The translations under genes and the position numbers were made by a program. Source: Pseudonocardia xinjiangensis (GTDB taxonomy: Bacteria > Actinomycetota > Actinomycetes > Mycobacteriales > Pseudonocardiaceae). From it: 64,000 bases of DNA. Shown piece after piece: positions 1-64,000 of this stretch (the first letter of the stretch is position 1; the number at the start of each line of letters is the position of its first letter). The notes under the pieces are model-generated. The model was given only the letters and a program-made list of their open reading frames with translations. It searched no databases and was not told where the DNA came from. The DNA lies in contig NZ_JAAXKY010000011.1 of the NCBI RefSeq assembly GCF_012911925.1, forward strand, positions 1 through 64,000, written 5' to 3'.

Positions 1-112
1 CCTCCATCAGTGCACCGGTGTTCGGGCTCAGCGGAGAGCTCGTCGCCGCCCTGGGCATCGGTGCCCCGCTCCAGCGGCTGGGCCCGGCCGAGGCCGGCCG
101 GTGGGCTCCGAC
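1..112. repeat. Inverted copy of part of the IclR gene at the window edge
   Basis: Bases 1-112 are an exact reverse complement of bases 1211-1322, which lie inside the IclR-family gene; window base i pairs with 1323-i. Identity stops abruptly at base 112/113, and from 113 onward the sequence is the normal 3' part of the MFS transporter gene. Because the match begins at base 1, the copy probably continues outside the window. A short near-palindrome (GGCAGGCCGCCTGCC) sits at the junction. This is either a genuine inverted duplication or a fold-back chimera at a contig end. An exact 112-base match inside coding sequence with no mobile element nearby favours the chimera. Confidence 0.95.
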
Positions 113-852
113 GGCAGGCCGCCTGCCTCGTTCTCGAGCCGGGTGACCACCTGGTCGGCCTCCTCGGTGCGCCCCACGGACTCGAGCCATCGCGGCGACT
201 CCGGCAGTCCGCGGCGCAGGAGGAACACGACGAAGGCGCCGAGCGCGCCGATGACGAACATCCACCGCCAGCCCGCGACACCCAGCCACGTCGTCATGGC
301 GAGCGAGTGGGCGAGGAAACCGAGCACCGGCACCCCGATGAAGCCGAGCGTGTAGGCCCAGGCGATGTACCGGCCGCGGCGGCGCGCCGGCAGCAGGTCG
401 GTGAGGTAGGTGTCCGCGAGCGGCAGCTCGGCCCCGAGGCCGACCCCGGCGAGGAACCTCGTGGTGACGAGCCACACGGCGCTCATGCTGAACGCCCCGA
501 GCAGGGAGAACAGCGAGTAGATGGAGAGGTTGAGCAGGAACGCGCCGCGCCGTCCGAGACGGTCGGCGAACCGTCCCAGCACCAGCGCCCCGACGAACAT
601 CCCGATGAACGTCGAGGAGAGGACCAGCGGGAGCTCGGCCTTGGAGAGCCCGAACTCGCCCACCAGCACGCTGCTGAGCACGCCGGTGAGGAAGACCTCG
701 TAGAACTCGAAGAACAGGCCGAGGCCCACGGCGACGGTGGCCCGCCGCTGGGTGCGGGTGACCGGCAGCCGGTCGATCCGCTCACCCACCTCCCCTGGCT
801 GGTCGCGCGGGGCCTGTTCGAGTGGCCCCCGTGTCCCACGTGTCTCGGTCAA
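28..852 (-). CDS. MFS transporter, 3' end lost at a rearrangement junction
   Basis: This is the N-terminal part of a major facilitator superfamily permease that would import or export a small organic compound across the inner membrane. The first ~50 residues are cytosolic. About six membrane helices follow, with the family loop 2-3 motif GRFADRLGRRG and the TM4-type stretch TRFLAGVGLGAEL, typical of sugar/aromatic-acid porters. Start TTG at 852 is chosen because AAGGAGG lies 6 bases upstream; an upstream ATG at 942 has no such site. A full protein would be about 430-470 residues. Here authentic sequence ends at base 113 and the last ~27 codons are antisense IclR sequence, so the C-terminal half is missing. 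The IclR gene upstream on the same strand is its likely regulator. Confidence 0.75.
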   Translation of the reverse strand: MTETRGTRGPLEQAPRDQPGEVGERIDRLPVTRTQRRATVAVGLGLFFEFYEVFLTGVLSSVLVGEFGLSKAELPLVLSSTFIGMFVGALVLGRFADRLGRRGAFLLNLSIYSLFSLLGAFSMSAVWLVTTRFLAGVGLGAELPLADTYLTDLLPARRRGRYIAWAYTLGFIGVPVLGFLAHSLAMTTWLGVAGWRWMFVIGALGAFVVFLLRRGLPESPRWLESVGRTEEADQVVTRLENEAGGLPSEPTGRPRPGPAAGAGHRCPGRRRALR

Positions 853-1095
853 TCGATCCTCCTTGAACGGTCGGACAGTCGGACACATTGATGGAAGTGG
901 AACCCACGATGTGAACGTCGACTCACCATGCTGCGACCGCAAGATGGGACCGTCAAGAACCCGTGCCCGGCATTGTGGGACGCGGACGGGACAGACCGGA
1001 CGAGCCGGTGGCGAACGCCCCCGAGCCCGGCCCCGGCGGTGCCGGGAGCGGTGTCCGGAGGGGCCGCGGAGGGATCGGCCGCGGGGATCGCGGGG

Positions 1096-1932
1096 TCAGT
1101 CGCCGGTGGCGGTGGCCCTGACGTCGGCGACCGAGGCGGAGAGGTTCTCGGCGCGCATCTCGGCGCGGAAACCGATGCGCCGCGAGGCGTCGCGAGCGAG
1201 CTCCATGACGGTCGGAGCCCACCGGCCGGCCTCGGCCGGGCCCAGCCGCTGGAGCGGGGCACCGATGCCCAGGGCGGCGACGAGCTCTCCGCTGAGCCCG
1301 AACACCGGTGCACTGATGGAGGCGGCGCCGGCGTCCCGCTCCTCGAAGCTGGCCGCGTAGCCGGCGCGCCGGATGGCGGCGAGCTGTCCGGTGAGCTCGT
1401 CGATGTCGACGGTCGTGTGCTCGGTGAACCTGCCCAGGCCGTGCCGGACCGCCTCCTGGCGCGCGGTCGGATCCCAGGCGAGCAGCACCTTGCCGGCCGA
1501 TCCTGCGTGCAGCGGCATGACCATCCCCACCACGAACAGCCGGATCACCGGATGCCGGGACTCCGCGAGCGAGACGACCGTGCGGAAGGGGCCGTGCCGG
1601 ACGTAGAGGCACGCCGTCTCACCCGTCCGGTCGCGCAGCGCCTGCAGCGCGGGCCGGGTGAGCCGGACGATGTCGAGGCCGAACGTGCCCGGCGCGGCCC
1701 ACTGCACGAAGTCCAGGCCGATCCGGTAGCGGTCGTCGTCGCGGTCGAGGAAGCCCTCGACCACGAGGTTGCGGACCAGTCGCTGGCAGGTGCTCGGAGG
1801 CAGCCCGGTCGTCCTGATGATCTGCTGCAGGGTCAGCTCCGGCTGCTCGATGCTGAACGACCGCAGGATCTGCGTGATCTTGCGCAGCACGAGTACCGGC
1901 ACCACAGACGTGCGGCCGTCATCGTCCGGCAT
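1096..1932 (-). CDS. IclR family transcriptional regulator
   Basis: This 278-residue protein has the usual two-part IclR layout. An N-terminal winged helix-turn-helix (roughly residues 10-75, with TGLPPSTCQRLVRNLV as the recognition helix region) is followed by a C-terminal effector-binding domain of ~170 residues. The effector domain carries the conserved motifs HAGSAGKVLLAW and the later GLSGELVAALGIGAP segment. It sits between the truncated MFS gene, in the same orientation downstream, and the divergent HMG-CoA lyase gene. It therefore probably controls one or both in response to an organic acid or CoA-pathway metabolite. Bases 1211-1322 of this gene are duplicated in inverted orientation at the window start. 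Effector unknown. Confidence 0.92.
   Translation of the reverse strand: MPDDDGRTSVVPVLVLRKITQILRSFSIEQPELTLQQIIRTTGLPPSTCQRLVRNLVVEGFLDRDDDRYRIGLDFVQWAAPGTFGLDIVRLTRPALQALRDRTGETACLYVRHGPFRTVVSLAESRHPVIRLFVVGMVMPLHAGSAGKVLLAWDPTARQEAVRHGLGRFTEHTTVDIDELTGQLAAIRRAGYAASFEERDAGAASISAPVFGLSGELVAALGIGAPLQRLGPAEAGRWAPTVMELARDASRRIGFRAEMRAENLSASVADVRATATGD
1211..1322. repeat. Source copy of the 112-bp inverted duplication
   Basis: This segment inside the IclR effector-domain coding region is repeated exactly, in reverse complement, at bases 1-112. It fits the IclR reading frame without interruption, so this is the native copy. Confidence 0.95.
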
Positions 1933-1970
1933 GCCTTCACTCCTGTCCCGCTGTGAGATGACGCATCGTA

Positions 1971-2020
1971 TCGATCTCTGCCTTGACGCCAGATCGTCGT
2001 ATCCACATGCTAGAGATCGA
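1971..2020. promoter_or_regulatory. Divergent IclR / HMG-CoA lyase control region with 9-bp inverted repeat
   Basis: TCGATCTCT at 1971-1979 and AGAGATCGA at 2012-2020 form a perfect 9-bp inverted repeat in the 185-bp gap between the divergent genes. Between the arms, TTGACG (1983-1988) followed 17 bases later by CATGCT resembles a plus-strand promoter for the lyase gene. The arms would then flank the promoter, as expected for an autoregulating IclR protein. Operator assignment is inference. Confidence 0.4.
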
Positions 2021-2117
2021 AGTCATATAGTGGGGGGTCAGGGATGACTGCATGACAATCCTGAGGGCTGCGGGACACGACACCGTCCGGCGGCTGCGCG
2101 CAGGAGGAGTGACCTGG

Positions 2118-3068
2118 ATGGACGCCGAGCGAGACGTTCTGATCACGGACGTCGTGCTCCGGGACGGCCTGCAGGACGAGCCCATCTCCGTCGCGCCACT
2201 GGACCGCGTCCGCGTCGCCCGCCGGCTGCTCGACGCCGGCCTCGTCTCGCTGGAGGTCGGTGCCTTCGCCAGCCTGCGCCGGGTGCCGCAGATGGCCGGG
2301 TCCGACGCGGTGCTGCGCACTCTCGTCGCAGAGAGCACCGCCGCGCTGTACACCCTCGTGTTCACCGAGTTCGGTGCCCAGCAGGCCGTCGAGGCCGGTG
2401 CCCGCTCCGTGCGGGTCGTCGTCTCCGCGACCGACCGGCACAGCAGCGCCAGTGTCGGCGTCTCCACCGCGGAGGCACTCGACCGCCTCGGCCCGGCCTT
2501 CGGGGTGTTGCAGGCCGCGGGCGTGACCGCCGAGGCGTGCGTCGCACCGGCCTTCGTGTGCGCGTTCGACGGCGACATCCCGCCGGAGCGGGCGGCGGCG
2601 ACGGCCCGGCGGCTGGTCGAGCTCGGGGCCGTGGTGGTGCACCTGGCCGACACGGTCGGGGCGGCCCAGCCCGGCGCCGTCACGCGCACGGTCGCCGCGG
2701 TCCGCGATGTGGTTCCCGATGTGCCGCTCGGCCTGCACCTGCACGACACCCACGGGATGGCCCGGGCCAACGCGTGGACCGCCTTCCAGCTCGGTATCAC
2801 CCGCTTCGACGCCGCGATCGGCGGTCTCGGCGGCTGTCCGTTCGCCCCCGGGTCATCGGGCAACATCGCCACCGAGGACCTCGTCCAGATGTTTCACCGC
2901 GAGGGTATCCGCACGGGCATCGACCCGGAGAAGCTGCGTCGCGTCCGCGACGAGCTCTCGGTCGTCCTCGGTCATGCGCCCCTCTCGGCACTGTCGCGTG
3001 TTCCTCCGGACGTGCCCGGAGCCGCCGGAGGTGACCCGGCGTGGTGCGGGCCGCCGCTGGTCCCATGA
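2118..3068 (+). CDS. Hydroxymethylglutaryl-CoA lyase
   Basis: Predicted to cleave 3-hydroxy-3-methylglutaryl-CoA to acetoacetate and acetyl-CoA, the last step of leucine degradation and part of some terpenoid routes, in the cytosol. The 316-residue protein is a DRE-TIM metallolyase. It has the N-terminal VVLRDGLQDE motif that supplies metal and base residues, the C-terminal metal-binding HLHDTHG, and the signature GGLGGCPFAPGSSGN, whose cysteine is the family catalytic residue. Start ATG 2118 is preferred because AGGAGG at 2102-2107 sits 10 bases upstream; an in-frame GTG at 2109 is possible. Divergent from the IclR gene and probably controlled by it. Members acting on other 3-hydroxyacyl-CoAs exist, so substrate is likely rather than certain. 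Confidence 0.9.
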   Translation: MDAERDVLITDVVLRDGLQDEPISVAPLDRVRVARRLLDAGLVSLEVGAFASLRRVPQMAGSDAVLRTLVAESTAALYTLVFTEFGAQQAVEAGARSVRVVVSATDRHSSASVGVSTAEALDRLGPAFGVLQAAGVTAEACVAPAFVCAFDGDIPPERAAATARRLVELGAVVVHLADTVGAAQPGAVTRTVAAVRDVVPDVPLGLHLHDTHGMARANAWTAFQLGITRFDAAIGGLGGCPFAPGSSGNIATEDLVQMFHREGIRTGIDPEKLRRVRDELSVVLGHAPLSALSRVPPDVPGAAGGDPAWCGPPLVP

Positions 3069-3095
3069 AGATCGGGACGCTCGTAAGCTCGAGGC

Positions 3096-4292
3096 GTGGG
3101 GCTGCCCGACGTGCTGGTGTGCGGAGCCGGCATCGCCGGTCTCACGCTCGCCTACTGGCTGAGCCGGCACGGGTTCCCCACCACCGTGGTCGAGCGCGCA
3201 CCCGCGCTCCGGGCCGGCGGGCAGTCCGTGGACCTCCGCGGGGCGGGATACGCCGTGGTCGAGCGGATGGGGTTGCTCGACCGGATGGGCGAGGTGGCCC
3301 TCGACCATCGAGGGTTCGCATGGGTCGACGCCGTGGGGCGGGTGACCGCCCGGATTCCGGCGGAGCTCTTCGGAACTCCGGAGCGGATGTCCAAGGTCGA
3401 GGTGCTGAGGGGTGATCTCGTCCGGGTGCTCCACGACGTCGGCGTCGGTGCGGTCGAGTACCTGTTCGACGACACGATCTCCGCCATCGTGCAGGACGGC
3501 GGCGGCGTGACCGTCTCGTTCCGGAAGGCGGGTCGCCGCCGGTACGGCCTGGTGCTCGGGGCCGACGGAGTGCACTCCGTGGTGCGTCGCCTGGTCTTCG
3601 GCCCGGAGGCGCGCTGCGTCCGGGCCGTGGGCGGGTACACCGCGTGGTTCACCGCTCCGGACGCCGGTGATCTCGACGGCTGGTTCGTCACGCACAACGC
3701 TCCCGGTGGCCGCGCCGTCTCGCTGCGGTCCGGACGCTCGCCCGGTGAGTCGAAGGCCCGGCTGAGCTTCACCTCGGCGCCGGGGGAGCACGACCGGCAC
3801 GACGTCGCCGCGCAGCAGGACCTCGTCGCCCGCCGGTTCGCCGGGGTCGGCTGGAAGGCCCCGGCGTTGCTCGGGGCGATGCGCGCGGCGTCCGACTTCC
3901 GGTTCGACTCGATCAGCCAGGTCCGCCTCGCCCGGTGGTCACGGGGCCGGGTCGGCCTTGTCGGTGACGCGGGCTACTGCCCGACGCTGCTCACCGGGCT
4001 GGGGACCAGTCTCGCCATCGTCGGGGCCTATGTGCTGGCAGGCGAGCTCGCGACGGCCGGCGGTGACCACCGCACCGGGTTCGCCCGCTACGAGCAGGTG
4101 TTGCGGCCGTACGTCAGGAGGGGGCAGAGCCTGCCGTTGGGCATGCACGGCTTCGCACCCACCGGTGCGGGCGTGATCCGGCTGCAGGCCGCGTCGATCC
4201 GCTGCGCGACGAGCCGGCCGTTGCGTGGCCTCCTGGCCCGGCAGCTGGGCCGGGTCGGGCAGTTCGCACTCCCCGACTACGGCCGCGGCTGA
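3096..4292 (+). CDS. Class A FAD-dependent monooxygenase
   Basis: This 398-residue flavoprotein of the p-hydroxybenzoate hydroxylase fold would hydroxylate or epoxidise an aromatic or polyketide-like substrate using NAD(P)H and O2. The dinucleotide motif CGAGIAGLTLAYWL is at residues 9-22, the DG motif GADGVHSVVR lies near the middle, and the GD motif GLVGDAGYCP lies about residue 288. All three fingerprints of the family are present. The start is a GTG 27 bases after the lyase stop, so it may share that transcript. No signal peptide or membrane segment is seen. Substrate cannot be read from sequence. Tetracycline-destructase-like and geranylgeranyl-reductase-like relatives share the fold. 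Confidence 0.85.
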   Translation: MGLPDVLVCGAGIAGLTLAYWLSRHGFPTTVVERAPALRAGGQSVDLRGAGYAVVERMGLLDRMGEVALDHRGFAWVDAVGRVTARIPAELFGTPERMSKVEVLRGDLVRVLHDVGVGAVEYLFDDTISAIVQDGGGVTVSFRKAGRRRYGLVLGADGVHSVVRRLVFGPEARCVRAVGGYTAWFTAPDAGDLDGWFVTHNAPGGRAVSLRSGRSPGESKARLSFTSAPGEHDRHDVAAQQDLVARRFAGVGWKAPALLGAMRAASDFRFDSISQVRLARWSRGRVGLVGDAGYCPTLLTGLGTSLAIVGAYVLAGELATAGGDHRTGFARYEQVLRPYVRRGQSLPLGMHGFAPTGAGVIRLQAASIRCATSRPLRGLLARQLGRVGQFALPDYGRG

Positions 4293-4471
4293 CGGCCTGC
4301 GCCGTGGCGCCGGGCCGGTAGCGTCATCCCGGCACCCGGCCGGCCCGCCGGGGCGTACGTGCGCCAGCACCCGGATTGCGATCGTCGTCACGGACCGGCG
4401 ACAGGAGCCACGGTTCCAGCAAGGCTCGTTCCACCGCAGCCTTCGGCAGCCCTCGTACCCCGAGAGGAACC

Positions 4472-6196
4472 ATGTCCGTCCCCACGCCAGACGTCCTCCC
4501 CGCACCGGACGCAACCGTCACCGTCGGCGCCTACCTCGCCACCCGCCTGCGCCAGCTGGACGGTCCCCACGTCTTCGGTCTTCCGGGTGACTTCAGCCTC
4601 GGCCTGCTCGACGAGATGCTCGCCGTCCCCGGCATCGAGTGGGTCGGCTGCACCAACGAGCTGAACGCGGCCTACGCCGCCGACGCGTACGCCCGCGGCC
4701 GTCGCGGGCTGGCAGCGGTGGTCACCACCTACGGGGTCGGCGAGCTGTCGGCCATGAACGGCATCGCCGGCAGCTACGCCGAGGACGTCCCGGTCGTGCT
4801 GGTGAGCGGAATGCCACCCACGAAGGCCCGGGCCGAGGGTCTCCTGCTCCACCACACGCTGGTGGACGGCGACCACGACCACTTCGTCCGTGCCTACCGC
4901 GAGGTGACCGCCGCGGGCACCGTCCTGCGCGCCGCGACGGCGGTGGGGCAGATCGACCGGCTGCTGCTCACCGCGATCAACGAGGGCAAGCCGGTCTACC
5001 TGGGCATCCCCGCCGACGTGGCGGTCGCGCGCGTCCCGGCCGCGAACCTGGCGCTGCCCCTGCGCCGCTCGCCCAGCGACCCGACGTCGATCCAGCAGTT
5101 CCGGGCCGCGCTGGTGGCTCTGCTCGCGGCAGAGCCCTCACTGACCGTCCTCGCGGGGCCGCGGGTGCACCGGCGGCGCCTGGAGGGCGAGCTCGCGAAG
5201 CTGGCCGATCTGCCGGGCGTCCGCATCGCGACCCAGGCGGGCGCGAAAGCCATGCTCGACGAGCGCCACCCCGCGAGCCTCGGCACGTACATGGGCGCCA
5301 TGACCAGGTCCGCGGCCACCCGGGACGCCGTCGACGGCGCGCCGCTGCTCGTACTGGCCGGCACGACGCTGAGCGACGTGCTCACGGGGCTGTTCACCCA
5401 CCGGTTCTCGCCGGAGGACGCCGTCGAGCTCGGCTTCGAGAGCGCCCGGATCGGCGCCTCCCTCTTCCACGGCCTGCACATGGACGACTCCTTGCGGATC
5501 CTGCACGAGGTGGTGGCCGAGCGGGGCTTCCCACCGTTGCCACCGCTGCCGAAGGAGCCCCGGCCCGGCGTCCCGGATGCGCCGGACTCCGACGTGCTGA
5601 CGCAGGGCCAGTTCTGGGCGGAGGTCCAGCAGTGGATGCCCGAGGGGGTGACCGCGATCGCCGACGCCGGTACCGCCCTGTTCGGGGCGCTGGCCCTGCA
5701 CATGCCGCACAACTCCGACCTGCTGGCCCAACCCGTCTGGTCGTCGATCGGGTACACCCTGCCCGCGACCCTCGGCATCTCTCTCGCCGTGCCGGAGCAC
5801 CGCAGCGTGCTGTTCATCGGTGACGGTGCCGCACAGCTGACCATCCAGGAGCTGGCCACGATCCTGCACGGTGGGCACACGCCGATCATCGTGCTCATCA
5901 ACAACGCCGGGTACACGATCGAGCGGGCCATCCAGAGCCCGCATGCGGTCTACCAGGACATCACCAGCTGGGACTGGGCGGCACTGCCGTCCGTGCTCGC
6001 CCCAGGAGTACCGGTGCTCACCACGACGGTCCGCACCCGGGAGGCCCTCGCCCTGGCACTCGTGCAGGCCCGGGAGCGCACCGACCGGCTGGTGCTCGTC
6101 GAGGCGGTCCTCGACCCGTCCGACGCCCCCGAGCTCCTCGTCGAGCTGGGCCGCGGTGCCGCGCGCGCGAACGGGGCGCCGCCACCCGCCGGGTGA
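4472..6196 (+). CDS. ThDP-dependent 2-keto acid decarboxylase (pyruvate/indolepyruvate type)
   Basis: This 574-residue enzyme is predicted to decarboxylate a 2-oxo acid to the aldehyde using thiamine diphosphate and Mg2+. The N-terminal pyrimidine-binding domain holds the catalytic glutamate (E63 in CTNELNAAYAADAYAR) and an adjacent histidine pair (LLLHHTL, about 127-128) characteristic of pyruvate and indolepyruvate decarboxylases rather than acetolactate synthase. The C-terminal cofactor motif runs from GDGAAQLT to INNAGY, the family GDG...NN pattern. Start ATG 4472 follows GAGAGGAACC; longer upstream frames lack a ribosome site. It stands alone between the monooxygenase and the exporter. 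Aromatic or branched 2-oxo acids (Ehrlich-type route) are as likely as pyruvate. Confidence 0.88.
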   Translation: MSVPTPDVLPAPDATVTVGAYLATRLRQLDGPHVFGLPGDFSLGLLDEMLAVPGIEWVGCTNELNAAYAADAYARGRRGLAAVVTTYGVGELSAMNGIAGSYAEDVPVVLVSGMPPTKARAEGLLLHHTLVDGDHDHFVRAYREVTAAGTVLRAATAVGQIDRLLLTAINEGKPVYLGIPADVAVARVPAANLALPLRRSPSDPTSIQQFRAALVALLAAEPSLTVLAGPRVHRRRLEGELAKLADLPGVRIATQAGAKAMLDERHPASLGTYMGAMTRSAATRDAVDGAPLLVLAGTTLSDVLTGLFTHRFSPEDAVELGFESARIGASLFHGLHMDDSLRILHEVVAERGFPPLPPLPKEPRPGVPDAPDSDVLTQGQFWAEVQQWMPEGVTAIADAGTALFGALALHMPHNSDLLAQPVWSSIGYTLPATLGISLAVPEHRSVLFIGDGAAQLTIQELATILHGGHTPIIVLINNAGYTIERAIQSPHAVYQDITSWDWAALPSVLAPGVPVLTTTVRTREALALALVQARERTDRLVLVEAVLDPSDAPELLVELGRGAARANGAPPPAG

Positions 6197-6230
6197 CCGA
6201 TGTCCCATTCGGAAATGCTCCTCGCCGGCC

Positions 6231-6256
6231 AGGTAGTTGTAGCGTGCTAACTACCT
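6231..6256. promoter_or_regulatory. Palindromic operator upstream of the exporter
   Basis: AGGTAGTT (6231-6238) and AACTACCT (6249-6256) form a perfect 8-bp inverted repeat with a 10-bp centre, ending 21 bases before the exporter start. The size and the GTAG..CTAAC core resemble MarR/TetR-type operators that gate drug exporters. No regulator gene adjoins it, so the binding protein would be encoded elsewhere. Confidence 0.6.
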
Positions 6257-6277
6257 AGCGAGCTTCTTGGGGTGGAC

Positions 6278-7726
6278 ATGCCCGAACTTGACCGGCGCCA
6301 CAAGACGGCGATCCTGTGGATCTGTTGCATGGGGCTGTTCATCGTCGGGTTGGACAACACGATCGTCAACCTGGCCCTGCCCTCGATCGGCCGCGAGCTC
6401 CAGGCCTCGGTGTCGAGCCTGCAGTGGGTGATCGACGCCTACACCGTCGTGCTCGCGAGCCTGCTCATGCTGGCGGGCTCGACGGGCGACCGGTTCGGTC
6501 GCAAGCGCGTGTTCCAGATCGGTCTGGTCCTGTTCAGCCTCGGGTCGCTGCTGTGCAGCATCGCCCCCGGCATCGGGCTGCTGATCGTGTTCCGGATGCT
6601 GCAGGCCGTCGGTGGCTCGATGTTGAACCCGGTCGCGTTGTCGATCATCACGAACACGTTCACCGAGCGCCGCGAGCGGGCGAAGGCCATCGGCGTCTGG
6701 GGCTCGGTCGTCGGGCTGAGCTGGGCGCTCGGCCCGTTGTTCGGCGGCGTGCTGGTGGACAGCATCGGCTGGCGGTCGGTCTTCTGGATCAACGTGCCGA
6801 TCGGGATCGCCGCCGTGCTTCTCGTGGCCCGGTTCGTGCCGAACTCCCGGGCGGCACGGCCGCGGCCGCTCGACCCGGTCGGGCAGGTGCTGCTGATCGT
6901 GCTGCTGGCCACGCTGACCTACGCGATCATCGAGGCGCCCGGCCTGGGCGTCCGGTCGCCGTGGATCATCGGCTGCGCGGTCGTGACGGTCGCCTCCGCG
7001 ATCGCCTTCGTCCGCTACGAGCAGCGCAAGGACCAGCCGCTGCTGGACATCAAGTTCTTCAGGAGCGCCCCGTTCACCGGCGCCACGCTCATCGCCGTCG
7101 GCTCGTTCGGCGTGATGGCGGGCTTCCTCTTCCTCAATGCCCTGTACCTGCAGGAGGTGCGCGGGTTCACACCGCTGCACGCCGGCCTGCTCACGCTGCC
7201 GATGGCCGTCATGACGGCGGTGCTGTCGCCGATCTCGGGACGCCTCGTCGGAACGCGCGGCCCCCGGCTGCCGCTGCTGGCGGGTGGCCTGGCGATCGCG
7301 GTGGGCTCCTTCCTGCTCTCCGGGCTCACCGCACAGACCTCGCTGCTGACGGTGGTGCTCGCCTACGCCGTGTTCGGGGTCGGGTTCGGCTTCATCAACC
7401 CGCCGATCACCACAGCCGCCGTCTCCGGGATGCCGATGGCGCGGGCCGGCGTGGCGGCGGCGGTGGCGTCCACGAGCAGGCAGGTGGGCGCGACGCTCGG
7501 GGTGGCGGTGCTCGGATCGGTGGTGACCGCCCGGATCGTCGGGCCGCTGTCCACCGGCTTCGTCACCGCGGCGCATCTCGGTTGGCTGATCATGACCGCG
7601 ATCGGTGTGGCGATGTTCGTGATCGGCCTGGTGACCACCAGCAAGTGGGCACTGCGCACCGCTCAGGTGTTCGACGAGCCCGGCGACCGGCCGGCCGGCA
7701 CGACGGTGGCCGCACCGGCGAGGTAG
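6278..7726 (+). CDS. DHA2-family (14-TM) multidrug MFS exporter
   Basis: This 482-residue inner-membrane proton/drug antiporter resembles the EmrB/QacA branch. Typical signatures are the TM1 motif GLDNTIVNLALPSIGREL, the A-motif GDRFGRKRVFQIG in loop 2-3, and the C-motif region WALGPLFGGVLVD in TM5. Fourteen hydrophobic segments can be traced. The likely start is ATG 6278; a GTG two codons upstream is in frame. An 8+8 palindrome lies just upstream and is the likely repressor site. The convergent fdhD gene ends 19 bases downstream. Substrate unknown; toxic hydrophobic compounds are the usual cargo. Confidence 0.92.
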   Translation: MPELDRRHKTAILWICCMGLFIVGLDNTIVNLALPSIGRELQASVSSLQWVIDAYTVVLASLLMLAGSTGDRFGRKRVFQIGLVLFSLGSLLCSIAPGIGLLIVFRMLQAVGGSMLNPVALSIITNTFTERRERAKAIGVWGSVVGLSWALGPLFGGVLVDSIGWRSVFWINVPIGIAAVLLVARFVPNSRAARPRPLDPVGQVLLIVLLATLTYAIIEAPGLGVRSPWIIGCAVVTVASAIAFVRYEQRKDQPLLDIKFFRSAPFTGATLIAVGSFGVMAGFLFLNALYLQEVRGFTPLHAGLLTLPMAVMTAVLSPISGRLVGTRGPRLPLLAGGLAIAVGSFLLSGLTAQTSLLTVVLAYAVFGVGFGFINPPITTAAVSGMPMARAGVAAAVASTSRQVGATLGVAVLGSVVTARIVGPLSTGFVTAAHLGWLIMTAIGVAMFVIGLVTTSKWALRTAQVFDEPGDRPAGTTVAAPAR

Positions 7727-7744
7727 CCGGTCGGCCCCGCGCCG

Positions 7745-8617
7745 TCAGGGCGTGGCGAAGGCCGGGTCGCGCGGAGTGGCCGGCGCGCTCTCGGGCAGCA
7801 GGATCCGGTCGGTGCGCGTGTAGATGTTCATCGAGCCGTCGCGGATGAAGCCGGCCATGGTGAGGCCGCACTCCTCGGCGAGCTCGACCGCGAGCGACGA
7901 CGGCGCCGAGACCGCAGCGATCACCGGCACGCCGGCCATCACGGCCTTCTGGGCCAGCTCGAACGACGTGCGCCCGGACACCGTGAGGACACAGCCGCTC
8001 GCCGGGATCCGGCCCTGCAGCAACGCCCACCCCAGGACCTTGTCGACGGCGTTGTGCCGCCCGACGTCCTCGCGCACGACCAGCAGGTCGCCGTCGGCGG
8101 TGAACAGCCCGGCCGCGTGCAGCCCGCCGGTGCGGTCGAAGACCTGCTGGCGCCGCCGCAGGGCGTCGGGCAGGCCGGCGAGCACCTCCGCGGACACCTG
8201 CGTGGGGTCGGCGGCGGGGGAGTGCCGCGACTTCAGGCGCACGGCGTCGAGCGACGCCTTCCCGCACACCCCGCACGACGAGGTGGTGTAGAAGTTGCGC
8301 TCCACACCGGGGTCCGGGGCGGGCACACCCGGCGCGAGCCCGACGTCGAGAACGTTGTAGGTGTTGCGGCCGTCGGCGTCGACGGAGTCGCAGTAGCGCG
8401 CGGTGCTGATGTCCGCGGCACTGCCGATCACGCCCTCCGTGAGCAGGAAGCCGTGGGCGAGCTCGACGTCGTGGCCCGGCGTGCGCATCGTGACGGCCAG
8501 CGGCTTGCCCGCGACCCGCAGCTCCAGCGGCTCCTCGACGGCGATGGAGTCGGGCCGCCGCGTGACACCGTTCGGGGTGACGCGCAGTACCGCGCGCCGC
8601 GCGATCAGACGCCCCAT
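7745..8617 (-). CDS. fdhD: Formate dehydrogenase accessory sulfurtransferase FdhD
   Basis: FdhD relays sulfur from a cysteine desulfurase to the molybdenum (bis-MGD) cofactor of formate dehydrogenase, a step needed for activity. This 290-residue copy keeps the sulfur-carrying cysteine pair in [12 protein letters not shown], the EEPLELRV N-terminal segment, and the [10 protein letters not shown] motif. Start ATG 8617 gives the expected N-terminus; longer frames are arginine-rich read-through. It overlaps the end of the moeA-like gene by 13 bases and is the last gene of the fds operon, so its partner is FdsA encoded 1.4 kb upstream. Confidence 0.95.
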
Positions 8618-9798
8618 GGTCGTGCTCCCTGGTCGAAGGGCAGGAGACGCGCGGCGATCGCCGCGGCCGGGCCGGGGTCGACCACGGCGAGCGCGTCGGC
8701 GACCGCGGCCCCCCGGAGCATCGCCGGCCCGTTGTGGCCCACCGGCTCCGCGCCGTGGGGGCCGACGCGCACCGGGACCAGCCGGGTGCACACGGCGTGG
8801 CGGGGCAGCCCGCCCGGAACCGGGGCCGCCACCAGGACGGGCAGCGGCTCACCGCGCAGCCCGCTGATGACGGGGACCGCGAGGGTCAGGAACGCGGCGA
8901 GCGCGGCGAACGGGTTGCCGGGCAACCCCACCACCAGCCGCCCGTCGCGCAGCCGGGCCAGGGCCTGCGGGTGACCGGGACGACAGGTCACGCCGTCGAC
9001 GAGGAGGTCCGCCTCGAGCGCGGCGAGCGCCGGACGCAGGTGGTCGGCGGGACCGGAGGCCGAGGAGCCGGAGACGAGCACCAGGTCGGCGTCGGCGTCG
9101 GCGATGGCGTCGAGGAGCAGGGCGCGGGAGTCGGGCAACGCGGCGGTGGCCACCGCCCGGGCACCGGCGCCGGCCAGCAGGCCGGGCAGCATGGGACCGA
9201 TGGCGTCGCGCACCCGGCCCGGCCCCGAGGGCCCCTCGGAGACCAGCTCGTCGCCGGTGACCAGCGCGGCCACCCGCGGGTGCGGATGCACCGGCAGCCG
9301 GTCCAGGCCCAGCGTGGCGACGAGCCCGAGCACGGCGGGGTGCACCACGATGCCTGCCGGCAGCAGCTCATCGCCCGCCGAACACTCCTCGCCGGCGCGG
9401 CGCACGTGCCTGCCCGGCGTGACCGACCCGGCGACCCGGCGACCGTCCACGACAGCGTCCTCGTCGGGCAGCACGGCCGTGGTGCCTGCAGGCACGGCCG
9501 CCCCGGTGACCACGGCGAACGCTTCGCCGGCACGCAGCTGAGCGGGCGCGGAGGTGGCGACACCGACCCGGCCGACGAGCGTCCACGGCGCCGCGCCGCA
9601 GACCGCGTAGCCGTCCATCGCCGAGCGGTCCACCGGCGGCACGGCGGACGGCGCCACCACGGGCGCGGCCAGCACCGCCCCCTCCGCGTCGGCGATCGGG
9701 ACCCACCGCACGGGCAGCGGCCGCGCGGCCGCGTGGGCCCGCTCCCGCGCGCCGTCCCAGGACAGCGACGTCACGGGCGGTGCGAAGGCGGTGCTCAT
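8605..9798 (-). CDS. moeA: Molybdopterin molybdenumtransferase (MoeA-like)
   Basis: MoeA inserts molybdate into adenylylated molybdopterin. The 397-residue protein has the expected domains. Early motifs are [14 protein letters not shown] (residues ~53-66) and the [13 protein letters not shown] segment. The MoCF-fold region has VTGDELV and then [17 protein letters not shown]. The substrate loop [16 protein letters not shown] is followed by a C-terminal beta-barrel domain. The central motif is usually SGGVS/GxxD, so [11 protein letters not shown] is a departure that may weaken or retune activity. It starts by TGATG overlap with fdsD and overlaps fdhD at its 3' end, so it appears dedicated to maturing this formate dehydrogenase. 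Confidence 0.88.
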
Positions 9799-10022
9799 CA
9801 GGCCGCCGGGCGGAGGAGCTCCGCCGCCCGCACGGCCATCGGGTCGAGCCCCTCGCCGCCGGAAGCGACGTGGGCCAGCAGCGCTGCCCTCATCCGCGGC
9901 TCCCAGAAGTCGCGCAGGTGCGTGGCCACCGCGGCGGCCGCCACCTCGAACGGCTGGTGGGCGAACTGCACGGCGACCTCATTGGCCAGCCGCACGTGCG
10001 GGGGGACGGTGGTGGTGGACAT
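9798..10022 (-). CDS. fdsD: NAD-dependent formate dehydrogenase delta subunit
   Basis: This 74-residue protein of the FdsD family is a small subunit associated with soluble Mo-dependent NAD-formate dehydrogenases. Recognisable features are the N-terminal VRLANEVAVQFAH and the central ATHLRDFWEPRMRAAL, which match the conserved ANQIA...HI..FWDPRM pattern of the family. It lies 3 bases after fdsA and shares one base (TGATG) with the following moeA-like gene, so translation is coupled. Confidence 0.9.
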   Translation of the reverse strand: MSTTTVPPHVRLANEVAVQFAHQPFEVAAAAVATHLRDFWEPRMRAALLAHVASGGEGLDPMAVRAAELLRPAA

Positions 10023-10025
10023 CGA

Positions 10026-12851
10026 TCAGTCCCCTGCCGTGACGACCGGCCGCTGCGCCAGCTCCTCGCGGACGGCGACCTGCGCCGACGAGAGCGCCAC
10101 CTGCACAGCGGTGACCTTGTACTCCGGACAGTTGGTGGCCCAGTCGGAGTTGTCCGTGGTGATCACGTTGGCTCCGGTGACCGGGTGGTGGAAGGTCGTG
10201 TAGCAGACGCCGACAGGCATCCGTTCCGACACGACGGCCCGCAGCGTGGTCTGACCGACCCTGCTGGAGAGCGCGACCATGTCGCCGTCGTTGATCCCCC
10301 GCACCTCCGCGTCGTGCGGGTGCAGCTCGAGGAGGTCCTCGGGGTGCCATGCGGAGTTGGCCGTGCGGCGGGTCTGCGCGCCCACGTTGTACTGCGACAG
10401 GATCCGGCCGGTGGTGAGGATCAGCGGGAACTTGCGCGTGCTGCGCTCCTGGGTGGGCACGTAGACCGTCTCGACGAGCCGGCCCTTGCCGCGCACGAAC
10501 CCGTTCTCGTGCATGATCGGCGTGCCCTCGGGAGCCGCGTCGTTGCACGGCCACTGCACGCTGCCCACCCTGTCCAGGTGGGCGAACGAGACGCCGGCGA
10601 ACGTCGGGGTGGTCATCGCGATCTCGTCCATGATCTGGGCGGACGAGTCGTAGTGCATCGGGTAGCCCATCGCCTGCGAGATCTCGCAGATGATCTCCCA
10701 CTCCTGCTTGCCCGTCTTCGGCGCCATCACCGGGCGCACCCGGTTGATCCGCCGCTCGGCGTTGGTGAACGTGCCGTCCTTCTCGAGGAACGACGTGCCG
10801 GGCAGCAGCACGTGGGCGAACTTCGCCGTCTCGTTCTCGAAGAGGTCCTGGACGACGACGAGGTCGAGCGCGGCGAGCGCGGCGTGCACGTGCGTGGTGT
10901 TGGGGTCGGACTGGGCAATGTCCTCGCCCTGCACGAACAGCGCCCGGAACGAGCCGTCGATGGCCGAGTCGAACATGTTGGGGATGCGCAGGCCGGGCTC
11001 ATCGAGCAGCGGCACGCCCCAGAGCTGCTCGTAGACGTCACGGGCGCCGTCGTCGGAGACGTGCCGGTAGCCGGGCAGCTCGTGCGGGAAGGAGCCCATG
11101 TCGCAGGAGCCCTGCACGTTGTTCTGCCCGCGGAGCGGGTTGACGCCCACACCGTCGCGGCCGATGTTGCCGGTGGCCATCGCGAGGTTGGCCATGCCCA
11201 TGACCGTGGTGGAGCCCTGGCTGTGCTCGGTGACGCCGAGTCCGTAGTAGATCGCGCCGTTGCCTGCGGTCGCGTAGAGCCGGGCCGCGGCCCGGACGTC
11301 GGCGGCGGGGACCCCGGTGATGTCCGCGACGGCCTCGGGGCTGTTCTCGGGGCGGGCGATGAACGTCTCCCACTCCTCGACGCCCTCGCAGCGCTCCCGC
11401 ATGAACTCGCGGTCGGCGAGCCCCTCGGTGACGATGACGTGCGCGATCGCGTTGACGATCGCCACGTTCGTGCCGGGCGCGAGCTGCAGGTGGTGCTCGG
11501 CCTCGATGTGGGGCGAGCGGACGAGGTCGATCCGTCGCGGGTCGATGACGATCAGCTTGGCGCCCTGGCGCAGCCGCCGCTTCATGCGCGACGCGAACAC
11601 CGGATGGCCGTCGGTGGGGTTGGCGCCGATCACCAGGATCACGTCGGCCTTGGCGACGGACTTGAAGTCCTGCGTGCCCGCGGACGTGCCGAAGGTCTGC
11701 TTGAGGCCGTAGCCGGTGGGGGAGTGGCAGACGCGGGCGCAGGTGTCGACGTTGTTGTTGCCGAAGACCGCGCGCACCATCTTCTGGACGACGTAGACCT
11801 CCTCGTTCGTCGTCCGCGACGAGGTGATCGCGCCGATGGAGCCCGGACCGTGCTCGGCCTGGATCTCGCGCAGCCGCCGTGCCGTGAACTGGATGGCCTC
11901 GTCCCAGGAGACCTCGCGCCACGGGTCGGTGATCGACTCGCGCAGCATCGGGGCCATCACGCGGTCCGGGTGGCTGGCGTAGCCGAACGCGAACCGGCCC
12001 TTGACGCACGAGTGACCCTCGTTGGCGCCACCGTCCTTGTAGGGCACCATCCGCACCAGCTCGTCGCCGCGCAGCTCGGCCTTGAACGAGCAGCCGACAC
12101 CGCAGTAGGCGCACGTGGTGACCACCGACCGGGTGGGCATGCCCAGCGCCACCACCGACTTCTCCTGCAGCGTGGCCGTGGGGCAGGCCTGCACGCACGC
12201 GCCGCAGGAGACGCAGTCGGACTCCATGAACGACACGCCTGCGCCCGCGGCGACCTTCGAGTCGAAGCCGCGGCCCTCGATCGTGAGCGCCAGGGTGCCC
12301 TGCACCTCGTCACAGGCGCGGACGCAGCGCGAGCACGCGATGCACTTGGAGGCGTCGAAGTCGAAGTAGGGGTTGGACGTGTCCTTGAGCAGGTCCATGT
12401 GGTTGGCGCCGGCCTCGACACCCGACCCGTAGCGGACCTCGCGCAGGCCCGTGACCCCGGCCATGTCCTGCAGCTCGCAGTCGCCGTTGGCCGAGCACGT
12501 CAGGCAGTCCAGCGGGTGGTCGGAGATGTAGAGCTCCATGACCCCGCGGCGCAGCTTCCCGAGCTTCTCGGTCTGCGTGCGTACGACCATGCCGGGCGCG
12601 ACGGGCGTGGTGCAGGACGCGGGCGTGCCGCGCGCGCCGTCGATCTCCACGACGCACAGCCGGCAGGAGCCGAACGCCTCCAGGCTGTCGGTGGCGCAGA
12701 GCTTGGGGATGTCGAGCCCGGCCTCCTTCGCTGCGCGCATGACCGACGTGCCCGGTGGCACGGTCACGGCCACCCCGTCGATGGTCACCTCGACGGTGGC
12801 CGCACCCTCGCGGGCGGGCGTGCCGAAGTCGGGCTCCTTGAGCAACGTCAT
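10026..12851 (-). CDS. fdsA: NAD-dependent formate dehydrogenase catalytic alpha subunit
   Basis: FdsA oxidises formate to CO2 at a bis-MGD molybdenum centre and passes electrons through FeS clusters to FdsBG, which reduces NAD+. The 941-residue protein has an N-terminal 2Fe-2S domain (C52, C63, C66, C80), an H112/C116/C119/C125 cluster, two 4Fe-4S clusters (C170-C180 and C213-C223) and a 4Fe-4S next to molybdenum (C247, C250, C254, C282). The active-site residue is Cys375, followed by His376, in CARVCHSPTG, so this is a Cys and not a Sec enzyme. Start ATG 12851 overlaps the fdsB stop (ATGA). All key ligands are present, so the enzyme should be functional. Confidence 0.97.
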   Translation of the reverse strand: MTLLKEPDFGTPAREGAATVEVTIDGVAVTVPPGTSVMRAAKEAGLDIPKLCATDSLEAFGSCRLCVVEIDGARGTPASCTTPVAPGMVVRTQTEKLGKLRRGVMELYISDHPLDCLTCSANGDCELQDMAGVTGLREVRYGSGVEAGANHMDLLKDTSNPYFDFDASKCIACSRCVRACDEVQGTLALTIEGRGFDSKVAAGAGVSFMESDCVSCGACVQACPTATLQEKSVVALGMPTRSVVTTCAYCGVGCSFKAELRGDELVRMVPYKDGGANEGHSCVKGRFAFGYASHPDRVMAPMLRESITDPWREVSWDEAIQFTARRLREIQAEHGPGSIGAITSSRTTNEEVYVVQKMVRAVFGNNNVDTCARVCHSPTGYGLKQTFGTSAGTQDFKSVAKADVILVIGANPTDGHPVFASRMKRRLRQGAKLIVIDPRRIDLVRSPHIEAEHHLQLAPGTNVAIVNAIAHVIVTEGLADREFMRERCEGVEEWETFIARPENSPEAVADITGVPAADVRAAARLYATAGNGAIYYGLGVTEHSQGSTTVMGMANLAMATGNIGRDGVGVNPLRGQNNVQGSCDMGSFPHELPGYRHVSDDGARDVYEQLWGVPLLDEPGLRIPNMFDSAIDGSFRALFVQGEDIAQSDPNTTHVHAALAALDLVVVQDLFENETAKFAHVLLPGTSFLEKDGTFTNAERRINRVRPVMAPKTGKQEWEIICEISQAMGYPMHYDSSAQIMDEIAMTTPTFAGVSFAHLDRVGSVQWPCNDAAPEGTPIMHENGFVRGKGRLVETVYVPTQERSTRKFPLILTTGRILSQYNVGAQTRRTANSAWHPEDLLELHPHDAEVRGINDGDMVALSSRVGQTTLRAVVSERMPVGVCYTTFHHPVTGANVITTDNSDWATNCPEYKVTAVQVALSSAQVAVREELAQRPVVTAGD

Positions 12852-14425
12852 GCCGTGCCCCCGTCGGTTGATCCTGTGGTGGTGGTCGCCGGGACGCCGA
12901 AGTCCTCGCCGAAGTGGCGCAGCGCGCTGCGCACCGGCAAGGGGGTGAGGCCGCCCATGGCGCAGAGCGAGCCGTCGGTCATCAGCTCGCACAGGTCGTC
13001 GAGCAGGACGAGGTTCTTCGAGCGGTCCTCGCCTGCGCGGATGCGGTCGATCGTCTCGACGCCCCGCACGGCACCCACCCGGCACGGGGTGCACTTGCCG
13101 CAGGACTCCTCGGCGCAGAACGAGAAGGCGAAGCGGGCCATGGAGGACATGTCGACGGTGTCGTCGAAGACGACGATCCCGCCGTGGCCGACCATCGCCC
13201 CGGCCGCGGCGAACGACTCGTAGTCCATCGGCAGGTCGAACTGCGTGGTGGGCACGTAGGCGCCCAGCGGGCCGCCCACCTGCACCGCGCGCACCGGACG
13301 TCCGGACGCGGCGCCGCCGCCGAGGTCCTCCACGAGCTCGCCGAGGGTGATCCCGAAGGCAGTCTCGACGATCCCCCCGCGGGCGATGTTGCCGCCGAGC
13401 TGGAAGACGTTGGTGCCCAGCGAGCGACCCATGCCGTAGGCCGCGTAGGCGGCGGCGCCGCCCGCGAGGATCGTGGGCACCGTGGCCAGCGAGAGCACGT
13501 TGTTGACCACGGTGGGGCGGCCGAAGAGCCCTTCGAGGGCCGGGATCGGCGGCTTGGCCCGCACCATGCCGCGCTTGCCCTCGAGGCTCTCGAGCATCGA
13601 GGTCTCCTCGCCGCAGATGTAGGCGCCCGCGCCCACCCGCACGTGGAGGTCGAAGGTCAGCTCCGAGCCGAGGATCCGCTCACCGAGCCAGCCCCTGGCG
13701 CGGGCGATCTCGATCGCGGCGCTGAGCGTCTCGACGGCCTCCGGGTACTCCGAGCGCAGGTAGACGTACCCCTCGGTGGCGCCCACCGCGTGAGCCGCGA
13801 TCGTCATGCCCTCGATCAGCGTGAACGGGTCGCCCTCGATCAGCATCCGGTCGGCGAAGGTGCCGGAGTCGCCCTCGTCGGCGTTGCAGCAGACGAACTT
13901 GATGTCCGCGGTGGCGCCGAGCACCGTGCGCCACTTGATCCCCGTGGGGAACCCCGCGCCGCCCCGGCCGCGCAGCCCGGAGGACACGACCTCCTCGACC
14001 ACGGCGGCCGGCTCCATCGCGAGCGCGGCCCGCAGCCCGGCGTAGCCGCCGTGGGCCTCGAAGTCGTCGGCCGAGAGCGGGTCGACGACCCCGACGCGGG
14101 CGAACGTCAGCCGCTGCTGGCGGCGCATCCAGGGCAGGTCCTCGACGAGCCCGAGCCCCTCCGGGGTGGCGTCCAGCAGCCCCGCGGCGACGAGCCCGTC
14201 GACCTCCTCGGGCGCGACCGGCCCGTAGCCGACCCGGCCCGCGGGCGTCTCGACCTCGACCAGCGGCTCCAGCCAGAGCATCCCGCGGGAGCCGGTGCGC
14301 ACCACCTCGACCGTCCGGCCCGCGGTGGCGGCGGCCGCGGCGATCCGCTCGGCCACCTCGTCGGCACCGACGGACCGGGCCGCGGCGTCGCGCGGGACGA
14401 ACACCCGCACCGTCACTGCGTTCAT
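12848..14425 (-). CDS. fdsB: NAD-dependent formate dehydrogenase beta (NuoF-like diaphorase) subunit
   Basis: This 525-residue NADH/FMN-binding subunit takes electrons from FdsA and reduces NAD+. An N-terminal thioredoxin-like NuoE-type segment (~1-110) precedes the NuoF core with the FMN motif LRGRGGAGFPTG, the NAD-site region NADEGDSGTF, CGEETSMLESLEG and the complete C-terminal 4Fe-4S motif ESCGKCTPCR with its distal cysteine in SLCAMGG. Start ATG 14425 overlaps the fdsG stop by 4 bases. It is a useful comparison for the divergent NuoF-like protein at 58.5 kb, which lacks several of these residues. Confidence 0.96.
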   Translation of the reverse strand: MNAVTVRVFVPRDAAARSVGADEVAERIAAAAATAGRTVEVVRTGSRGMLWLEPLVEVETPAGRVGYGPVAPEEVDGLVAAGLLDATPEGLGLVEDLPWMRRQQRLTFARVGVVDPLSADDFEAHGGYAGLRAALAMEPAAVVEEVVSSGLRGRGGAGFPTGIKWRTVLGATADIKFVCCNADEGDSGTFADRMLIEGDPFTLIEGMTIAAHAVGATEGYVYLRSEYPEAVETLSAAIEIARARGWLGERILGSELTFDLHVRVGAGAYICGEETSMLESLEGKRGMVRAKPPIPALEGLFGRPTVVNNVLSLATVPTILAGGAAAYAAYGMGRSLGTNVFQLGGNIARGGIVETAFGITLGELVEDLGGGAASGRPVRAVQVGGPLGAYVPTTQFDLPMDYESFAAAGAMVGHGGIVVFDDTVDMSSMARFAFSFCAEESCGKCTPCRVGAVRGVETIDRIRAGEDRSKNLVLLDDLCELMTDGSLCAMGGLTPLPVRSALRHFGEDFGVPATTTTGSTDGGTA

Positions 14426-14910
14426 CGGGCCTCTCCCAGCAGTGCGTCGAGACGGGCGGGGGTGACCCGGCCGTGGAGCCGGTCGCCCACCTGCACGGCC
14501 GGACCGAGCGCGCAGTTGCCGAGGCAGAAGACCTCGTCGAGCGTGACGGCGCCGTCGGAGGTGGTCGCACCGAAGCCGACGCCGGTGCGCCGCTTCGCGT
14601 GCTCGCCGAGCGCCTCGGCCCCGACCGCCTGACAGGCCTCCGCCTGGCACACCCGCACCGTGGTGCGGCCGCCCGGGGCGCGCCGGAAGTCGCGGTAGAA
14701 GGTGACCACGCCGTGGACCTCGGCGACCGAGAGGTTGAGCACGTCGGCGATCACGGGGACGTCCGCCTGGTCGACGTGGCCGAGGTCCTCCTGCACCGCG
14801 TGGAGGATCGGGATGAGGGGGCCGCGCACGTCGCGCAGCGTGGTCGCGATGTGCCGCACGTGCTCGGCACGCACCGCCGCGAGATCCGTGACGTCCGTCG
14901 TCATGAACAT
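14422..14910 (-). CDS. fdsG: NAD-dependent formate dehydrogenase gamma (NuoE-like) subunit
   Basis: This 162-residue 2Fe-2S thioredoxin-fold subunit partners FdsB. The four ligand cysteines are in CQAEAC and CLGNC, as in NuoE; the helical N-terminus contains LIPILHAVQEDLGHV, a family signature. Two in-frame ATGs (14910 and 14904) are possible starts. It is the first gene of the operon and follows the co-directional LysR gene by 63 bases, where the likely operon promoter and operator lie. Confidence 0.95.
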   Translation of the reverse strand: MFMTTDVTDLAAVRAEHVRHIATTLRDVRGPLIPILHAVQEDLGHVDQADVPVIADVLNLSVAEVHGVVTFYRDFRRAPGGRTTVRVCQAEACQAVGAEALGEHAKRRTGVGFGATTSDGAVTLDEVFCLGNCALGPAVQVGDRLHGRVTPARLDALLGEAR

Positions 14911-14973
14911 GACTGTCGCGGTCTGAGGTGTCTCAGGTCAAAGCAATCATGGCTATCCCGTGATAACCGCCGT
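14911..14973 (-). promoter_or_regulatory. fds operon control region with LysR-type boxes
   Basis: The 63-bp gap upstream of fdsG contains GG.TATC-CCGT-GATA.CC (14951-14967), an interrupted dyad with the T-N11-A shape of LysR operators. A second small dyad, CTGAG-GTGT-CTCAG, lies nearer the start codon. The LysR gene ends 9 bases beyond the dyad. Assignment as the formate-responsive site is inference. Confidence 0.5.
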
Positions 14974-15909
14974 CTATGAGCGACTACGGACGTGCCGCCG
15001 TAGCAGCTCGTCCAGCTCGGCCCGCAGATCGACCTGCGCCGCCACGTCGAGGACGGCCCGCGCGAGCATCGGCTCGGGGACGCGGTCGGGCAGCACCAGT
15101 CCGATGCGGTGGCTCTGCGCGGGCGCGACCATCGGCACGATCCGCATCCCGTCGGGCACCCCGAACAGGTGCAGCCAGGCGTGGGCGATGATCGTCGACC
15201 AGCGGTGGGTGGCCACGTGCGCGTACAGCACCGACACCGCGTCCGCCTCCAGCATCGGTTCCACCGCGACCCCCACCGCGGCGAAGGCGCGGTCGAGGAT
15301 CCGCCGGTTCTCCATCACCGGGGACAGCAGGCACAGCGGCAGGGTGGCGACGTCGTCCCAGGGGGCGCTGCTCCGCTCGGCGATCGGCGAGTCCTCGGGC
15401 GTGAGGAGCAGGTAGCGCTCCCGGTAGAGCGGCACGGTCCGCACCGAGCCGCCGAGCCCCTCCCCGTCGACGTAGGTCATGCCGACGTCGAGCTCGTACT
15501 CCGCGAGCTTGCGGACGATCTCGCGGGAGGACAGCGACTCGATGGAGATCCGCACCCGTCCGTGCTGGTCGCTGAACGGCGCGGTGAGCAGCGGTGCCGC
15601 GGTGAGCGCCGTGGGGATGGCGCCGATGCGGAGCTTGCCGGTGAGGCCGCCCGCCATCCGGTCGAGGTCCTGGCGCATCGCGTCCTGGTCGGCGAGCATC
15701 CGGTGGGCCCATACGACGACCCGCTCGCCCTCCGGCGTGAACCCGCCGAAGCGGCGCTCCCGCCGCACGATCTGCACCCCGAGGTCGGACTCCAGCCGGC
15801 GGATGGCCGCCGACAGTGCGGGCTGCGACACGTGGCAGGCGGCAGCCGCCCGCGCGAAATGCCGCTCCCGCGCCAGAGCGCTGAGGTATTCGAGCTGGCG
15901 CAGGAGCAC
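14974..15909 (-). CDS. LysR family regulator of the formate dehydrogenase operon (FdsR-like)
   Basis: This 311-residue LysR-type activator has an N-terminal helix-turn-helix in residues ~1-60 (YLSALARERHFARAAAACHVSQPALSAA, split by the turn) and a C-terminal periplasmic-binding-like effector domain. Start GTG 15909 gives the canonical LysR N-terminus; upstream extension is arginine-rich and unlikely. LysR genes preceding fds operons in other bacteria activate them in response to formate, and the co-directional layout here fits that role. The region upstream is shared with the divergent nickel/cobalt permease. Confidence 0.9.
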   Translation of the reverse strand: MLLRQLEYLSALARERHFARAAAACHVSQPALSAAIRRLESDLGVQIVRRERRFGGFTPEGERVVVWAHRMLADQDAMRQDLDRMAGGLTGKLRIGAIPTALTAAPLLTAPFSDQHGRVRISIESLSSREIVRKLAEYELDVGMTYVDGEGLGGSVRTVPLYRERYLLLTPEDSPIAERSSAPWDDVATLPLCLLSPVMENRRILDRAFAAVGVAVEPMLEADAVSVLYAHVATHRWSTIIAHAWLHLFGVPDGMRIVPMVAPAQSHRIGLVLPDRVPEPMLARAVLDVAAQVDLRAELDELLRRHVRSRS

Positions 15910-16033
15910 CGGACAGGGATACCGGCGACGGCCCCGGAGCGCAAACAGCGCTGCGCGCTCCGTGGCGATGCCCGGGCGCCGCCGCCGAGCCGCCGGTCCG
16001 GGTCGTGGTGACGTGTGCCACCGGCAGGGGCGG

Positions 16034-16043
16034 GGCAATTGCC
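16034..16043. promoter_or_regulatory. 10-bp palindrome between lysR and the nickel/cobalt permease
   Basis: GGCAATTGCC is a perfect 10-bp palindrome in the 171-bp divergent gap, 38 bases before the permease start. It is immediately followed by CGATATCTTG, an AT-rich stretch in a GC-rich setting. It is a plausible regulator site for either gene; no specific regulator is implied. Confidence 0.35.
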
Positions 16044-16080
16044 GATATCTTGCAGGAGCGTTCCCCGTGAAAGGTGTGCC

Positions 16081-17205
16081 ATGACCTCCCCGACCGTTTC
16101 TGCCGCGTCCTCGCGGTGGGCGACCATGCGTTCGGCGCTCACTCCCGCGGATCGGTCCGCAATAGGCGGGATGTTCGGGTTCGTGCTCCTTCTACACCTT
16201 GTCGGAATAGTCGTGCTGATCGTCTTGGTGGTGCCCGCCCACTACGATCTCGGCAGCACCGGCACGTACGGGCTGGGCGTCGGCGTGCTGGCCTACACGC
16301 TGGGAATGCGGCACGCGTTCGACGCCGACCACATCGCCGCGATCGACAACACCACCCGCAAACTCATCGCCGGGGGCGGGCGGCGCCCGCTGTCGGTCGG
16401 GTTCTGGTTCTCCCTCGGGCACTCCACCGTGGTGTTCGGGCTGGCGTTCCTGCTCGCCGTCGGGGTGAAGGCGCTGGTGGGGCCGGTCGAGGACGAGAGC
16501 TCGGAGCTGCACTCGATCACGGGGATCCTCGGTGCCACGGTCTCGGGGGCGTTCCTGTGGATCCTCGGGATCCTCAATCTCGTCGTGCTCGTCGGCATCG
16601 TCCGGATCTTCCGGAGGATGCGCACCGGGGAGTACGACGAGCAGGAGCTCGAGCAGCAGCTCGACAAGCGCGGCTTCATGAACCGCTTTCTCGGCGGACT
16701 CACCCGCTCGATCTCGAAACCGTGGCACATCTACCCGGTCGGCGTGCTGTTCGGGCTGGGTTTCGACACTGCCAGCGAGGTGGGTCTGCTGGTGCTGGCG
16801 GGTGGCGCCGCGGCGTTCAGCCTGCCGTTCTACGCGATTCTGGTGCTGCCGATCCTGTTCGCCGCCGGAATGAGCCTGCTCGACACGATCGACGGCATCT
16901 TCATGAACTTCGCCTACGGCTGGGCCTTCGCCCGGCCGGTCCGCAAGGTCTTCTACAACATCACCATCACCGCGCTGTCCGTCGCGGTCGCCCTGGTCAT
17001 CGGGACGATCGAGCTGCTGTCGGTGGTCACGGAGCAGGCGGGGATCACCTCCGGCCCGCTCGCGGCCATCGCCGCGATCCCCCTGGACTACGCGGGCTAC
17101 GGCATCGTCGCGCTCTTCGCCCTGGCCTGGCTGGTCGCGTTCGCCGTCTGGAAGTTCGGACGCGTGGAGCAGCGGTGGTCGGACCGGACCACGGACACCC
17201 CCTGA
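16081..17205 (+). CDS. Nickel/cobalt transporter, NiCoT family (HoxN/NixA type)
   Basis: This 374-residue integral membrane permease takes up Ni2+ or Co2+ with high affinity. The TM2 signature RHAFDADHIAAIDN, which contributes metal-binding His and Asp, is intact, as are LGHSTVVF and LGFDTASE in later helices. Eight hydrophobic segments can be traced. ATG 16081 follows AAAGG at a suitable distance. Neighbours are Mo-dependent formate dehydrogenase and an Fe/Mn superoxide dismutase, neither of which needs nickel. The client could therefore be a nickel or cobalamin enzyme elsewhere; context does not settle Ni versus Co. Confidence 0.93.
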   Translation: MTSPTVSAASSRWATMRSALTPADRSAIGGMFGFVLLLHLVGIVVLIVLVVPAHYDLGSTGTYGLGVGVLAYTLGMRHAFDADHIAAIDNTTRKLIAGGGRRPLSVGFWFSLGHSTVVFGLAFLLAVGVKALVGPVEDESSELHSITGILGATVSGAFLWILGILNLVVLVGIVRIFRRMRTGEYDEQELEQQLDKRGFMNRFLGGLTRSISKPWHIYPVGVLFGLGFDTASEVGLLVLAGGAAAFSLPFYAILVLPILFAAGMSLLDTIDGIFMNFAYGWAFARPVRKVFYNITITALSVAVALVIGTIELLSVVTEQAGITSGPLAAIAAIPLDYAGYGIVALFALAWLVAFAVWKFGRVEQRWSDRTTDTP

Positions 17206-17208
17206 CCC

Positions 17209-17270
17209 CGCGAGTCGCCCGTTCCCGGTCCGCGAGTCGCCCGTTTCCCGCGCGCGAATCGCCCGTTCCG
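17209..17270. repeat. Tandem GCGAGTCGCCCGT repeat, three units
   Basis: Three consecutive ~20-22-bp units share the core CGCGAGTCGCCCGTT; the third is CGCGCGAATCGCCCGTT. They lie immediately after the NiCoT stop. The same core, in reverse complement, recurs at 30975-31035 and 39848-39881, so it is a dispersed intergenic repeat family placed at gene ends. Confidence 0.85.
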
Positions 17271-17305
17271 GTCGAGCCGGAGGCACTGGCCCGAGAGGCT
17301 GGAAG

Positions 17306-17337
17306 GCTGTCCCGTCCGCTGGACCGGACGGGACAGC
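17306..17337. terminator. Bidirectional hairpin between convergent NiCoT and sod genes
   Basis: GCTGTCCCGTCCG (17306-17318) pairs perfectly with CGGACGGGACAGC (17325-17337) around a 6-base loop. It sits 12 bases from the sod stop and ~100 from the NiCoT stop, so it can end both transcripts. No T-tract follows, as is usual in actinobacteria. Confidence 0.8.
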
Positions 17338-17349
17338 GCGTCGGAGCTG

Positions 17350-17973
17350 TCAGGCCGGGACGATCAACCCGGTCTGCGTGCGGGCGGCGTCGAAGCGGGC
17401 CTGCGCGTCCGCCCAGTTCACGACGTTCCACCAGGCCTTGACGTAGTCCGGCTTCACGTTCTTGTACTGCAGGTAGAACGCGTGCTCCCACATGTCGAGC
17501 ATGACCACGGGGACGAGCCCGATCGGCACGTTGCCCTGCTGGTCGTACAGCTGGACGATGTGCAGCCGGCTGCCCAGCGCGTCCCAGGCGAGGACGGCCC
17601 AGCCGGAGCCCTGGATCGTGGTCGCCGTTGCGGTGAACTGGGCCTGGAACCCGTCGAAGGAGCCGAACTGCTCGTCGATGGCGGCGGCCAGCTCGCCGGT
17701 CGGCTTGCCGCCGCCGTCGGGGGAGAGGTTGTGCCAGAACACCGAGTGGTTGATGTGGCCGCCGAGGTTGAACGCGAGCGACTTCTCCAGCCCGACGATC
17801 GCGCCGAAGTCGCCGGACTCCCGGGCCGCGGCGAGCTTCTCGAGGGCGTCGTTCAGCCCGTTGACGTAGGTCTGGTGGTGCTTGCTGTGGTGCAGCTCCA
17901 TGATCTCGCCCGCGATGTGGGGCGCCAGTGCGCCGTAGTCGTAGGGGAGGTCGGGAAGCGTGTACTCGGCCAT
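17350..17973 (-). CDS. sodA: Superoxide dismutase, Fe/Mn family
   Basis: This 207-residue cytosolic enzyme dismutates superoxide to O2 and H2O2. All metal ligands are in place: His in [15 protein letters not shown], His in [10 protein letters not shown], and Asp and His in [13 protein letters not shown]. The length and the near-N-terminal [11 protein letters not shown] are standard. The [11 protein letters not shown] stretch, with Gly before SGW, leans toward Mn or cambialistic enzymes, but metal choice cannot be settled from sequence. Convergent with the NiCoT gene across a strong hairpin. Confidence 0.96.
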
Positions 17974-18226
17974 GGTTCTCCTCTGCTGATGATGTGCAGT
18001 CGCCAGTATCTTGCAACAGGGAGAGTCGGGTGGCAGTGTGAGGTTCTCCGTTCCGGTGGTCGTTCTGGCAGCTCGACTCGGGATCGGCCGCGGGGCCCGA
18101 CGCCAGAGGTGTCGGGTCCCGCGAGTAGCTGTGACCCGATCTTCCTGTGCCGTTCATCCGATCGTGCGAGCATGATCCCGTTGTGGCGTTGCGTCGCATC
18201 TGTGAACGACAGGGGGAGGACCTCGC

Positions 18227-19927
18227 ATGCCTCGCACTTCCGCTCCGGTCCGGCGGGCGGTCCTCGTGGGGGCGAGCGTCGTGCTCGCCGCCACCCTGAC
18301 CGCCGCCACCACCGGTGGGGGTGACGGTCCGGGCGACGGCACTGGCAGCGCGCCGGTCGCGGTCCAGCTGCTGGCGCTCAACGACTTCCACGGCAACCTC
18401 GAACCGCCGTCGGGATCCAGCGGGACGATCGCCGGGGCGCCCGCAGGTGGCGTCGAGTACCTCGCCACCCAGCTCGCGCAGCTCGCGGGCCAGGTGCAGC
18501 AGGAGAACACGATCACGGTGGCCGCAGGCGACCTGATCGGCGCGTCCCCGCTGCTGTCGGCCGCGTTCCACGACGAGCCGTCGATCGAGGCACTCGGGCT
18601 GGCCGGGCTCGACCTCGCAAGCGTCGGCAACCACGAGTTCGACGAGGGTGCCGACGAGCTGCTGCGCATCCAGAACGGCGGCTGCCACGCCGACGGCTGC
18701 GCCGACCCGGACCAGCCCTACAAGGGCGCGGAGTTCCAGTACCTCTCGGCCAACGCGTTCGTCACCGACGCCGGCGAGCCGCTGCTGGCGCCGTACGCGG
18801 TCAAGGAGGTGGCGGGCGTGCGCATCGGGTTCATCGGCATGACCCTGGAGGGCACCCCCGACATCGTGACGCAGTCCGGCGTGGCCGGACTGGAGTTCCG
18901 CGACGAGATCGAGACGGGCAACCGGTACGCGGCCGAGCTGCAGAAGCAGGGCGTCGAGGCGATCGTGGTGCTCCTGCACGAGGGCGGCACGCAGGCCACG
19001 AACGCCGGGATCAACGACTGCACCGGCCTGCAGGGCCCGATCGTGCCCATCGCCGAGGGCTTCTCCCCGGCGATCGACGTGGTCGTCAGCGGCCACACCC
19101 ACCAGGCCTACAACTGCGTGATCGGCGGCAAGGTCGTCACCAGCGCCAGCTCGTTCGGCCGGCTGGTCACCGACATCGACCTGCAGATCGACCCCGCCAC
19201 CGGCAACGTGCTCACCGCCACGGCCACCAACGTCGTGGTCGGGCGCGACGTGCCCGCCGAGCCGGCCGAGACCGAGCTGATCGCGCGCTACCGCACGCTG
19301 CTCGGCCCGATCGCCTCGCGGCAGGTCGGCGAGACCACCGCAGCCGTCACCCGCGCACAGGAACCGCTCGTGGGGTCGCTGGCCGGGGAGTCGTCGCTCG
19401 GCAACCTCATCGCCGACGCCCAGCTCGCGGCCACCGACCAGGAGCAGGGCGCGGTGGCCGCGTTCATGAACCCCGGCGGCGTGCGCGCCGACCTGGACGC
19501 CGGCCCCGTCACCTACGAGGAGGCGTTCACCGTCCAGCCCTTCAACAACTACCTGACCACGGTGGACCTCACCGGCGCGCAGCTCGACTGCCTGCTGGAG
19601 CAGCAGTTCGTCACCGAGCGCACGCTGCAGCCCTCGGCCTCGGTGGCCTACACCGTCGACCCGAACGGCTCGGTGGGCACCGCGGCCGACCCCTGCTCGG
19701 GCACCCGCGTCGGAGCACTCAGCATCGGGGGCACGCCCGTCGACCCCGCAGCCACCTACCGGATCACCGTCAACAGCTTCCTCGCCGACGGCGGCGACGG
19801 CTTCTCGGTGCTCACCCAGGGCACCAACCGGGTGGTCGGCGGCCTCGACATCGACGGCTTCGCCGCCTACCTCACCGAGGTGGGCCCGGTGGCGCCGCCC
19901 GCCACCGACCGGATCACGGTGGCCTGA
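18227..19927 (+). CDS. Secreted 5'-nucleotidase / cyclic nucleotide phosphodiesterase
   Basis: This 566-residue exported metallophosphatase would release nucleosides and phosphate from extracellular nucleotides. A signal peptide with a hydrophobic core spans ~residues 9-28. The calcineurin-like domain follows, with the metal motifs LNDFHGN, AAGDLIGASP, GNHEFDEG and GHTH. The C-terminal 5'-nucleotidase domain contains NLIADAQLAATD, FMNPGGVRADL and PFNNYLTTVDLTG. An unusual cysteine-rich insert (NGGCHADGCADP) occurs after the GNHE motif and may form disulfides outside the cell. It is monocistronic; the downstream SDR gene is convergent. Confidence 0.93.
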   Translation: MPRTSAPVRRAVLVGASVVLAATLTAATTGGGDGPGDGTGSAPVAVQLLALNDFHGNLEPPSGSSGTIAGAPAGGVEYLATQLAQLAGQVQQENTITVAAGDLIGASPLLSAAFHDEPSIEALGLAGLDLASVGNHEFDEGADELLRIQNGGCHADGCADPDQPYKGAEFQYLSANAFVTDAGEPLLAPYAVKEVAGVRIGFIGMTLEGTPDIVTQSGVAGLEFRDEIETGNRYAAELQKQGVEAIVVLLHEGGTQATNAGINDCTGLQGPIVPIAEGFSPAIDVVVSGHTHQAYNCVIGGKVVTSASSFGRLVTDIDLQIDPATGNVLTATATNVVVGRDVPAEPAETELIARYRTLLGPIASRQVGETTAAVTRAQEPLVGSLAGESSLGNLIADAQLAATDQEQGAVAAFMNPGGVRADLDAGPVTYEEAFTVQPFNNYLTTVDLTGAQLDCLLEQQFVTERTLQPSASVAYTVDPNGSVGTAADPCSGTRVGALSIGGTPVDPAATYRITVNSFLADGGDGFSVLTQGTNRVVGGLDIDGFAAYLTEVGPVAPPATDRITVA

Positions 19928-19943
19928 GCTCCCCTCAGGCACC

Positions 19944-20699
19944 TCAGGTCGGGTACGACCCGCCGTCGAGGGCGATGACCTTGCTGGTCAGGTAGCCGTT
20001 GCGGAGCATGGCGAGCGAGAGGTCGGCCACCTCCTCGGTGGTGCCCAGGCGGCCGACCCGGATGTTCGGGGGCACCGGGTCGTCCGGTCCGAACGGCAGC
20101 ATCCGCGTGCCGGCGATCAGGGCCGGGGCGATCGCGTTGACGGTCACCCCGGACCCGGCGACGCGCGCCGCGAGATGGTGGGTGAGGCCGTGCAGCGCCG
20201 CCTTGCTCGCGGCGTAGTGCGGCCCGATCACCCCACCGGTCAGCGCGGCCACCGAGGAGAACAGCAGGATCCGGCCGAACCCTCGCTCGATCATCCGGGG
20301 CAGCGCCCGCTGGGCGAGGAAGAACGGTGCCCGGACGTTGACGGTCATGGTCTCGTCCCACAGCGGCCCGTCGACGTCCTCCCACGACGTCTGCGTGCCG
20401 GCGCCCGCCGCGGCGACCAGCACGTCGAGGCCGCCCAGCCGTTCGGTGGCCGCGTCGACGACCCGGGCCGGGGTGGCGGGGTCGGCGAAGTCGGCCTGCA
20501 TCACCGCGGCGCGGCGGCCGAGCGTGCGCGCGTGGTCGGCTGCCTGCTCGGCCTCGGCGGCGTGTCCGCTGTAGGTGAGCAGGAGATCGGTTCCGCTCTC
20601 GGCGAGCCGCCGGGCGAGCACCTGGCCGATGCCACCGGACGCTCCGGTGACCAGGGCCACCCGATCGCGCAGAACCGTGTCGATGCCGCTGTCGGCCAC
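19944..20699 (-). CDS. SDR family oxidoreductase
   Basis: This 251-residue classical short-chain dehydrogenase has the cofactor motif TGASGGIG near the N-terminus, VLVAAAGAG in place of NNAG, catalytic Ser in LFSSVAALTGG, and the YxxxK pair in HYAASKAALHG. The C-terminal LTSKVIALDGGSYPT is typical of FabG-like reductases. Start GTG 20699 is chosen because AGGAGG lies 6 bases upstream; the longer frame has no such site. Substrate unknown; a 3-oxoacyl or sugar/alcohol substrate is possible. Confidence 0.9.
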   Translation of the reverse strand: MADSGIDTVLRDRVALVTGASGGIGQVLARRLAESGTDLLLTYSGHAAEAEQAADHARTLGRRAAVMQADFADPATPARVVDAATERLGGLDVLVAAAGAGTQTSWEDVDGPLWDETMTVNVRAPFFLAQRALPRMIERGFGRILLFSSVAALTGGVIGPHYAASKAALHGLTHHLAARVAGSGVTVNAIAPALIAGTRMLPFGPDDPVPPNIRVGRLGTTEEVADLSLAMLRNGYLTSKVIALDGGSYPT

Positions 20700-20837
20700 G
20701 TACGTCCTCCTGGGTCGTCCTGACGAGCCCCCGGACATCGACGGTACGACCAGGGTGGACATCTCCGAACGCCCTGCCGGTCACCTCGCGGACGATTACG
20801 CTCCCCCGAACGGCTTCGTCTGGGGGTGGGACGGCTG

Positions 20838-21776
20838 ATGCGCACCACGATCCGTCGGTTTCTCGCTGCGCTCGCGACCGTGACGTTCATGGTCGCGCTC
20901 GCGTCCTGTGCCGACTCGGGCACGGCGCCCCCGCTGCCGGGCTCGGCCGACACCAGCCGCTACGACGCCGTCATCGCCGCCTCACCGGTGGCCGACCCGG
21001 CGGCGATCACCCCGGGATCGTGGGCCGACAAGGTCAGGCAGCGCGGCACCCTGAACGTCGGCGGTACCGACGCCGGGCCGCTGTTCTCCCTGAAGGACCC
21101 CGCCACCGGCAAGGTCACGGGCTTCGACGCCGGCCTGTCGCAGATGCTGGCGCACTACATCACCGGCAAGCCCACCGACAACACGGCGCTCACCATCACC
21201 ACAGTGGACACCCGCGAGACCCTGCTCGAGAACGGCACGGTGGACGCCGTCTTCGCCACGTACACGATCACTCCGCAGCGCGCGGCCAAGGTGGCCTTCG
21301 CGGGCCCGTACTACTCCTCGGGCGACGCGATCATGGTGAAGGCCGACAACACGACCATCCGCACCGCCGCCGACCTCAACGGCAGGACGGTGGCGACCCA
21401 GGCGAACTCCACCGCCGTGCTCGCACTGCAGAAAGCCGCTCCGGGGGCCAACGTCCTGCTGTTCCAGGAGGACGCCCAGTGCGTGGCCGCCGTGCAGCAG
21501 GGCCGCGCCGACGCGTACGTCATCGACCAGGGGATCCTGATCTCCGACGCCAGCACCAACCCCGCCGTGAAGGTCGTCGGGGAGCCGTTCAGCACCGAGC
21601 CCTACGGCATCGGGCTACCGCTGAACGACCCCACGGCCAAGGCCTTCGTCAACGACTGGCTCGAGGCGATCTACGCCGACGGCAGCTGGGCGAACCTGTG
21701 GAAGGCCACCATCGGCACGGTCGTCAGTGGCGATCCGCCCGCCCCGCCGGCGATCGGCTCCGTCGAGGGCTCCTGA
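20838..21776 (+). CDS. Amino-acid ABC transporter substrate-binding lipoprotein (GluB-like)
   Basis: This 312-residue extracytoplasmic solute receptor has a signal peptide with lipobox ALASC, lipidated at about Cys24. The SBP_bac_3 fold shows RGTLNVGGTDAGPLFS at the start of lobe 1, VTGFDAGLSQMLAHYI, the hinge FATYTITPQRAAKVAFAGPYY and a VATQANSTAV switch to lobe 2. It resembles glutamate/polar amino-acid receptors. ATG 20838 is preferred over GTG 20826. It is followed at once by two permease genes. No ATPase gene is in the cluster. Confidence 0.9.
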   Translation: MRTTIRRFLAALATVTFMVALASCADSGTAPPLPGSADTSRYDAVIAASPVADPAAITPGSWADKVRQRGTLNVGGTDAGPLFSLKDPATGKVTGFDAGLSQMLAHYITGKPTDNTALTITTVDTRETLLENGTVDAVFATYTITPQRAAKVAFAGPYYSSGDAIMVKADNTTIRTAADLNGRTVATQANSTAVLALQKAAPGANVLLFQEDAQCVAAVQQGRADAYVIDQGILISDASTNPAVKVVGEPFSTEPYGIGLPLNDPTAKAFVNDWLEAIYADGSWANLWKATIGTVVSGDPPAPPAIGSVEGS

Positions 21777-21783
21777 GCACGCG

Positions 21784-22431
21784 GTGCAGGTCGTCACCGA
21801 CAACATCGGCTTCCTGCTCGGCGGACTGCTGGTCACCCTCGAACTGACCGCGCTCGGGTTCGCCGGCGCGCTCCTGCTGGGCACCGTGCTGGCGGTGTTC
21901 CGGGTGAGCCCGATCCCGCCGCTGCGGGTGGCGGGCACCGTCTACGTCGAGGTGCTGCGCAACATGCCGCTGCTCAGCCTGCTCGTGCTGTTCGTGTTCG
22001 GGCTCCCCGACATCGGCCTGACCTTCTCGCTGTTCACGTCGGCGGCGGTCTGCCTGGCGGCGTTCGGCGCCGCGTTCGTCTGCGAGGCGGTGCGCGGCGG
22101 GATCAACACGGTGGCGGTCGGGCAGGCCGAGGCCGCCCGGTCGCTCGGTCTCACCTTCACCCAGACGCTGCTGCACGTGATCCTTCCGCCCGCATTCCGG
22201 ACGATGGTGCAGCCGCTGGTCAACATCTTCATCGGGATCGCGCTCGGGTCGTCGCTCGCCGCGGCCGTGGGGGTGAGCGAGCTGACCAACCGCACGCAGG
22301 TGCTCAACCTCCAGTCGGCGCAGGCGGTGGTGCTGTTTTTGGTGAGCGGCGCCATGTACCTGGCGATCGCGCTGCTCGGCGGCCTGGTCGGGGGAGCCCT
22401 GGAACGGCGGCTGTCGGTGCGGTCCCGGTGA
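21784..22431 (+). CDS. Amino-acid ABC transporter permease (GluC-like)
   Basis: This 215-residue inner-membrane permease of the His/Glu/Gln family starts with GTG 21784, 7 bases after the receptor stop. The EAA loop AARSLGLTFTQTLLHVILPPAFR, which docks the ATPase, is clear. The N-terminal GGLLVTLELTALGFAGALLLG is typical of this family. It overlaps the next permease gene by 4 bases (GTGA). Confidence 0.9.
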   Translation: MQVVTDNIGFLLGGLLVTLELTALGFAGALLLGTVLAVFRVSPIPPLRVAGTVYVEVLRNMPLLSLLVLFVFGLPDIGLTFSLFTSAAVCLAAFGAAFVCEAVRGGINTVAVGQAEAARSLGLTFTQTLLHVILPPAFRTMVQPLVNIFIGIALGSSLAAAVGVSELTNRTQVLNLQSAQAVVLFLVSGAMYLAIALLGGLVGGALERRLSVRSR

Positions 22432-23300
22432 GAACGGTCGTGGGCGAGCCCGCACGGGTGCTGTTCGACGAACCGGGACCCCGCGGGCGGGCCCGGATCC
22501 GGCTGTTCACGGTGCTGGGGCTGATCGTGATCGCCGCGCTGCTCGCGCTGGCGCTGTGGCAGTTCGGCCGCAACGGCCAGCTCGGGCTCAGCCGGTGGGC
22601 CCCGTTCGTCCAGGTGTCCTACCTGTGGTTCCTCTGGCAGGGGATCGTCGGGACGATCGTCGCGACCGCGCTGGCCGCGGTGATCTCCTTCCCGCTCGGC
22701 GTGGTCCTCGCGCTCGGCAGGCTCTCGAAGCGGCGGATCCTGCGCTGGCCGGCCAAGGGTTACATCGAGCTGTTCCGGGGCATCCCGCTGCTGCTGCTGA
22801 TCTACGCCTTCCTGCTGGCGCTTCCCCGGTTCGGGATCAACCTCCCGATCCTCTGGAAGCTGGTGGTGCCGATCGTCCTGGTCAACGTCGCGGTGCTGGC
22901 CGAGATCTTCCGGGCCGGGATCCTGGCGGTGGACCGCGGGCAGTACGAGGCCGCCGCCGCGATCGGGCTGCGCGAGGGCACCGCCATGCGCACGGTGATC
23001 CTTCCGCAGGCCGTCCGGCTGGTGATCCCGACACTGGTCACCCAGCTCGTCGCGCTGCTGAAGGACTCCACGCTCGGCTACGTCGTCAGCTACCCGGAGC
23101 TGATGAAGCAGGGCAACAACCTCACCGTCTACACCCACCTGCTGATCCAGACCTACCTCATCGTCGCCGCGATCTACGTCGTCGTGAACGTGGCTCTGTC
23201 GCGGCTGGCCGTGTGGCTGGAGCGCAGGCTCGGCACCCGCGTGCGCCGCAACGTCGCCCGGGCCGAACCCGCCGGAGCCGCGCCGCCGACGATGGCGTGA
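22428..23300 (+). CDS. Amino-acid ABC transporter permease (GluD-like)
   Basis: This 290-residue second permease of the heteromeric polar amino-acid importer has a longer cytosolic N-terminus and an extra helix before the core, as in GluD. The EAA loop is AAAAIGLREGTAMRTVILPQAVR. It ends the cluster and is followed by a hairpin repeat and a separate hairpin terminator. The ATP-hydrolysing subunit must come from elsewhere; the only ABC ATPase in this window is PhnC at 26.6 kb, which belongs to another family. Confidence 0.9.
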   Translation: MRTVVGEPARVLFDEPGPRGRARIRLFTVLGLIVIAALLALALWQFGRNGQLGLSRWAPFVQVSYLWFLWQGIVGTIVATALAAVISFPLGVVLALGRLSKRRILRWPAKGYIELFRGIPLLLLIYAFLLALPRFGINLPILWKLVVPIVLVNVAVLAEIFRAGILAVDRGQYEAAAAIGLREGTAMRTVILPQAVRLVIPTLVTQLVALLKDSTLGYVVSYPELMKQGNNLTVYTHLLIQTYLIVAAIYVVVNVALSRLAVWLERRLGTRVRRNVARAEPAGAAPPTMA

Positions 23301-23312
23301 CCGCCCGGCACA

Positions 23313-23367
23313 TTGCAGCAAAGCCACTTTCATGCCAGCAGGTTGCGTGAACGTGGCTTTGCTGCAA
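23313..23367. repeat. Hairpin repeat family, copy 1
   Basis: TTGCAGCAAAGCCAC (23313-23327) and its perfect complement GTGGCTTTGCTGCAA (23353-23367) form a 15-bp stem around a 25-base loop, 12 bases after the gluD-like stop. Equivalent elements are at 24782-24840, 46450-46504 and 51705-51755. All are intergenic and at gene 3' ends. Confidence 0.9.
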
Positions 23368-23386
23368 CGGCTGCGGGCTGATGCGC

Positions 23387-23422
23387 CACGGTCCCGCCGG
23401 ACCGAAGTCCAGCGGGACCGTG
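23387..23422. terminator. Hairpin terminator of the amino-acid transporter operon
   Basis: CACGGTCCCGC (23387-23397) pairs with GCGGGACCGTG (23412-23422) around a 14-base loop, 87 bases after the last permease gene and just beyond the repeat-family hairpin. Confidence 0.65.
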
Positions 23423-23954
23423 ACTGGCCGCTCGGCTCCCGGGGGGATTGGCGCCGAGCGGTTCTCTCAGGGCTCGCAGGACGGCATCGAACCGTTAACC
23501 GCGGCCTACGGGAAACCTGGACAGTTGTCAGGCTTCCCGGTCGGTGCCCGCAGCGACGAGGTGCGCGGCTCCGCGGCTGTCCGCCTGCCGGACAGGGCGG
23601 GGAAACCGGGCCGCCCAGCCGGCCCGCACGCCAGCTAAATACTGCTCTGACCAGCACTTATCGGGCCACCATGATCGACCGCAGGCTCGGGATTCCCGGC
23701 GCCGGCACATCCGGCCGGAACGACGTCGGCTCGGTCGGCGTCCCCGTCTCTCCGGCCCATCGGGCCCGTTCGCCGGCGAGACCATGTTCACCCGGTTGGG
23801 GCTCGCGTGCCTGCGGGCATCGGAGCCGCCCGTAGGGTCCGATGCCCGGTGCCTGTCGGGCCATGCTGCGGCGGTGCTTCTCCGCCGACCGCAGGTGAGC
23901 TCTACTGATCATGCGACAGACAGGTTCTGACGCCTCGACGAGGAGGAGGTCCGG
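23423..23954. other. 532-bp stretch without a recognisable gene
   Basis: Open frames here are short, mutually overlapping and rich in Arg/Pro/Ser, without any motif I recognise. Composition is somewhat less GC-rich than the flanks, with AT-richer patches such as AGCTAAATACTG near 23635. It may hold the promoter of the crotonase gene and decayed sequence. I see no tRNA, repeat or mobile-element end. Confidence 0.5.
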
Positions 23955-24014
23955 ATGCCGGCCGTGGATCTGATGCGCCGGGCGTTGCGCGACCCGCTGT
24001 GGGAGAGGTCGTGA
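23955..24014 (+). CDS. 19-codon ORF coupled to the crotonase gene
   Basis: An ATG at 23955 follows GAGGAGGAGGT and opens a 19-residue frame (MPAVDLMRRALRDPLWERS) whose TGA overlaps the crotonase GTG start. The frame is also open 8 codons further upstream, with an acidic LDEEEVR stretch, then meets a stop. It could be a short translated leader, or the surviving 3' end of a decayed gene that once preceded the crotonase in an operon. No function is implied. Confidence 0.3.
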   Translation: MPAVDLMRRALRDPLWERS

Positions 24015-24769
24015 CCGCGGTCCGGGTGGAGCGCACGGCTCCGGTCACCACGGTGTTCCTGCACCGCCCCGCCCGCCGCAACGCCGTGGACGGGGCCACC
24101 GCCGCCGCACTCGCCGACGCGTTCCGCGCCTTCGACGCCGACGACGAGGCCGCGGTCGCCGTGCTCCACGGCGAGGGTGGCGTCTTCTGCGCAGGCGCGG
24201 ACCTGACGGCCGTGGGCACCGAGCGCGGCAACCGCGTCGCCCCCGACGGCGACGGCCCGATGGGGCCGACCCGGTTGCGGCTGTCGAAGCCGGTGATCGC
24301 CGCGGTGTCCGGCTACGCCGTCGCGGGTGGGCTGGAGCTGGCTCTGTGGTGTGACCTGCGGGTCGCCGACGAGACCGCGGTGTTCGGCGTCTTCTGCCGC
24401 CGCTGGGGCGTCCCGCTGATCGACGGCGGGACGGTGCGGCTGCCCCGGCTGATCGGCACCAGCCGCGCGATGGACCTGATCCTCACCGGCCGGCCGGTCG
24501 ATGCGGCGGAGGCGTTGGCGATCGGGCTGGCCAACCGCGTCGTGCCGGCGGGGGAGGCTCTCGCGGCCGCGCAGGAGCTCGCGGCGCAGCTGGCCGGGCT
24601 CCCGCAGCCGTGCCTGCGGCACGACCGGCTGTCCGTGCTCGACCAGGAGGGGCTGTCGGAGGCCGATGCGCTCGCCGTGGAGTTCGCCCACGGCCAGGTG
24701 TCGCTGGCCGCCGACGCGCTGGACGGAGCCGCCCGGTTCACGAACGGAGCCGGCCGCCACGGGACGTGA
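24011..24769 (+). CDS. Enoyl-CoA hydratase/isomerase (crotonase) family protein
   Basis: This 252-residue crotonase-fold protein would hydrate, isomerise or cleave an acyl-CoA. Oxyanion-hole motifs are HGEGGVFCAGADLTAVG and VSGYAVAGGLELALWCD. The residue positions after the second motif (RVADETAVFGVFCRRWGVPLIDG, read in pieces) follow enoyl-CoA hydratase homologues, though the usual second Glu region is altered, so a simple hydratase role is uncertain. Start GTG 24011 overlaps a 19-codon ORF (GTGA); GTG 23999 is an in-frame alternative. A repeat-family hairpin lies directly downstream. Confidence 0.88.
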   Translation: MTAVRVERTAPVTTVFLHRPARRNAVDGATAAALADAFRAFDADDEAAVAVLHGEGGVFCAGADLTAVGTERGNRVAPDGDGPMGPTRLRLSKPVIAAVSGYAVAGGLELALWCDLRVADETAVFGVFCRRWGVPLIDGGTVRLPRLIGTSRAMDLILTGRPVDAAEALAIGLANRVVPAGEALAAAQELAAQLAGLPQPCLRHDRLSVLDQEGLSEADALAVEFAHGQVSLAADALDGAARFTNGAGRHGT

Positions 24770-24781
24770 CGCGGGCGCCCG

Positions 24782-24840
24782 AGGTTCAGGAAAGCCACTT
24801 TGCAGAACCCTCAGGGCAGGAAAGTGGCTTTCCTGAACCT
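24782..24840. repeat. Hairpin repeat family, copy 2 (variant stem)
   Basis: AGGTTCAGGAAAGCCACTTT (24782-24801) pairs perfectly over 20 bp with 24821-24840, around a 19-base loop. Compared with the other copies, the outer stem reads TTCAGGAAAG instead of TTGCAGCAAAG, and the change is matched on the opposite arm. This compensatory change shows the dyad itself is conserved. It lies 12 bases after the crotonase stop. Confidence 0.92.
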
Positions 24841-24874
24841 GGCGGGGCGCTGCGGGGCGCCTTATTCTCCGCCG

Positions 24875-25399
24875 GTGCATCAGCTCGCCCAGGTCAACGT
24901 CGCGCGGTTGCGACGACCCCTGGACGACCCGTCGATGCGGGAGTTCGTGGCGGCGCTCGGGCCGGTCGAGCGGCTGGCCGCGGTCGCTCCCGGGTTCGTC
25001 TGGCGGCTGACCTCGGACGGCGTCCACGGCGTGTGTGTGCAGCCCGAGACGGGCGGCCCGATTTTCGTCAACCTGACGGTGTGGCGGGACTACGACGCGC
25101 TGCACCAGTTCGTCTACCGCAGCCCGCACGCGGGCTACCTCAAGCGACGGTCGCGCTGGTTCGACCCCACCCCGCAGCCCTCCACGGCGCTGTGGTGGGT
25201 GCCGGCCGGCTCCGAGCCCACCGTGGACGACGCCCTCCGGCGCCTGCGCCATCTCCGCGACCACGGCCCGTCGGGGCGGGCCTTCTCGCTCCGCAGGCGG
25301 TTCACCGTCGACGGCAGGCCGGTGCGCGCCGCCCGTCGGGGTGGACCGGCCCGGGTACCGGACAAAACGGACCACTGGGCCCGTACGATCGGATCATGA
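24875..25399 (+). CDS. DUF3291 domain protein
   Basis: This 174-residue cytosolic protein of the DUF3291 family has the ferredoxin-like/ABM-type fold seen in small monooxygenase-like proteins. Recognised by HQLAQVNVARLRRPLDDP at the N-terminus, GFVWRL, FVNLTVWRDYDALHQFVYRS and RSRWFDP with ALWWVPAG further on. Start GTG 24875 is used because the longer frame runs back through the hairpin repeat. Its stop overlaps the next gene (ATGA). Function unknown. Confidence 0.85.
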   Translation: MHQLAQVNVARLRRPLDDPSMREFVAALGPVERLAAVAPGFVWRLTSDGVHGVCVQPETGGPIFVNLTVWRDYDALHQFVYRSPHAGYLKRRSRWFDPTPQPSTALWWVPAGSEPTVDDALRRLRHLRDHGPSGRAFSLRRRFTVDGRPVRAARRGGPARVPDKTDHWARTIGS

Positions 25400-25713
25400 C
25401 CCGTCGCGCGACCGCGCCCGTCCTGACCGCCCTGATCGCGCTTGTCTTCGTTGCCGGATGTGGGGGCGAGGGTTCGCAGACCGACTGCGGGCTCGACGGC
25501 TGCACGATCACCTTCCCGCGCAGCGGTGCCGCCGCCGTGTCGGTGCTGGGCATCGAGGCCAGGGTCGTCGGCGTCGAAGGGGGCACCGCGCAGCTGGAGG
25601 TCGCCGGGCAGCAGATCGCCGTACCGGTGGGCGGGGAGACCCAGGCCGAGGGCTTCACGGTCGGGGTCGAGCGGGTCACCGACGCCGAGGTCGTGGTGCG
25701 CGTCCGGCCCTGA
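25396..25713 (+). CDS. Small lipoprotein of unknown function
   Basis: This 105-residue exported lipoprotein has an N-terminal signal and a lipobox FVAGC, with lipidation at about Cys22. The mature part has a CGLDGC cysteine pair and then a repetitive beta-strand pattern (VLGIEARVVGVEGGTAQLEVAGQ, in parts), suggesting a small beta-sandwich or barrel. Translationally coupled to the DUF3291 gene by an ATGA overlap. No recognisable family. Confidence 0.75.
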   Translation: MTRRATAPVLTALIALVFVAGCGGEGSQTDCGLDGCTITFPRSGAAAVSVLGIEARVVGVEGGTAQLEVAGQQIAVPVGGETQAEGFTVGVERVTDAEVVVRVRP

Positions 25714-25719
25714 GCGGGC

Positions 25720-26238
25720 TCAGCCGAGCGCGGCGTCCAACAGCTGCTCGATCGGCAGCGGACGGGCGGCCGGGTTCTTGGCCCGGTCGTCCCACCGCCG
25801 CAGGTCCATCGCGTCGGCGGCCAGCCGGTGACGCAGGAAACGCTCCACCTCGCCCCCGCTCGCTGGGCCGCCCTGCTCGGCGAGCGTGCGCACCGAGGTG
25901 GGGGAGAGCAGGGCGAGGTAGTCGGGGTCGGTGGCCACCAGGGCCCGCTTGGCCAGCACGTGCGACCCGACCAGCCAGCCGGCCTCGGCACCCAGCAGAC
26001 CGGTGACGTACGCGGCGCCCGCCCGCTCGTGCGGGGCCTGCGGCAACGTGGCCTCCACGTGCGGCAGCCTGCCGACGTCGTGCAGCAACGCGGCGGCCAC
26101 CAGTGCGGGACGGCTGCCCGCCGCCACGGCGAGGGTGCCGGCCTGCAGGGCGTGGGCGAGCTGGTCCACGTCCTCGCCGTCGTAGGGGAGGTCGGCCATC
26201 GCCAGCAGATCGCTGCGCATGGTGTCGCGGGTGGTCAT
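25720..26238 (-). CDS. PhnZ-like HD-domain phosphonate oxygenase
   Basis: This 172-residue member of the phosphonate-operon HD-domain family has PhnZ as its characterised member. PhnZ is a mixed-valent di-iron oxygenase that cleaves the C-P bond of 2-amino-1-hydroxyethylphosphonate to glycine and phosphate. The metal ligands can be placed at H29, H53, D54, H70, H93 and D150, and the substrate-gating Y-x-x-E pair at Y19/E22, spaced as in PhnZ. Start ATG 26238. It sits 29 bases downstream of the phnC-phnE genes on the same strand. The usual 2-oxoglutarate-dependent partner (PhnY) is not in the window. The related TmpB substrate, trimethylated aminophosphonate, is an alternative. Confidence 0.8.
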   Translation of the reverse strand: MTTRDTMRSDLLAMADLPYDGEDVDQLAHALQAGTLAVAAGSRPALVAAALLHDVGRLPHVEATLPQAPHERAGAAYVTGLLGAEAGWLVGSHVLAKRALVATDPDYLALLSPTSVRTLAEQGGPASGGEVERFLRHRLAADAMDLRRWDDRAKNPAARPLPIEQLLDAALG

Positions 26239-26267
26239 GGAGAGCGCCCTTCTCGGTAAAGGGGGGG

Positions 26268-26598
26268 TCAGAACCGGTCGCGCAGCCAGATCGCCGGCAG
26301 CTCGACCAGCATCACGGTGGCGAAGATCATGATCAGGATCGTGGTGACGACGCCGAACTCCAGCACGCGTGAGGCGCTGAGCAGGTAGTAGCCGATCGCG
26401 CCCGCGCCGACGATGCCGAGCAGCGTGGCCGCGCGGATGTTCGTGTCGAGCAGGTAGAGCACGTGCGCACCACAGCGCCGCGGCCAGCAGCACGAGCAGC
26501 ACGAGCACCGCGGCCGCCGTCCCCGCCGACGGCCGCGTGGCGAGCCGCTCGCGCGCCGGCGGGCGGGGCGCCGGGGCCGACGGCGCGCGGACGGCCAT
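26268..26598 (-). pseudogene. phnE: phnE phosphonate permease with internal deletion
   Basis: The 5' end is intact: ATG 26598 overlaps the phnC stop, and ~43 codons encode a Pro/Arg-rich N-terminus and the first membrane helix, ending AAALW. The 3' end is also intact: the last ~64 codons (to 26268) encode the family C-terminus, with LDTNIRAATLLGIVGAGAIGYY and two final helices. They join near 26463 in a different frame, so ~150-180 codons for the central helices and the EAA loop are missing. The encoded permease cannot work. The deletion could be real decay or an assembly error. Confidence 0.85.
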
Positions 26599-27425
26599 CA
26601 GCCTGCGGTCGCCAGCAGCGCGCTCGCATCGGCACCGACGCGGGAGTACACCGCCATCACCTGGTCGCGGTCCAGCCCCGTGGTCGGCAGGTCGAGCACG
26701 GTGCGGCCGGTCCGCAGGCCGATGATCCGGTCGCCCCAGCCGAGGGCGAGATCCACCTGGTGCAGGCTGCACACCACCGTGAGCGAGTTCTCCCGGCTGA
26801 TCGTCTTGAGCAGGGTCATCACCTGCTCGGACGACTCGGGGTCCAGCGACGCCACCGGCTCGTCGGCCAGCAGCACCTCGGCCCGCTGTATCAGCGCACG
26901 GGCCACCGCCACCCGCTGCTGCTGCCCGCCGGACAGGGTGTCCGCCCGCTGGAACGCCCGGTCGGCCAGCCCCACCCGGTCGAGGTGTTCCAGCGCCTCG
27001 CGGCGCAACGCCCTCGGGTACGTCGGCAGGCCGAGGCGGGGCCCACGGAGGCGACCGAGCGCGCCGGTGCAGACGTTCTCGAGGACCGTGCGGCTGCCCA
27101 CCAGGTCGAACTGCTGGAAGACGAAGCCGATGCGGCGCCGCAGCCCTCGCAGGGCACCCCCGCGGGCCGAGCCGACGTCCAGCCCGAGCACCCGCACGCT
27201 GCCCGACGTGGGCAGATGCAGGCCGTCGACGTGGCGCAGCAGGGTCGACTTCCCCGAGCCCGACAGGCCGAGCAGGACCACGACCTCACCCGCGTGCACC
27301 GTCAGGGAGACGTCGTCGAGACCGAGCACGTCCGGACCGAACTGTTTCGTGACCCCGGCGAACTCCACCACCGGCGGGGTGGCCGCGCGTCGTGTGCTGC
27401 CGTTGGTGCTGTCCCTGACCGTCAC
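26598..27425 (-). CDS. phnC: Phosphonate ABC transporter ATP-binding protein
   Basis: This 275-residue cytosolic ATPase energises phosphonate uptake with PhnD and PhnE. Walker A is GLSGSGKSTLLRHVDG, the Q-loop FVFQQFDLV, the signature LSGGQQQRVAVARAL, Walker B VLLADEPVASLDP and the H-loop SLHQVDLAL. The HVDGLHLPTSG and SLHQVD wording is typical of PhnC. The gene is complete, although both transporter partners next to it are broken. GTG start 27425 overlaps the phnD stop and its own stop overlaps the phnE start. Confidence 0.93.
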   Translation of the reverse strand: MTVRDSTNGSTRRAATPPVVEFAGVTKQFGPDVLGLDDVSLTVHAGEVVVLLGLSGSGKSTLLRHVDGLHLPTSGSVRVLGLDVGSARGGALRGLRRRIGFVFQQFDLVGSRTVLENVCTGALGRLRGPRLGLPTYPRALRREALEHLDRVGLADRAFQRADTLSGGQQQRVAVARALIQRAEVLLADEPVASLDPESSEQVMTLLKTISRENSLTVVCSLHQVDLALGWGDRIIGLRTGRTVLDLPTTGLDRDQVMAVYSRVGADASALLATAG

Positions 27426-27775
27426 GACGTCGAGGTGCAGTTCTTGTTCTTGGTCTCGTCACAGACCTTGCGGATCGGGTCGTAGAAGGCGTTGTTCACC
27501 GGTGCGTAGCCCCACGAGCTCCCGTCGAGGGTGCAGGCCCCCGAGCAGTAGCCGTTGGCCTTCAGGTAGTCGACGTTGGCCTTGGTCTGGAAGGCCTCGG
27601 AGATCTTCGCCTGCAACGCGGGGGACAGGCTGGTGCTGATCGCGACCGGGGAGCCGGGGATGATGTCCGACTTCAGCACGGTGGTGATCTCCCCGGGCTT
27701 CAGCTGGCCCTTCTGGATGAGCGTCGTGTCGACCATCGAGTCCTCGGGGAGCACACAGCGGAGAGTGCGGTTCAT
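27422..27775 (-). pseudogene. phnD: phnD phosphonate-binding protein, most of the gene deleted
   Basis: The C-terminal ~105 codons match PhnD receptors (SMVDTTLIQKGQLKPGEI, KSDIIPGSPVAISTSL, WGYAPVNNAFYDPIRKV). A PhnD is normally ~300-340 residues with a lipoprotein signal. Here only a short start, MNRTLRCVLPE, precedes the C-terminal part, with no signal peptide and no first lobe. About 200 codons are missing by an apparent internal deletion. The remaining protein cannot bind phosphonate or be exported. Confidence 0.75.
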
Positions 27776-28083
27776 ACCAGGTCGGGTCTCCCTGTCCAGG
27801 TGCGCGATGCGTCGGACCGTCCGGCTGTCCGACATCACGACCGAGGCTCCGAGTCGGCGATGCTGACGGCCGGTCCCCCGGGTGGCCGGAGGCTGAACGC
27901 GCGGCAACGGTTCCGTTGTCATGCCCGCTCAACTCCCGGCTGGTCCCCTTTGCCCACCTGATCTCGACAACAGCCGGTGGGGTTCACCCAGCGACCTCCT
28001 GCCGTTCGCGCTCGTGGAGTTGTCCGGACAAGTCGGCGGGGCAGCGTCGGGTCGCGGAACGTCACCTCGGAAGGGACGTGAAC
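27776..28083. promoter_or_regulatory. Divergent phnD / phnF intergenic region
   Basis: This 308-bp gap between the divergent phn arms should hold both promoters and the PhnF operator. I see no clean long dyad. The minus-strand frame stays open through ~27922, but its translation (Arg/Thr-rich) is unlike PhnD. GGTTCCGTTG near 27908 and TTGTCCGGACAAG (28020-28032, a perfect CTTGTCCGGACAA-type palindrome) are the best candidates; the latter lies ~50 bases before the phnF start. Confidence 0.45.
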
Positions 28084-28821
28084 GTGGGCACGACCATCAC
28101 CTCGCGCGGAACGCGCTACCTGGACATCGCCGAGCAGCTCGCGACCGAGCTGGCCGACCTGCCGACAGGAGCCCGCGTCGCCGGGGAGCACGACATCACT
28201 CTGCGGTTCGGAGTCGGCAGAGCCGCGGCACGGGCGGCGCTGCAGGAACTGGAGCGGCGGTTACTGGTACGCCGGATCCAGGGCGCGGGCACCTTCGTCA
28301 ACCGGCGGATCGACTACGTCATCTCCCACGACCGGCGCCCGTCATGGCACGAGACGATCGCCGCCGCGGGGGCACAGCCGCGCACGGTGGTTCTCGGTGT
28401 CGACGTGGTGGCCCTGCCGGAGGAGCCGGCGGCCCTGCTCGACCTGCCGCTCGGCACGCCCGCGCACCGGTTGCGCCGCCAGTCCTACATCGACGACCTG
28501 CTGGCGGCCACGTCGCACGAGTGGATCCCGGTCGCGACCGTCCCGGAGCTGGGCGCGGCGTTGCACGCGGCCGAGTCCGTCGACCTGGTCCTGCGCCAGG
28601 TCGGACGGGTCCAACCGGTGCGGTCGTGGAGCCGGGTGAGCCTCGACGTGCCACCTGTCGACGTGATCGTGGGCCTGCGGATGGAGTCGACGGCACCTGT
28701 GTGGCTCGTGGAGAGCCTCAGCCGGGACGCCGAGACCGGCCTCCCGGTGATGTGCAGCAGTTCATGGATGCGCGCGGACGCGCTCCGCGTGGTCGTGGAG
28801 CTCGGGGAAGGACGGGGATGA
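28084..28821 (+). CDS. phnF: GntR/UTRA family regulator, PhnF-like
   Basis: This 245-residue repressor has an N-terminal GntR winged helix (residues ~8-75: YLDIAEQLATEL, LRFGVGRAAARAALQELERR, GAGTFVN) and a C-terminal UTRA ligand domain. Its position at the head of phn genes, divergent from the transporter, marks it as PhnF, which represses phosphonate genes. GTG 28084 is chosen because AAGGGA lies 7 bases upstream; GTG 28078 is too close to that site. The stop overlaps the next ORF by ATGA, the usual phnF-phnG coupling. Confidence 0.85.
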   Translation: MGTTITSRGTRYLDIAEQLATELADLPTGARVAGEHDITLRFGVGRAAARAALQELERRLLVRRIQGAGTFVNRRIDYVISHDRRPSWHETIAAAGAQPRTVVLGVDVVALPEEPAALLDLPLGTPAHRLRRQSYIDDLLAATSHEWIPVATVPELGAALHAAESVDLVLRQVGRVQPVRSWSRVSLDVPPVDVIVGLRMESTAPVWLVESLSRDAETGLPVMCSSSWMRADALRVVVELGEGRG

Positions 28822-29036
28822 GCGGTAGGAGCACGACGCAGGACACGACATCACGACAGACACAGGAGGGGGTGCGCGAGAAACGCGCCGGGCTGCTCGC
28901 GCTGGCGGGCAGTGCCGAGCTCGTGGCCCACGACGCCGACGCGATGCGCAGGCTCGCCGACCGCGTCGTCGAACTGGGTGCGGGCCGGGTCCACCGCCAC
29001 GGTGCTGCCACTGAGCTGCTCGGGAGCGCGGCTTGA
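28818..29036 (+). pseudogene. In-frame phnG-phnL deletion stub (C-P lyase core lost)
   Basis: This 72-codon frame fills the exact place of phnG to phnL between phnF and phnM. Its start overlaps phnF (ATGA) and residues ~18-36 (GVREKRAGLLALAGSAEL) resemble the first helix of PhnG. Residues ~37-72 (VAHDADAMRRLADRVVELG) look like the H-loop and C-terminal tail of an ABC ATPase such as PhnL. The frame then overlaps phnM by TTGA. The simplest reading is one deletion of several kilobases from within phnG to near the end of phnL, removing phnH, phnI, phnJ and phnK. Functional C-P lyase is therefore not encoded here. Confidence 0.65.
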
Positions 29037-30232
29037 GTCACGCCCGTACCGCGGTGCGGTGGACGCTCGGCGCGCCCCCGCTCGACTACGTGCTGGGCCA
29101 CGTCCGGGCCGTCCTGCCGGACCGGGTCGTCGACGACGCCCGCGTCGCCGTCCGGGACGGGCGGATCGCCGAGGTCGGGCCGCATCCGCCCGGGTCGGAG
29201 GCCGATGTGGACGGGGCCGGCCTGCTGTGCGTCCCCGGCGTGGTGGACGTGCACTCCGACGGCCTGGAGCGGGAGGTGCTGCCCCGGCCGGGTGCGCGGC
29301 TGCCGTGGGAGTTCGCGATCCTGTCCTTCGAGGGCAAGCTGCGCGCCGCCGGGGTCACCACGGTCTTCCACGGCGCGTCATTCGAGGAGGGCACCTCGCC
29401 GTCCACCGTCCGCACGGTCGCGACCACGCGCGAGCTGTGCGCCGCCGTCGCGGAGCGCGGCGTCGCGGCCGTCGACCACCGCATCCTGCACCGCCTCGAC
29501 GTCCGCTCCCCGGAAGGGCTGGCCGCGCTGCGGGAACGGCTCGCCGGGGCGTCCCCGGGGGACGTGCCCGCGCTGGTCTCCCACGAGGACCACACCCCGG
29601 GGCAGGGGCAGTACGCCGACCGCAGCCACTACGAGCGGTACGTGGCGGGCACCCGGGGCCTGTCCGACGGCGAGGCGCGCGACCACGTGGACCGGCTGAT
29701 CATCGAGCGGGACGACCGGCTGCCGATCCGCGCGGAGGCCCTCGACTGGCTGGGTGGGCTCGCGCGGTCGGGAGCGATCCGGCTGCTCGGGCACGACCCG
29801 GCGAGCGCCGCGGAGATCGACGACCTGGTGGCGAGGGGCGGGGCGGTGGCCGAGTTCCCGACCACCCTGGAGGCCGCGGCGGCGGCCCGGGAGCGGGGCC
29901 TGCCGGTGGTCGCCGGTGCGCCCAACGTCCTGCGTGGCCGGTCGCACGCCGGCAACGTGTCGGGCGGCGAGCTCGCGGCCCGCGGCCTGCTCACCGCGCT
30001 GGCGTCGGACTACCTCCCGTCCGGCCTCGTCCCGGCCGCGTTCCTGCTCGCCGCGCGCGGCGTGGTCTCGCTGCCTGCCGCGGTGGCGCTGGTGACGGCG
30101 GGGCCTGCGGAGGTGGCGGGGCTCACCGACCGCGGCCGGCTCGGCGCCGGCGTGCGGGCCGACCTCGTGCTGGTCGAGCCGGGGGAACCGTGGCCGGTGA
30201 TCCGGTCGGTGCTGCGCGCGGAGACGCTCTGA
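29033..30232 (+). CDS. phnM: Alpha-D-ribose 1-methylphosphonate 5-triphosphate diphosphatase
   Basis: PhnM is an amidohydrolase-fold enzyme that removes pyrophosphate from the C-P lyase pathway intermediate. The 399-residue protein has the metal motif VVDVHSDGLER, the PhnM-specific WEFAILSFEGKLRAAGVTTVFHG region (in parts), VSHEDHTPGQGQY, LLGHDPAS and GAPNVLRGRSHAGNVS, plus the late catalytic Asp in ALASDYLPS. It appears intact, though the enzymes that make its substrate are deleted just upstream. The start is TTG 29033 overlapping the preceding stop. A strong dyad follows the gene. Confidence 0.93.
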   Translation: MSHARTAVRWTLGAPPLDYVLGHVRAVLPDRVVDDARVAVRDGRIAEVGPHPPGSEADVDGAGLLCVPGVVDVHSDGLEREVLPRPGARLPWEFAILSFEGKLRAAGVTTVFHGASFEEGTSPSTVRTVATTRELCAAVAERGVAAVDHRILHRLDVRSPEGLAALRERLAGASPGDVPALVSHEDHTPGQGQYADRSHYERYVAGTRGLSDGEARDHVDRLIIERDDRLPIRAEALDWLGGLARSGAIRLLGHDPASAAEIDDLVARGGAVAEFPTTLEAAAAARERGLPVVAGAPNVLRGRSHAGNVSGGELAARGLLTALASDYLPSGLVPAAFLLAARGVVSLPAAVALVTAGPAEVAGLTDRGRLGAGVRADLVLVEPGEPWPVIRSVLRAETL

Positions 30233-30253
30233 CCGGCACCGCCCACACCCGGA

Positions 30254-30291
30254 GGCCACCGTGCACACGTCAGGACGTGTGCACGGTGGCC
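30254..30291. terminator. 17-bp perfect dyad after phnM, possibly also the TetR operator
   Basis: GGCCACCGTGCACACGT (30254-30270) and ACGTGTGCACGGTGGCC (30275-30291) pair perfectly around CAGG. The half-site GTGTGCACGGT is repeated at 30297-30307. It is long enough to terminate phnM transcription. Its position 34-71 bases before the TetR start and the repeated half-site also fit an autoregulatory operator. Both roles are possible. Confidence 0.8.
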
Positions 30292-30324
30292 GTCCGGTGT
30301 GCACGGTCGTCCTAGGATCCGCGG

Positions 30325-30954
30325 GTGCCCTCGATCACGCGCCCGCGCCCGCAGGGCCCCGACCGTCGCGCTGCCGTCGAGGCCCAGGTGCTGGCCGCCA
30401 CCGAGAAGCTGCTCGTCGAGGGCGTCCCGTTCACCGAGCTCGGCGTGCAGCGCATCGCCACCGAGGCGGGCATCGCGCGCTCGACGTTCTACCTCTACTT
30501 CCGCGACAAGACGGAGCTGCTGGTACGGCTCGCAGAGTCGCTCAAGGAGCAGTTGTTCGACCTCGGGGAGGACTGGCGCCCGACGGGACCGGGCGGCGGC
30601 CCGGACGGGCTCGCCGCGCTGTTCGAGCGCATGATCCGCTACTACCGCGACCACGGCGCGGTGCTCGCCGCGATCAGCGAGACGGCCGCCTACGACACGG
30701 TCGTGCGGGACTACTGGACCGAGGAGATCAGCCGGTTCGCCGAGCGGGCGGTGGCGCGCCTGCAGGAGGAGCGGGAGGCCGGCCGGCTGGCGCCGGACGT
30801 CGACCCGGCGGTCGCGGGCTGGACGCTCGCGGTGGGCGGTGCGCAGGTGATCGCCCGGCACGTCGTGGGCGGTGATCCGAGCGCCGACGCGGTGATCGCG
30901 CGGGAGCTCGCCCTCTCGCAGTGGCACGGGGTGTACCGCCGCCCGGCTGGCTGA
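30325..30954 (+). CDS. TetR family transcriptional regulator
   Basis: This 209-residue regulator has an N-terminal TetR helix-turn-helix around residues 18-65 (GVQRIATEAGIARSTFYLYFRDKTELL) and a helical ligand-binding C-terminal domain. It stands alone; its likely binding site is the GTGCACAC/GTGTGCAC dyad just upstream, suggesting autoregulation. Target genes unknown. A tandem repeat separates it from the convergent phosphodiesterase gene. Confidence 0.9.
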   Translation: MPSITRPRPQGPDRRAAVEAQVLAATEKLLVEGVPFTELGVQRIATEAGIARSTFYLYFRDKTELLVRLAESLKEQLFDLGEDWRPTGPGGGPDGLAALFERMIRYYRDHGAVLAAISETAAYDTVVRDYWTEEISRFAERAVARLQEEREAGRLAPDVDPAVAGWTLAVGGAQVIARHVVGGDPSADAVIARELALSQWHGVYRRPAG

Positions 30955-30974
30955 CCGCGCCGGACGCGCGCGCA

Positions 30975-31035
30975 ACGGGCGACTCGCGGGGCCGGGACGG
31001 GCGACTCGCGGGGCCGGGACGGGCGACTCGCGGGA
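30975..31035. repeat. Tandem ACGGGCGACTCGCG repeat, 22-bp units
   Basis: Two identical 22-bp units (30975-30996 and 30997-31018, ACGGGCGACTCGCGGGGCCGGG) and a partial third lie between the convergent TetR and phosphodiesterase genes. The core is the reverse complement of the repeat at 17209-17270. Confidence 0.9.
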
Positions 31036-31042
31036 GTGCGGG

Positions 31043-31898
31043 TCAGGCGGCGTCTGTCCGGGAGCGGAGCTCCGCGACCCGCTGTTCCACCTCGGCGGCG
31101 GAGAGGGTGCCGCGACGGTCCGCGCCGACGGGCACGGCGGCGGCCACGACGGAGTCGGCGAAGAGGTCGATCCGGCTGACCGTCTGTGCGTTCAGCGCCC
31201 GCTCCTCGCCCGCCGGGACGAGCGCGTCGGACACGTACGACGTGGCCCCGCCGGTCCACACCGGGACGCCGGCCACCGCGCCTGCGCTGACGAGGTGGGT
31301 GTGGCCGGCGAGCACGATGCGCACGTCGGTGCCGGACAGGACCGCGCCGAGGGTGGTGCGGCGCTGCAGTTCGATGGCCGCGGACAGCCGCGACGGGGAC
31401 GGCAGCGGCGGATGGTGCAGTGCCGGCCGGCGCGGGCTCGGTCAGCTCGGCCTCCAGCCACGCGAGCTGGTCCGGGGTGAGCTCACCGTGGGCGTGCCCG
31501 GGCACGGTGCTGTCCAGCACGACGATCCGCAGGTCGCCGATCCGGGTCACGTGGTCGAGCGGGGCCGTGTCGGCCGGTCCGCCGGTGGGGCGGATGCCCA
31601 GCAGGTGGGTCCGCAGTGCGGCGCGGTCGTCGTGGTTGCCCATGACGAACAGCGCGGGCGCCCCGAGGCGTGCGGCCACCGGCTCGACGAGCGCGCGGAG
31701 CCGCTCGTAGGCGGCGGGCTCGCCCTTGTCGGTGAGGTCGCCGGTGAACAGCAGCGCGCTCGGTGCCACCCCCGACTCCTCCACCGCGGCCAGGGCGCGG
31801 GTGAGCGCTTCGGCCGGGTCGATCGCGTAGCGGACGCCGTCGGCCACGAGATGCAGGTCGGTGAACTGGATCAGCGTGTGCTCGGGCGCGGGCGTCAC
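31043..31898 (-). pseudogene. CpdA-like metallophosphoesterase, frameshifted
   Basis: Two frames together spell a complete class III cyclic-nucleotide phosphodiesterase of ~285 residues. The first frame (from GTG 31898) carries FTDLHLV, LLFTGDLTDKGEP and FVMGNHDDR, ending after AELTEPAPAGT. The second frame resumes with ALHHPPLPSPS, IELQRR, RIVLAGHTHLVSAG and GGATSYVSDAL. The switch lies at ~31415-31428, next to a GGCAC/CCGGCC-rich spot. A loss of ~11 bases between short GGCAC direct repeats would explain it. All metal motifs are otherwise preserved, so the lesion is recent or a sequencing error. Confidence 0.85.
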
Positions 31899-32002
31899 GG
31901 CGTCGATCCTCGATCGCGCCGGCGAGCGGGGACAAGCGACTCCGGGTGAACTCCCGGCGTCCGCCACGTGCACCGCGACAGGCGCCGGCAGTGCCGTCGG
32001 CG

Positions 32003-32839
32003 CTAGGGCTCCGCTTGTGCCCAGCGCTCGACGAGCACCTCGTCACCGACCGAGAGCTTGCCCGGCCGCAGCACGGCGAACTTCGCGCCGAAGGTCACCC
32101 CGCCCCCCTCGGCGCGGCGGTAGCCGGCCAGCGTGCGCAGGGGCTCCGGGCCCACCCGGACTCCGGTCTCCTGGTCCACCGTCGTGACGGCGCACCGGAC
32201 GGCGAGCTTGGCGTAGCCGAGCAGCGCGTCCCCGATCGCGACCTGGCGGGCCCGATCCTCGGTGTGCGGCTCGTCCCACCCGTCGACCACGATGTTGGGC
32301 CGGAACCTGTTCATCGGCACCGGCTCCCCACCCAGCTCGACGAGCCGCGCGTGCAGCAGGTCCAGGGACGCGACGCTGGTCATGAGCAGTGCGGAGCTGT
32401 CGGCGTAGCCCGCCGTGCCCGGGGTCTCCCCGCCGGTCACGCGGTCGTGGTCGGGCGGCACCCGCACCAGCCGGCTCGGGGCAGCGAGCAGCGCCGTCAA
32501 CCACTCGGCGGCCCGCTCGCCCTGGTCGATGCCCGCGTAGGGCACGCCGAACAGATCGACCGCGTTGCGCGGCCCCTCGGTGCGCACCTCGACGGGCAGC
32601 GCGTCCATGCCGGGGGCGCGGAGCGTGAGCAGGTCGAGGTCGCCGTCGACCTCCGGCCGGATCTGGGCGAGGCGCGGATCCCGCCGCTGCGAGCGGAAGA
32701 CGCCGTCGGCGTCGACGATCATGAAGGACCGGTCGTGGGCGAGCCCGGCGGCGGTCAGGGCGGACTCGCACGCCGCCGTGCCGGCACAGCCCTTGATCGG
32801 ATAGTGCAGTAGCGACGCGACCCTGGCCACCCCGACCAC
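32003..32839 (-). CDS. MOSC domain protein (YcbX-like)
   Basis: This 278-residue protein has an N-terminal beta-barrel MOSC_N domain (YPIKGCAG, LAHDRSFMIVDADG, FRSQRRDPRLAQI) and a MOSC domain, with NRFRPNIVVDGWD preceding the conserved cysteine region RCAVTTVDQETG. The family uses the molybdenum cofactor, and YcbX reduces N-hydroxylated bases. A role in Mo-dependent reduction is plausible and would share cofactor supply with the fds operon. It ends 28 bases from the frameshifted phosphodiesterase start region and is followed upstream by a methyltransferase gene on the same strand, one base away. Confidence 0.88.
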   Translation of the reverse strand: MVGVARVASLLHYPIKGCAGTAACESALTAAGLAHDRSFMIVDADGVFRSQRRDPRLAQIRPEVDGDLDLLTLRAPGMDALPVEVRTEGPRNAVDLFGVPYAGIDQGERAAEWLTALLAAPSRLVRVPPDHDRVTGGETPGTAGYADSSALLMTSVASLDLLHARLVELGGEPVPMNRFRPNIVVDGWDEPHTEDRARQVAIGDALLGYAKLAVRCAVTTVDQETGVRVGPEPLRTLAGYRRAEGGGVTFGAKFAVLRPGKLSVGDEVLVERWAQAEP

Positions 32840-32840
32840 G

Positions 32841-33476
32841 CTACCGTCGCCCAGCCACCGGGACCTGCGCCCACACGAGGAACGACCGGCGGGTGCGCTC
32901 GCCCGCGGCCGGTGCCGTCATCTGGGTGCGCGCCGCGACGAAACCGGCCTCGGCCGCGATCCCGGCCGCGGCCCGATCATCGGCGGGGATGGTCAGGTGG
33001 CTCTCGACCAGGCGGCGGAACTCGGGTGACGGGTGGAAGTCGGCCGCCATCGGCACGCTGAACGCCACCTGTCCGCCGGGGCGCAGCACGCGCCGCCACT
33101 CGCGCACCGCGTCCCGGCCGACGAGGTGCAGCGCCGAGGCGCAGAGCACGACGTCGGCCGCGCCGTCACCGAGATCGAGCGGCACCGCCGGTGCGTGCCG
33201 CCACTCGATCCGGCCGTCGGGATCGTCGCGCCCGGCCTTGGCCCGCGCCCGTTCGAGCATGCCCCGTGAGACGTCCACGCCCACCACGCGGCGCGCATCG
33301 AGCAGGGCCACGGCGGCGAACGCGGCGAACCCGGTGCCGGTCGCCACGTCGACGACCAGGGCCGGTGGGGGATCCGGCTGCAGGCCGCGCACCAGCTGGT
33401 CGGCGATCGTGACGTGGTGCAGGTCGTCGTCGTAGGTGGGGGCGGAAGCGTCGAAGGCGGCGGCCATCTCGGTCAC
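32841..33476 (-). CDS. SAM-dependent methyltransferase (class I)
   Basis: This 211-residue Rossmann-fold methyltransferase has motif I VVDVATGTGFAAFAA, motif II GVDVSRGMLERARAKA, the acidic/aromatic motif IV VVLCASALHLV and VLRPGGQVAFSVP. It belongs to the ubiquinone/menaquinone-methyltransferase-like group of small-molecule enzymes. It lies just upstream of the MOSC gene and likely shares its transcript. Substrate unknown. Confidence 0.88.
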   Translation of the reverse strand: MTEMAAAFDASAPTYDDDLHHVTIADQLVRGLQPDPPPALVVDVATGTGFAAFAAVALLDARRVVGVDVSRGMLERARAKAGRDDPDGRIEWRHAPAVPLDLGDGAADVVLCASALHLVGRDAVREWRRVLRPGGQVAFSVPMAADFHPSPEFRRLVESHLTIPADDRAAAGIAAEAGFVAARTQMTAPAAGERTRRSFLVWAQVPVAGRR

Positions 33477-33529
33477 CGCCGGGATCGTAGGTGACCATCG
33501 GGATCATGGTCGCCCGATATCCTGCGCCG

Positions 33530-34003
33530 ATGTCGTCCGTACGGATCGAGACCGTCACCCTCGACGAGCCCGCGGTCCGCGAGCTGATCGGTGAGCTCGA
33601 CGCCGAGTTGCACGACATGTACCCGGAGGAGGGCGCGGTCCACGACCGGCTCGACCCGGCCGAGGTGGCGCCGGGCCACGGGGTGCTCCTCGTTGCGGTC
33701 GACGACTCGACGGGCCACATGCTCGGCTGCGGAGCCGTGCGGCTGCGCGAGCCCGGCGTCGGCGAGATCAAGCGGATGTACGTCCGGCCGCAGGCACGCG
33801 GCCGCGGGGTCGGCCGGGCACTGCTGGCTGCGCTCGAGGCGGAGGCGGCGGCGCTGTTCGCCGACCGGGTGGTGCTGGAGACCGGTGCGCGACAGGTCGA
33901 GGCCGTCGGGCTCTATCGGCACGCCGGGTACGTCGAGATCGAGTGCTTCGGGGAGTACGCCGACTCGCCGCTGAGCCTCTGCATGGCCCGCACGCTCGGG
34001 TAG
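33530..34003 (+). CDS. GNAT family N-acetyltransferase
   Basis: This 157-residue GCN5-type acetyltransferase has the acetyl-CoA loop RMYVRPQARGRGVGRALLAALE and the C-terminal LYRHAGYVEIECFGEY of motif B. Divergent from the methyltransferase gene with a 53-bp gap, so the two promoters overlap. Start ATG 33530. Acceptor unknown. Confidence 0.9.
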   Translation: MSSVRIETVTLDEPAVRELIGELDAELHDMYPEEGAVHDRLDPAEVAPGHGVLLVAVDDSTGHMLGCGAVRLREPGVGEIKRMYVRPQARGRGVGRALLAALEAEAAALFADRVVLETGARQVEAVGLYRHAGYVEIECFGEYADSPLSLCMARTLG

Positions 34004-34059
34004 GCCGGTCCGGTCGGGGGTCCTGTCGGTGCCTCGTGCTCCACTGGGGCAGGGAGGTG

Positions 34060-34350
34060 ATGACCGTGTCATTCGTCCACGGGCACGCGCGGGCCACCGG
34101 TTGGGTGATGGCCCATGTCCGGCGCCCCACCACCGCCGAGGACGGTCAGCTTCCGCTGCTCGCCGCGGTGCCGCTGCCGCGCCCTGCGGACGCGGAGGAA
34201 CCCGCGGAGCCCGACCCGCAGGCGCCCGGCGCGGCCCGGAAGTCCGTTGTCGCACGAGCTGAGCTGCCGGCGCCGGGGGAACGGCATGCTCGCCCGGTAG
34301 GGGGCGGGCGAGCATGCCGTAGCTCGTCAGCTCGCGCCGGCCACCGCTGA
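34060..34350 (+). CDS. Small hypothetical protein
   Basis: A frame with a strong ribosome site (AGGGAGG at 34051-34057) opens at ATG 34060 or, better spaced, GTG 34066. The first ~40 residues (VHGHARATGWVMAHVRRP, QLPLLAAVPLPRP) look protein-like, and then it becomes Pro/Glu/Ala-rich and disordered. The 3' part runs through the hairpin at 34281-34320, which is unusual, so translation may stop being meaningful before the annotated end. No family recognised. Confidence 0.4.
   Translation: MTVSFVHGHARATGWVMAHVRRPTTAEDGQLPLLAAVPLPRPADAEEPAEPDPQAPGAARKSVVARAELPAPGERHARPVGGGRACRSSSARAGHR
34281..34320. terminator. 16-bp hairpin between convergent genes
   Basis: ACGGCATGCTCGCCCG (34281-34296) and CGGGCGAGCATGCCGT (34305-34320) pair perfectly around an 8-base loop, 7 bases from the amidase stop. 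It should end the amidase transcript and any rightward transcript. Confidence 0.85.
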
Positions 34351-35874
34351 GGCCTGCGGCGCGGGGAATCCCCCGACCGCCTGCTCGAAGGTGTGGGCCA
34401 CGCGCAGCACGGTGGCGTCGTCGAACCGCTTCCCGATGATCATCATCCCGGTCGGGAGGCCGTTGGCCTGCCCGGCGGGCACGCTGCACGCCGGGTGCCC
34501 CGAGACGTCCAGCGGCGCGCAGTTCGTCACCATCTCCAGCGCCCGCACGATCTGCTCCTCGCGCGGGGCGTCCTCGGCCGGGATGAGCGAGGCCTGGATC
34601 GGCGTGGTGGGCATGACCAGCACGTCGTAGCGGGCCAGCGCCTCGTCGTAGGCCGCTCGCAGCCGGGGGGCCAGGTTGCGCGCCATGGCGTAGTGCTTGC
34701 CCCGGTAGCGGTCGAGCGCGTAGCGGCCGGAGAGCAGCACGAGCTTGACGGTCTCGGAGAACTGGCTGCCGTCCGCACGCCACTTGTTGCCGTAGAACTC
34801 GATGAGCTCGGGGTCGTAGCGGCCCTGCCAGTTCAGGCCGTAGCCGTTGCCGTCCACCATCTGTGCCGTGGCGCCCTCGATGGAGATGACGTCCCAGATC
34901 TTCAGGCCGTGCAGGTGCCAGGGGATCGAGACGTCCTCGACGGTGAGGCCGGCCTCGCGCAGCGTCTCGGCCGCAGCGCGCACCGCGTCGTCCACATCGG
35001 GTTCGGAGCCTGGGTGGCCGAAGCCCTCGCCGACCACACCGACCCGCAACCCCTCAGCGGACCGGGAAAGTGCCGCGACGTAGTCCTGGACGACGAGGTC
35101 ACCCGGCTGGCGCGGGTCGTGCCCGTCGGGTCCGGCGATGACGCCGAGCAGCAGCGCGGCGTCGGCCACCGTGCGGGTCATGGGGCCGACGTGGTCGATC
35201 GTCTGCTCGATCGGGAACGCGCCGGTGTAGGGCACCAGACCGTGGGTGGGCTTGTGCCCGACAATCCCGCTGAAGGAGGCGGGCATGCGGATGGAGCCGC
35301 CCTGGTCGCCCCCCGTGGCGAAGTCGACCACACCGGACGCGACGAGTGCGGCACTTCCGCTGGACGACCCGCCCGACGACCGGCTGGTGTCCCACGGGTT
35401 CTGCACCGGGCCGGTGCGCGAGGTGTGTGAGCCACCGGAGAAGCAGAGGTCCTCGCAGACGGCCTTGCCGGCGATCGTGGCGCCGGCGGCGAGCATCCGG
35501 GACACGATCGTGGCGTCCCGGGACGGGACGAAGCCCTCCAGGGTGGTGGAGCCGTTCATCATCGGCACGCCGGCCACTGCGGTGTTGTCCTTGACCGCCA
35601 CGGTGCGGCCGGCGAGCGGGCCCTCGCTGCTCTCGGTGATGTTGCAGGTGACGTACCAGGCGTTCAGCGGGTTGTCCGCGGCCTCGGGCCGCGCCCACGC
35701 CCGGTCGGGCGCGACGGGCTCCACCTGCGCGTGGAGCGCCTCGACGGCGTCCCACGACGCGAGCACCCCGTGCACCAGCGGGGCGAACGACTCGACGTCG
35801 GCGTCGGTCAGGCCCAGGCCGTAGCCGACGGCCACCTCGGCGATCTCCGACTGGTCAGGGGGCTCAAGGGGCAT
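34327..35874 (-). CDS. Amidase signature family hydrolase
   Basis: This 515-residue amidase hydrolyses a carboxamide to acid and ammonia. The Ser-cisSer-Lys triad is visible: Lys in TVAVKDNTAVAGVPM, the cis-Ser in SSGGSSSGSAALVASG, and the nucleophile Ser in GGDQGGSIRMPASF. The start is ATG 35874 with GAGGAG 7 bases upstream. It lies 105 bases downstream of the SRPBCC-amide-binding fusion and ArsR genes on the same strand, suggesting that those genes sense its substrate. Aliphatic or aryl amide specificity cannot be decided; the GGDQGG motif is typical of short-chain amidases and urea-amidolyase-like enzymes. Confidence 0.92.
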   Translation of the reverse strand: MPLEPPDQSEIAEVAVGYGLGLTDADVESFAPLVHGVLASWDAVEALHAQVEPVAPDRAWARPEAADNPLNAWYVTCNITESSEGPLAGRTVAVKDNTAVAGVPMMNGSTTLEGFVPSRDATIVSRMLAAGATIAGKAVCEDLCFSGGSHTSRTGPVQNPWDTSRSSGGSSSGSAALVASGVVDFATGGDQGGSIRMPASFSGIVGHKPTHGLVPYTGAFPIEQTIDHVGPMTRTVADAALLLGVIAGPDGHDPRQPGDLVVQDYVAALSRSAEGLRVGVVGEGFGHPGSEPDVDDAVRAAAETLREAGLTVEDVSIPWHLHGLKIWDVISIEGATAQMVDGNGYGLNWQGRYDPELIEFYGNKWRADGSQFSETVKLVLLSGRYALDRYRGKHYAMARNLAPRLRAAYDEALARYDVLVMPTTPIQASLIPAEDAPREEQIVRALEMVTNCAPLDVSGHPACSVPAGQANGLPTGMMIIGKRFDDATVLRVAHTFEQAVGGFPAPQASAVAGAS

Positions 35875-35979
35875 CGTGTGTCTCCTCGCGGTCGGTGGCC
35901 CACGCACCGTAACGAGCGGGAGATCGACATGTCTACGACAGTTGGCACGTTGATCAGGCGGGGGTCGGGCAGCCGACCG

Positions 35980-37404
35980 TCACCGCGGGAGGTCCACGAG
36001 GAAGCCACCGGTCGTGGCCTCGGCCAGGAACATGCGCTGCGGCTCCTGGCCCACGGCGGCCTCGCCGCGCGGGAAGTCCTCCCGGCTGTAGCGCAGCTCG
36101 CGCGCCGTGGCGCCGAGGTGGTCGGCGCCCGCCCGCCGGACGGCCGCCGCGTAGCGGTGCATCGCCTCGTACACCGACTCGGAGATGCTCGAGACCGGCG
36201 GCGCGAACTGCCCGAACGTGGTGCGGTAGCGCTGCAGGAACGCCTCGTTGACGGGGCCGGGGAGCTGTTCGAAGTAGCCGGAGACGCCCCACATCCCGGC
36301 CGCGGCGTCGTCGCCGATGCGCTCGCGGGTGGGCTCGTCGAGGGCGAGGGCGAGCGACCGGCACCGGTCGCGGACACCCATCGCGTGGCACTGCCGCTCG
36401 AAGTGCACGAGGTCGGCGCCCACGAAGGAGGACAGCACGACGTCCGCCCCCGACTGCAGGACGCTCTCGATCAGCGGCGCGAAGTCGCGGGTGCCCAGCG
36501 GCGCGAAGTTCTCCCCCACCACGGTGCCGCCGTCGTCGGCCAGCACCCGCCGCGCGGTCGTGTGCACCGCGCGCGGCCACACGTAGTCGTTGCCGGCGAG
36601 GAACCAGCGCCGCCCGCCCGCCATCTGCATCATCGGGGCCGCCGCGGCACGCAGCTGGTGCTCGGGGCGTTCCCCGAGCTGGACGCGCAGGCCGCCGTCG
36701 AGGCCACCCTCGTTCATGACCGGCTGCACCATCAGCACGCCGGAGTCGCGCAGCTCGTGCGCGGCGCGGGAGAAGGTGGCCGACGTCGTGCTCGCCATGA
36801 TCACCCGGCAGCCCGCGTGCACCAGCCGCCACGCCTCGATGGTGCCGAGCCGGGGGTCGGTGGCGTCGTCCCCGACCATGAGCCGCATCGGTCTGCCGTC
36901 GATGCCGCCGTCGGCGTTGATCTCCTCGACGGCCATGGCCGCGAGGTTCTCGGTGGCCGAGGCGAACACGCTGGCGGAGCCGGACTTGCTCGTCAGGAGG
37001 CCCACCGGATGGGTGCCCGCCACGGGCCCGTCGGGCACGGGGAAGCCGCGGCGGCGCATCAGCCAGTGCAGACCGGCGTCGTCGAGGTCGGCGATCAGGC
37101 GCACCCTGGTGCCGCCGCCGTTCGGGTCGATGTGCACGCGCAGGCGGCCCCGCCACGGCTGGTCGTGCCGGATCTCGATGCGCGACGGAGAGCGGACGGC
37201 GGAGATCCGGCCGAGGATCTCCACGGGCCCGGAGGCCGCGCCGAACATCGGCGCGTTCAACGTGACGACCGCGCCCACCCCGACCCGGTCGCACACGGCA
37301 TCGAAGACCCATCCCGCACCCGTGCCCGCGCCGAACAGGGCGAACACCGCCTCGGGCGGTGCGTCGACGTGCTGTTCGGCCGTGAGGGCGAGCCGGCTCA
37401 TCAC
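35980..37404 (-). CDS. SRPBCC domain fused to an amide-binding (AmiC/UrtA-like) sensor
   Basis: This 474-residue protein has two parts. Residues ~1-125 form an SRPBCC/START-like ligand pocket (AEQHVDAPPEAVFALFG, HDQPWRGRLRVHIDP, TRVRLIADLDD). Residues ~126-474 form a type I periplasmic-binding fold of the amide/urea/branched-chain class (VGLLTSKSGSASVFA, INADGGIDGRPMRLMVGDDATD, ESVYEAMHRYAAA). There is no signal peptide, lipobox or membrane helix, so it stays in the cytosol, like Pseudomonas AmiC. It overlaps the ArsR gene by ATGA and precedes the amidase. I infer a sensor that tells ArsR about an amide. Confidence 0.82.
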   Translation of the reverse strand: MMSRLALTAEQHVDAPPEAVFALFGAGTGAGWVFDAVCDRVGVGAVVTLNAPMFGAASGPVEILGRISAVRSPSRIEIRHDQPWRGRLRVHIDPNGGGTRVRLIADLDDAGLHWLMRRRGFPVPDGPVAGTHPVGLLTSKSGSASVFASATENLAAMAVEEINADGGIDGRPMRLMVGDDATDPRLGTIEAWRLVHAGCRVIMASTTSATFSRAAHELRDSGVLMVQPVMNEGGLDGGLRVQLGERPEHQLRAAAAPMMQMAGGRRWFLAGNDYVWPRAVHTTARRVLADDGGTVVGENFAPLGTRDFAPLIESVLQSGADVVLSSFVGADLVHFERQCHAMGVRDRCRSLALALDEPTRERIGDDAAAGMWGVSGYFEQLPGPVNEAFLQRYRTTFGQFAPPVSSISESVYEAMHRYAAAVRRAGADHLGATARELRYSREDFPRGEAAVGQEPQRMFLAEATTGGFLVDLPR

Positions 37405-37766
37405 ATGGCTCTGCGAACGGGCCCGTCAGCGGCGGTACCGGTGCCGGCGTCGTTCGCCGCGCCCTGTTCCGCGGCGGCCTTGGTGGCGTCGAGCGACCCC
37501 TGGAACAGCTCCTGCAGCAGCTGGATCACTTCCTGCGCGGGGCCGGTGGCGTCCACGGAGTAGTAGCGGAAGCGGCCGGTGCGGCGCTCGGTGATGAGGC
37601 CTGCGGTGCGCAGCACGCGGAGGTGGCTGGACACGGCGGTGCGTCCCACCCGGTTGATGTGCTCGGACAGCTCGCCCGCGCTGCACTCGTCGCGCTGGGC
37701 CAAGAGCGTCAGGATCTCGCGGCGAACCGGATCCGCGAGGGCGTCGAACGCCGCGTCAGCACCCAT
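37401..37766 (-). CDS. ArsR family transcriptional regulator
   Basis: This 121-residue winged-helix regulator has FDALADPVRREILTLLAQRD for the first helices, HINRVGRTAVSSHLRVLRTAGLI for the recognition helix, and RTGRFRYYSVD for the wing. The CxCxD-type metal site of arsenic sensors is absent; the only cysteine in the N-terminal region is in DECSAGEL. It is therefore the metal-independent type commonly paired with SRPBCC proteins. Start ATG 37766; longer frames are unsupported. Its stop overlaps the SRPBCC-amide-sensor gene (ATGA), so the two are made together. Confidence 0.88.
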   Translation of the reverse strand: MGADAAFDALADPVRREILTLLAQRDECSAGELSEHINRVGRTAVSSHLRVLRTAGLITERRTGRFRYYSVDATGPAQEVIQLLQELFQGSLDATKAAAEQGAANDAGTGTAADGPVRRAM

Positions 37767-37921
37767 CTCGGTCGTCCCCCCTGGCCACTGCCGCACCCCC
37801 TGAGCGGTCCCCTGATCCGGTGCCGAGGAGCGAGCGTCCGTCGGCCCCGCGGGATGAGAGTAGCCCGATCGGGTCCCGGTGGCCTCCTCCGGCGGCGGCT
37901 GAGCCGGTCGTCGGTGGTCTC

Positions 37922-39250
37922 TCAGCGTTCGACGAGCTGGAACCGGCCGCCCTGGTCGTCGGTGCACTCGGCCGCCCTCCCGAACGGGCGCCGCTCGGGT
38001 CCGGCGCCGGTGCCGCCAGCGGCCCGGACGGCCTGCACCGCGGCGGCGAGATCCGGGACGGCGAACGACGGCACCACCACGGCGGGTTCGGACCGCCCGC
38101 CCCAGATCGACGTGCGGGGCCGCGGCTCACCCGCCGCCGTGCGGACGTTCCACCCGTTGGCGACGCGGGCGGGCACGAACCCCCAGCCGAGGACCGTGCC
38201 GTAGAAGGCCCTGGCCCGGCCGGCGTCGGGCACCCGGAGCACGAGATGGGCGATCGCGTCGTCCGACCCGGGCACGGGTCCGGGCGGCCCGCTCCGGAGC
38301 GCGAAGGGCACCCCCAGGTCGTCCACGCAGTCCGTGACGCGGCCGGGGGGCTGGTCGGCCGGTTCGCCCGCCGTGCCGCCCGCCGCGCGGACCACCGCGA
38401 CGGCGGCGTCCACGTCGGGCACGGCGAAGCAGAGCATGAGCGTGCTCCGGTCGTGGCCGCCGGACAGCCCCAGCCGGGCGCCCGCGCTCGTCACCCGGCG
38501 GTGCTGCGGCCCGGAGCCCGGCTCCACCGTCCAGCCGAGTACGGCGGCGTAGAAGCGTTCGGCGCGCTCGACGTCGGCCGTCCACAGCGAGGCGTGGACG
38601 ATGTCGCCGGTGCGCGGTCTCGCCGGTTCCCGCGACACCATCCACCGGTGCCCGAACGGGTCGAGCACGACGCCGCCGCGGCCGTAGGGCGAGTCGGTGA
38701 CAGGACGCTCCAGCACGCCACCGGCCGCGAGCGCACGATCGACCACCGCGTCGGGGTCGGTGACCTCGAGGCGCAGCGACTGGGTGGAACCACCGCGGGT
38801 CACCGGGGCCAGCAGATCCAGCTCCGGGAACTCGTCGGCCATCATCAGCACGCTGTCGCCGAGCACGACCTCGACGTGGCCGATGCGGCCGTCCGGCATC
38901 AGGACCGGCTCGCCGCGGCGCGCCGCCCCGAACGCGCCGATGTAGAACTCCACGGCGGCGCGCGCATCCGACACCGCGAGGTAGGGGGTGACGGTGTGCA
39001 GCGGCAGGACCGCGGCGGCCGTCGCGGTGCCGGTCGTGGCGTCGGTCGTGGCGTCGCCGACGGTGGTGTCGGTGGTGGAGGCAGGCTCGGGGGTGGTCGG
39101 CTCGGCGATGGTCGCCCCGGTGGCGGTCACGGTGTCGTCCGGCCGGTCCAGCACCGCGCGCTCTACGCGGACGCGCAGGCCGTCGGCGAACTCCGGGTCG
39201 GGGGTGGCCGGGGCGTCGGGGATGCGGAGGGCGTCGAAGGCGTCGGTCAT
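37922..39250 (-). CDS. Triple VOC (glyoxalase-fold) domain protein
   Basis: This 442-residue protein has a low-complexity Thr/Ala-rich linker (~residues 40-80) and three vicinal-oxygen-chelate modules: ~85-205 (VTPYLAVSDARAAVEFYIGAFG), ~215-325 (HASLWTADVERAERFYAAVLGW) and ~335-442 (HLVLRVPDAGRARAFYGTVLGW). It is co-translated with an ECF sigma factor (ATGA overlap), an arrangement known for ECF groups fused or linked to small-molecule-binding domains. A sensor or anti-sigma-like role is as likely as catalysis. Confidence 0.85.
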   Translation of the reverse strand: MTDAFDALRIPDAPATPDPEFADGLRVRVERAVLDRPDDTVTATGATIAEPTTPEPASTTDTTVGDATTDATTGTATAAAVLPLHTVTPYLAVSDARAAVEFYIGAFGAARRGEPVLMPDGRIGHVEVVLGDSVLMMADEFPELDLLAPVTRGGSTQSLRLEVTDPDAVVDRALAAGGVLERPVTDSPYGRGGVVLDPFGHRWMVSREPARPRTGDIVHASLWTADVERAERFYAAVLGWTVEPGSGPQHRRVTSAGARLGLSGGHDRSTLMLCFAVPDVDAAVAVVRAAGGTAGEPADQPPGRVTDCVDDLGVPFALRSGPPGPVPGSDDAIAHLVLRVPDAGRARAFYGTVLGWGFVPARVANGWNVRTAAGEPRPRTSIWGGRSEPAVVVPSFAVPDLAAAVQAVRAAGGTGAGPERRPFGRAAECTDDQGGRFQLVER

Positions 39251-39780
39251 CGCGGGCCGCCCTCCCCGCGGATGGAGTAGCTGCGGCGGAACGCCGTCCG
39301 GGCCCTGACGAGCAGTGCCTCGGTGGCGTGCACGCTGCGTCCCAGCACCTGTGCGACCTCCGGCACCGGCAGCCCGTCGAGGTAGCGCAGGGTCAGCACG
39401 GCTCGATGGGTGCCGGACTGCGCGTCCAGCACCTCGTGCGCGAGCATCGCGTCGAGCCGTTCGTCCCACGGGTCGTCCACCGGCGTCGGTCCGCCGTCGA
39501 CGGACCGCAGGTTCCGTTGCTCGCGTTCGGCCGCGCGCCAGTGGTCCGCGAGCTTGTGCCGGGCGATGCCCACGAGCCATGCCGTGCTGGGCGTGGGGGG
39601 CCGGTCGCCGAGGCAGGCGGCGACGGCGCTCAGGAACGTCTCGGCCGTCAGGTCCTCGGCGAGGGCCTGCCAGCCGCAGCGGGCGAGCAGATACCCGTAG
39701 ACCTCGGGGAGCGCCTCGTCGTACAGATCGAGCAGCGCGGAACCGGCGTCCGGCCGGGTCCTCCCGCTGCTCTCCTGCAC
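39247..39780 (-). CDS. ECF-type RNA polymerase sigma factor
   Basis: This 177-residue sigma-70 family protein has only regions 2 and 4. Region 2 contains YGYLLARCGWQALAEDLTAETFL and WLVGIARHKLADHWR; region 4 contains AVLTLRYLDGLPVPEVAQVLGRSVHATEALLVRAR. GTG start 39780. It overlaps the triple-VOC gene, its probable signal partner, instead of a membrane anti-sigma factor. Confidence 0.92.
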   Translation of the reverse strand: MQESSGRTRPDAGSALLDLYDEALPEVYGYLLARCGWQALAEDLTAETFLSAVAACLGDRPPTPSTAWLVGIARHKLADHWRAAEREQRNLRSVDGGPTPVDDPWDERLDAMLAHEVLDAQSGTHRAVLTLRYLDGLPVPEVAQVLGRSVHATEALLVRARTAFRRSYSIRGEGGPR

Positions 39781-39847
39781 ACCTCATACATCGGCCGAAG
39801 CGCCGGTTCTCCGACGGCGTTTCACCCCATCGGAGCAGCTAGAAGAG

Positions 39848-39881
39848 GCGACTCGCGTGCGCAGAACGGGCGACTCGCGGG
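39848..39881. repeat. Two copies of the GGGCGACTCGCG repeat
   Basis: GCGACTCGCG (39848-39857) and ACGGGCGACTCGCGGG (39866-39881) lie directly after the hydrolase stop. They share the core of the repeats at 17209 and 30975. Confidence 0.8.
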
Positions 39882-40943
39882 TCAGACGGACGTGAGGAAC
39901 TCGGCGAACACCGCCAGCCACTTCTCCCGGGAGTCGAGGTGGGGGCCGTGCCCCGCGCCGTCGAAGATCTCGGTCCGCACCACCCCGCCTGCGTCCGCGT
40001 AGCGCTCCAGCACCTCCTGGATCTGGGTCACCATCGGCTGCGGGGGGAACACGTCCGGCCCGGGCCATCCCGGGACGGCCCCCGACGCGCCGAGGGTGCC
40101 CAGCTCCAGCGGCGATCCGTCGGCCACCACGAGGTCGGCGCTGCCGTGCGTCCACAGGACGGGCGGTTTGGGGTCGAGGTCGACGAGGCCCGTCCAGTCG
40201 CAGTACTTCGGCGACAGGGCGTTGATGAGACCGGACGTGCCCGGCGCCATGCCCGGCCAGTTCGGCGAGGCGGTGGAGTCGCCCGGGTAGTTGGCGTCCC
40301 CGGTGACGGTCTTCAGGATCTCCGCGACGAGCAGGTCCTCGCGTTCCGGCAGCTCCCGGTGGGTCGGGGCGAAGTAGAAGGTGTTCAGCACGTTGCGGAT
40401 GGAGAAGGGGCTCTCGGCCGAGTCGTCGCCCGCGGCGATGCGCCGCACGATCTCCCGCTCGACGGTGCCGCCGCCGGACCCGGCGAAGTCGGGGAAGCAC
40501 GGTGTGCCGTCGGCGCGGACACCCCCGTAGCCGTAGGGCGGCACGGGGTCGAGGAACGTCAGCGACGCGACCGGCCGGTCCATCGCGTACCGGGCGATCG
40601 CCGCGCCCGCCGTCGACCAGCCCACGAGATGCGGGGGCCGGTCGATCCGCAGGGCCCGGGTGAGCGCGGCGAGGTCGTCCGCCCAGTCGCCGAGGCCACG
40701 GGTGGCGTCCACCGGAGCGGGTTCGGAGTCGCCGAAGCCGCGCATGTCCGGGGCGATGACGCGGTACTGCGGCAGCTCCGGCATCAGGTGCTCGAAGAAA
40801 CGGCCGGTGGAGAGGTTGCCGTGCACCATGAGGATCGGCACGGCATCGGCCGGGCCCGACTCCAGGTAGTGCATCCGGATGCGGTCGGTGTCGACGCTCG
40901 CGGAACGGACGCCGGGGAGCAGCGGCACCGGGGACATGGTCAT
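39882..40943 (-). CDS. Alpha/beta hydrolase
   Basis: This 353-residue alpha/beta-hydrolase-fold enzyme has the oxyanion region LMVHGNLSTGRFF, the GFGDSEP turn, nucleophile Ser in HLVGWSTAGAAIAR, and His in DGAGHGPHLDS. The nucleophile elbow reads GWSTAG, so it lacks the second glycine of GxSxG, but this variant occurs in the family. Epoxide hydrolase, haloperoxidase and C-C hydrolase relatives are all possible. Divergent from the dehydrogenase gene at 41.1 kb. Confidence 0.85.
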   Translation of the reverse strand: MTMSPVPLLPGVRSASVDTDRIRMHYLESGPADAVPILMVHGNLSTGRFFEHLMPELPQYRVIAPDMRGFGDSEPAPVDATRGLGDWADDLAALTRALRIDRPPHLVGWSTAGAAIARYAMDRPVASLTFLDPVPPYGYGGVRADGTPCFPDFAGSGGGTVEREIVRRIAAGDDSAESPFSIRNVLNTFYFAPTHRELPEREDLLVAEILKTVTGDANYPGDSTASPNWPGMAPGTSGLINALSPKYCDWTGLVDLDPKPPVLWTHGSADLVVADGSPLELGTLGASGAVPGWPGPDVFPPQPMVTQIQEVLERYADAGGVVRTEIFDGAGHGPHLDSREKWLAVFAEFLTSV

Positions 40944-41073
40944 GACCGGATGCTCGTCGGTCCCGACCGCCCCGGCAAGGTCGGGAGCGGCCGGCGGGGA
41001 GGGCAGCCGGTCGTGTCAGGCTTGTGCCCACTGCCGTGGACGACCGCGGTGGTGCGAGAACGGGAGGTGGCAG

Positions 41074-42120
41074 GTGCAGGATCGGCTCCGGGTCGCGGTG
41101 GCGACACCCCTGAGCGAGGAGCTGTGCGGGCTGATCGAGCAGCGGGAACCGCGCATCGAGCTGGTGCGCGACCAGGAGCTGCTGCCGCCCGTCCGGTACC
41201 CGGCCGACCACTCCGGCGACCCGTCGTTCGTCCGCACCCCGGAGCAGCAGGAGCGCTTCGAGAAGATGCTGGCCGAGGCGGAGGCGCTCTACGGGATCCC
41301 GGACGACAAGCCCGCCGAGCTGCGCCGGGCCGTCGAGGCCAACCCCGGCCTGCGGTGGGTGCAGACGATGGCCGCCGGAGGCGGTGCCCACGTGAAGGCG
41401 GCCGGCCTCACCCAGGAGCAGCTCGACCGCGTCACGTTCACGACGTCGGCGGGGGTCCACGCGGCCCCGCTCACGGAGTTCGCTCTCCTCGGGTTGCTGG
41501 CCGGGGCGAAGAACCTGCCGAAGCTGCTCGCCGACAAGGCCTCACGCCGGTGGGACCGCTGGCCGATGGGTCAGCTGCGCGAGCAGACCGTGCTGGTTGT
41601 CGGGCTCGGCGGGATCGGCAGCGAGGTGGCCAGGGTGCTCGCGGCGCTTGGCGCCACGGTGATCGGCACGAGCAGGCGCGGCGAACCCGTCGACGGCGTC
41701 GACGAGCTGGTGCACCCCGACGAGCTCGCCGCCGTCGTCCCGCGGGTCGACGCCGTCGTCGTCACCCTGCCCGGCACGGCGGCCACGGAGAAGCTGGTGA
41801 GCGCCGAGGTGCTCGCCGCCGTCCGGCCCGCTACCACGCTGGTCAACGTCGGGCGGGGCACGGTGATCGACGAGGAGGCGCTGGTCGAGGCACTGGGCGA
41901 CGGGCGCATCGGCTTCGCGGCGCTCGACGTGTTCGCCGCCGAGCCCCTCGACCCGGCGAGCCCGCTGTGGGACCTGCCGAACGTGCTGATCAGCCCGCAC
42001 ACCGCCACTCTGACGCCGGCCGAGGACCGCCGCATCGCCGAGCTCTTCGCCGAGAACGCCGGCCGGCTGCTCGACGGGCGGCCGCTGCGCAACGTCGTCA
42101 ACACCGTCGAGTTCTACTAG
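41074..42120 (+). CDS. D-2-hydroxyacid dehydrogenase
   Basis: This 348-residue NAD(P)-dependent D-isomer-specific 2-hydroxyacid dehydrogenase has the Rossmann motif VVGLGGIGSEVARVL, the catalytic Arg-containing NVGRGTVIDEEAL, Glu in VFAAEPLDP and His in LISPHTATLTP. The N-terminal segment is longer than in phosphoglycerate dehydrogenase, nearer glyoxylate/hydroxypyruvate reductases. Start GTG 41074 has GGGAGG 6 bases upstream. Confidence 0.9.
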   Translation: MQDRLRVAVATPLSEELCGLIEQREPRIELVRDQELLPPVRYPADHSGDPSFVRTPEQQERFEKMLAEAEALYGIPDDKPAELRRAVEANPGLRWVQTMAAGGGAHVKAAGLTQEQLDRVTFTTSAGVHAAPLTEFALLGLLAGAKNLPKLLADKASRRWDRWPMGQLREQTVLVVGLGGIGSEVARVLAALGATVIGTSRRGEPVDGVDELVHPDELAAVVPRVDAVVVTLPGTAATEKLVSAEVLAAVRPATTLVNVGRGTVIDEEALVEALGDGRIGFAALDVFAAEPLDPASPLWDLPNVLISPHTATLTPAEDRRIAELFAENAGRLLDGRPLRNVVNTVEFY

Positions 42121-42377
42121 CCGCTCCCGGGCCCGGCCGAGGGCCGCCGTGAGCATCCGGCCCCGGCCGCGTACCCCCTGTGCGTCGCTCTCGACCCTCT
42201 GACCGGCGGTTTGTCCCCGTTGTCGGGCTCGGCCGGGAGCCCCGTGCGCGACGTGGCGCTGAACACCCCCGTGCAGTCGTCCTCCCGATTGAGGTTTGCG
42301 TGGTGATAGCGCAGAGTGACAAGTCACTCGTCTGAGGGGTCTTTCCGTTCGTTCTCGGGCGGAACTGGGGGGCATGC

Positions 42378-43967
42378 GTGCGCAGAATCGTGACGGTCAT
42401 GGCGGCTGCCGGCCTCGTGCTGGTCGGCGCGGTCATTGCGCCCACTGCGCATCCCGGTCTCGCGGGCACGGCCATAGCGGTTCCTGCGGCGGAGGTCGCG
42501 CCCGTCGCCGATCCCGAGCCCGACTACACGCCTCCGCCCGTGGCGTGGGGTCCCTGCTCCGCGGCGCAGCTGCAGGCCGTCTCGGCGCAGTGCGGGTTCG
42601 TCGAGGTGCCGCTCGACTACTCGGCACCCCAGCAGGCGAAGATCAAGCTCGCGGTGTCGATGGTGAAGCACACCACCCCGCAGGCCCAGTACCAGGGCGT
42701 CATGCTGGTCAACCCCGGCGGGCCGGGCGGCTCCGGGTTCGGGCTCTCCCTCCTCGGCTCCGCGGTGCCGGACAACGTCGGCGCGAGCTACGACTGGGTC
42801 GGGTTCGATCCGCGCGGTGTGGGGTCGAGCCAGCCGGCACTCAGCTGCGTCCCCGACTACGCCGGCTACAACCGCCCGGACTACGACCCGGACACCCCCG
42901 GCAGCGAGGCCGCGTGGCTGAAACGGGCCGAGTCCTACGCGAAGGCGTGTGGCGCGAAGAACGGCGATCTCCTCAACCACATCACCACCGTCGACTCCGC
43001 CGACGACATGGAGAGCATCCGGAAGGCGCTCGGCGCCGACCAGATCAACTACTACGGCTTCTCCTACGGCACCTATCTCGGCCAGGTGTACGCCACGCTG
43101 TTCCCGGACCGGGTGCGGCGGATGGTGCTCGACAGCGTGGTCGACGAGCGGAACGTCTGGTACCAGGCCAACCTCCAGCAGGACGTCGCGTTCGAGCGCA
43201 ACATCCAGATCTTCTTCGACTGGATCGCCAAGAACGACGGCGTCTACCGGCTGGGCAACAGCGGCGAGGACGTCGAGAAGCTCTTCTACAGCCAGAAGGA
43301 GAAGCTGCGCCAGAAGCCGGCCGGCGGGCTGATCGGCCCGTCCGAGCTGACCGACCTCTTCCTCGGCGCCGGCTACGACGTCCGCAACTGGGAGAACGTC
43401 GCGAGTGCCTTCTCCCAGTGGGTCAACGGCGGTGACGCCGCGGGGCTCAAGACCGTCTACAGCGGGTCGGCGTCGACGACCGACGACAACAACTACGCCG
43501 TCTACCTCGCCGTGCAGTGCACCGACACGCAGTGGCCCACCGACTGGAACCAGTGGCGCGAGGACAACGCGAAGGTCGCCGTGCAGGCGCCCTTCGAGAC
43601 CTGGGCCAACGCCTGGTACAACGCGCCGTGCGCCTTCTGGCCCGCGAAGCCGGCCAAGCCGGTACAGGTCGACGGCAGCAAGGTGAAGAGCCTGTTGCTG
43701 ATCGACGAGACGCTCGACGGTGCCACGCCGTTCGAGGGCAGCCTCCAGGCCCGCCGGCTGTTCCCGAACTCCGCGCTGGTCGAGGGGGTGGGGGGCACCA
43801 CGCACGCGGCGTCGCTCTCGGGTGACCAGTGCGTGGACGGCCACGTCGCGGACTACCTCGGCAAGGGAACGCTGCCCAAGCGGGTGCCGGGAGACGGTTC
43901 CGACGCGCAGTGCGACCCGCTCCCGCAGCCGACCCCCACGGCGCTGGTGGCGGCGGGCCCGGCCTAG
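42378..43967 (+). CDS. Secreted tripeptidyl-aminopeptidase-like alpha/beta hydrolase
   Basis: This 529-residue exported serine peptidase/hydrolase of the S33 TAP group has a signal peptide in residues 1-30 and then VNPGGPGGSGF for the oxyanion hole. Nucleophile Ser is near residue 229 in YYGFSYGTYLGQVYA. Catalytic Asp is in LIDETLDGATP and His in GGTTHAASL within the TAP C-terminal domain. Cysteines in CSAAQ, CGF, SCV and QCD may form disulfides outside the cell. It likely removes short N-terminal peptides or hydrolyses esters. Ends 20 bases from an IS remnant. Confidence 0.9.
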   Translation: MRRIVTVMAAAGLVLVGAVIAPTAHPGLAGTAIAVPAAEVAPVADPEPDYTPPPVAWGPCSAAQLQAVSAQCGFVEVPLDYSAPQQAKIKLAVSMVKHTTPQAQYQGVMLVNPGGPGGSGFGLSLLGSAVPDNVGASYDWVGFDPRGVGSSQPALSCVPDYAGYNRPDYDPDTPGSEAAWLKRAESYAKACGAKNGDLLNHITTVDSADDMESIRKALGADQINYYGFSYGTYLGQVYATLFPDRVRRMVLDSVVDERNVWYQANLQQDVAFERNIQIFFDWIAKNDGVYRLGNSGEDVEKLFYSQKEKLRQKPAGGLIGPSELTDLFLGAGYDVRNWENVASAFSQWVNGGDAAGLKTVYSGSASTTDDNNYAVYLAVQCTDTQWPTDWNQWREDNAKVAVQAPFETWANAWYNAPCAFWPAKPAKPVQVDGSKVKSLLLIDETLDGATPFEGSLQARRLFPNSALVEGVGGTTHAASLSGDQCVDGHVADYLGKGTLPKRVPGDGSDAQCDPLPQPTPTALVAAGPA

Positions 43968-43986
43968 GGCCTGTCTGAAGTCGTGA

Positions 43987-44350
43987 TCATTGGAGGCTGC
44001 GCATCCAGATCACTGCTCCTCGCAAATGGAGGCCGGCGAGGTAGCTCTTGGGTGTTTTGATCCTCACAGTCGTAGCGGGTCGCGATGCCGCGCCGCGGCT
44101 TTCAGCTTGTTGATTAGGCGCTCGACAGTGTTGCGATCTTTGTGGAGCGCGGCGTCGTGGCTGACCGGGCGGCCTCCGGCACTCCCCTTCTCCTTGCGGT
44201 TGGCGACCTGGTCGGCCTTCTCCGGGATCACCGCCTTGATGTTCCGTCTGCGCAGGTAAGCGCGGTTGGCGCGGGAGGAGTACGCCTTGTCGCCGGCGAC
44301 CGCGTCGGGTCGGGTGCGGGGGCGGCCGACCGGGCCTCGGACCTTGACCT
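43987..44350 (-). pseudogene. IS5-type transposase, C-terminal fragment
   Basis: The minus strand encodes GRPRTRPDAVAGDKAYSSR, RRNIKAVIPEKADQ and KDRNTVERLINKLKA, the second half of a DDE transposase with the DE region. A frameshift near 44100 moves the final segment (PKSYLAGLHLRGAVIW) into another frame. The first half is not upstream; instead the complementary strand carries N-terminal sequence. Confidence 0.85.
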
Positions 44351-44490
44351 GGGAACTCACAGACGATGAGTGGGAGTCGATCGAGCCGTTCCTGCCGATA
44401 GGCACGTCCGGCCCGTATCCGGAGCATCTGCGGGAGCAGTTCGAGGGCGTGATCTGGAAGTTCCGCTCGGGTGCCCGGTGGCGGGAGAGC
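44345..44490 (+). pseudogene. IS5-type transposase, N-terminal fragment, inverted
   Basis: The plus strand encodes WELTDDEWESIEPFLPIG and HLREQFEGVIWKFRSGARWRE, the typical N-terminal DUF4096-like domain of IS5/IS427 transposases. It then breaks off. Its orientation is opposite to the C-terminal fragment next to it. Confidence 0.85.
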
Positions 44491-44582
44491 CATCCCCGTC
44501 CTCTGTCAGCTGCCCAGTGTCACTGAATTCTTGGGCGTGTCACCGAGGTCTCAGCGGTGGAACCTCGGCTCGGGTCGCAAGC

Positions 44583-44720
44583 TCAGGTCAGGAGCAGGCC
44601 GACGCCGATCAGCAGGGCGGTACAGGCCAGGGCCGCGACGACCAGGACGGTGCGCTTGCTTCCACCGCGGAGGCGGAGCGCGAGGGCCAGCGGGCCGATC
44701 GGAGGAGTCTTGTTGTCCAT
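44583..44720 (-). CDS. 45-residue single-pass membrane protein
   Basis: A short frame starting at ATG 44720 with GGGAG 6 bases upstream. Residues ~1-22 are polar and basic (KTPPIGPLALALRLRGGSKR) and residues ~23-45 form one hydrophobic helix ending at the C-terminus. It follows the 4-TM gene and ECF sigma gene on the same strand, so it is probably their third partner. It ends next to the IS remnant, so it could be a shortened version of a longer protein. Confidence 0.55.
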   Translation of the reverse strand: MDNKTPPIGPLALALRLRGGSKRTVLVVAALACTALLIGVGLLLT

Positions 44721-44767
44721 GTCTGTCTCCCTGATGATCTGGGTGATCTTTAGATGAAATCGGCTGT

Positions 44768-45265
44768 TCAGGGGGCGTCTTGTCGCAGGGCATCCCGCAG
44801 TCGCAGTAGTTCGCGTCGGCGGCGCCGCGCCCGTGCCAGGGTGAGCATCGCGGCGGCGGTGAAGACGACTCCGCCCGCGGCGGTGGCCACCAGGTCGGTG
44901 GTACTGCCGCGGACTGCAGCCAGCGCCACCCCGGCCAGGGCGGTCACCACGGTCGCCGCCAGTGCGATCCGGGCAGACAGCACCCGGTCCCGGGCGAACA
45001 GCGGCCGACGCCTGCTCAGCACCCAGCCGGCGAAGACGGCCCAGGCCAGCCCGATGGCGATCAGTCCGGCGTAGACGGCCTGGGTACGCGTCGGCAGAGC
45101 ATTCGGCTCGGTGGCCCACAGCACCGCGATCATGGCCGCGCCGCATCCCCCGGCCAGGCCCACTGCCACGTGGCGCAGCCTGGACCGCAGTGACACCTCT
45201 GTGGCCAGCGTGCGCTCCAGTTGCTCGGGCACATCCCGCTGCGCTGCGCGGCTCTGCTCGCTCAT
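44768..45265 (-). CDS. Four-helix membrane protein, putative anti-sigma partner
   Basis: This 165-residue protein has a ~30-residue polar N-terminus and four hydrophobic segments (around 32-50, 64-82, 98-116 and 122-140), then a basic C-terminal tail (ARARRRRRELLRLRDALRQ). Its start overlaps the sigma factor stop (ATGA). No zinc-type anti-sigma motif (HxxxCxxC) is present. Its role as the membrane signal partner of the sigma factor is inferred from coupling only. Confidence 0.75.
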   Translation of the reverse strand: MSEQSRAAQRDVPEQLERTLATEVSLRSRLRHVAVGLAGGCGAAMIAVLWATEPNALPTRTQAVYAGLIAIGLAWAVFAGWVLSRRRPLFARDRVLSARIALAATVVTALAGVALAAVRGSTTDLVATAAGGVVFTAAAMLTLARARRRRRELLRLRDALRQDAP

Positions 45266-45795
45266 GCCTCGTATCCCTTCTCGGCAAGGAGGTTGCGCAG
45301 CATGCGCCGGGCGCGGTGCAGCCTGCTCTTGACCGTGCCGGCCGGTACGCCAAGCACCTCCGCGCAGGAAGCCAGTGGCAGGTCCTCCAGGTGGAGGAGG
45401 ATCAGCACCTTGCGCTCCAAGGGCGGCAGAGCAGCAAGACCTGCCTCGATCTGCATCGTGGTGAGCACGCCGCTGAGCTCGTCGTCGGCGACGACAGTCG
45501 TGGCTTCCTCCATGGCCGTCTCCGGAGCCTTGTACGTTTGCCGCAGATGGTCAGTGACTGTGCGCCGGGCGATGGTGAACAGCCAGGGGGCGAACCGCTC
45601 CGGCTGCCGCAGCCGCGGCAGGCCGCGCACCACAGCGACCCACGCCTCCTGAGCAAGATCGTCCGCGAGGTGCGGAGAGCCGACCATGCCTCGGACATAG
45701 CGCCACAGCACGGGGTGCCACATGGCCACCAGTTCGCGGAACGCCTCCCGCTCCCCAAGCTGGCAGCGCACCACCAGCAACCCGTCGTTGCCCAC
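45262..45795 (-). CDS. ECF-type RNA polymerase sigma factor
   Basis: This ~177-residue sigma factor has region 2 MVGSPHLADDLAQEAWVAVVRGL and WLFTIARRTVTDHLR, and region 4 LPPLERKVLILLHLEDLPLASCAEVLGVPAGTVKSRLHRARRML (read in pieces). GGGAGG lies just upstream of two GTG codons (45798 and 45795); an ATG at 45840 is also in frame. It heads a three-gene set with a 4-TM protein and a small membrane peptide, consistent with envelope-stress control. Confidence 0.9.
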   Translation of the reverse strand: MGNDGLLVVRCQLGEREAFRELVAMWHPVLWRYVRGMVGSPHLADDLAQEAWVAVVRGLPRLRQPERFAPWLFTIARRTVTDHLRQTYKAPETAMEEATTVVADDELSGVLTTMQIEAGLAALPPLERKVLILLHLEDLPLASCAEVLGVPAGTVKSRLHRARRMLRNLLAEKGYEA

Positions 45796-46009
45796 CACAC
45801 CTCCCTGCTCTGCACCATCCGTCACACAGGCAGTCGGCATTCCGGGCGGAAAGGTTCACGGAATCCTGAGCATGCGGTCGAAACGCCGGTCGTAAGAGGA
45901 ATCTCACCCCTTGATCTCGACTTCAGACAGGCCCTGGGTGCGCCCAGGTGTACCCGGCCCCACACGCCGCTCGGCCCGGTCCCGTACCGGGCGGGCGGAC
46001 ACTGGAGTG

Positions 46010-46441
46010 ATGGGACTGATCGACACCGCCGGCATCCACCATCTCCGGCTCACCGTCACCGACCTGGAGCGCTCGCAGGAGTTCTACTCCGATGTGCTCG
46101 GTTTCGAGGTGGTCGCGAAGTCGGACGGCAGCCCGGACGATCCCGCGGTGCTGCGGGATCCGAGCCGGCTCTACGGCGGTGTCGTGTTCCGGGCCCACGG
46201 GATGCTGTTCGGGCTGCGGCCCGTGGCGTCGGGCACCGACCGGTTCGTCGCCGAGCGGGTCGGGCTCGACCACCTGAGCTTCACCGTGCCCTCCCGCGAG
46301 GCGCTGACCGACGCCGCGGACCGGCTGGAGGAGCGCGGTATCCCGCACGGCTCGGTCAAGGACCTCAGCGACTTCGGGATCTCGATCCTGTCGTTCAGCG
46401 ACCCGGACGGCGTCCACCTGGAGCTGACGGCACCCCTGTAG
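46010..46441 (+). CDS. VOC family (glyoxalase/dioxygenase-like) protein
   Basis: This 143-residue single VOC pair has GIHHLRLTVTDLERSQEFYSDVLGFE at the N-terminus and LDHLSFTVPS then DPDGVHLELTAP at the C-terminus. Metal-ligand candidates are the His in HHLRLTV, the His in GLDHLSF and the Glu in HLELTA, the usual layout. Could be a glyoxalase, fosfomycin-resistance or extradiol-type enzyme. A repeat hairpin follows the stop by 9 bases. Confidence 0.85.
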   Translation: MGLIDTAGIHHLRLTVTDLERSQEFYSDVLGFEVVAKSDGSPDDPAVLRDPSRLYGGVVFRAHGMLFGLRPVASGTDRFVAERVGLDHLSFTVPSREALTDAADRLEERGIPHGSVKDLSDFGISILSFSDPDGVHLELTAPL

Positions 46442-46449
46442 CCCCCGGA

Positions 46450-46504
46450 TTGCAGCAAAGCCACTTTCACGCAACCAGATGGCATGAAAGTGGCTTTGCT
46501 GCAA
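46450..46504. repeat. Hairpin repeat family, copy 3
   Basis: TTGCAGCAAAGCCACTTTCA (46450-46469) pairs perfectly over 20 bp with 46485-46504, around a 15-base loop. It lies between the convergent VOC and boxB genes, so it can act as a terminator for both. Confidence 0.93.
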
Positions 46505-46525
46505 CGAGGGCTGCAACGAGGTGGG

Positions 46526-47938
46526 TCAGGGGAAGTGCACGTACTCGTACTCGAAGGGCTTGTCGTTGATCCCGTGGGACGGCGGGGCGATCCAGCCGGC
46601 GATCCTGCCGGGCTCGTAGACCGGCCGCATCAGGGACCGGACGTGGGTCTTGTCGGCCTCGGTGGGCAGCCACCGGTCGCGGTTGGCCTCCCAGACGTCG
46701 GGGCCGACGAGGTCGCCCTTGGGTGTGATGTGGTGGTCGGAGAACAGGCCGACGTCCCGGTTGAAGCCGACGTGCGGGAGGTACAGGCGCGCGTCGATGC
46801 CGCCCTGCTCGAGCACCCGGTTCCAGCGCTTGAGCCCGCTCTGGCAGTCGGAGACGTACTCCGTGCGCAGGTCGTTGTTCAGTGCCAGCAGTGCCGGGAC
46901 CTCGTCGGTGGTGAGCTCGCCGTCGCGCACGAGCTCGATCCGCGCCGCGTCCTCGGTGAGGACGTGGTCGTCCTTGCGCCGCTCCTCCTGCCAGCGCCCC
47001 TTGAGGCCCGCGGTGAAGTAGTTGGCGGCGTTGGTGGACTGCTCGGAGCCGAAGAGGTCCAGCGACACCGAGTAGTGGAAGTTGATGTACTTCTGGATCA
47101 CGTCGAGCGGGATGCCGCCGTGCGGGGCGATGTCCTCGGTGTCGTGCTCGCGCATCAGTTCGGCGCTGCGGGCCACCACGCGGTCGACACCCGTGGTGCC
47201 GACGAACATGTGGTGCGCCTCCTCCTTGAGCATGAACTCGCAGGTGCGGCTCAGCGGGTCGAAGGCCGACTCCTTGAGCGTGCCGAGCTGGTACTTCCCG
47301 TCGCGGTCGGTGAAGTAGGTGAACATGAAGAACGACAGCCAGTCCGGGGTCTCCTCGTTGAACGCCCCGAGGATCCGCGGGCTGTCGAGGTCGCCGGAGT
47401 TGCGCTGCAGCAGCGCCTCGGCCTCCTCGCGCCCGTTGCGCCCGAAGTAGGCGTGCAGCAGGTAGACCATCGCCCAGAGGTGGCGGCCCTCCTCCACGTT
47501 GACCTGGAAGAGGTTGCGCAGGTCGTACAGCGACGGCGCGGTCTCGCCGAGCCTGCGCTGCTGCTCGACCGACGCGGGCTCGGTGTCGCCCTGGATGACG
47601 ATGAGGCGCTGCAGGTCGGCGCGGTACTCGCCGGGGACCTGCTGCCAGACCGGCTGGCCCTTCTGCTCCCCGAACGCGATGCGCCGGTCGGCGTTGCGCT
47701 CGGCGAGGAACACGCCCCAGCGGTACTCCTCCATCGCGACGTGGTCGAAGTGCGCCCACCCCTCCCGGCCGACGGCGACCGCCGTGCGCAGGTAGACGTC
47801 CTCGGTCGGGACGGCCGGCCCCATCGTCTTCCACCAGGTGAGGAAGTTGGGCTGCCAGCTCTCCAGCGCGCGCTGGAGCTTGCGGTCACCGGCCAGATCG
47901 ACGTTGTTCGGGATCTTCTCGGAGTAGTCGATTGACAT
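46526..47938 (-). CDS. boxB: Benzoyl-CoA 2,3-epoxidase subunit B
   Basis: BoxB is the di-iron oxygenase that epoxidises benzoyl-CoA in the aerobic hybrid (box) pathway; BoxA supplies electrons from NADPH. The 470-residue protein has the ferritin-like iron motifs NVEEGRHLWAMVYLL and FMLKEEAHHMFVG, with NFLTWWKTMGP near the N-terminus and DVYLRTAVAVGREGWAHFDHV (read in pieces), all typical of BoxB. Start ATG 47938. It lies 14 bases after boxC in the same operon. No boxA gene is in the window. Confidence 0.95.
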   Translation of the reverse strand: MSIDYSEKIPNNVDLAGDRKLQRALESWQPNFLTWWKTMGPAVPTEDVYLRTAVAVGREGWAHFDHVAMEEYRWGVFLAERNADRRIAFGEQKGQPVWQQVPGEYRADLQRLIVIQGDTEPASVEQQRRLGETAPSLYDLRNLFQVNVEEGRHLWAMVYLLHAYFGRNGREEAEALLQRNSGDLDSPRILGAFNEETPDWLSFFMFTYFTDRDGKYQLGTLKESAFDPLSRTCEFMLKEEAHHMFVGTTGVDRVVARSAELMREHDTEDIAPHGGIPLDVIQKYINFHYSVSLDLFGSEQSTNAANYFTAGLKGRWQEERRKDDHVLTEDAARIELVRDGELTTDEVPALLALNNDLRTEYVSDCQSGLKRWNRVLEQGGIDARLYLPHVGFNRDVGLFSDHHITPKGDLVGPDVWEANRDRWLPTEADKTHVRSLMRPVYEPGRIAGWIAPPSHGINDKPFEYEYVHFP

Positions 47939-47952
47939 GATTCGCTCTGCTC

Positions 47953-49650
47953 TCAGACTCGCTTGCGGTCGAAGTCGGCCTTGCGTCCCGTGCCGTACCT
48001 GCGCAGCGCGCCGTCGGGGCCCGATGCGTTGGGTCGAACGAAGATCCAGTTCTGCCATGCGGTGAGCCGCGAGAAGATACGCGACTCCATGGTCTCCGGT
48101 CCGACGAACCGGTGGTTGGCCTCCATGCCGGTCAGCGCGTCGGGGGAGAGGGAGGCGCGCTCCTCCAGCATGATCCGGATCTCGTCCTCCCAGTCGATGT
48201 CGTCGGGGGCGTCGGTGACCAGGCCCAGCTCCATCGCCTCCGCGGCCTCGATCCGGCGTCCGGTCTCCTGGTGGAGCTTGGCGACGTGGTCGTCATCGCC
48301 GTAGAACCGCGACCCGAGCCGGGAGAGCCCGTTGCTCATCGGGAACGCGCCGAAGTTGGAGTCCGACAGGACGATCTGCGCGGGCTCACCCTCCTGGGCG
48401 TCCTCCTCGAGCAGCCCCTCCAGCATGTACTGCCGGTCGCACGCCAGCGCCAGCTCCAGCAGCGCGCCCGCGAAGCACGACCCCGGCTCGATCAGCGCGA
48501 TCAGCGAGCGCGAGGTGACGTCGAGGCGCTTGAGCACGCGCTTGAAGTAGTGGCGGATCTCGTTGACCAGCCAGTCGCCGCGCGAATGCTCGACGATGAC
48601 CCGCTCGAACGCCAGCGCGTCCTCGACCTCGCCCTTCGTGCGGATGACCCAGGTGCCCAGCTCCAGCTCGTTGGCCCGCAGGCGCAGGACGAGGTCGTCG
48701 AGCTCCCTGGTCATGGCCAGCGGCCAGAAGTCGGCGCCGAGCGCGTGCACGCGCTCGACCGTGTCGGGCAGGTCGCCCTCGGGGCCGTGGACGGTGATCT
48801 CGACGACGCCCAGCGGGCGGTCGAAACGGGCCTCGACGTGCCGGTAGCGGATGCCCTGCTCGGTCTCCTCCCGCTGCAGCGGGGGGAGGGGGATGCCCTG
48901 CGCACCGGCGGGCCGGGTGGAGCGCGCCGCCGCGGCGGCGGCCCGCTCGCGCACGGTCTCGTCCCACACCCGCTTCGGGATCACCTCGTCGACGAGCTTC
49001 CACTCGACCGCCTGCTTGCCGCGGACCCCTTCGGACCTCGTGGCGAACACGTCGGCGCGGTCCTTGCGCACCCGGCGCTTGTCGACGACGCGGGTGAGTC
49101 CGCCGGTGCCGGGGAGCACCCCCAGCAGCGGCACCTCGGGCAGCGACACCGCGGAGGAGTTGTCGTCGATCAGCAGGATCTCCTCGCAGGCGAGCGCGAG
49201 CTCGTACCCGCCGCCCGCCGCGGTGCCGTTGACGGCCGCGAGGTAGGTCTGGCCGGAGTGCTCCGTGGCGTCCTCGATGCCGTTGCGGGTCTCGTTGGTG
49301 AACTTGCAGAAGTTCACCTTCCACGGGTGCGAGCTCTGCGCGAGCATCCGGATGTTGGCGCCTGCGCAGAAGTTGCGGTCCTTCGCGCTGGTGACCACCA
49401 CGGCACGCACCTCGGGGTGCTCGAAGCGCAGCCGCTGCGTGGCGTCGTAGAGCTCGATGTCGACGCCCAGGTCGTAGCTGTTCATCTTGAGCTCGTAGCC
49501 CGGGACGATGCCGCCGGACTCGTCGACGTCGAGGCGCAGGTAGGCGACCTCACCGTCGAGCTCGAGCGTCCAGTGCCGGTAGGACGACGGGTCGGTGTCG
49601 AACGAGACCGCCGGGATCGCGGCCTGGTCGGGATCTGCGGTGGTCGTCAT
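47953..49650 (-). CDS. boxC: Benzoyl-CoA-dihydrodiol lyase
   Basis: BoxC opens the ring of 2,3-epoxybenzoyl-CoA hydrolytically to 3,4-dehydroadipyl-CoA semialdehyde and formate. The 565-residue protein is a double-length crotonase: the first module has DRNFCAGANIRMLAQSSHPWK and GTAAGGGYELALACE, the second SLIALIEPGSCFAGALLELALACD. Formate released here could feed the FdsGBAD enzyme in this window. It is first in the operon before boxB. Upstream is a 160-bp gap shared with the divergent LacI gene. Confidence 0.95.
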   Translation of the reverse strand: MTTTADPDQAAIPAVSFDTDPSSYRHWTLELDGEVAYLRLDVDESGGIVPGYELKMNSYDLGVDIELYDATQRLRFEHPEVRAVVVTSAKDRNFCAGANIRMLAQSSHPWKVNFCKFTNETRNGIEDATEHSGQTYLAAVNGTAAGGGYELALACEEILLIDDNSSAVSLPEVPLLGVLPGTGGLTRVVDKRRVRKDRADVFATRSEGVRGKQAVEWKLVDEVIPKRVWDETVRERAAAAAARSTRPAGAQGIPLPPLQREETEQGIRYRHVEARFDRPLGVVEITVHGPEGDLPDTVERVHALGADFWPLAMTRELDDLVLRLRANELELGTWVIRTKGEVEDALAFERVIVEHSRGDWLVNEIRHYFKRVLKRLDVTSRSLIALIEPGSCFAGALLELALACDRQYMLEGLLEEDAQEGEPAQIVLSDSNFGAFPMSNGLSRLGSRFYGDDDHVAKLHQETGRRIEAAEAMELGLVTDAPDDIDWEDEIRIMLEERASLSPDALTGMEANHRFVGPETMESRIFSRLTAWQNWIFVRPNASGPDGALRRYGTGRKADFDRKRV

Positions 49651-49675
49651 CGGCTCCTCCGGAGGTCGTCGATAC

Positions 49676-49712
49676 TCTACAACATCAAGTCGAAGCGCGC
49701 CATAGCTGTAGA
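49676..49712. promoter_or_regulatory. Candidate box operator/promoter dyads
   Basis: TCTACA (49676-49681) and TGTAGA (49707-49712) form an inverted repeat. TCGAAG (49690-49695) and CTTCGA (49714-49719) form a second, interleaved one. Both lie 26-69 bases upstream of boxC in the AT-richest part of the gap. A BoxR-type regulator is not encoded nearby. Confidence 0.35.
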
Positions 49713-49735
49713 ACTTCGAAGAGGGTTACCCGGCA

Positions 49736-49745
49736 CAAGCGCTTG
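49736..49745. promoter_or_regulatory. LacI-family operator
   Basis: CAAGCGCTTG is a perfect palindrome with the central CG typical of LacI/GalR operators, extended on the right by CACTAACGTG. It is 66 bases upstream of the LacI gene, so it is probably the autoregulatory site. The same regulator may control the sugar genes further on. Confidence 0.65.
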
Positions 49746-49811
49746 CACTAACGTGCAGTGACGGGCGGGACGCTCTCCCGCCCATCGCAATGACGCGAGC
49801 AGGGCGGGGGC

Positions 49812-50804
49812 ATGGCGACCATCCACGACGTGGCCAGCGCCTGCGGCGTCTCCATCTCCACGGTGTCGCGCGCGATCTCCCGGCCGGACCTCGTCAACCC
49901 CGCCACCCGGGAGCGGGTGCTCGCCGCGGTCGCCGAGCTGGGCTACCAGCCGAGCACCGCCGCCCGGTCACTGATGTCGGGCCGGTCCATGACGCTCGCG
50001 CTGCTCGTCCCCGACATCACCAACCCGTTCTTCTTCGACCTGGTCCGCGGCACCCAGGCCCAGGCGGCCGCCGCCGGCTACAGCCAGATCCTGATCGACA
50101 CCGACGAGTCGGTGGAGCTGGAGCGCCAGCACATCGCGACCGCGGCGAGGGGCGCCGACGGGCTGGTACTGGGTGCGTCGCGGCTGAGCGACGACGCGCT
50201 GCGCGAGGCGGCCAGGTCGGTGCCCCTCACCGCCGTCAACCGCAGCACGCCCGGCGTCGCCTCGGTGGTCATCGACACCCCGTCGGGCATGGTCCAGGCC
50301 CTGCACCACCTGGCCTCGCTCGGCCATCGCGACGTCGCCTACCTGTCCGGCCCGCGCTCCTCGTGGTCCAACGGGCGGCGCTGGCGCGCCGTGCAGATGG
50401 CGGCGCGCCGGGCCGGGCTGTCGGTGCGGCGCCTCGGCCCGTTCCCGCCCACGCGCGCCGCCGGTGCGGCCGCGGCCGACGCCGCCGTGCACGCCGGGGT
50501 GACGGCCGTGCTGGCCTTCAACGACCTCATCGCGCTCGGTGTGCTGCAGCGGCTGTTCGCCCGCGGGCTCGCGGTGCCGGACGACATGAGCGTGGTGGGG
50601 TGCGACGACACCTTCGGCGCCGACTTCTGCCACCCCCCGCTGACCACCGTCACCGCGTCCATCGAGCAGGTCGGACGGCTGGCCACGGACATGCTGCTGG
50701 AGCAGCTGCGGCCGGTGCCACCCCCGCCGCGCGTGCACACCGTGCCTGCCGTGCTGACGATCCGCGGCTCCACCGGACCTGCTCCCGCCCGGCCCCAGCA
50801 GTGA
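49812..50804 (+). CDS. LacI family transcriptional regulator
   Basis: This 330-residue regulator has a LacI helix-turn-helix (ATIHDVASACGVSISTVSRAIS, read in pieces) at residues 2-23, the hinge helix STAARSLMSGRS, and a periplasmic-binding-like sugar domain (LLVPDITNPFFFDLVRG, AFNDLIALGVLQRL, VVGCDDTFGADFCHPPLTTV). It heads a sugar or cyclitol catabolic and uptake locus and likely represses it in the absence of the inducer. Confidence 0.93.
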   Translation: MATIHDVASACGVSISTVSRAISRPDLVNPATRERVLAAVAELGYQPSTAARSLMSGRSMTLALLVPDITNPFFFDLVRGTQAQAAAAGYSQILIDTDESVELERQHIATAARGADGLVLGASRLSDDALREAARSVPLTAVNRSTPGVASVVIDTPSGMVQALHHLASLGHRDVAYLSGPRSSWSNGRRWRAVQMAARRAGLSVRRLGPFPPTRAAGAAAADAAVHAGVTAVLAFNDLIALGVLQRLFARGLAVPDDMSVVGCDDTFGADFCHPPLTTVTASIEQVGRLATDMLLEQLRPVPPPPRVHTVPAVLTIRGSTGPAPARPQQ

Positions 50805-50835
50805 CACCCCAGATGAGCGACACCAGGGAGGAACC

Positions 50836-51687
50836 TTGAGGTTCTCGGTCTTCACCGCCGCACTGCCGCAGTGGACGCCCCAGCAGGCCGTCGAGCAACT
50901 GGCCGCGCAGGGCTGGGACGGCGTCGAGTGGCGCGTGGTCGACCAGCAGGACGCCCCGACACCGGGCTTCTGGGCCGGGAACCGCTGCACCTGGCCGCTG
51001 GCCACCCTCGAGGAGGACGTGCCGCGGATCCGCGAGCTCACCGTGGGCGCCGGCCTGGCGTTCTCCGGGATCGGCGGCTACGCGCTGTGTGACGAGCACG
51101 CCGACGTCGACCGGCTGCTCGCCGCCACCGCCGCCCTCGGCGCCGAGCGGGTGCGGGTGCGCACGCCCGCCCTCGGTGCGGCGCCCTACCCCGAGCTGTT
51201 CGCCCACGCCCGCCGCTGCTTCGCCGACATCGCGGGGCGGGCCGCCCGCCACGGCGTCAAGGTCCTCGTCGAGCTGCACCACCAGACCGTCGTCTCCAGC
51301 TCCTCGGCCGCGCTGCGGCTGCTCGAGGGGGTGGACCCGGACGCCGTCGGGGTGATCCACGACCTCGGCAACCTCGTGATCGAGGGCGGGGAGGACATCC
51401 GGGCCGGCCTGGAGATGCTCGGCCCGTACCTGGCGCACGTGCACGTCAAGAACTGCGCCTGGCGACCGGCGGAGACGGAGGTGGACGGCACCGTCCGCTG
51501 GGAGCACGCGTGGGCGGAGCTGCCCACCGGCCAGGCCGACGTGGCCGGGTACCTGCGGCACCTGACGGAGCTGGGCTACGACGGCTGGGTCACCGTCGAG
51601 GACTTCTCCACCGACCGGCCGCTGGCCGAGCGGACGGCCGCGAACCTCTCCTACCTCCGCGCCGCCCGGGCGGGCGTGCCGGCCTGA
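50836..51687 (+). CDS. Sugar phosphate isomerase/epimerase-like TIM-barrel protein
   Basis: This 283-residue AP_endonuc_2-fold protein, like xylose isomerase-type or IolE/IolI enzymes, opens with FSVFTAALPQWTPQQAVEQLAAQGWDGVEWR (read in pieces). Metal-ligand positions are Glu in VLVELHHQT, Asp/His in GVIHDLGNL, His in LAHVHVKNCAW, and Glu in GWVTVEDFS. The start is TTG 50836, because AGGGAGGAA lies 5 bases upstream. It lies 31 bases after lacI, and a repeat hairpin follows the stop. Substrate probably a keto-inositol or ketose. Confidence 0.85.
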   Translation: MRFSVFTAALPQWTPQQAVEQLAAQGWDGVEWRVVDQQDAPTPGFWAGNRCTWPLATLEEDVPRIRELTVGAGLAFSGIGGYALCDEHADVDRLLAATAALGAERVRVRTPALGAAPYPELFAHARRCFADIAGRAARHGVKVLVELHHQTVVSSSSAALRLLEGVDPDAVGVIHDLGNLVIEGGEDIRAGLEMLGPYLAHVHVKNCAWRPAETEVDGTVRWEHAWAELPTGQADVAGYLRHLTELGYDGWVTVEDFSTDRPLAERTAANLSYLRAARAGVPA

Positions 51688-51704
51688 GGCGGGGCCGCCG
51701 GATT

Positions 51705-51755
51705 GCAGCAAAGCCACTTTGACGCAACCTCGTTGCCGCAACGTGGCTTTGCTGC
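51705..51755. repeat. Hairpin repeat family, copy 4
   Basis: GCAGCAAAGCCAC (51705-51717) pairs with GTGGCTTTGCTGC (51743-51755). It lies between two convergent TIM-barrel genes. The loop has GACGCAACCTCGTTGCCGCAAC, which can itself fold. Confidence 0.88.
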
Positions 51756-51769
51756 CACCCCGGAGGGCG

Positions 51770-52597
51770 TCAGCGGAACGGGATGTCCTGCTCCCGCAGC
51801 AGCCCGGTGAACGCCGCGTGGGCCGTGGCGAACAGCTCCGGCCCGCTGAACCCGCCGCCCGCGTGGGCCTGCGCCAGGTGCGGCTCCAGGGAGAAGCAGC
51901 CGTCGAAACCGTCGGCGCGCAGGGCCGCCACGGTCCGGGCCACCTCGCCGTCGCCCTTCCCGGCCGGCACCACCTCGCCGGTCGCGGCGATCGCGTCCTT
52001 GATCTGGATGTAGTCCACGTACGGGCGCAGCATCTCGTAGCCCTCGGTGAACGGCCGGACGCCGCACTGCACGAAGTTGGCGGGGTCCCAGGTGAGCCGC
52101 AGCGCGGGCGACCCCACGGACTCGACGAGGTCGAGGCAGCGCTCGGGAACGTCCCCGTAGATCGCCTTCTCGTTCTCGTGCAGCAGCACGACACCCTCCT
52201 GCTCGGCCGCTGCGGCCAGCGCCGACATGCCGCGCAGCACGGTGTCGCGGTCGGCGGCGGGGTCGTGGGCGTCCCTCGGGTAGAAGGAGAAGACCCGCAC
52301 GTACGGGGCCCCGAGCCGGCGCCCCACCTGCGCGCAGCGGCGGAACCGGGCCACGTGCTCGTCCAGGTCGGCGGTGACCGGCACCTTGCCGATGGGGGAA
52401 CCGATCGAGGACACCGCGATGCCGGCGCCGTCGAGGGTGCGGGCGATGCGCTCCACCTGCTCGTCGTCGAAGTCGGCGATGTTCGTGTCCCAGGCGCCGC
52501 GCAGCTCCAGCTGGGACATCCCCAGCTCGGTGAGCACGCGGACCTGCTCGTCCAGGTCGGGGGAGATCTCGTCGGCGAAGCCGGACAGGGTCCACAT
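51770..52597 (-). CDS. Sugar phosphate isomerase/epimerase-like TIM-barrel protein
   Basis: This 275-residue second AP_endonuc_2-fold protein is last gene of the leftward sugar operon. Family features are GFADEISPDLDEQVRVLTELGMSQLELR (read in pieces), Glu in GVVLLHENEKAIYGD, Asp/His-type ligands in LRLTWDPANFVQCG, DYIQIKDAI and Glu in GCFSLEPHLAQAH. ATG 52597 has AAGGAG 8 bases upstream. Likely interconverts keto-intermediates produced by the Gfo/Idh/MocA dehydrogenase encoded next to it. Confidence 0.86.
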   Translation of the reverse strand: MWTLSGFADEISPDLDEQVRVLTELGMSQLELRGAWDTNIADFDDEQVERIARTLDGAGIAVSSIGSPIGKVPVTADLDEHVARFRRCAQVGRRLGAPYVRVFSFYPRDAHDPAADRDTVLRGMSALAAAAEQEGVVLLHENEKAIYGDVPERCLDLVESVGSPALRLTWDPANFVQCGVRPFTEGYEMLRPYVDYIQIKDAIAATGEVVPAGKGDGEVARTVAALRADGFDGCFSLEPHLAQAHAGGGFSGPELFATAHAAFTGLLREQDIPFR

Positions 52598-52620
52598 GGC
52601 TGGGGCTCCTTCGGTCGGGG

Positions 52621-53820
52621 TCAGTTGACGGTGGCCGGCCGCCGAGGGGGTTCGGGGACGGGCACGACCCGGCCCTCCAGGACGTCGGCGATGAGGACCG
52701 GGGCTCCGGTGCGGGCCGACTCGTAGACGGCCTGCACGGTGGCCAGGGCGAGCTGGGCATCGGCCACGGTCACGCCGGGCGTGCCGCCCGTCCGGATCGC
52801 CTGGACGATGTCGAGGTACTGGCGGTGGTGGCCGTCGAACATGGCGCTGGTGCCCGGCCCGCCTCCGACGTGGCGCCCGGTCTCCTCCTCGGCGAGGAGC
52901 TGGGCCGCCTGGTTGCCGTCGCCGCCGACCCCGCGGTTGGGTCCGACGCCGGCGTCGCCCGCCGCCTCCTCGGTGGCGCGGCGGGCGCTGTGGAAGTAGT
53001 AGAGCCGGTCGTTGTCCACGACCGCGGAGCCGGCGTCCCCCATGACCTGCAGGCGGACGGTGAGGCCGGGGTAGGCCGCGGTCGTGGCGTGCAGCGTCGC
53101 GAGCGCGCCGGACTCGAAGCGCACCACGGCGGCCACGGTGTCCTCCACCTCCACCCGCTCGTGGGCGAGCAGCGCCGTGTGGGCCACCACGTCGATCGGC
53201 CTGCCGAGGAACCACAGCAGCAGGTCGACGGTGTGCACGCCCTGGTTCATCAGCGCGCCGCCCCCGTCGAGCGCCCAGGTGCCGCGCCAGTCGCCCGAGT
53301 CGTAGTAGCCCTGGCTGCGCCACCACGACACCGTCGCGACGGCCGAGGTGACCCGGCCCAGCTCCCCACGCGAGACGGCCTCGTGGACGGCGACGCTCGC
53401 CGGGTCGAACCGGTGCTGGCTGATCACGGCGGCCACGAGGCCGGGGTGCCGCGCCGCGGCCTCGGCGACGTCGCGGCCCGCGGCCACGCTGACGTCGAGC
53501 GGCTTCTCCACCACCAGGTGCCGCCCGGACTCGAGCACCGGGACCGACACGGCGGCGTGCGCACCGCTGGGCACGGCGACGGCCACGGCGTCGACGTCGT
53601 CGCGGGCCAGCGCCTCGGCCAGCGACGTGGTGACGGCCGGGCGCTCACCGAAGAGCCCCGCGACGTGGTCGGCCACGGCGTCGGCGGCGGCCGCGTCGGT
53701 GTCCACGAGCACGCTGAGCGCGGTGTCGTGCCCGGCGGCGATGACCTCCGCGTGCAGGCGTCCGATCACCCCGCAGCCGACGACGGCGAACCGTACGGGT
53801 GCAGGCACGGAATCGTTCAC
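52621..53820 (-). CDS. Gfo/Idh/MocA family NAD(P)-dependent dehydrogenase
   Basis: This 399-residue two-domain oxidoreductase has Rossmann motif VVGCGVIGRLHAEVI at residues ~12-26, the family EKPLDVSV catalytic Lys segment, and the C-terminal domain HRFDPASVAVHEAV, GGGALMNQGVHTVDLLLWFLG with the conserved His. GTG 53820 overlaps the permease stop (GTGA) and has GGAGGG 5 bases upstream. It oxidises a sugar or cyclitol brought in by the neighbouring ABC importer. A ~45-residue loop (YYFHSARRATEEAAGDAGVG onward) is longer than usual. Confidence 0.9.
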   Translation of the reverse strand: MNDSVPAPVRFAVVGCGVIGRLHAEVIAAGHDTALSVLVDTDAAAADAVADHVAGLFGERPAVTTSLAEALARDDVDAVAVAVPSGAHAAVSVPVLESGRHLVVEKPLDVSVAAGRDVAEAAARHPGLVAAVISQHRFDPASVAVHEAVSRGELGRVTSAVATVSWWRSQGYYDSGDWRGTWALDGGGALMNQGVHTVDLLLWFLGRPIDVVAHTALLAHERVEVEDTVAAVVRFESGALATLHATTAAYPGLTVRLQVMGDAGSAVVDNDRLYYFHSARRATEEAAGDAGVGPNRGVGGDGNQAAQLLAEEETGRHVGGGPGTSAMFDGHHRQYLDIVQAIRTGGTPGVTVADAQLALATVQAVYESARTGAPVLIADVLEGRVVPVPEPPRRPATVN

Positions 53821-54707
53821 TTCAGCCCTCCGGTCAGGCCACCCACGAGGTAGCGCTGGAAGATCAGGTACAGGACGACGACGGGCGCGGCGCAGACCAC
53901 GGCGGAGGACATGACCTGCCCGTAGAGCGGGAGTGCCCCACCCTCCTGCGACGCCCCGAACGCCTGCAGGACGACCGCCGCGGTGCGGGTCCGGGGCTGG
54001 GTCAGGACGCTCGCGAACAGCACGTCGTTCCAGCCCAGCAGGAAGGAGAAGATCGCGGCGACGATCAGCCCGGGTGCGCTCAGCGGCAGCACGATGCGGC
54101 GGAGCACCCCGATGCGGCTGAGCCCGTCCAGGAGCCCGGCCTCCTCCAGCTCGACCGGCATGCCGCGGAGGTAGGTGACCATCACCCAGGTCGCGAACGG
54201 CAGCGCGAACGTCAGGTAGGTGATCATCAGGCCCCACGTCGTCCCCACCACCGTGATCCCGAGGTAGGTGGGTGCCGAGGCGTAGACCACGAACAGCGGG
54301 AGCAGCAGCAGCGTGCCGGGCACGCTCTGCAGGCCCACCAGCGCCCGCAGGAACGTGATGCGCCCGACGAACGTGAACCGGACGAGGACGTAGGCGGTGG
54401 CGACCGCCAGCAGCGCGGAGAGCACGGCGACGACCCCGCAGACCAGCAGACTGACGCCCAGCCCCTGGGCCAGCGGGACCGTCGTCCAGATCGCGACCCA
54501 GTTCTCCAGCGTCACGCTGCTGGGAACTACCGCGCCAGAGGCCACCTCGATGTCCGGCATCAGGGAGGCCACGAGGATGTAGGCGCACGGCGCCAGCACG
54601 AGCAGCACCAGCACGGCGATCACCGCGCGGCGCAGGCCCGGCGGCAGGATCGCGGTGGCGTCCACCCCGGAGCGCCTGCGGTCGGTGGCCTGCATGCCGG
54701 CCGTCAC
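53817..54707 (-). CDS. Carbohydrate ABC transporter permease, MalG type
   Basis: This 296-residue inner-membrane permease with six helices has the EAA loop ELEEAGLLDGLSRIGVLRRIVLPLSAPGL (read in pieces). Typical MalG C-terminus GQVMSSAVVCAAPVVVLYLIFQRYLVGGLTGG (in parts). Start GTG 54707 overlaps the previous permease gene by 4 bases. Confidence 0.92.
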   Translation of the reverse strand: MTAGMQATDRRRSGVDATAILPPGLRRAVIAVLVLLVLAPCAYILVASLMPDIEVASGAVVPSSVTLENWVAIWTTVPLAQGLGVSLLVCGVVAVLSALLAVATAYVLVRFTFVGRITFLRALVGLQSVPGTLLLLPLFVVYASAPTYLGITVVGTTWGLMITYLTFALPFATWVMVTYLRGMPVELEEAGLLDGLSRIGVLRRIVLPLSAPGLIVAAIFSFLLGWNDVLFASVLTQPRTRTAAVVLQAFGASQEGGALPLYGQVMSSAVVCAAPVVVLYLIFQRYLVGGLTGGLK

Positions 54708-55690
54708 GCCTGCGCCCCCTTCTCCAGCCCGGTGTCCAGCCGCACGGCGCGCAGGTAGAACAGCAGCGGGATCAGCACGAGCACCAGCGAGGCCACCGAC
54801 ATCGCCGCGGCCAGGCCGAAGCGGAACGTCTGGAACGAGGCCGAGTAGATGGCGAGCGGCAGGACGTTCACCTGGTCGGGGGCGGGCGAGCCGAACAGCA
54901 CGAACGGCAGCGTGAAGTTGTTGAGGTGGTGCAGGGTCGCGATGATCACGGCCAGCAGTAGGGGCCCGCGCAGGCTCGGCAGCACGATGTGCACCGTCTT
55001 CTGCCACCACGTCGCCCCGTCGACGGCCACGGCCTCGTGCACCTCGCGGCCGATGGACTGCAGGCCTGCCAGGCACAGCAGGTACACGAACGGCCACGCC
55101 GCCCAGGTGTCCACCAGCACGAGGGTCCAGAAGGTGCGGTCGCCGATCAGCCAGTTGCCCCCCGCGATCCCGACGGAACCGAGCACGGTGTTCACGGCGC
55201 CGTCCGGCCCGAGCGCGATGCGCCACACGGTGCCGACCACGAACGTCGGCAGGACGTACGGGATGAGGAAGATCGAGCGCACGAGCGCACGGCCCCGGAA
55301 CCGGTCGTGCGCGGCGAACGCCGCGGCGAGCCCGAGCGGCAGCGTCAGCACCGTGGTCAGGACGCTGAACGCGACGCTCAGCCACACGCTGTGCAGCAGC
55401 GGGCCGGTGGTGACGGCCTCGACGTAGTTGCCCAGGCCGAGGAACGGCGCCCCCGCCCACTGCCGCAGCGTGTACTGGTCGAGGTCGGTGACCGACATCC
55501 ACAGCGCCAGCACGAACGGCACCACGACCACCACGAGCAGCAGCAGGCCGCCCGGCGTCATCAGCCAGAGTGGCCCCTGGCGGCGCCGCGTCGGGCCGGC
55601 CGGCCGGACACCGGCCCCCACCGGCCCGCCCACGTCGCCGGTCGGTGCGGTCGCGGTGGGCGGGCGGTCCGTCGGGCTGGTGAGGCTCAC
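54704..55690 (-). CDS. Carbohydrate ABC transporter permease, MalF type
   Basis: This 328-residue permease has a ~40-residue Pro/Thr-rich cytosolic N-terminus followed by six helices. The EAA loop is HEAVAVDGATWWQKTVHIVLPSLRG (in parts). GTG start 55690 overlaps the receptor gene stop. Forms the channel with the MalG-type protein. No ATPase is encoded in the locus, so a shared MsmK/MsiK-type ATPase elsewhere is expected, as is common in actinobacteria. Confidence 0.92.
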   Translation of the reverse strand: MSLTSPTDRPPTATAPTGDVGGPVGAGVRPAGPTRRRQGPLWLMTPGGLLLLVVVVVPFVLALWMSVTDLDQYTLRQWAGAPFLGLGNYVEAVTTGPLLHSVWLSVAFSVLTTVLTLPLGLAAAFAAHDRFRGRALVRSIFLIPYVLPTFVVGTVWRIALGPDGAVNTVLGSVGIAGGNWLIGDRTFWTLVLVDTWAAWPFVYLLCLAGLQSIGREVHEAVAVDGATWWQKTVHIVLPSLRGPLLLAVIIATLHHLNNFTLPFVLFGSPAPDQVNVLPLAIYSASFQTFRFGLAAAMSVASLVLVLIPLLFYLRAVRLDTGLEKGAQA

Positions 55691-57033
55691 CGGGCGGCCG
55701 CCGCCTTGTCGACCGCGGTCTGGGCCGTCTGCTGGAGCTCTGTGAGCTGCCGCTGCACCTGGTCCGGCGGCACCGAGCCGGAGCTCAGGCCGGCGAGCGC
55801 CTGCACCGTGATGTTCGTCAGCCCCAGCTGGATCTCCGACCACGCCCCGGTGAACGGCGTGGGCTTGGCCTGCTTGCCCGCTTCCAGCACCGGCGCGTAC
55901 TGCTCCTTCCCGCTGGCCACCGCGTCGGCGGCCGCCGCGTTGACCGGCAGCACCCCGAACACCTCGGAGAAGTGCTGCTGCTCGGCCTCGGAGGTGACGA
56001 GGTCGACGTACTGCAGGGCGAGGTCCTGCTGCGTGGAGTAGGAGGCGACCACCAGGTTCTGGCCGGACACGATGGTGGTGGCGGGCACCCCACCTGCGGG
56101 CAGCGCGCTCTCACCCGGCGGGACGGTCGGCATCGGTGCGAACGCGTACGAGCTCGCCACCGGCGACTTCGCGAGCGTCGGGATGACGCCCGCGCTGGTC
56201 ATGGTGAACATCGCGGACTTGCCGGAGGCGAAGTTGGCCGTCGCGTCGGCCGATGCCCAGTTGACCGCGTCCGGGTTCACGATCTTGTCCTTGGTGAGGA
56301 ACCCGAAGTAGGCGTCGTAGGCCCGGGCGACCGTGGGGTCGTCGATCCGGGCGGTCGTGCCCTGCACCAGCGGGTTGCCGTACTGCTGGGCGAACATCCA
56401 GATGTACTTCCAGGGCGAGAAGGGGTCCTTGTAGTCCATCGCGAGGCCGTACGTGTCGCCCTGGGTCAGCTTCTTCGCGTCCGCCACCAGCTCGTCCCAG
56501 GTGGACGGAGGACCGTCGATCCCGGCGGCGGCGAACATCTGGGTGTTGTAGACCAGCACGAACGGGATCGACGAGAACGGCACGCCGATCTGGTCGGCCT
56601 CGTCCGGGCCGGACATCGCCAGCGTGGAGGGCACGAACCGGTCCCGGCCGCCGACGGCGTTCCACTGCTCGTCGCCGAGCTTCAGGAAGGCCCCGCTGGA
56701 GTAGGCGGTGGGGGTGAACGTCGTGCCGATCTCGTAGATGTCGGGGCCCTGCCCCGAGACCACCGAGGTCTGGATCTTCTGCTGCTCCTCGGAGGCCGAG
56801 GTGTAGGTCTCGAACTCGACGTCGGCGCCGGTCTTCTTCCGGAACTCGTCCTTGATGCGCTGCATCCACTGCTGCTGCTCGTCGGGGTACTGCGACTGCT
56901 TGCTGAGGTAGACCTGCAGGGTCTGCCCGGCGTGGTCACCGCCGCCCCCGCCGCTCGACCCGCCACCGCACGCCGCCAGGGACACCGCCACCGTGAGCGC
57001 ACCCGCCACCGCCAGGAACCTGCGAGTGGACAT
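55687..57033 (-). CDS. Sugar ABC transporter substrate-binding lipoprotein
   Basis: This 448-residue extracellular solute receptor of the SBP_bac_1 family has a signal peptide with lipobox SLAACGGG, lipidated at about Cys22, then a glycine/serine tether. The fold is marked by GPDIYEIGTTFTPTAYSSG, IPFVLVYNTQMFAAAGIDGPPSTWDELVADAKKL (in parts) and SGKSAMFTMTSAGVIP. Start ATG 57033 follows AAGGAGG. It is first gene of the leftward uptake operon. Confidence 0.93.
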   Translation of the reverse strand: MSTRRFLAVAGALTVAVSLAACGGGSSGGGGGDHAGQTLQVYLSKQSQYPDEQQQWMQRIKDEFRKKTGADVEFETYTSASEEQQKIQTSVVSGQGPDIYEIGTTFTPTAYSSGAFLKLGDEQWNAVGGRDRFVPSTLAMSGPDEADQIGVPFSSIPFVLVYNTQMFAAAGIDGPPSTWDELVADAKKLTQGDTYGLAMDYKDPFSPWKYIWMFAQQYGNPLVQGTTARIDDPTVARAYDAYFGFLTKDKIVNPDAVNWASADATANFASGKSAMFTMTSAGVIPTLAKSPVASSYAFAPMPTVPPGESALPAGGVPATTIVSGQNLVVASYSTQQDLALQYVDLVTSEAEQQHFSEVFGVLPVNAAAADAVASGKEQYAPVLEAGKQAKPTPFTGAWSEIQLGLTNITVQALAGLSSGSVPPDQVQRQLTELQQTAQTAVDKAAAAR

Positions 57034-57406
57034 CGTCAGACCTCCTTGTCTGATCGCAGCCGCGTACCCGCCTCTGCTGGCCCGAAGATAGGCAGGGTGC
57101 ATCGCGGGCACAATCCCTTGCAGGAATTTGCAGTGCGGCGTGGCGGCCCGATGCCGGGCGTGCGCGGCGAGCCCGCCCCCGGCCGTCCTGGTGGTCGGCG
57201 GCAGTCCGGCAGCGGCCTGGACTTCGGGCGAATCGGCCGCACTGCAGACGAATCTCCCAATTCTGCCGAAATCGTCGGGGTATTTTTACCTCGGATCTGG
57301 AAATATTGTCCGGAGGAATGATCAAATCGACTTCAGACTTTCGATATCGGCCACCCGTTGCTAACCTCATGGGCGTTGTGCTGAATCGAAGAAAGGAGCT
57401 TGAGAT
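57034..57406. promoter_or_regulatory. Divergent intergenic region between sugar-uptake and redox operons
   Basis: This 373-bp gap contains no convincing gene. It has an AT-rich block at ~57250-57345 (GGTATTTTTACCTC, GGAAATATTGTCC), unusual here, and AAAGGAG just before the leader ORF. TTGCA-GGAAT-TTGCA at ~57117-57131 is a direct repeat near the receptor gene. The LacI-type palindrome seen at 49736 is not repeated exactly. Confidence 0.5.
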
Positions 57407-57439
57407 ATGAGTGGCAGCGCGAACACGTACCGGATATAG
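57407..57439 (+). CDS. 10-codon leader ORF at the head of the redox operon
   Basis: ATG 57407 with an ideal ribosome site (AAGGAG, 8 bases upstream) encodes MSGSANTYRI and stops at TAG 57437. The penultimate codon ATA is very rare in this genome, and the next in-frame gene start (GTG 57445) lies 5 bases after the stop and lacks its own ribosome site. This suggests translational coupling or an attenuation leader. It could also be a small peptide in its own right. Confidence 0.5.
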   Translation: MSGSANTYRI

Positions 57440-57444
57440 ATCGA

Positions 57445-57825
57445 GTGGTGGCCGCTCCCCGACCGGCTGGTCTCCTCCCCGACGGCGCTGAAATGCGCTC
57501 CCCGAAATCGCGAGAGAGTCGTTGTCGCGACAACTCTCCACCGTCGAATGCGGCCCTGCGCGGCCGCATTTTCCGCCGCGCCCGGGCCCGAAAACTGATC
57601 GCGATCGTCACGGCCGCGAGCGCGGTCACCAGCGCAGCGCTGGCGATCCTGTTCTGGGTCGTGCTCACGCAGACGGAGCTGTCCGCGGCGCCGCCTTACT
57701 CGCCCCCACGAGACGAGATACAGATCGACAACCCCTCATCCGCGACGGTGGTCCCGGGCGGAGCAGCGCCCCGCTCCGCACCCCCGTCGGTCCCTCGCGC
57801 GGATGGACCTCCCCCTCGATCATGA
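57445..57825 (+). CDS. Single-pass membrane protein with Pro-rich tail
   Basis: A 126-residue protein if started at GTG 57445, or 110 from ATG 57493. It has a basic N-terminus (RGRIFRRARARKL), one hydrophobic helix (IAIVTAASAVTSAALAILFWVVL, in parts) and a C-terminal ~50-residue Pro/Ser-rich tail predicted outside the membrane. It overlaps the ferric-reductase-like gene by 23 bases. No heme, flavin or Cys motif is visible. It could anchor or assemble the redox complex. No family recognised. Confidence 0.6.
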   Translation: MVAAPRPAGLLPDGAEMRSPKSRESRCRDNSPPSNAALRGRIFRRARARKLIAIVTAASAVTSAALAILFWVVLTQTELSAAPPYSPPRDEIQIDNPSSATVVPGGAAPRSAPPSVPRADGPPPRS

Positions 57826-58480
57826 CCAGGACCCCAACCCGATGGACGTCGACAGTTCTGCTCCCCACTGGTTCGGCAGAACCGGAACGCGCCCGACCGG
57901 CGTGGTAGCGACGGAGGACGTGTTCACGGCCGCAGGCCATGCCACGGGGCTCGTCGCGACCCTTCTCCTGACGGTCACGGTGGTGCTCGGCACCATGCAC
58001 GCCGGACGGGCCTCGAGCGCGAGCTTTCCCCGGTTCGCCATGCACGCCGTACACCGCAACGCGTCGCTGCTGGCGGTCGCCTTCCTCCTCATGCACGTCG
58101 TGATCGCCATCGGCAAACCCCATTCCGGCCTCTCCTGGCCGGTCGCACTGGTGCCGTACTCCTCCGCCGTCCCCCACCCGATCTGGCTCGGGATGGGAAC
58201 CGTGGCGCTCGAACTGCTGCTCGCCGCGATCGTCACCAGCGTGCTGCGGCCCAGGATCGGCTTCCGCTACTGGCGCGCCGTGCACGTCATGGCGTATGCG
58301 AGCTGGCCGCTGGCGATCGCGCACGGGCTGGGTCTCGGCACGAACGACAGGAGACTCGGCTGGATGGTGGCGATCTACACCGGGTGCGGGGTGGCGGTCG
58401 CGGCAGCGATCGTGCGGCGATGGCTGAGCGTCGACGCAGACCGGGACGCGCGACGGGCCGCGAAGGCGGCCAGGCGGTGA
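57803..58480 (+). CDS. Ferric-reductase-like heme b membrane protein
   Basis: This 225-residue integral membrane protein of the ferric-reductase/MsrQ transmembrane fold has about six helices with paired His for two b hemes: HATGLVATLLLTV, the MHAVHRNASLLAV pair, MHVVIAIGKPH, WRAVHVMAYASWPLAIAHGLGLG. This fits transmembrane electron transfer. It lacks the cytosolic flavin/NADPH domain of true ferric reductases; the next gene, a NuoF-like NADH flavoprotein, may supply that function in trans. Its stop overlaps that gene by 4 bases. Confidence 0.82.
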   Translation: MDLPLDHDQDPNPMDVDSSAPHWFGRTGTRPTGVVATEDVFTAAGHATGLVATLLLTVTVVLGTMHAGRASSASFPRFAMHAVHRNASLLAVAFLLMHVVIAIGKPHSGLSWPVALVPYSSAVPHPIWLGMGTVALELLLAAIVTSVLRPRIGFRYWRAVHVMAYASWPLAIAHGLGLGTNDRRLGWMVAIYTGCGVAVAAAIVRRWLSVDADRDARRAAKAARR

Positions 58481-59781
58481 CCGCGGCTGCACGGATGCCC
58501 CGTCCGGACGCGCCGACCGGGAGCGTGCGCCTGCTGGCCGGCTCGGTCGAGAGCGGGGCCCCTGCCAAGTGGGCCGACCACCTCGCCCGTTACGGGCCGC
58601 TCCCGGTGGGCGTGGACGGGCCGGCTGAGCTGATCGATCTGGTCGACCGGTCGGGCCTGCGTGGCCGCGGCGGGGCGGGTTTCCCGATGAGCCGCAAGCT
58701 GCGGACGGTCGCGGCCGGGCGGGGGCGACCGGTCGTGGTCGCGAACGGCTGCGACGGCGACCCGGCCACCGTCAAGGACGCGAAGCTGCTCGAGTTCGCG
58801 CCCCATCTGGTCATCGACGGGGTCCTGCTCGCCTGCCATGCCGTCGGCGCGGACGAGGCGACCATCTGCGTGGGTGAGGGAGATGCCCACGCCTGGTACG
58901 TCTACGCAGCCCTCCAGGCGCGGCGCCACGAGGAGATCACGATCCGGGTGGCGCAGGTGCCGCACCGGTACGTGGCCAGCGAGGAGTCGGCCCTGGTCAA
59001 CTTCCTGAACACGGGCGACGCCCGGCCCACCGTCACACCGCCCCGTCCGGCCGAGCGAGGGGTCGGCGGCCGACCGACGCTGGTGGACAACGTCGAGACG
59101 CTGGCTCACCTGGCGCTGATCACCCGCTTCGGCGCGGAGTGGTTCCGGGCGGCGGGCACGGCGGAGTCCCCGGGCACCACGCTGGTCACCGTCGGGGGTG
59201 CCGTGCGCAGGCCGGGCGTGTACGAGGTCGAGCTCGGTACTCCGGTCGGTGCGGTACTGGCCGAGGCGGGCGGTGAGTCCGAGCCGTTGCAGGCGGTGCA
59301 GATGGGCGGCCTGGGTGGCAGCTGGATGCCGATCGAGCAGACACACGCGCTGCCACTCGCGCACGAGGACTGCCGGGAAGCGGGAACGGTGATGGGCTCG
59401 GCAGCGCTCGTCGCCCTGCCGGAACGCGCCTGCGGCATCGCCGAGACCGCCCGCACCCTGCGCTACCTCGCGGTCGAGTCGGCCGGGCAGTGCGGGCCGT
59501 GCATGTTCGGGCTGCCGGCGATCGCCGACGACGTGGACGACCTCGTCCGTGGTGGCGACGCCTCGGGCGACACGCTGGACCGGCTGCGCAACCGGCTGGG
59601 GACGATCCAGGGCCGCGGCGCGTGCGCGCATCCGGACGGCGCCACCCGGTTCGCTGCCGCCGCTCTGCGCGTGTTCGCCGACGACATCGCCGACCATGCC
59701 GCCGGCCGCCCGTGCCCGTGGTCGCACGCCGCACCGTGGCTGCCGGTGCCCGCCCCGACCAGTCAGGATGCGAGGAAGTGA
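58477..59781 (+). CDS. Divergent NuoF-like NADH/FMN protein with SLBB domain
   Basis: This 434-residue protein resembles the 51-kDa subunit of complex I. The FMN motif LRGRGGAGFPMSRKL is kept and a ubiquitin-like SLBB domain follows (TLVTVGGAVRRPGVYEVELGTPV, in parts). The usual CGEET motif reads VASEESAL. The FeS motif reads SAGQCGPCMFG, so the first of four cysteines is Ala; the distal one is in GRGACAHPDG. Compare FdsB in this window, which has all four. It may hold a three-Cys cluster or none. It likely oxidises NADH and hands electrons to the adjacent ferredoxin or membrane heme protein. Confidence 0.85.
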   Translation: MTAAARMPRPDAPTGSVRLLAGSVESGAPAKWADHLARYGPLPVGVDGPAELIDLVDRSGLRGRGGAGFPMSRKLRTVAAGRGRPVVVANGCDGDPATVKDAKLLEFAPHLVIDGVLLACHAVGADEATICVGEGDAHAWYVYAALQARRHEEITIRVAQVPHRYVASEESALVNFLNTGDARPTVTPPRPAERGVGGRPTLVDNVETLAHLALITRFGAEWFRAAGTAESPGTTLVTVGGAVRRPGVYEVELGTPVGAVLAEAGGESEPLQAVQMGGLGGSWMPIEQTHALPLAHEDCREAGTVMGSAALVALPERACGIAETARTLRYLAVESAGQCGPCMFGLPAIADDVDDLVRGGDASGDTLDRLRNRLGTIQGRGACAHPDGATRFAAAALRVFADDIADHAAGRPCPWSHAAPWLPVPAPTSQDARK

Positions 59782-60014
59782 TGGGGGACGGCGCCCGGGT
59801 CGGACTCGAGGTGGATCCCATCATGTGCCGCGGCCACGGGCTCTGCGCCGAGCTTCTCCCCGAGCAGGTCGTGCTCGACGAATGGGGCTACCCGCAGCTC
59901 GCCTCCCCGGAGGTGCCGCCGTCGCTCAGGGCGCAGGCGCGGGCCGCGGTGAACGCCTGCCCCACGCTCGCACTCCGGCTGCAACGTCTCGACGGAGGGG
60001 CCCGCCCCTCCTGA
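59781..60014 (+). CDS. CxxHxxC-type ferredoxin
   Basis: This 77-residue small ferredoxin has MCRGHGLCAELLPE and the later NACPTLAL, giving C-x2-H-x2-C plus a distal Cys-Pro. This is the pattern of actinobacterial 3Fe-4S or atypical 4Fe-4S ferredoxins that often serve P450s. Here it is coupled (TGATG) to the NuoF-like gene, so it probably accepts electrons from it. No P450 gene lies nearby. Confidence 0.88.
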   Translation: MGDGARVGLEVDPIMCRGHGLCAELLPEQVVLDEWGYPQLASPEVPPSLRAQARAAVNACPTLALRLQRLDGGARPS

Positions 60015-60034
60015 GCTCGCGCCGGTCGGTGAGG

Positions 60035-60454
60035 TCAGGCCGCTCCGGCCGGCACCTGCTTGCGCAGCTCGCCCACGTCGTTCGGGACGAACCCGTGGGC
60101 GCTGAGCCAGCCCGTCACGGGCTCCGGGTCGGGATGGCGGTCGGGCACGACGTTGTAGATGTAGTTCAGGTGCCGGGCCGCGGCCTCGTGCTCCAGCCGT
60201 TCGAGGATGAACGCGCCCACCCCCGACCCGCGCCGCTGCGGGTCGACCAGTACGAGGATCTCGGCGTCACCCCAGGTGTCGTCGAGCCGGCCGTAGCCGA
60301 CGACGCGGTCGCCGTCCTCCACGCGCCACCACTCGTCGCCGAGCACGTCTCCGTCGGCGGGGGAGCCGAACCCGAACAGCTCCGGGGGCAGGTCGCCGAG
60401 CACGCGCTGCTTGTCGGCGTCCCAGTGCGCCGGCGTGTCGCGCACCCATCTCAT
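60035..60454 (-). CDS. GNAT family acetyltransferase coupled to benzoate-CoA ligase
   Basis: This 139-residue GCN5-type acetyltransferase has acetyl-CoA loop VDPQRRGSGVGAFILERLE. ATG 60454 overlaps the benzoate-CoA ligase stop (ATGA). The tight coupling suggests it acts on the ligase or its pathway, for example by lysine acetylation, as acyl-CoA synthetases are commonly regulated that way. That link is inference. Confidence 0.85.
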   Translation of the reverse strand: MRWVRDTPAHWDADKQRVLGDLPPELFGFGSPADGDVLGDEWWRVEDGDRVVGYGRLDDTWGDAEILVLVDPQRRGSGVGAFILERLEHEAAARHLNYIYNVVPDRHPDPEPVTGWLSAHGFVPNDVGELRKQVPAGAA

Positions 60455-62055
60455 GACTGCACCTCCTCGACGTCGGCTGCCGTGGTGGGCACGGGGGCCT
60501 CGGTGGCTGCGGCCTGCGCGCGCAACCGGTACCGCTGGATCTTGCCGGTGGCCGTCTTCGGGAGCTCGTCCACCTCGATGACCACCCGCGGCCGCTTGAA
60601 CGAGGCGAGCCCGGCCCGGCAGAACGCGATCACCTCGTCCGGGTCGACCCGCTGCGCCGGCTGGGCGACCACGTAGGCCACCGGCTTGTCGAGCCCGTCC
60701 GCGTCCGGCACGCCGACGACCACGGCCTCGGCCAGTGCCGGGTGCTCCAGCAGCCTGGTCTCCACCTCGGTGGGGCTCACCCAGATCCCTCCCACCTTCA
60801 GCACGTCGTCGGCGCGGCCGAGGCACGTGTAGCTGCCGTCCTCGCCGCGCACGTACTGGTCGCCCGTGCGCATCCACTCACCCTGGAACACCGCCCGGTT
60901 CACCTCGGTCCGGCACCAGTATCCGGTGCAGATCGAGTCGCCCGCGATGTAGAGCATCCCGGGCTCGCCGGTGCCCTCGATGACGCTGCCGTCGGGCCGG
61001 CGCAGCTCCACCCGGTAGCCCGGCACCGGGAACCCGGAACTGCCGGGGACGACCTTGCCCGCCACGTTGGAGATGAAGATGTGCAGCGCCTCGGTGGAGC
61101 CGATGCCGTCGAGGATCTCGAAGCCGTACTGCTCGCGTACCCCGTGGAACATCCGCGCGGGGAGCGTCTCGCCGGCCGATACCGCGTTGCGGACGGTCGC
61201 GAACCGCTCCCGCGGCAGGCCGGCGGCCATCAGCGGGCCCCAGAAGCTCGGGCCGCCGAAGAAGAGCGTGACGCCGTGCTCGGCCACCCGGTCGGCGTAC
61301 AGCGCCGGGTTCGGCCGCGACGGCTCCAGCACCGCCGTCGCGCCGGCCGCCAGCGGGAAGAACAGGGAGTTGCCGATGCCGTAGGCGAAGAACAGCTTCG
61401 CCACCGACAGGCAGACGTCGCCGGGGCCGACCCCGAGCACCTGGGTGCCGTAGGTCTCGCAGACGTAGCGGATGTCGGCATGCCGGTGCATGGCGCCCTT
61501 GGGCGTGCCCGTGGTGCCCGAGGTGTAGAGCCACAGCGCGGGCGACTCGTCCCACGTCCCGTACGGGGTGGGGACGGCGGTGGCGGCGCCCGCGTCGAGC
61601 AGGCCCTGCCAGGTGAGCGCGGCCGGCCCGGCCACCTGCGGGGCGGTGTCGCCGGTGAGCACGACATGGCGCAGATCGGGGGCGTCGGTCGCGGCCCCTG
61701 CCACCGCGCCGGCGAACCGGGTGTCCCCCAGCAGTACCCGGGCGCGCGAGTCGAGCACGAGCTTGCGCAGCTCCCCGCCGGTCAGCATCGTCGACGAGGG
61801 CACGGCGATCGCCCCGACGTACATGGCGGCGAGGATCGCGGTGGCGAGCTCGACGTCGTCGGCCATGCACATCAGCACCCGTTCCTCGGGGCGCACGCCG
61901 ATCGCGACGAGCCCGGCGGCGACCCGGCGGACCTCGACCGAGAGCTCTGCGTAGGTGAGGGTGCCGCCGGGGTGGATGATCGCGACGCGGTCGCCGTCGC
62001 CGGCGTCCACACGCCGTCCGACCAGGTACTCGGCGGCGTTGAAGAGGTCGGTCAT
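60451..62055 (-). CDS. bclA: Benzoate-CoA ligase
   Basis: This 534-residue ANL adenylating enzyme activates benzoate to benzoyl-CoA with ATP and CoA. The P-loop LYTSGTTGTPKGAMHRH, A5 motif DGIGSTEALHIFISN, A7 region GEWMRTGDQYVRGEDG and A10 lysine PKTATGKIQRYRLR are all present. The N-terminal FNAAEYLVGRRVDAGDGDRVA and the GIGSTEALHIFISN wording are typical of benzoate-CoA ligases. Its product is the substrate of BoxB, encoded 12.5 kb away in the window. A catalytic Lys that GNAT proteins can modify is in the A10 motif. Confidence 0.88.
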   Translation of the reverse strand: MTDLFNAAEYLVGRRVDAGDGDRVAIIHPGGTLTYAELSVEVRRVAAGLVAIGVRPEERVLMCMADDVELATAILAAMYVGAIAVPSSTMLTGGELRKLVLDSRARVLLGDTRFAGAVAGAATDAPDLRHVVLTGDTAPQVAGPAALTWQGLLDAGAATAVPTPYGTWDESPALWLYTSGTTGTPKGAMHRHADIRYVCETYGTQVLGVGPGDVCLSVAKLFFAYGIGNSLFFPLAAGATAVLEPSRPNPALYADRVAEHGVTLFFGGPSFWGPLMAAGLPRERFATVRNAVSAGETLPARMFHGVREQYGFEILDGIGSTEALHIFISNVAGKVVPGSSGFPVPGYRVELRRPDGSVIEGTGEPGMLYIAGDSICTGYWCRTEVNRAVFQGEWMRTGDQYVRGEDGSYTCLGRADDVLKVGGIWVSPTEVETRLLEHPALAEAVVVGVPDADGLDKPVAYVVAQPAQRVDPDEVIAFCRAGLASFKRPRVVIEVDELPKTATGKIQRYRLRAQAAATEAPVPTTAADVEEVQS

Positions 62056-62269
62056 GAAGGGGGCTCCCCTGCCGGTTCGGGTGGGCGGACTCTACATCCA
62101 GATCCATTGCCGTTACAGATCAGTAGAAGATCGATTCGGCCCGCGGTGTCCTCCGAACGGCCCTGTCCGTCGGGTTCCGGCCCCTTCCCATGACCTGCCC
62201 GTGCTGCTACCAATGCCGGAGCCACTCACACTCACGATCGGCCAACGGCGGCTGATGTCTGGAGGGTCG

Positions 62270-63391
62270 ATGAAGACCAAGGCAGCGGTACTGCGCGGAG
62301 TGGGCCAACCGTTCGAGATCGAGGAGCTCACCCTCGACCCGCCCAAGGCGGGGGAGGTGTTGATCAAGTACGTCGCAGCGGGGCTCTGCCACTCCGACGA
62401 GCACCTGCGTCACGGCGACATCGTCCCGCGGTTCCCGATCGTCGGGGGTCACGAGGGCGCCGGGATCATCGAGGACGTCGGCCCCGGTGTCACCCGCCTC
62501 AAGCCCGGTGACCACGTCATCTGCTCGTTCCTGCCGGTCTGCGGGCACTGCCGGTTCTGCGCGGCGGGCATGACCAACCTCTGCGACATGGGCGCCACCA
62601 TCCTCGACGGGATGCTGGCCGACGGGACCTATCGCTTCCACTCCGACTCCGGCGAGGACCTCGGCGGGATGTGCATGCTCGGCACGTTCTCCGAGCGCGC
62701 CACGATCTCCGAGAACTCGTGTGTCAAGGTCGCAGACGACGTGCCGCTCGACAAGGCCGTGCTGATCGGCTGCGGCGTCCCCACGGGCTTCGGTTCGGCG
62801 GTGCACGCCGCCGCCACCGAGCCGGGCGACACCATCGCGATCTACGGCATCGGCGGCATCGGCATCAACGCGGTGCAGGGCGCGGCGCTGGCCGGCGCGG
62901 CGAACGTCGTGGCCATCGACCCGCTGGAGAACAAGCGCGAGATGGCCGAACGGATGGGCGCCACCCACTCCTGCCCCACCGCGGAGGAGGCCCACGCGGT
63001 GATCCAGGAGCTCACCAACGGGGTGGGCGCCGACAAGGCGATCATCACCGTCGGCGTCGTCGACTCCGAGGTCACCACCAACGCGTTCCACGCCATCCGC
63101 AAGGGCGGCACCGTCGTCATCACCGGCCTGGCCGACCCGGCCAAGACCACCATCGAGATCCCCGGTGCCCTGCTCACCCTGTTCGAGAAGCGCCTCCAGG
63201 GCTCGTTGTTCGGGTCCGGCGACCCGTTCAAGGACATCCCGCGGCTGGTGGACATGTACCAGGCCGGGCAGCTCAAGCTCGACGAGCTGATCACCAACAC
63301 CTACAGCCTGGCCGACGTCAACAAGGGCTACGAGGACCTGGTCAACGGCGTGAACATCCGCGGCGTGATCATCCACGACCCCGACGCCTGA
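62270..63391 (+). CDS. NDMA-dependent (mycofactocin-associated) zinc alcohol dehydrogenase
   Basis: This 373-residue zinc-dependent medium-chain dehydrogenase of the nicotinoprotein group keeps NAD(H) bound and is recycled by mycofactocin, or NDMA in vitro. Features: MKTKAAVLRGVGQPFEIEELTLDPPKAGEVL (in parts), catalytic Zn residues in GLCHSDEH and GGHEGAG, structural Zn cysteines in CGHCRFCAAGMTNLC, and NAD motif GIGGIGINAVQGAALAGA. ATG 62270 is close behind GGAGGG. Mycofactocin genes are not in the window. Substrate is an alcohol; identity unknown. Confidence 0.9.
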   Translation: MKTKAAVLRGVGQPFEIEELTLDPPKAGEVLIKYVAAGLCHSDEHLRHGDIVPRFPIVGGHEGAGIIEDVGPGVTRLKPGDHVICSFLPVCGHCRFCAAGMTNLCDMGATILDGMLADGTYRFHSDSGEDLGGMCMLGTFSERATISENSCVKVADDVPLDKAVLIGCGVPTGFGSAVHAAATEPGDTIAIYGIGGIGINAVQGAALAGAANVVAIDPLENKREMAERMGATHSCPTAEEAHAVIQELTNGVGADKAIITVGVVDSEVTTNAFHAIRKGGTVVITGLADPAKTTIEIPGALLTLFEKRLQGSLFGSGDPFKDIPRLVDMYQAGQLKLDELITNTYSLADVNKGYEDLVNGVNIRGVIIHDPDA

Positions 63392-63482
63392 CGCCGGCCG
63401 GACGGCCGTCAGCAGCCGTGGTCGTGCAGGGCACCGTCCATCGCGGTGCCCGGCACGGCCGTCCCCGGAGGTGGTACCGCCC

Positions 63483-64000
63483 GTGACGCCCGCGACCGCG
63501 CCGCCGTCGCCCGCTGCCGTGCCCGTACCCGTCGTCGGCCTGCGCCGGGAACGGGAGGTGCTGACGGTCGCGCTCGCCACCGGACGGCACGTCGTGATCG
63601 AGGGGCCGCCCGGCACCGGGAAGTCCACGCTGCTGCGCTCGATCGCCCGCGACGCGGTCCAGGAGTTCGTGTTCGTCGAGGGGAACGCCGAGCTGACGCC
63701 GGCCCGGCTGGTCGGGGCGTTCGACCCGTCACAGGTGCTGGCGGAGGGCTACCTGCCGGCGAGCTTCGTGGACGGCCCTCTGCTCACCGCGATGCGCGGG
63801 GGAGCGCTGCTCTACCTCGAGGAGCTCAACCGGGTCCCCGAGGAGACGCTGAACGTCCTCATCACGGTGCTCACCGAGGGCGAGATCGCGGTCCCGCGGC
63901 TGGGGACCGTGCGCGCCGGTCCGCGCTTCCGGCTCATCGCCGCGATGAACCCGTTCGACGCGGTCGGCACCGCGCGGGTCAGCCAGGCCATCGCCGACCG
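63483..64000 (+). CDS. MoxR/CbbQ-type AAA+ ATPase, cut by window end
   Basis: Starting at GTG 63483 behind GGAGGTGG, a frame runs off the window. It encodes an AAA+ ATPase with Walker A IEGPPGTGKSTLL, Walker B LLYLEELNRVPE and sensor AAMNPFDAVG. These proteins load metals or cofactors or remodel partner enzymes and usually pair with a VWA-domain protein, expected downstream. Context after an alcohol dehydrogenase suggests an activase role. Confidence 0.85.
   Translation, partial: MTPATAPPSPAAVPVPVVGLRREREVLTVALATGRHVVIEGPPGTGKSTLLRSIARDAVQEFVFVEGNAELTPARLVGAFDPSQVLAEGYLPASFVDGPLLTAMRGGALLYLEELNRVPEETLNVLITVLTEGEIAVPRLGTVRAGPRFRLIAAMNPFDAVGTARVSQAIAD

Follow-up and report, generated by a model that had tools for sequence, protein, structure and literature searches.

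The L-NHase cluster of Rhodococcus rhodochrous J1 was, in a study by Komeda et al. from 1996, reportedly found to encode an ArsR-like negative regulator (NhlD) and an AmiC-like protein (NhlC). In the AmiC/AmiR system of Pseudomonas aeruginosa, AmiR is an ANTAR antiterminator. R. rhodochrous J1 was the first strain in which the induction of NHase by amides and urea was elucidated (PMC11573777), and the cobalt NHases of Rhodococcus are described as serving the production of acrylamide and nicotinamide at scale (PMC6941271). Here, we compare these systems with a locus of the soil bacterium Pseudonocardia xinjiangensis, in which an ArsR-family gene precedes a gene joining an SRPBCC domain to an AmiC/UrtA-type binding domain.

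The stretch of DNA analyzed (the window) comprises 64,000 nucleotides, corresponding to positions 1 to 64,000 of contig NZ_JAAXKY010000011.1. Three genes on its minus strand make up the locus: an ArsR-family regulator of 121 aa (37401..37766), the proposed repressor; the fusion protein of 473 aa counted from its ATG (35980..37401; open reading frames, Pfam, and structure model), the proposed amide sensor and anti-repressor; and an amidase-signature amidase of 515 aa (34327..35874). The preliminary description had given the same open reading frames, with the amidase on the same strand as the pair, and had claimed translational coupling of ArsR and fusion; indeed, the start of the fusion gene as read from the window sequence overlaps the arsR stop codon. 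A GTG one codon upstream of the ATG is an alternative start, which would extend the fusion gene to 35980-37404. The amidase likely starts at the ATG at 35874, leaving a gap of 105 bases after the fusion gene. ArsR matched HTH_20 (5e-12), HTH_5 (4.8e-11), and NF033788 (76.9 bits, cut-off 55), while the amidase matched PF01425 (2.1e-100) and NF005565/PRK07235 (780.8 bits, cut-off 545). In a domain scan, five neighbors in the window were assigned as an acetyltransferase, a methyltransferase, a glyoxalase-like protein, a sigma factor, and a 2-hydroxyacid dehydrogenase, with no transporter genes among them. Within the 18 kb searched near the fusion gene, no NHase gene was detected and the amidase stands alone.

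Two further observations concern the surroundings of the pair. The genome carries an NHase-alpha-like gene far from the fusion locus (C235:10892-11452; 233.1 bits, cut-off 249.85), and no fusion gene was found in the 16 kb around it. An alpha/beta hydrolase gene (39882-40943) and a glyoxalase-like gene (37922-39250), both upstream in the window, are members of clusters found repeatedly around the pair in other Pseudonocardia loci (14 and 13 members, respectively).

Residues 1-118 of the fusion (37048..37401, minus strand) form an SRPBCC/AHSA1-like domain. The Pfam family Polyketide_cyc2 scored 20.0 bits with the whole protein and 23.2 bits with the domain alone, below the cut-off of 27.4, and such a weak, sub-threshold match was seen in 9 of 20 members of the fusion family. 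When the 118 residues were modeled alone with AlphaFold, a helix-grip fold was obtained at a mean pLDDT of 85.2 (full fusion model: 83.0). The structure matches listed by Foldseek and VIA were mostly of the AHSA1/SRPBCC type, with a best Foldseek E of 9.4e-6 and VIA Z values up to 8.7, at 3.2 Å over 101 residues. The last helix of the domain model is short, with only about 10 residues. Invariant residues cluster in the motifs GWxFDxxCDR and PWxG and in the short C-terminal helix WLxRRxG, a pattern that would fit a contact surface for ArsR as well as it would fit a pocket. By eye, the N-terminus MSRLALTAEQHV contains no hydrophobic export signal, and together with the fold matches this agrees with the earlier picture of a cytosolic SRPBCC plus AmiC/UrtA-type protein devoid of a signal peptide.

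Distance correlations across 63 loci did not single out the half that co-evolves with ArsR, as the partial r values were equal (0.376 and 0.386). Looking for a second SRPBCC copy as the source of the domain, we obtained matches in 9 of 21 genomes, at one place each (up to 150 candidates per genome). Searches of wider samples with the SRPBCC domain matched 2 of 396 genomes of the phylum (including the genome of the window) and 10 of 397 genomes of the order, based on the best 11 candidates per genome, with misses possible. Two apparent SRPBCC-only forms were rejected. In Streptomyces sp. STR69 (L026, 6001-6600), the reading frame enters the amidase region out of phase and the binding domain is missing; in L150 (G021:C8, around 7800-8540), an ArsR gene is accompanied by a shortened SRPBCC part without a binding domain. 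Both look like deletions and not like working variants. L150, a natural sensor deletion, retains an operator-like site before its amidase gene.

The C-terminal part of the fusion (about residues 130-463; 36013..37014, minus strand) matched Peripla_BP_6 (1.2e-66) as well as Peripla_BP_5. In the full model, its best solved matches were UrtA (8tg1, 8hic) and AmiC (1qnl, 1pea), with 8tg1 and AmiC matching by both sequence and fold. The curated UrtA model was missed by a wide margin (138 bits, cut-off 492.75). An invariant stretch of the family, TTSAT (residues 205-209), aligned with YMSHT of AmiC in a profile alignment, and its serine presumably corresponds to the amide-contacting Ser85 of AmiC. 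The pocket otherwise differs, with Tyr-Pro-Asn/Thr-Pro-Tyr in AmiC and Thr/Pro-Leu/Val-Met-Asn in the fusion. Judged from this alignment, the ligand is probably an amide, though not necessarily acetamide, since the rest of the pocket departs from that of AmiC. The possibility of an exported transport protein was rejected in view of the missing export signal (as judged by eye) and the SRPBCC domain standing in its place.

Near full-length matches to the fusion occurred in 40 of the 62 genomes of the genus (with a partial match in two more), and the arrangement is therefore not a product of chance. At E <= 1e-60, the fusion was detected in 68 of 346 genomes and 8 of 46 genera of the family; named genomes of Pseudonocardia, Amycolatopsis, and Streptomyces are among the carriers. 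Fusions encoded on Rhodococcus plasmids are about 54% identical to the window query, with 98% of it covered (5 records), and identities of 44-45% were found for pTC2 of Paenarthrobacter aurescens and one further Rhodococcus plasmid.

To describe the gene neighborhood, loci were selected by their match to the fusion and near-identical copies were merged; as the merging keys differed slightly, the number of unique loci ranges from 80 to 85. Not included in the counts were loci L132-L149 and the short loci of 4.4 kb (L027-L055 and L093-L098); where an omitted locus overlaps a longer stretch, that stretch stands in for it, which is not the case for the short L041 (G056). Of the 85 unique loci, 81 carry ArsR directly upstream of the fusion and one carries it downstream; three have no adjacent ArsR, and in one of these (L076) ArsR sits by the amidase instead. 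An amidase gene is found nearby in 65 loci, NHase beta in 53, NHase alpha in 52, amidase and/or NHase in 71, and a Ni/Co transporter in 13, and both amidase and NHase are missing from 11 of the 81 loci whose flanks were adequate. The two halves of the fusion occur together in all 85 loci, partly by construction given the selection by fusion match. NHase subunits and the accessory protein scored above their NCBIfam cut-offs and are of the cobalt type. The window and some of its relatives keep the amidase only. The search for the same domain pair in other genomes, as the preliminary description had suggested, hence finds ArsR recurring beside 82 of 85 fusions; because the fusion recurs with ArsR and with amidase or NHase genes, the objection that it might not be conserved elsewhere falls away.

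Several individual loci deserve mention. The NHase beta subunit of L077 (G061:C15) is identical over 233 residues to the crystallized chain 3vyh_B, which we take to be the Pseudonocardia thermophila NHase. In L089 (9001-10428, Rhodococcus pyridinivorans p_4-4_B), the ArsR-fusion pair adjoins iron ABC transporter genes and not amidase or NHase genes, and an operator-like site lies upstream of a second ArsR gene. At a distance of about 2-4 kb upstream from the fusion, L014, L062, and L063 carry divergently oriented genes for a second binding protein lacking the SRPBCC part, a Ni/Co transporter, and another ArsR.

The winged helix of the regulator was confirmed by the Pfam matches and by the match to the NCBIfam subfamily NF033788. 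Among 77 distinct ArsR sequences, 18 of the 121 positions are invariant. As the preliminary description had read from the window protein, a metal site is missing: no conserved Cys/His set appeared in the columns of these 77 relatives. A cysteine at position 28 is present in 35 of the sequences, and the sole common histidine (position 48, 68 of 77) falls inside the presumed recognition helix. A metal-sensing ArsR was rejected on account of the missing ligands.

In the regions upstream of arsR, we recognized by eye an inverted repeat, TGTCA-N8-TGACA. Requiring at least 9 of its 10 positions, 31 sites were counted upstream of ArsR in 80 sequences; 100 dinucleotide-preserving shuffles yielded a mean of 0.38 and a maximum of 3. 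After the fusion gene and before the amidase gene, the same consensus was matched in 16 of 83 sequences at 9/10 and in 35 of 83 at 8/10. Because the consensus was chosen from the upstream set on which it was later counted, the counts at the amidase provide a more independent test; the loci are, moreover, related by descent. For 82 unique loci, site rates were 1.99/kb before arsR, 1.35/kb after the fusion gene, and 0.0105/kb elsewhere (13 sites in 1.24 Mb), i.e. a 190-fold and a 130-fold enrichment, respectively. Of the 13 sites elsewhere, eight immediately precede a displaced amidase or nthB gene (L088 +1840, L090 -7986, L071 -5296, L113, L077, and L076 4495) or another ArsR gene (L076 4963 and L089), and five have no such neighbor.

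The candidate operator overlaps the promoter of the amidase gene. The pattern TTGACN-16..19-TANNNT was present in 57 of 68 unique amidase upstream regions (300 rounds of mononucleotide shuffling: mean 0.12, maximum 2). In 54 of these 57 promoters, the 5-mer at the place of the left half agrees with TGTCA at 3 or more of 5 positions, whereas a random 5-mer does so in about 10% of cases. The -35 box of the amidase promoter thus coincides with the right half of the operator, a placement suited to repression. At arsR, the operator is found by eye just downstream of the -10 box. In the window, the site before the amidase, TGCCAACTGTCGTAGACA (35930..35947, minus strand), matches only 8 of the 10 consensus positions and has a weak -35; stronger sites are found in relatives, for example at 8613-8630 and 11222-11239 of L087. 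The right half of the window site is formed by the -35-like TAGACA (35930-35935), which is 18 bases away from a -10-like TACGGT (35906..35911, minus strand), so that the proposed amidase promoter reads TAGACA-18-TACGGT. Upstream of the window arsR, a -10-like TACTCT (37857..37862, minus strand) was noted by eye, and the consensus scan of this region gave no site with at least 8 of 10 positions; self-regulation may therefore be lost or altered in the window. For the same reason, the interval 37767-37921, formerly proposed as the place to examine ArsR binding, is here a weaker choice than the site before the amidase.

An additional indication comes from Rhodococcus. On plasmid pNit of R. rhodochrous ATCC BAA-870, the genes are arranged in the order ArsR, fusion, nthB, nthA, accessory gene, Ni/Co transporter, and amidase, and the same order was found in strains BX2, N1, PD04, and P23 (in N1 with an insertion element before the amidase). 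Across these five plasmids, we compared ArsR, the fusion, the 120 bases preceding arsR, and the gap ahead of nthB. BAA-870 and BX2 encode identical fusion proteins, and where their operator regions differ, the remaining strains agree with BAA-870. The only difference private to BAA-870 is the substitution R67C in ArsR (L154 7647-7985). Arginine 67 is invariant in all 77 distinct ArsR sequences and located in the presumed wing; with 18 of 121 positions invariant, a random change in ArsR would hit an invariant position about 1 in 7 times. The genome paper of BAA-870 reports that its NHase is expressed constitutively and suggests that a move onto a plasmid is responsible (PMC6941271); all four comparison copies, however, are plasmid-borne as well. 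As a correlation, R67C may be a candidate cause of the constitutive phenotype, and a simpler one than plasmid location. Together with the operator common to both promoters, this substitution in a reportedly constitutive strain lends support to the earlier proposal that ArsR is the DNA-binding partner of the fusion.

Considering these results, we propose, with a probability of roughly 0.7, that the pair is an amide switch of the NhlD/NhlC type, in which ArsR represses and the amide-bound fusion relieves repression. An ArsR dimer would bind TGTCA-N8-TGACA and repress the amidase promoter at the -35 box, acting on amidase and NHase genes in relatives but on the amidase alone in the window; repression by ArsR is the step that R67C supports. 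In most relatives, ArsR would also repress its own promoter. The co-translated fusion would stay in the cytosol, where its AmiC/UrtA-type cleft would close on an amide; the closed form would release ArsR from the DNA, whereupon the amidase would remove the inducer. The SRPBCC domain may be the part touching ArsR. More specifically, it could be a docking module that passes on the amide closure of the AmiC-type domain and strips ArsR off the operator overlapping the -35 box, a suggestion we make tentatively and regard as somewhat doubtful.

Other readings of the same parts were weighed. ArsR and the fusion might jointly act as an amide-dependent activator instead of a repressor and an anti-repressor. 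Co-transcription of the sensor with ArsR would suit such an activator, and a 2020 paper describes transcription of the J1 H-type enzyme as undergoing 'activation' by urea through a mechanism that it calls still unclear (PMC7105576). However, operator and -35 box overlap in 57 of 68 amidase promoters, and at arsR the operator lies just past the -10 box, both being usual positions of repressors, and the strain carrying R67C is reported to be on, not off; joint activation thus appears unlikely. We consider it quite improbable that the fusion is a two-signal sensor, with the binding domain reading the amide and the SRPBCC pocket reading the product acid or another hydrophobic ligand. SRPBCC folds often hold hydrophobic ligands, which would agree with such a role, as would the joint retention of both halves (itself partly a matter of locus selection), but nothing pointing to a second ligand was found, the three invariant motifs fit a contact surface equally, and the closing helix of the model is very short for its fold.

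The remaining reading, to which we give very little credence, takes the fusion for a transport protein, either left over or moonlighting, with ArsR answering to something else, e.g. a metal. It could draw on the few loci without amidase or NHase, including the Rhodococcus plasmid copy beside iron ABC transporter genes, and on CblA, described in PMC7689651 as the ArsR-type cobalt sensor of a Rhodococcus NHase. Against it stand the 77 ArsR sequences without conserved metal ligands, the N-terminus without an export signal visible by eye, and the adjacent ArsR gene found at 82 of 85 fusion loci.

If the SRPBCC domain indeed docks onto ArsR in the way suggested above, the pair would represent a new sensor design, in which a protein ligand controls ArsR by way of an SRPBCC adaptor. 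Lone SRPBCC genes occur beside arsR genes, and the same design would give a hint at their role. For the L-type NHase, the analysis offers a concrete candidate operator, a two-domain sensor, and a single residue possibly explaining the constitutive phenotype of an industrial strain; the mechanism is therefore directly testable. A small amide-inducible promoter for actinobacteria may also result.

The preliminary description, knowing of no system with this composition, had regarded the switch as new. This has to be revised, as the Rhodococcus pair sits in a J1-type L-NHase cluster, the regulators of which, NhlC and NhlD, have reportedly been published. The SRPBCC half is, to our knowledge, absent from the published description of NhlC and NhlD. 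Because the BAA-870 NHase is reported to be identical in sequence to the J1 L-NHase (PMC6983157), the Rhodococcus fusion is very probably NhlC. The ArsR-fusion pair is thus probably a known kind of system, whose parts are newly mapped this closely. In a search of the literature, which left most subscription journals outside, no description of the domains of the pair, of the operator, or of the R67C explanation was found; within the literature searched, the SRPBCC half, the candidate operator, and the R67C explanation are new.

Compared with known proteins and systems, the locus combines familiar parts in its own way. The best-matching solved structures (8tg1, 8hic) are UrtA proteins of ABC transporters; unlike these, the fusion has no visible export signal, carries the SRPBCC domain in its place, and has no transporter genes among its scanned neighbors. 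Its N-terminal 118 residues share the fold of AHSA1/SRPBCC proteins but are fused to a binding-protein fold, end in a very short C-terminal helix, and score below the Pfam family cut-offs. With the ArsR/SmtB metalloregulators, the regulator shares the winged helix, whereas the conserved Cys/His/Asp metal site is absent in the window family. In P. aeruginosa, an amidase operon likewise relies on an AmiC-type fold in the cytosol to sense amides (1pea, 1qnl); there, AmiC is without an SRPBCC domain, while the partner of the fusion is ArsR. AmiR-type antitermination was rejected for the window, as none of the 7 ANTAR matches of the genome lies on its contig. As with NhlD and NhlC of J1, an ArsR-type gene is followed by an AmiC-like gene; the J1 pair stands beside cobalt NHase and amidase genes, whereas the window copy has no adjoining NHase, keeps its amidase, and encodes a fusion about 54% identical to that of Rhodococcus.
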